Of a stretch of 11,226 nt of DNA, positions 1 through 11,226 are shown piece after piece. The stretch is from positions 1 to 11,226 of the forward strand of contig VYCX01000385.1 of NCBI GenBank assembly GCA_009843725.1. The letters are read 5' to 3'. Within the stretch, counting starts at the first letter, position 1. Every line of letters begins with the position of its first letter. The notes under the pieces are model-generated. The model was not told the DNA's origin and made no database searches. It was given only the letters and a program-made list of their open reading frames with translations. The DNA comes from Boseongicola sp. SB0675_bin_26 (GTDB taxonomy: Bacteria; Pseudomonadota; Alphaproteobacteria; Rhodobacterales; Rhodobacteraceae). The position numbers and the translations under genes were made by a program.

Positions 1-1949
1 GTCATGCACTGACTGCGGCCTCGGCAGCCTGGAACCAAGTCGGCGGCTTCATCCATGGCACCACGCTCGCCACCAATGCCCTGATCGAACGCCGAGGCGC
101 GAAGGTCGGCTCGATCACGACCGACGGCTTTCGCGACATCCTCGAAATTGCCTACGAGCGGCGCCACAGCCAGTATGCGATCAATCTCGAAAAGCCTGAC
201 CTGATCGTGCCCAGAACGCGGGCATTCACCTTGGGCGGGCGCATGAATGCACGCGGCGAGGAACTCGTCCCGTTCCATGAAAGTGCGGTGGCGGCGCTGG
301 CCGGGCGGCTTGAAGCCGATGGAATCGAGGCCGTCGCCATCTGCCTGCTTCATTCCTACGCGAACCCGACCCATGAACGGCGCCTCCGCGAGACGCTCCG
401 CGCGATGCTGCCGCATCTGGTGATTTCAGTCAGCCACGAGGTCAGCCCGGAAGCACGCGAGTTCGACCGATTGTGCACCACCGTCGCCAATGCCTACATC
501 CAGCCGCTCATGTCGCGCCATCTCGCGGAATTCGAGGCGCGGTTCCGCGCTGCGGGACTGGCCTGCCCCATCCTGATGATGACCGCGAGCGGCGGCATGA
601 CGACTCTCGAGACCGCCTCGCGCCTTCCGGTACGGCTGGTTGAATCAGGCCCGGCCGGCGGCGCGATCCTGGCTGCGCGGCTTGCCCGCGAGACCGCCTT
701 GGACAAGGTGCTTTCCTTCGACATGGGCGGCACGACGGCCAAGCTCTGCCTGATCGACGGCTTCCGGCCCCAGACCGCGCGGAAATTCGAGATCGCCCGC
801 GCCGAACGGTTCATCAGGGGTTCGGGCATGCCGGTACGCATTCCGGTCATCGAGATGATCGAGATCGGCGCCGGCGGCGGCTCGATCGCCGGCGTTGACC
901 GGCTCGGCCGGATTCGCGTCGGACCGCAAAGCGCGGGGGCGGACCCCGGGCCGGCCGCCTTCGGGAACGGCGGCAAGCAGCCCACGGTCACGGATGCCGA
1001 CATCGTGCAGGGGCTCATCGCGCCTGACGGCTTCGCCGAGTCCCGCATCGACATGGATCCGGGCGCCGCGACGGCGGCGCTGAAGAGCGAGGTCGGCGAC
1101 GCCCTTGGCCTCGATCCCGACCATGCGGCGTTTGCGGTCACCGAGATCGTGGACGAGAACATGGCGAGCGCCGGACGGATGCACGCAGTGGAATCCGGCA
1201 GGAACCTTGACGACCACGCCATGATCGCCATCGGCGGCAACGGTCCGCTTCACGCCACACGTCTCGCGCGGCGAACCCGTGTGCGCACTGTCGTCGTTCC
1301 AAGGAATCCCGGTGTCGGTTCCGCCGTGGGATTCCTTCACGCACCGGTATCCTTCGAAATCGTGCGCTCCCGATACACGACGCTCGAGTCTCTCGACGTC
1401 GACGCAATCAGCGGGTTCTTCCGTGACATGGCGAATGAAGCCCGCGCCGTTGTCAGGGCCGGCGCCCCGGACGGACCATTGACCGAGCGTCGGGTGGCAT
1501 TCATGCGATATCATGGACAAGGCCACGAGATCGAGGTCGCCGTCCCTCCCCGCGACCTGGAGCCGCCTGACGCGGATGGCCTGCGCCGTGCCTTCGAGGC
1601 AGAGTACAGCCGACAGTTCGGCCGCACCGTTCCGGACATGAAGATCGAGATCCTGAACTGGGCGCTTCATCTCGCGTCGCAGGTTCCTGACATCGGCCCG
1701 GCGCATGCCGCACCGGCGCCGACCGCCGCGCGTCCGGCCAGTGCCCGCAAGATACTCTGTGACGTCACCGGGAAATGGCGCGAAGCAGCGGTCTACATCC
1801 GCGCGGACTTGCCGAACGGCGCCCGCCTGTCGGGGCCTGCACTGATCACGGAGCCGCAGACGACGACCCTTGTGAGCGCGGATTTCGACGCAAGGGTGGA
1901 CGGCGCCGGGAACATCTGGATGACCCGGCAGGCAGGAGCATTGCCATGA
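1..1949 (+). CDS. hyuA: Hydantoinase/oxoprolinase family protein subunit A (5' end outside the window)
   Basis: HyuA is the ATP-binding subunit of ATP-dependent cyclic-amide hydrolases (N-methylhydantoinase, 5-oxoprolinase, caprolactamase types) and works in the cytoplasm with HyuB. The frame is open from the first complete codon at position 3, and its opening residues already match the family (FIHGTTLATNALIERRGAKV, visible residues 16-35). The true start is therefore upstream, and the GTG at 207 is an internal Val codon. About 648 residues are visible; full-length members are near 690, so roughly 40-60 N-terminal residues, including the first phosphate-binding VDxGGTFTD-type motif, are missing. 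Visible motifs are SGPAGG (about 215-220), FDMGGTTAK (239-247, actin-like ATPase fold), GAGGGS (289-294), GADPGPA (312-318), TDAD (330-333) and IGGNGPLHA (410-418). The gene overlaps hyuB by ATGA. Family assignment is firm. The substrate (hydantoin, oxoproline, caprolactam or another lactam) cannot be read from the sequence. Confidence 0.95.
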   Translation, partial: HALTAASAAWNQVGGFIHGTTLATNALIERRGAKVGSITTDGFRDILEIAYERRHSQYAINLEKPDLIVPRTRAFTLGGRMNARGEELVPFHESAVAALAGRLEADGIEAVAICLLHSYANPTHERRLRETLRAMLPHLVISVSHEVSPEAREFDRLCTTVANAYIQPLMSRHLAEFEARFRAAGLACPILMMTASGGMTTLETASRLPVRLVESGPAGGAILAARLARETALDKVLSFDMGGTTAKLCLIDGFRPQTARKFEIARAERFIRGSGMPVRIPVIEMIEIGAGGGSIAGVDRLGRIRVGPQSAGADPGPAAFGNGGKQPTVTDADIVQGLIAPDGFAESRIDMDPGAATAALKSEVGDALGLDPDHAAFAVTEIVDENMASAGRMHAVESGRNLDDHAMIAIGGNGPLHATRLARRTRVRTVVVPRNPGVGSAVGFLHAPVSFEIVRSRYTTLESLDVDAISGFFRDMANEARAVVRAGAPDGPLTERRVAFMRYHGQGHEIEVAVPPRDLEPPDADGLRRAFEAEYSRQFGRTVPDMKIEILNWALHLASQVPDIGPAHAAPAPTAARPASARKILCDVTGKWREAAVYIRADLPNGARLSGPALITEPQTTTLVSADFDARVDGAGNIWMTRQAGALP

Positions 1950-3595
1950 CGATGGACAGCACGCGCCTTCAGGTCCTCTGGGACAGGCTGCTCGCCGTTG
2001 TCGAGGAACAGGGTCAGGCTCTCATGCGCGCCGCTTTCAGCCCGATCGTGCGCGAATGCGGCGACATTTCGGCCGGGATATTCGATGCCGAAGGCCGGAT
2101 GCTCGCCCAGGCCGTGACCGGCACGCCCGGGCACGTCAACACGATGGCAATGGCCGTGAAATCTCTCCGCGACCGCTTTCCGGCCCAGGACATGCGCTCC
2201 GGGGACATCTACATGACCAACGATCCATGGATCGCGTCCGGCCACCTGAACGACTTTCTCCTGATGATGCCGATCATGCATGAAGGCCGGCTCGTGGGCT
2301 TCACCTCCTGCACGTCGCACCTCGTGGACCTCGGCGGGCAGGGCATGGGCCCCGAGGGTTCGGACATCCACGACGAAGGTCTCATGGTGCCGCCCTGCAA
2401 GCTGGTGGCGGCCGGCGAGATGAACGACCTCCTGCTCGACATCGTGAAGGCGAACTCGCGCGAACCGATCGCCAACGAGGGCGACATCTATGCGCTGACG
2501 GCCTGCTGCGAGGCCGGTGCCGCACGCGTGTGCCAGACAATGGAAGAATTTGGCCTCACCGACCTCCGGGATCTCTCGCGCCACATCGTCGAAGCCTCGC
2601 GCCGGGGAACGCGCGACATCATCGCGGAGCTGCCGAAGGGGACATGGAAGAGCAGCATGACCGTGGACGGCTATGACAGCCCGCTGACCCTGCGGGCCGC
2701 CCTCACGATTGCAGAGGACCATGTGCTGGTCGACTTTGCCGGCACCGACCCCTGCACCCGGAAGGGCATCAACGTGCCGCTGAACTACGCCACGGCATAC
2801 ACGGTCTTCGCCCTTCGCTGCATCATTGGCCCCGACATCCCCAACAATGCAGGCTCGCTCGAGCCCTTCCAGGTCACGGGACCGCCGGGCTGCATACTGA
2901 ATGCCAGGCCGCCGTCTCCGGTTGCGATGCGCCACACGCTTGGCCAGATGACGCCCGACCTTGTCTTTGGGTGCCTGGCGCAGGCACTTCCCGACATGGT
3001 GCCTGCCGAGGGCGCGTCCTGCATGTACGACCTTCCGCTTCGGCATGCGCCCGAAGCGGCGGAACGGGGGGACGTCCAGTTCGCCCTGGAACTCGTCTTC
3101 AACGGCGGAACAGGCGCGCGGCCAACCCGTGACGGCCTGTCGGCAACGGCGTTTCCAAGCGGTGTCTGGGGCAGCCAGGTGGAAACCACCGAGGCTGTGG
3201 CGCCGGTCCTGTTTCACCGTCGCGAACTGCGCAGGGATTCCGGCGGCCCCGGCCGGATGCGCGGCGGACTTGGGCAGCGAATCGAGATCAGCCCGGCGCT
3301 GAACCAGGACATGCTCCTGTTCCTCTCCGTCGAACGGGTCATGAACCCGGCACGTGGTCGCAGTGAAGGCCTGAAAGGCGCGCCAGGGCGCATCCGGATC
3401 GGCGAAGGGGGGCCGGAACTGTCCGGCAAGGGAGAGGTTCGCATCAGGCCTGGCGAGCGCCTGATCTTCGAAACCCCGGGCGGGGGCGGGTTTGGAGCGC
3501 CCGGACAGCGCCCGTCCGCCATGCTCGAAAGAGACGTGCAGGCCGGGCTTGTCAGTCCGGATGCCGCGCGACATGTCTATGGACGGTCACCATGA
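1946..3595 (+). CDS. hyuB: Hydantoinase/oxoprolinase family protein subunit B
   Basis: HyuB is the partner subunit that completes the ATP-dependent cyclic-amide hydrolase with HyuA. The product has 549 residues, normal for the family. Motifs in order: SPIVRECGDISAGIFD (32-47), GDIYMTNDPW (86-95) followed by GHLNDF (99-104), SHLVDLGG with His125 and Asp128 (124-131, candidate metal or active-site residues by family conservation), GGPGRMRGG about two thirds along, and a Gly-rich C-terminal ETPGGGGFG. The ATG at 1946 was chosen because it sits 7 bases after AGGAG (1934-1938) and overlaps the hyuA stop as ATGA. The frame stays open upstream to an ATG at 1775, but that region is hyuA coding sequence. 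A second ATG at 1952 is possible, but the 1946 codon fits the overlap pattern of the operon. Nothing suggests inactivation. Confidence 0.95.
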   Translation: MTMDSTRLQVLWDRLLAVVEEQGQALMRAAFSPIVRECGDISAGIFDAEGRMLAQAVTGTPGHVNTMAMAVKSLRDRFPAQDMRSGDIYMTNDPWIASGHLNDFLLMMPIMHEGRLVGFTSCTSHLVDLGGQGMGPEGSDIHDEGLMVPPCKLVAAGEMNDLLLDIVKANSREPIANEGDIYALTACCEAGAARVCQTMEEFGLTDLRDLSRHIVEASRRGTRDIIAELPKGTWKSSMTVDGYDSPLTLRAALTIAEDHVLVDFAGTDPCTRKGINVPLNYATAYTVFALRCIIGPDIPNNAGSLEPFQVTGPPGCILNARPPSPVAMRHTLGQMTPDLVFGCLAQALPDMVPAEGASCMYDLPLRHAPEAAERGDVQFALELVFNGGTGARPTRDGLSATAFPSGVWGSQVETTEAVAPVLFHRRELRRDSGGPGRMRGGLGQRIEISPALNQDMLLFLSVERVMNPARGRSEGLKGAPGRIRIGEGGPELSGKGEVRIRPGERLIFETPGGGGFGAPGQRPSAMLERDVQAGLVSPDAARHVYGRSP

Positions 3596-4674
3596 CCGGT
3601 GCACGGAAGCATGTCGCGGCGATGGCGCCCTACGCGCTGGCCGACCTTGGGGGGACGGGCGGCCGTCCTGCAGCTTCGCTGGCGCAGAACGAGAGCTTCC
3701 GCCCGCCTTGCCCCGGCACTTTCGAAGCGGTCATGGCGGCCATGGCCGATGCGGCGCTGTACCCGGATCCGGACTGGACCGAGCTGCGTTCGATGATTGC
3801 AGCGCGGCACGACGTGGACCCGGACACGATTCTTTGCGGCAGCGGTTCACTCGAACTGATCGGCTGCCTGGCACGCGCGTTTGCCGGTCCGCACCGCGCG
3901 GTCCTCGCTCCGAGACATGCCTATCCGTATTTTCGCAGTGCAGCGCAGGCAAGCGAGGCCCGGTTCGACACGGCGCCGGAATCCGACTGCACGGCGTCGG
4001 CAGACGCCCTTCTCGAAGCCGTCCGGCCGGATACCGGCTGCGTCTTCCTCGCCAATCCCGGCAACCCGACCGGAACCCGCATCCCGGGAGACGAGATCCG
4101 CCGCCTTCGCAGCAGCCTCCGCGAGGATATCCTGCTTGTCATAGACGAGGCCTATGGCGAGTTCGCCGACCATCTCGATGCGCCCCTCCTCGACATGGCC
4201 GCAACAGGAAACACGGTCGTCCTGCGCACGTTTTCCAAGGCGTACGGGCTGGCGGGCTGCCGCGTGGGATGGGGCACGTTTCCGGCAGGGATTGCGGTCG
4301 AGGTCCGGAAGGTCCTGAACCCCAACAACGTCTCCGCCATCTCGCAGGCCGCCGCACGAGCCGCGCTGCAGGACGATGCGTACATGCGCGCGACCTGCGC
4401 GCAGACCGCGGAGCGACGTGACCGGACGGCAAGGAAACTGGCCGCGCTGGGCGTTCGCTGCCTTTCCAGCAGCACCAACTTCCTCCTTCTGGATCTTGAA
4501 TCGCGGGAACGTGCGCGTTCCGCCGAGGCACGGCTCCGTTCCGGAGGCGCCGTCCTGCGCGCGCAAGGCGCCGCGGACCTTTCCCACTGCCTTCGCATGA
4601 CGATCGGCCGGGAAAGGGAACTGGACAATGCCATCCGCCTGCTTGAGACATGGACCAGGGAAGACACGCCATGA
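3592..4674 (+). CDS. HisC-type PLP-dependent aminotransferase (fold type I, class I/II)
   Basis: This 360-residue cytoplasmic enzyme has all the landmarks of the histidinol-phosphate aminotransferase-like family. These are an N-terminal substrate-side NE (residues 33-34), ANPGNPTG (154-161), IDEAYGEF with PLP-binding Asp185 (184-191), and TFSKAYGLAG with the Schiff-base Lys216 (213-222). Arg224 follows in GCRVGW, then TNFLL (295-299) and a C-terminal LRMTIG with carboxylate-binding Arg335. The expected reaction is transfer of an amino group between an amino acid and a 2-oxo acid. HisC-like sequences include many non-histidine enzymes, such as aromatic or aspartate aminotransferases and L-threonine-O-3-phosphate decarboxylase. 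The setting between hyuB and a racemase-type gene argues for a catabolic substrate rather than histidine biosynthesis (inference). The start overlaps the hyuB stop as ATGA, with only a weak Shine-Dalgarno (GGACGG, 3581-3586), so coupling to hyuB translation is likely. The exact substrate is unknown. Confidence 0.92.
   Translation: MTGARKHVAAMAPYALADLGGTGGRPAASLAQNESFRPPCPGTFEAVMAAMADAALYPDPDWTELRSMIAARHDVDPDTILCGSGSLELIGCLARAFAGPHRAVLAPRHAYPYFRSAAQASEARFDTAPESDCTASADALLEAVRPDTGCVFLANPGNPTGTRIPGDEIRRLRSSLREDILLVIDEAYGEFADHLDAPLLDMAATGNTVVLRTFSKAYGLAGCRVGWGTFPAGIAVEVRKVLNPNNVSAISQAAARAALQDDAYMRATCAQTAERRDRTARKLAALGVRCLSSSTNFLLLDLESRERARSAEARLRSGGAVLRAQGAADLSHCLRMTIGRERELDNAIRLLETWTREDTP
4657..4663 (+). 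promoter_or_regulatory. Ribosome binding site setting the start of the racemase-family gene
   Basis: AGGGAAG lies 7 bases before the ATG at 4671. It supports that codon over the in-frame ATG at 4650, which has no comparable upstream site and would add seven residues inside the aminotransferase gene. Confidence 0.6.
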
Positions 4675-5414
4675 CACCATCCCGCGGACGCGCCCGGCTG
4701 GGCCTGCTCGTCCCTTTCACGAACACGAATCTCGAGCCGGACATGACGCTCATGAGCCCGCCGGGCATCTCGGTCCACATCGCCCGTCTTGGAGGATATG
4801 ACGCGGAGCGGATACCTGACGCGTCCCAGATGCAGGGGCTAGGCGCATCGGACATCGACGAGCCGCTCCGCCTGCTCATGGGAGTCAGACCCGACATCAT
4901 CCTCTACGGCTGCACTTCGGCGACGCTTGCGCACGGGCCCGACTTTGACAGGGCGCTCGCGGCACGCGCCAGGTCCGTGAGCGGCGCCGAGACGGTGACC
5001 GCCGCGGGCGCCCTCGTCTCCGCGCTCAAGCTGCTGGATGCCAGGAGGGTCGGGCTTGCCTCGCCCTATGTTCCGGCGATCAACGACATGGCCGTCGCAT
5101 TCCTTGCGGAGGCAGGCATCGAAACCATCCAGCGATCAGAGGTTTCGGAGCCGCTCAGCAACGAAGAACAGGGCGCGATGACTCCCGACGAGGTCCTTGC
5201 CGCCGGGATCCGCGCCGACCATGACGATGCAGATGCCGTTGTCCTCTCCTGCACGGACATGCGCAGCGTCGAATCCATCGCGCGGCTCGAACGGGCCCTT
5301 GGCAAGCCTGCGATATGTTCAAACCAGGCCATGATGCACGCGGCGCTCCGCCGCCTTGGAATCGATGATCCCGTTGAAGGATTCGGCACGCTTCTTGAAA
5401 GGCCCCGCACATGA
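4671..5414 (+). CDS. Asp/Glu racemase-superfamily protein, maleate isomerase/arylmalonate decarboxylase type
   Basis: The product has 247 residues, the usual length for this two-domain pseudo-symmetric family. The N-terminus LGLLVPFTNTNLEPDM (10-25) matches the maleate cis-trans isomerase and arylmalonate decarboxylase branch. Two cysteines occupy the family's catalytic positions: Cys81 in YGCTSAT (79-85) and Cys194 in LSCTDMR (192-198). With both present, a two-cysteine mechanism (racemisation or cis-trans isomerisation) is favoured over arylmalonate decarboxylase, which uses one cysteine. That is family knowledge plus inference. Neighbouring genes make a maleate-like dicarboxylate or an amino-acid or hydantoin racemisation plausible. 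The start at 4671 overlaps the aminotransferase stop as ATGA and has a good ribosome site (AGGGAAG, 4657-4663). The 3' end overlaps the next gene by ATGA. Family certain, reaction uncertain. Confidence 0.9.
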   Translation: MTPSRGRARLGLLVPFTNTNLEPDMTLMSPPGISVHIARLGGYDAERIPDASQMQGLGASDIDEPLRLLMGVRPDIILYGCTSATLAHGPDFDRALAARARSVSGAETVTAAGALVSALKLLDARRVGLASPYVPAINDMAVAFLAEAGIETIQRSEVSEPLSNEEQGAMTPDEVLAAGIRADHDDADAVVLSCTDMRSVESIARLERALGKPAICSNQAMMHAALRRLGIDDPVEGFGTLLERPRT

Positions 5415-6748
5415 TCTCCGACGATCTCGCAGAGTTCGTGCTTGGCGCGCCCGACGTGCCGGAAGGCGCACTCGACTTCACCGCCACGCTGCTCGTTGAC
5501 ACGCTCGGCGTCACGGCGGGTTCCGCTCGCCTTGACGCCGCCCGAATCACCCGCGACCACGCGGTGCGGTTTCATGCCGCGGGCACGCCCGACGAGGCAG
5601 CCACCCTTCTCTTCGACGGCCGCAAGGCCTCCATTCCGGGAGCCGCCTTCGCGGCCGCGACGCAGACCGACAATCTTGACGCCCATGACGGCTTGAATCC
5701 GACCAAGGGCCATATCGGGTGTGCCGTCGTGCCTGCGCTCTGCGCACTGGCAGAACGCGAACCCGCGCTTTCGGGCCGCGACGCACTCACCGCGCTCGCG
5801 ATTTCATACGAGGTCGCCGCCCGCGCCGCGCTTTCGCTCCATGCGACCGTCAGCGACTACCACACGTCCGGGGCCTGGAACGCGCTTGGCGTCGCTGCAC
5901 TCGGGGCGCGGCTGCGGAACCTTGACGCCGGCCGGCTCCGGCATGCGCTCGGAATCGCCGAATACCATGGACCGCGCAGCCAGATGATGCGCGAAATCGC
6001 GAATCCGACCATGCTGCACGACGGCTCCGGCATGGGTGCGTTCGTGGGCCTCATGGCTGTGCTGCTGGCAGAGGAAGGGTTCGAGGGGGCTCCGGCCGCA
6101 ACCGTCGAGGCCGATGAGGTCGCGGAACGCTGGGGAGATCTCGGCCGGCGCTGGACGGTCGAGCAGAACTACGTCAAGCCCTACCCGATCTGCCGATGGG
6201 CGCATGCCGCAATCGACGCCCTCGGCCAGCTCATGGAGGAGCACGGGTTCGCCGCGCATGACGTATCCGCCATAGACGTGAACACGTTTGCCGAAGCCGC
6301 GCAGCTCTTTTCCGGCATGCCGGAGACCACTTCGCATGCCCAGTACTCCCTTGCCTTCGCCCTCGCCGCGCTGCTCGTCCACGGCAAGATCGGACCGGAC
6401 CAGGTGACCGGCAAGGCCTTGTCGGACCCTGACATCGAGGCCGTTGTCAACAGGATCCGGGTTTCCGAGGACCCCCGCCACTCGGCGCGATTTCCGGACG
6501 GTCGCTGGTCCGACGTCACGGTTCATCTGTCTGACGGCCGCACGATGTCGTCCGGAGACGTCAATGCGAAGGGGGGTCCGGAGGCACCCCTTCCGCACGC
6601 CGCCGTCGAAGCGAAGTTCATCGACATGACAAGGCGCCTCGACCGCGGCCGCGCGACGGCCATCTGGGAAATGCGCGACCGTCTGACAGAGCCCGGCACG
6701 AAGTTCGCCGATCTGCTGCGGCTCCTCCACGCGCGCCCGGACTCATGA
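5411..6748 (+). CDS. MmgE/PrpD family protein
   Basis: This is a 445-residue full-length member of the MmgE/PrpD family. Known members are 2-methylcitrate dehydratase, cis-aconitate decarboxylase and iminodisuccinate epimerase, all acting on di- or tricarboxylates without an Fe-S cluster. Landmarks are DNLDAHDGLNPTKGHIG (87-103), the segment where active-site His and Asp residues lie in characterised relatives; HTSGAWNALGVAALGARL (151-168); AEYHGPRSQMMR (183-194) with HDGSG (203-207); VKPYPICRWAHAAIDAL in the second half; and GRWSDVTVHLSDGRT near the C-terminus. The HGPRSQMMR/HDGSG wording differs from classical PrpD and suggests another subgroup (inference). The ATG at 5411 overlaps the previous stop as ATGA and follows GAAAGG (5397-5402) by 8 bases. 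With a maleate-isomerase-type neighbour upstream and a hydroxyacid dehydrogenase downstream, dehydration or epimerisation of a hydroxy- or amino-dicarboxylate is a reasonable guess. The substrate is unknown. Confidence 0.92.
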   Translation: MISDDLAEFVLGAPDVPEGALDFTATLLVDTLGVTAGSARLDAARITRDHAVRFHAAGTPDEAATLLFDGRKASIPGAAFAAATQTDNLDAHDGLNPTKGHIGCAVVPALCALAEREPALSGRDALTALAISYEVAARAALSLHATVSDYHTSGAWNALGVAALGARLRNLDAGRLRHALGIAEYHGPRSQMMREIANPTMLHDGSGMGAFVGLMAVLLAEEGFEGAPAATVEADEVAERWGDLGRRWTVEQNYVKPYPICRWAHAAIDALGQLMEEHGFAAHDVSAIDVNTFAEAAQLFSGMPETTSHAQYSLAFALAALLVHGKIGPDQVTGKALSDPDIEAVVNRIRVSEDPRHSARFPDGRWSDVTVHLSDGRTMSSGDVNAKGGPEAPLPHAAVEAKFIDMTRRLDRGRATAIWEMRDRLTEPGTKFADLLRLLHARPDS

Positions 6749-7713
6749 CGCAACCCCCCCGCGTTCTCCTGCACAACAATGCCACCGCAAGGCATGCGGA
6801 CAGGCTGCGGTCCATGTTTCCAAATTTCGACGTGGAGGAATGCACGACCTACGCGAACCTGCCCGACATGGTCCGGGAGTTCAGGCCCGACGTGGTCTTC
6901 ACGATCCGCTTTGCAGGCAGTCACCGTTTTCCCCGCGACGCCCTGCTCGCGCCGGGCGGTCCCCGATGGATCGCGAATGGCGGCGTGGGAACGGACCATT
7001 TCGGGCAGTGGGATCCGGCCAGCACTACAATCACGAACGCCGCCGGGGTGGCGGCGGACATGATGGCGGAATACGTTCTTGGCGGCTTCCTGCACTTCAC
7101 TCTCGACATCGAGGGACTGCGTCAGGACAAGGCAGGTCGCGTTTGGCGCGCGCGCAACATGGTGCCGCTCAGGGGAAAGACGCTTCTGATCGTCGGTCTC
7201 GGGCACACTGGGCGTGCACTTGCCGAGAAGGCCAGGATCTTCGGCATGCATGTCGTCGGATTGCGCTCAAGACCGCAACCCACCGAATGCGTCGACATCG
7301 TGGGCGGTCCGGACGACCTCCCTGACTTCCTTGAGGACGCAGACTGCATCGCCGTCTGCGCTCCGCTCACGTCGGCAACCCGCGGCATGCTCGGACGGGC
7401 CGAGATATCCGCAATGGCACCGGGCGTGCTCCTTGCCGATGTCTCCCGTGGCGGAATCGTGGACCAGGCGGCTCTCGCGGACGCGCTTGCCTCCGGCCAT
7501 GTCGCCGGTGCCGCACTTGACGTGTTCGAGACCGAGCCCCTGCCGACCGACAACCCGCTCTGGGACATCGACAACCTGATCATCTCGCCGCATTGCTCAT
7601 CGGTCTATGACGGCTGGGAAGACGCTTCCTTCGATCTCTTCCTTGACAATCTAGGCAGATGGATTGCCGGAATCCCTCTCAGGAACGTCGTCGACCCGGA
7701 GCGCGGCTATTGA
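6745..7713 (+). CDS. D-isomer-specific 2-hydroxyacid dehydrogenase family protein
   Basis: This 322-residue NAD(P)-dependent dehydrogenase would interconvert a 2-oxo acid and a D-2-hydroxy acid. The substrate domain carries NGGVGTDH (78-85). The Rossmann domain starts with GLGHTG (151-156), the GxGxxG dinucleotide loop. Catalytic residues of the family are present: Arg235 in SRGGIVD (234-240), Glu264 in DVFETEP (259-265) and His283 in SPHCSS (281-286). Length and motifs are intact, so the enzyme should be active. It resembles the phosphoglycerate/glyoxylate-reductase-like group, but there is no C-terminal ACT domain, so it is not a classical regulated SerA. The ATG at 6745 overlaps the MmgE/PrpD stop as ATGA. 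Only a poor Shine-Dalgarno is visible (GGA, 6739-6741, 3 bases away), so translation probably depends on coupling. A run of seven C at 6754-6760 lies in codons 4-6. Cofactor preference and substrate cannot be read. Confidence 0.92.
   Translation: MTQPPRVLLHNNATARHADRLRSMFPNFDVEECTTYANLPDMVREFRPDVVFTIRFAGSHRFPRDALLAPGGPRWIANGGVGTDHFGQWDPASTTITNAAGVAADMMAEYVLGGFLHFTLDIEGLRQDKAGRVWRARNMVPLRGKTLLIVGLGHTGRALAEKARIFGMHVVGLRSRPQPTECVDIVGGPDDLPDFLEDADCIAVCAPLTSATRGMLGRAEISAMAPGVLLADVSRGGIVDQAALADALASGHVAGAALDVFETEPLPTDNPLWDIDNLIISPHCSSVYDGWEDASFDLFLDNLGRWIAGIPLRNVVDPERGY
7698..7701 (+). promoter_or_regulatory. Ribosome binding site supporting a TTG start of the M81 gene
   Basis: GGAG ends 8 bases before the TTG at 7710. 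Together with the TTGA stop/start overlap it favours 7710 over the in-frame ATG at 7659, which lies 55 bases inside the dehydrogenase gene and would add a non-conserved, Arg-rich N-terminus. Confidence 0.5.
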
Positions 7714-9239
7714 CCTGCACCGCCCCCAGGCATCGGATCGCCGTTGCCGGCTTCCAGCACGAAACCAACAGTTTCGGCTTCGGAACGGCAGACATGCCGG
7801 AATTCGAAATGGCGGATTCATGGCCCGCCCTCGTTGAAGGCGATGCCGTGCGCGACGGAACGCTCGGCCTGAACCTGCCGATCGCGGGATTCATCAGAGC
7901 GGCGGAGGCGTCCGCACGGATCGAGCTCCATCCCGTCCTTTGGTGCGCCGCCGAGCCATCCGGCCCTGTCACCGACCACGCGTTCGAGACGATCACGGCG
8001 CGCATCCTTGACGGCATCGGCAAGGCCGCGCCTCTGGACGGCCTGTATCTTGACCTCCACGGCGCGATGATCACCGCAAGCCACGATGACGGCGAAGGCG
8101 AGCTGCTTCGCCGCATCCGTGCGCAGCTTGGTCCCGACCTGCCGATCGCTGTCAGCCTTGACATGCATGCGAACGTCACGAACGACATGGTCCGGCACGC
8201 CAGTTCGATCAGCATCTATCGCACCTACCCACACCTGGACATGGGCCAGACTGGCGTCCGCGCCTTGTCCCGCCTGCTGCGCCTGCTCCAAGGCGAGCGG
8301 CCTGCGACAGCGTTTCGGCAATTGCCTTACATCATCCCCATGCATGCCCAGCATACAGGTTCCGACCCCATGCGCGGGCTCTACAGGCTTGCAACCGAGA
8401 TGTCGGTTGGAGACAGGCATGTGGAACTCGCCGTCGGGTTCACTGGTGGCGACATCGCCGATTCCGGCCCCTCGCTGCTTGCCAGCGCCGTCGATCAGGC
8501 GAAGGCGGATGCGGCGGCCGACGCTCTTCTCGACGCGACGCTCGCTGCCGAAACGGACTTTGACTGTTCGCTCCGCACGCCCGAGGAAGCCGTGGACGCC
8601 GCGCTGGCATTTCCTCCCGGCAGGCCCGTCACGATTGCCGACGTGCAGGACAACCCCGGTGGCGGCACGTCATCGGACACGACCGGCCTCCTCAAGGCGC
8701 TCGTGAAGGCCCGGGGGAAACAGGTCATCGTCGGCGTCATCCACGATCCCGCGACGGCGGCCGAGGCGCACAGGCTCGGCATCGGACGCGAGTTCCGGGC
8801 CGGCCTTGGCGGCAAGTCGGGCATCATGGGCGACACGCCCCTTGACGCACGCTTCCGCGTCGAGGCCCTGAGCAACGGAGAAGTCGCCTACCGAGGCGAA
8901 ATGTATGGCGGCGGCACGGCCCGGATGGGTCCCACGGCGGTGCTTCGCCCGCTCGGGACTGACGCCGACATCCGCATCGTGACCTCGAGCGTCCGCAACC
9001 AGTGTCTCGACCGGGCCTATTTCTCCCATGTCGGCCTCGTTCCCGAGAAGGCGGACATCATTGCGGTCAAGAGCACCGTGCACTACCGAGCCGAATTCGA
9101 GCCGATCAGCCAGGGCGTGATCTCCTGCGGCGCGCCGGGCGCGCTTCCGTGCGACATCGGCCTGATTCCCTATCGAAATCTGCGCCCGGGCGTTCGCCTC
9201 GGGCCGTGTGGGCCCGCTCACGGCGTGCCGCGAAAATAA
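7710..9239 (+). CDS. M81 family metallopeptidase (MlrC-type)
   Basis: M81 (MlrC, microcystinase C) proteins are cytoplasmic metal-dependent hydrolases; the founding enzyme degrades linear microcystin peptides, and most members have unknown substrates. With the TTG start the product has 509 residues, the normal length, and the conserved N-terminus RIAVAGFQHETNSFGFG begins at residue 9. Candidate metal or catalytic motifs, by family conservation, are HETN (17-20, Glu18), DLHGAM (115-120), DMHAN (151-155), TYPHLDMGQTG (172-182), DVQDNPGGGTSSDTT (311-325) and VIHDP (343-347). The N-terminal DUF1485-like part runs to about residue 290 and the MlrC C-terminal part follows, with VHYRAEFEP (457-465) near the end. 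It sits last in the seven-gene overlap chain and directly before a peptide-type ABC transporter, so it probably cleaves an amide bond in the imported compound (inference). The start codon is the least certain point; the ATG at 7659 is the alternative. Confidence 0.92.
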   Translation: MTCTAPRHRIAVAGFQHETNSFGFGTADMPEFEMADSWPALVEGDAVRDGTLGLNLPIAGFIRAAEASARIELHPVLWCAAEPSGPVTDHAFETITARILDGIGKAAPLDGLYLDLHGAMITASHDDGEGELLRRIRAQLGPDLPIAVSLDMHANVTNDMVRHASSISIYRTYPHLDMGQTGVRALSRLLRLLQGERPATAFRQLPYIIPMHAQHTGSDPMRGLYRLATEMSVGDRHVELAVGFTGGDIADSGPSLLASAVDQAKADAAADALLDATLAAETDFDCSLRTPEEAVDAALAFPPGRPVTIADVQDNPGGGTSSDTTGLLKALVKARGKQVIVGVIHDPATAAEAHRLGIGREFRAGLGGKSGIMGDTPLDARFRVEALSNGEVAYRGEMYGGGTARMGPTAVLRPLGTDADIRIVTSSVRNQCLDRAYFSHVGLVPEKADIIAVKSTVHYRAEFEPISQGVISCGAPGALPCDIGLIPYRNLRPGVRLGPCGPAHGVPRK

Positions 9240-9287
9240 CGGTTGAATCATCGGGATTTGCGGTCAGTATTGCCTTTGATGAAGAAT

Positions 9288-9303
9288 CCGGACCACCGGA
9301 CCA
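9288..9303 (+). repeat. Perfect 8-bp tandem direct repeat in the leader
   Basis: CCGGACCA occurs twice back to back (9288-9295 and 9296-9303), 10 bases before the ribosome site of the binding-protein gene. It could be a regulator site or chance in G+C-rich DNA; the sequence alone does not decide. Confidence 0.5.
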
Positions 9304-9313
9304 AAGCAAATGT

Positions 9314-9319
9314 GGAGGA
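9314..9319 (+). promoter_or_regulatory. Strong ribosome binding site of the solute-binding protein gene
   Basis: GGAGGA lies 5 bases before the ATG at 9325 and is the best Shine-Dalgarno in the window. It overlaps the region that would be coding if the upstream in-frame ATG at 9310 were used, so 9325 is the preferred start. A strong site fits the high expression expected for a periplasmic binding protein. Confidence 0.8.
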
Positions 9320-9324
9320 ACACA

Positions 9325-10896
9325 ATGTCATCAATTACGGGATCACCCGCGTCGGCAGGCGTCAGCCGCCGCAGCGTCCTCAAGGGCGCAACGGCGCTTG
9401 GCACTGCCGCGCTCGTCACGCCCTGGGGCACGCCGCTCAGGGCGCAGCCCAAGCGCGGCGGCACGCTGCGCGTCGGCATGGCCCATGGCTCGACGACCGA
9501 CGCGATGGATCCAGGCAGCTGGGAAGCCGACTTCATGATCTTCCAGGCGCACACCCGGAACAACTACCTGACCGAAATCGCCACGGACGGCTCCCTCGTT
9601 CCCGAACTGGCCGAAAGCTGGGAAGCCTCGCCGGATGCAAAGGTCTGGACATTCAATATCCGCGAAGGCGTCGACTATCATTCCGGGCACAGGCTCGTCG
9701 CGGAGGACGTGATCGCGTCGATCGACCATCACCGCGGAGAGGACTCCACCTCTGCCGCAAAGCCGATCGTCGAGGACATCGTGGACATGAAGGCCGACGG
9801 CATGAACGTGATCATCACGCTTGCCAACGGCAATGCCGACTTCCCGTTCGTCCTGTCCGACTATCACCTTCCGATCCTTCCGGCGAAGGATGGCAAGATC
9901 GATCCCGAGACCCGTGACGGCTGCGGACCGTTCCGGATCGTCGACCTCGAATTCGGCGTCGGCGCGCTTTACGAGCGCCACGAAGGGTACTGGAAGAGCG
10001 GCCTGCCCTACATCGATGCCATCGAGCAGATCGTCATCCATGACGACGCCGCACGCCAGAACGCCCTGATCTCGGGCGAGGTCAACTACATCGACACGGT
10101 GGACCTCAATACCGTGTCGCTGCTTGGACGGGCCGCGGGCATCGAGATCCTTTCGGTGACGGGCACGCAGCACTACGGGCTCCCGATGGACACCCGCGCG
10201 GCGCCCTTCGACGACGTGAACGTGAGGCTGGCGCTGAAATACGCGATCAATCGCCAGCAGCTCGTGGACACGATCCTGAACGGCTACGGCTCGCTCGGCA
10301 ACGACCATCCGATCGGCCCGGGCGCGCGCTTCTTCAACACCGACCTGCCCCAGAAGGAACTCGACCCGGACAAGTCGAAGTTCCACCTCAAGCAGGCTGG
10401 CCTCGACAGCCTCAGCGTCGACATCCACCTCGCCGACGCGGCGTTCGCGGGCGCGATCGACGCAGGCGTCCTGTTCTCGGAATCGGCAGCTTCGGCCGGC
10501 ATCAGCCTCAATGTCGTGCGCGAGCCGAACGACGGCTACTGGAGCAACGTCTGGATGCAGAAGCCCTTTGTCGGCACGTATTGGGGCGGCCGCCCCACGG
10601 AGGACTGGATGTTCGCCACGGCCTATGCCGAGGGCGTTCCCTGGAACGAGACCTACTGGAGCCACGACCGCTTCAACGAACTGCTCGTCTCGGCACGCTC
10701 CGAACTCGACGAGAACCTGCGTCGCGAGATGTATTTCGAGATGCAGCAGCTTGTTTCGGACGAAGGCGGAATCATCATTCCGATGTTCGCCGCCTACGTC
10801 GGCGCCTACAGCGACACCCTGGTCAAGCCGGATCAGGTCGCGTCGAACTGGCGCAACGACGGCCATCGGATCGGCGAGCGCTGGTGGTTCGCCTGA
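9325..10896 (+). CDS. ABC transporter solute-binding protein, family 5 (Dpp/Opp type), Tat-exported
   Basis: This 523-residue periplasmic receptor belongs to a peptide/nickel/opine-type ABC importer and captures the substrate for the inner-membrane permeases. The N-terminus has a twin-arginine signal, SRRSVLKG (14-21), followed by a hydrophobic Ala/Leu stretch (22-32). Cleavage is expected near LRAQ (38-41), so folded export by Tat is likely. The mature part begins RGGTLRVGM. Family 5 hallmarks follow: LVPELAESWEASPD (91-104), WTFNIREGVDYHSG (108-121), DVIASI (128-133), the NVRLALKYAINRQQLV segment around residues 295-310, and YWGGRPTEDWMF in the last quarter. No lipobox cysteine is present, so it is not a lipoprotein. 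Family 5 ligands range from di- and oligopeptides to opines, glutathione and small amines. The upstream amide-hydrolase operon suggests a peptide-like or cyclic amide ligand (inference). The start at 9325 is fixed by the GGAGGA ribosome site. Confidence 0.95.
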   Translation: MSSITGSPASAGVSRRSVLKGATALGTAALVTPWGTPLRAQPKRGGTLRVGMAHGSTTDAMDPGSWEADFMIFQAHTRNNYLTEIATDGSLVPELAESWEASPDAKVWTFNIREGVDYHSGHRLVAEDVIASIDHHRGEDSTSAAKPIVEDIVDMKADGMNVIITLANGNADFPFVLSDYHLPILPAKDGKIDPETRDGCGPFRIVDLEFGVGALYERHEGYWKSGLPYIDAIEQIVIHDDAARQNALISGEVNYIDTVDLNTVSLLGRAAGIEILSVTGTQHYGLPMDTRAAPFDDVNVRLALKYAINRQQLVDTILNGYGSLGNDHPIGPGARFFNTDLPQKELDPDKSKFHLKQAGLDSLSVDIHLADAAFAGAIDAGVLFSESAASAGISLNVVREPNDGYWSNVWMQKPFVGTYWGGRPTEDWMFATAYAEGVPWNETYWSHDRFNELLVSARSELDENLRREMYFEMQQLVSDEGGIIIPMFAAYVGAYSDTLVKPDQVASNWRNDGHRIGERWWFA

Positions 10897-10908
10897 TCTG
10901 ACCCGCAT

Positions 10909-10948
10909 TGCCCCCGGCCGGTCCCGACGACCGCGTCGGGGGCATTTT
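10909..10948 (+). terminator. Hairpin with short T run between binding-protein and permease genes
   Basis: The arm 10909-10918 (TGCCCCCGGC) pairs with 10935-10944 (10 bp including one G-T pair). After a one-base bulge at 10934, 10919-10923 pairs with 10929-10933 around a 5-base loop. TTTT follows at 10945-10948. The stem begins 12 bases after the binding-protein stop. It looks like a leaky intrinsic terminator or a 3'-stabilising stem that raises binding-protein mRNA over the permease message. The T run is short, so full termination is doubtful. Confidence 0.65.
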
Positions 10949-10993
10949 CCTGCAGCGGCCAAGAGCTGACCGATGTGACAGCAAGGGAATTCG

Positions 10994-11226
10994 ATGTCTC
11001 ACATTGCCAACATGATCCTGAAGCGCATTGCGCTCGGCATCCTGACGCTCTTCGTCGTGTCGCTCATCATCTTCCTGGCCACCGAACTCCTGCCCGGAAA
11101 CTTCGCCCAGGAAATCCTGGGCCAGTCGGCAACCCCTGAAACCGTGGCGGCGCTCAGGCGACAGCTTGGCCTGGACCAGCCGATGCACGTGCGATACGCA
11201 GGCTGGCTCATGGATGTCCTCCGGGG
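10994..11226 (+). CDS. ABC transporter permease, DppB/OppB type (3' end outside the window)
   Basis: The frame is open from ATG 10994 to the window edge, giving 77 complete codons. The ATG is 4 bases after AAGGGAA (10983-10989), a good ribosome site. The N-terminus reads MSHIANMILKRIALGILTLF, then a hydrophobic run to about residue 28 (first membrane helix), then TELLPGNFAQEILGQ and a cytoplasm-to-periplasm segment with ETVAALRRQLGLDQP (about 46-60). This order (short basic N-terminus, one helix, LPG motif, LRxxLGLD) is typical of DppB/OppB/GsiC-type permeases, which reach about 310-330 residues. It should form the inner-membrane channel with a DppC-type partner encoded downstream. It is partial, and nothing after the periplasmic segment can be judged. 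Confidence 0.92.
   Translation, partial: MSHIANMILKRIALGILTLFVVSLIIFLATELLPGNFAQEILGQSATPETVAALRRQLGLDQPMHVRYAGWLMDVLR

Follow-up and report, generated by a model that had tools for sequence, protein, structure and literature searches.

A conserved HyuAB, aminotransferase and racemase-type operon of marine Rhodobacterales with a possible role in cyclic amide catabolism

We describe a gene set that forms a conserved operon, found in marine Rhodobacterales and in several further Alphaproteobacteria. It comprises the two subunits of a HyuAB-type enzyme, a HisC-like aminotransferase (AT), a two-cysteine protein of the Asp/Glu-racemase/maleate-isomerase superfamily (Rac), an MmgE/PrpD-fold enzyme (PrpD) and a D-2-hydroxyacid dehydrogenase (HADH). 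The genes form a unit, their active-site motifs are intact and they co-occur across genomes. Judging from the encoded proteins, there is about an even chance that the operon is catabolic, with HyuAB opening a cyclic amide, Rac acting next to HyuAB and the other enzymes feeding central metabolism. We know of no substrate or activity for any member of the set, and no description of the operon was found in open-access papers, in agreement with the preliminary description of this DNA, which had recognized no characterised pathway with these genes.

Gene order and conservation of the operon

The DNA analysed, referred to here as the window, covers positions 1 to 11,226 of contig VYCX01000385.1 (13,251 bases) of Boseongicola sp. 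SB0675_bin_26. All the families named in it are encoded on the + strand (Pfam searches), as follows:

3..1949, + strand: HyuA, ATP-binding subunit of a hydantoinase/oxoprolinase-type enzyme (Pfam Hydantoinase_A, 246 bits)
1946..3595, + strand: HyuB, metal-site subunit of the same enzyme (Pfam Hydantoinase_B, 486 bits)
3592..4674, + strand: AT, HisC-like class I/II aminotransferase (TIGR01141 hisC, 247.5 bits, below the cut-off of 276.55)
4671..5414, + strand: Rac, two-cysteine member of the Asp/Glu-racemase/maleate-isomerase superfamily (Amdase superfamily; Asp_Glu_race below cut-off)
5411..6748, + strand: PrpD, MmgE/PrpD-fold enzyme (Pfam MmgE_PrpD_N and _C)
6745..7713, + strand: HADH, D-2-hydroxyacid dehydrogenase (Pfam 2-Hacid_dh_C)
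7710..9239, + strand: M81 (MlrC-type) metallopeptidase, accessory (Pfam DUF1485 and MlrC_C)
9325..10896, + strand: family-5 (Dpp/Opp) solute-binding protein (Pfam SBP_bac_5)
10994..11226, + strand: start of the first importer permease (ca. 230 bases inside the window), an open frame running on in the contig (C123)

Every family first listed for this stretch is thus present, with two reservations: HyuA is truncated, its 5' end lying outside the window (ca. 50 residues are missing by comparison with the close relative L017), and of the importer the window holds only the binding protein and a permease start. Past the window, the same contig continues with the second permease at 11728-12651 and, from 12656, with an ATPase. 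Four-base ATGA overlaps are found at five successive junctions, from HyuA/HyuB through PrpD/HADH, and the HADH/M81 overlap is TTGA, which suggests a single operon. The M81 start taken here is the TTG overlapping the HADH stop, with the ATG at 7659 as an alternative, and the binding-protein start was chosen by the GGAGG preceding it; in this protein a twin-arginine-like signal, RRSVLKG, was recognised by eye.

A search with Rac alone retrieved 191 loci, of which the best 80, all mutually related, were compared. HyuA, HyuB, AT and Rac follow one another in this order on one strand in 71 of them, and contig ends cut five of the other nine; the genes that had been grouped into one pathway are therefore not chance neighbours. 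PrpD comes directly after this four-gene core in 35 of the 80 loci and HADH lies no more than 3 kb downstream in 44, while no PrpD turned up close to Rac in 41 and no HADH in 34, some of these being cut by contig ends. Around more distant racemases (34-37% identical, L126-L133) the operon is absent, except that L130 and L132 have HyuAB within the stretch that holds their racemase.

Co-occurrence was assessed in 149 genomes drawn from the family, 13 with Rac and 136 without, by Fisher tests that take genera as independent and ignore shared ancestry and horizontal transfer. At the preset threshold (E<=1e-90) PrpD was present in 13/13 Rac-bearing genomes and in 31/136 of the others (p=3e-8); at a cut of at least 53% identity, picked post hoc after a gap from 53 to 48% appeared, the figures were 12/13 and 4/136 (p=1.5e-13). 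HADH behaved similarly (9/13 against 3/136, p=1.9e-9). Since it is somewhere in the genome in 12 or 13 of the 13 Rac-bearing genomes, PrpD belongs to the set. The composition does vary: HyuAB and Rac occur together without AT in four loci (L069, L083, L120 and L122, AT being sought at the locus only), and AT, Rac, PrpD and HADH occur without HyuAB in L057 and L058, so that one linear pathway cannot account for all the loci. The persistence of Rac beside HyuAB in the loci lacking AT speaks weakly against isomerisation being the final step, where it had first been placed.

The M81 peptidase, the importer and the opine alternative

The preliminary description had treated M81 and the importer as integral parts of the pathway, but they look like additions made in the clade to which the window belongs and in a small number of others. 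M81, whose best PDB match is microcystinase C (7ylq, 148 bits), is near the set in 8 of the 80 loci, seven of these being the window's clade plus its sister L044. Across the 149 genomes its association with Rac gave p=0.026, which rose to 0.07 when the window genome was left out. The binding protein is near the core in 7/80 loci, with 45-50% identity to that of the window in L010, L125 and L134 and 81% in L044, and its family is present in 115 of the 149 genomes. Neither M81 nor the binding-protein family is specific to the set.

It is a serious possibility, at somewhat less than even chances, that M81 and the importer are an independent peptide-scavenging unit merely placed on the same transcript, an idea compatible with our best explanation of the rest. 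Leisingera and Ruegeria have a separate cluster of M81, importer and amidohydrolase, and the association with Rac is weak, only the window's own genome, among five Rac-bearing genomes with M81, having the two near each other. On the other hand, M81 overlaps HADH in the window, follows HADH in all seven loci of the clade (window included) and is also found in the sister L044 and, placed separately on the other strand, in L049. Moreover, among the matches listed, all 17 plasmids with M81 at 52% identity or more fall within the 20 with PrpD at 53% or more, although 16 of the 17 are from Leisingera. Under the catabolic reading that we prefer, the added importer and M81 would most simply serve to bring in the substrate as a conjugate or in a peptide-like form and to make the first cut in it.

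The importer also brings to mind the Ti plasmids with their aga genes for agropinic acid, and iminodisuccinate epimerase (IDS-epimerase), the nearest solved relative of PrpD (77 bits), acts on an opine-like compound. One could then imagine an importer taking in the lactam of an amino-acid conjugate, which HyuAB would open so that both the amino acid and the carbon acid are used. The window does combine a family-5 importer with HyuAB, the best PDB match of the binding protein is AgaA (6hlx, 98 bits), and the HyuA/B genes adjoining opine catabolism in an uptake and catabolism region of pTiEU6 have been proposed as lactam-opine openers (PMC6733357, in part). However, AgaA is ahead of DppA (96 bits) by only 2 bits, the Agrobacterium plasmid HyuB matches, be they opine genes or others, are 26-38% identical (among 60 of 927 records listed), most loci have no importer that was found near the core, and no conserved opine-splitting oxidase was seen. 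We consider such a pathway unlikely.

Active sites of the core enzymes

The best PDB match of Rac is maleate isomerase 2xec, at 86 bits only. Both cysteines, Asn18, Tyr133 and Asn164 are aligned and kept between the two proteins (and shared with maleate isomerase 4fq7). Within the set, N18, C81 and Y133 are each found in 93/93 aligned rows, C194 in 92 (with one gap) and N164 in 91. Rac thus displays the pattern of two cysteines, tyrosine and asparagine of the maleate isomerase active site, the two cysteines being also a feature of racemases of the superfamily (PMC4996985, in part). That Rac might be an arylmalonate decarboxylase, an enzyme with a single catalytic Cys, was rejected, as the mark of that enzyme is Gly74 (same source) and the first catalytic position here is Cys81 in all 93 rows. 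Rac scores with maleate isomerase and EutA.

Classical hyu loci consist of HyuA, HyuB, a member of the Asp/Glu/hydantoin-racemase superfamily and an N-carbamoylase. The set shares the first three, but its Rac scores with maleate isomerase, it has AT, PrpD and HADH in addition and it lacks a conserved carbamoylase nearby. None was found among the window proteins with Pfam, and none is conserved beside the set, because apart from the named genes each protein cluster is confined to 9 of 89 loci at most (neighbours scanned with Pfam in part); the absence reported at the outset was confirmed on both counts. A hydantoin pathway, with Rac as hydantoin racemase, HyuAB as ATP-dependent hydantoinase and the N-carbamoyl amino acid cleaved by an enzyme encoded elsewhere in the genome, would suit the racemase-like cysteine pair and the best PDB match of HyuB, N-methylhydantoinase 7hk5 (191 bits). 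Given the absence of a conserved carbamoylase beside the set and the family to which Rac scores, we allow it only a small chance.

The motifs of HyuAB fit an ATP-dependent enzyme, as originally proposed. In HyuA, DMGGT and GxxPGP are intact in 86/86 aligned rows and DxGGT in 83 (three gaps), the copy of the latter in the window's own gene falling outside the window. In HyuB, an Asp, His, Asp, His series present in 86/86 rows aligns with the metal site of the caprolactamase CapB (Asp41, His99, Asp102 and His124; PMC8453981, in part). The NCBIfam models of CapA and CapB matched HyuA and HyuB at 412 and 200 bits without passing the equivalog cut-offs of 1000, and the truncation of HyuA is too small to explain the missed CapA cut-off. 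The suggestion of a cyclic amide as substrate derives from family membership. Hydrolysis is not certain, because carboxylase relatives carry the same metal site and ATP motifs (PMC8453981). Yet an acetophenone/acetone carboxylase-like HyuAB, in a set degrading a ketone or oxo-acid and not an amide, seems improbable, as the acetophenone carboxylase models match less well than those of caprolactamase (223 bits for HyuA, 84 for HyuB) and no further carboxylase subunit is found among the window proteins.

AT fails the histidinol-phosphate aminotransferase model and keeps K216, R323 and R335 in 86/86 rows. PrpD shares its fold family with IDS-epimerase and cis-aconitate decarboxylase, in which a lysine before the MHxG/LHxG motif is catalytic. 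IDS-epimerase and IRG1 have this lysine, whereas no lysine is found at residues 192-206 of PrpD in 42/42 rows, the aligned residue being Thr200, Met201 or Leu202 depending on the alignment; Asp and His positions are conserved across the set. PrpD does belong to the set, but without this lysine plain dicarboxylate chemistry, as first suggested, is no more than a possibility. In HADH, R235, E264 and H283, presumably the catalytic residues, are kept in 51/51 rows and Arg174 in 50, and an Arg174-Ser-Arg series following the second beta strand points to NADP(H) as the likely cofactor.

Proposed pathway, N-methylated substrates and significance

Caprolactam degradation in Pseudomonas jessenii is among the closest parallels: its cluster, too, encodes an ATP-dependent lactamase of HyuAB type, whose metal and ATP motifs are those seen here, together with an aminotransferase and a dehydrogenase (PMC6061476 and PMC8453981, both in part). 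There, however, the aminotransferase is an omega enzyme of subgroup II and the dehydrogenase acts on 6-oxohexanoate, in contrast to the HisC-like AT, Rac, PrpD and HADH found here. All the reactions of the pathway that we propose, the sequence in which they take place and the type of substrate are inferences. HyuAB would hydrolyse, driven by ATP, the amide bond of a cyclic substrate of lactam, imide or hydantoin type; Rac would most simply carry out the adjacent step, epimerising or cis-trans isomerising the substrate or the product; and the opened acid would pass towards central metabolism through AT, the PrpD-fold enzyme and HADH, the last probably NADP-dependent.

A methyltransferase of the MttB family was found in 5/13 Rac-bearing and 1/136 other genomes (p=1.3e-5), chiefly with a sister type of the set. 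This co-occurrence hints at N-methylated substrates. In the sister type the set adjoins MttB, and in two loci also a sarcosine-oxidase-like complex, so that at least some of the substrates are probably N-methylated. Raw MttB counts in 20-kb neighbourhoods were near chance (the window genome has 9 matches, one a fragment), a picture reversed by the subfamily-level test. An MttB cluster (c16) is present in 5/80 loci, three of the L010 subfamily, and MttB of this subfamily (E<=1e-170) was found in 9 among 49 of the genomes behind the 80 loci; six of these nine sites were inspected, one of which (L134) adjoins a core copy, the remaining three of the nine being L074, L084 and L092. Both types of the set seem to be present in one MAG (G394). 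A "HydA" lies beside MttB in acetogens (PMC9768040, in part), which was not used for the operon, and the part of PMC4809877 available to us has nothing bearing on it.

Other candidates were discarded. None of the papers listed for homarine degradation connected that pathway with the set, and the genes upstream in L057 and L075, considered as molybdenum hydroxylase subunits, are really FixG/H/I/P-type cytochrome-oxidase genes and unrelated. A DMGDH-like FAD oxidoreductase is directly upstream of HyuA in five close relatives (L017-L019, L024, L082), but the groups near different loci are only 28-39% identical to each other and the window genome, with 21 matches, has no close orthologue.

A bolder version of our proposal, which we think rather doubtful, would be an undescribed marine pathway that degrades cyclic amides bearing N-methyl groups, such as lactams of betaine type or hydantoins, and that exists in two variants. 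Type B would demethylate through MttB and the sarcosine-oxidase-like complex, both would open the ring by HyuAB coupled to the two-cysteine isomerase, and the PrpD-fold enzyme, without the usual lysine, would have a new activity.

This is a well-bounded operon that has persisted in numerous marine Rhodobacterales, its active-site motifs being conserved. Carriers include cultured strains of Ruegeria, Leisingera and Roseovarius, which makes the operon testable. Leisingera offers a natural comparison, since its plasmids occur both with the core cassette, which strain M658 has, and without it; L. caerulea S185 lacks the cassette at that place but keeps PrpD-MttB. Once the substrate is identified, several enzymes annotated by superfamily only would gain functions, and a dissolved nitrogen compound consumed in marine waters might come to light. 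The role of the operon is probably to allow many marine bacteria to use a ring-shaped nitrogen compound as food.

The four-gene core and its neighbours

The plus strand of the window carries eight genes and the beginning of a ninth: HyuA and HyuB (hydantoinase/oxoprolinase-type subunits, HyuA truncated by the contig end), a HisC-like aminotransferase (AT), a two-cysteine enzyme of the racemase/maleate-isomerase superfamily (Rac), an MmgE/PrpD-fold enzyme (PrpD), a D-2-hydroxyacid dehydrogenase (HADH), an MlrC-type metallopeptidase (M81), a family-5 binding protein and a permease. Five successive junctions, from HyuA through HADH, are ATGA overlaps, and a possible M81 start is a TTG overlapping the HADH stop. 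The Dpp/Opp-type importer of the preliminary description is only partly in the window, which holds the binding protein and the permease start; the second permease and the ATPase are on the same contig, past the window end. The source assembly (4.14 Mb, 574 contigs) is 92% complete.

With a six-row alignment of Rac as the sole query (A1), we scanned genome contigs and confirmed 191 places; the best 80 of these provide the counts stated per 80 loci. The nearest named relatives among these 80 are Boseongicola and Silicimonas MAGs (Rac identity 88-91%). HyuA, HyuB, AT and Rac stand in this order on one strand in 71 of the 80 loci, and the gene set proposed earlier is, for this core, a real unit. 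Of the nine exceptions, contig ends truncate five (L026, L054, L067, L077, L086), HyuAB is absent from L057 and L058, and AT from L069 and L083. Named Ruegeria and Leisingera plasmids have the same core order. PrpD was found in 39 of the 80 loci (directly after Rac in 35), HADH in 46 (on the same strand, at most 3 kb downstream, in 44), and both together in 33.

The core is a discrete cassette that can be missing while PrpD and the methyltransferase MttB remain: on the Leisingera caerulea S185 plasmid (L140, 8986-13387) PrpD-MttB adjoins an aldehyde dehydrogenase, and in Leisingera M658 (L009) the cassette separates MttB from the aldehyde dehydrogenase, a position empty in L140. The copy on the Leisingera methylohalidivorans plasmid (L011, 11475-14992) looks decayed, because HyuA is shortened and HyuB is fused in one frame with the aminotransferase. 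A DapA-family aldolase gene lies directly 3' of HADH in L039, L047, L051, L062, L063, L066, L072 and L073 (at least 50% identity in 11 of the best 80 loci), pointing to an oxo acid split by an aldolase. In Ruegeria L022, L027, L032 and L090 (also L023 and L028) PrpD and HADH do not adjoin the core, and the opposite-strand cluster next to it, read from translations with the TRAP binding protein alone scanned among its genes, looks like dihydroxypropanesulfonate/sulfopyruvate metabolism.

More distant sets were also seen. The racemases of L122-L124 (family f34) are 51-54% identical to Rac; HyuAB was found in L122 only, the sole f34 locus scanned, where the genes ahead of HyuAB-Rac are an auxin-efflux-type transporter and a DUF2889 gene and no aminotransferase is present, possibly a stripped-down relative of the operon. 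The Paracoccus yeei plasmid (L014, 7775-14942) has an analogous set (racemase 37%, HyuAB 46-49%, a gene annotated MmgE/PrpD 28%), including a PLP enzyme annotated metC and importer genes.

Association across the family

Rac orthologues (E<=1e-70) occur in 13 of 149 genomes of the window's family, sampled one per genus. PrpD (E<=1e-90) is present in all 13 and in 31 of the 136 Rac-negative genomes (p=3e-8, this and the other family-wide p-values being too small because genera are taken as independent). At 53% identity or more, a cut picked post hoc from the observed gap between 53 and 48%, the counts are 12/13 against 4/136 (p=1.5e-13). PrpD therefore belongs to the pathway wherever it is placed, although it is often non-adjacent. 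HADH (E<=1e-75) was found in 9/13 against 3/136 genomes (p=1.9e-9). By coordinates, eight genomes have PrpD no more than 10 kb from Rac and eight have HADH no more than 3 kb from it, the window's among them in both cases.

The preliminary description had taken M81 and the importer as integral, a view that the family does not favour. M81 (E<=1e-120) is in 5/13 Rac-positive and 17/136 Rac-negative genomes (p=0.026, or 0.07 without the window genome) and, in the 149-genome draw, is near Rac in the window genome only; the binding-protein family (E<=1e-110) is not specific to the set, since it occurs in 115 of the 149. Each of the seven window-clade loci (the window, L017-L020, L024, L082) has M81 and the binding protein after HADH; at the L020 locus permeases and ATPase were not found. 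The sister L044 shows the same arrangement, plus a CocE/S15 hydrolase in front of M81. In L049, M81 and CocE are on the opposite strand without an importer, and in other places M81 is part of a separate cluster that also holds an importer and an amidohydrolase. We consider, with moderate confidence, M81 and the importer as an added uptake-and-first-cleavage unit. Among the matches listed, all 17 plasmids with M81 at 52% or more are within the 20 with PrpD at 53% or more; 16 of the 17 are Leisingera, so they are not independent, and the replicon is shared without adjacency.

Active sites and reaction order

Rac keeps Asn18, Cys81 and Tyr133 in 93/93 aligned rows, Cys194 in 92/93 and Asn164 in 91/93, and all five align with maleate isomerase 2xec. 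An arylmalonate decarboxylase was ruled out, because Rac has the first Cys where those enzymes, according to PMC4996985, have Gly. The metal-site residues of caprolactamase CapB, as given in PMC8453981, align with an Asp, His, Asp, His set of HyuB, each kept in 86/86 rows (sequences at 40% identity or more, window included). HyuA keeps its ATP motifs. In AT, the PLP lysine and the two C-terminal arginines are conserved in 86/86 rows. HADH has Arg235, Glu264 and His283 in 51/51 rows and Arg174 in 50/51, the latter in the cofactor loop, which suggests use of NADP(H). The best alignment of PrpD is to iminodisuccinate epimerase (77 bits); a lysine immediately precedes the MHxG/LHxG motif in this enzyme and in IRG1, whereas in the matching region of PrpD (residues 192-206) lysine is absent in 42/42 rows.

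In the preliminary description, isomerisation is the final step. HyuAB and Rac remain together at loci where AT is absent (L069, L083, L120, L122), which hints that Rac acts instead on the substrate or product of HyuAB; against this pairing, HyuAB is missing from L057 and L058, which do have AT, Rac, PrpD and HADH. The reaction order is one that we infer.

Two Rac types and probable N-methyl chemistry

In a tree of 97 Rac sequences, for which the bootstrap had not settled and the program flagged long outgroup branches, type A is a 65-row clade (100/98) including the window and type B an 11-row clade (99/100: L007, L009-L011, L092, L094-L096, L121, L125, L134). MAG G394 has one locus of each (L033, type A; L134, type B). 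Five of the 11 type B loci (L009, L010, L092, L121, L134) include MttB, two (L010 and L134) a sarcosine-oxidase-like complex, and in three (L010, L125, L134) HyuA has a family-5 binding protein next to it. L074 and L084, outside both clades, also have MttB in the operon. Pairwise identity among the MttB of L009, L010, L074, L084, L092 and L121 is 64-94%, and the copies near L066, L072 and L120 are 36-44% identical to this group. Operon-type MttB (E<=1e-190) occurs in 5/13 Rac-positive against 1/136 Rac-negative genomes (p=1.3e-5), with no match in the window genome; at a distance from Rac, it is next to PrpD in G464 and next to HADH in G510. Since non-pyrrolysine MttB proteins are described as betaine demethylases in work cited by PMC12478193, type B substrates are likely N-methylated; for the window, of type A, this is no more than a hint. 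A DMGDH-type FAD oxidoreductase (87-90% identical) near the type B loci L009, L010 and L095, with one similarly placed annotated in L140, is one more sign of N-methyl chemistry.

The kinds of enzyme are known already. No description of this operon was found in the open-access library searched, a scope outside which most subscription papers fall. What seems to be new is the combination of enzymes, together with its two types and a PrpD that lacks the lysine.
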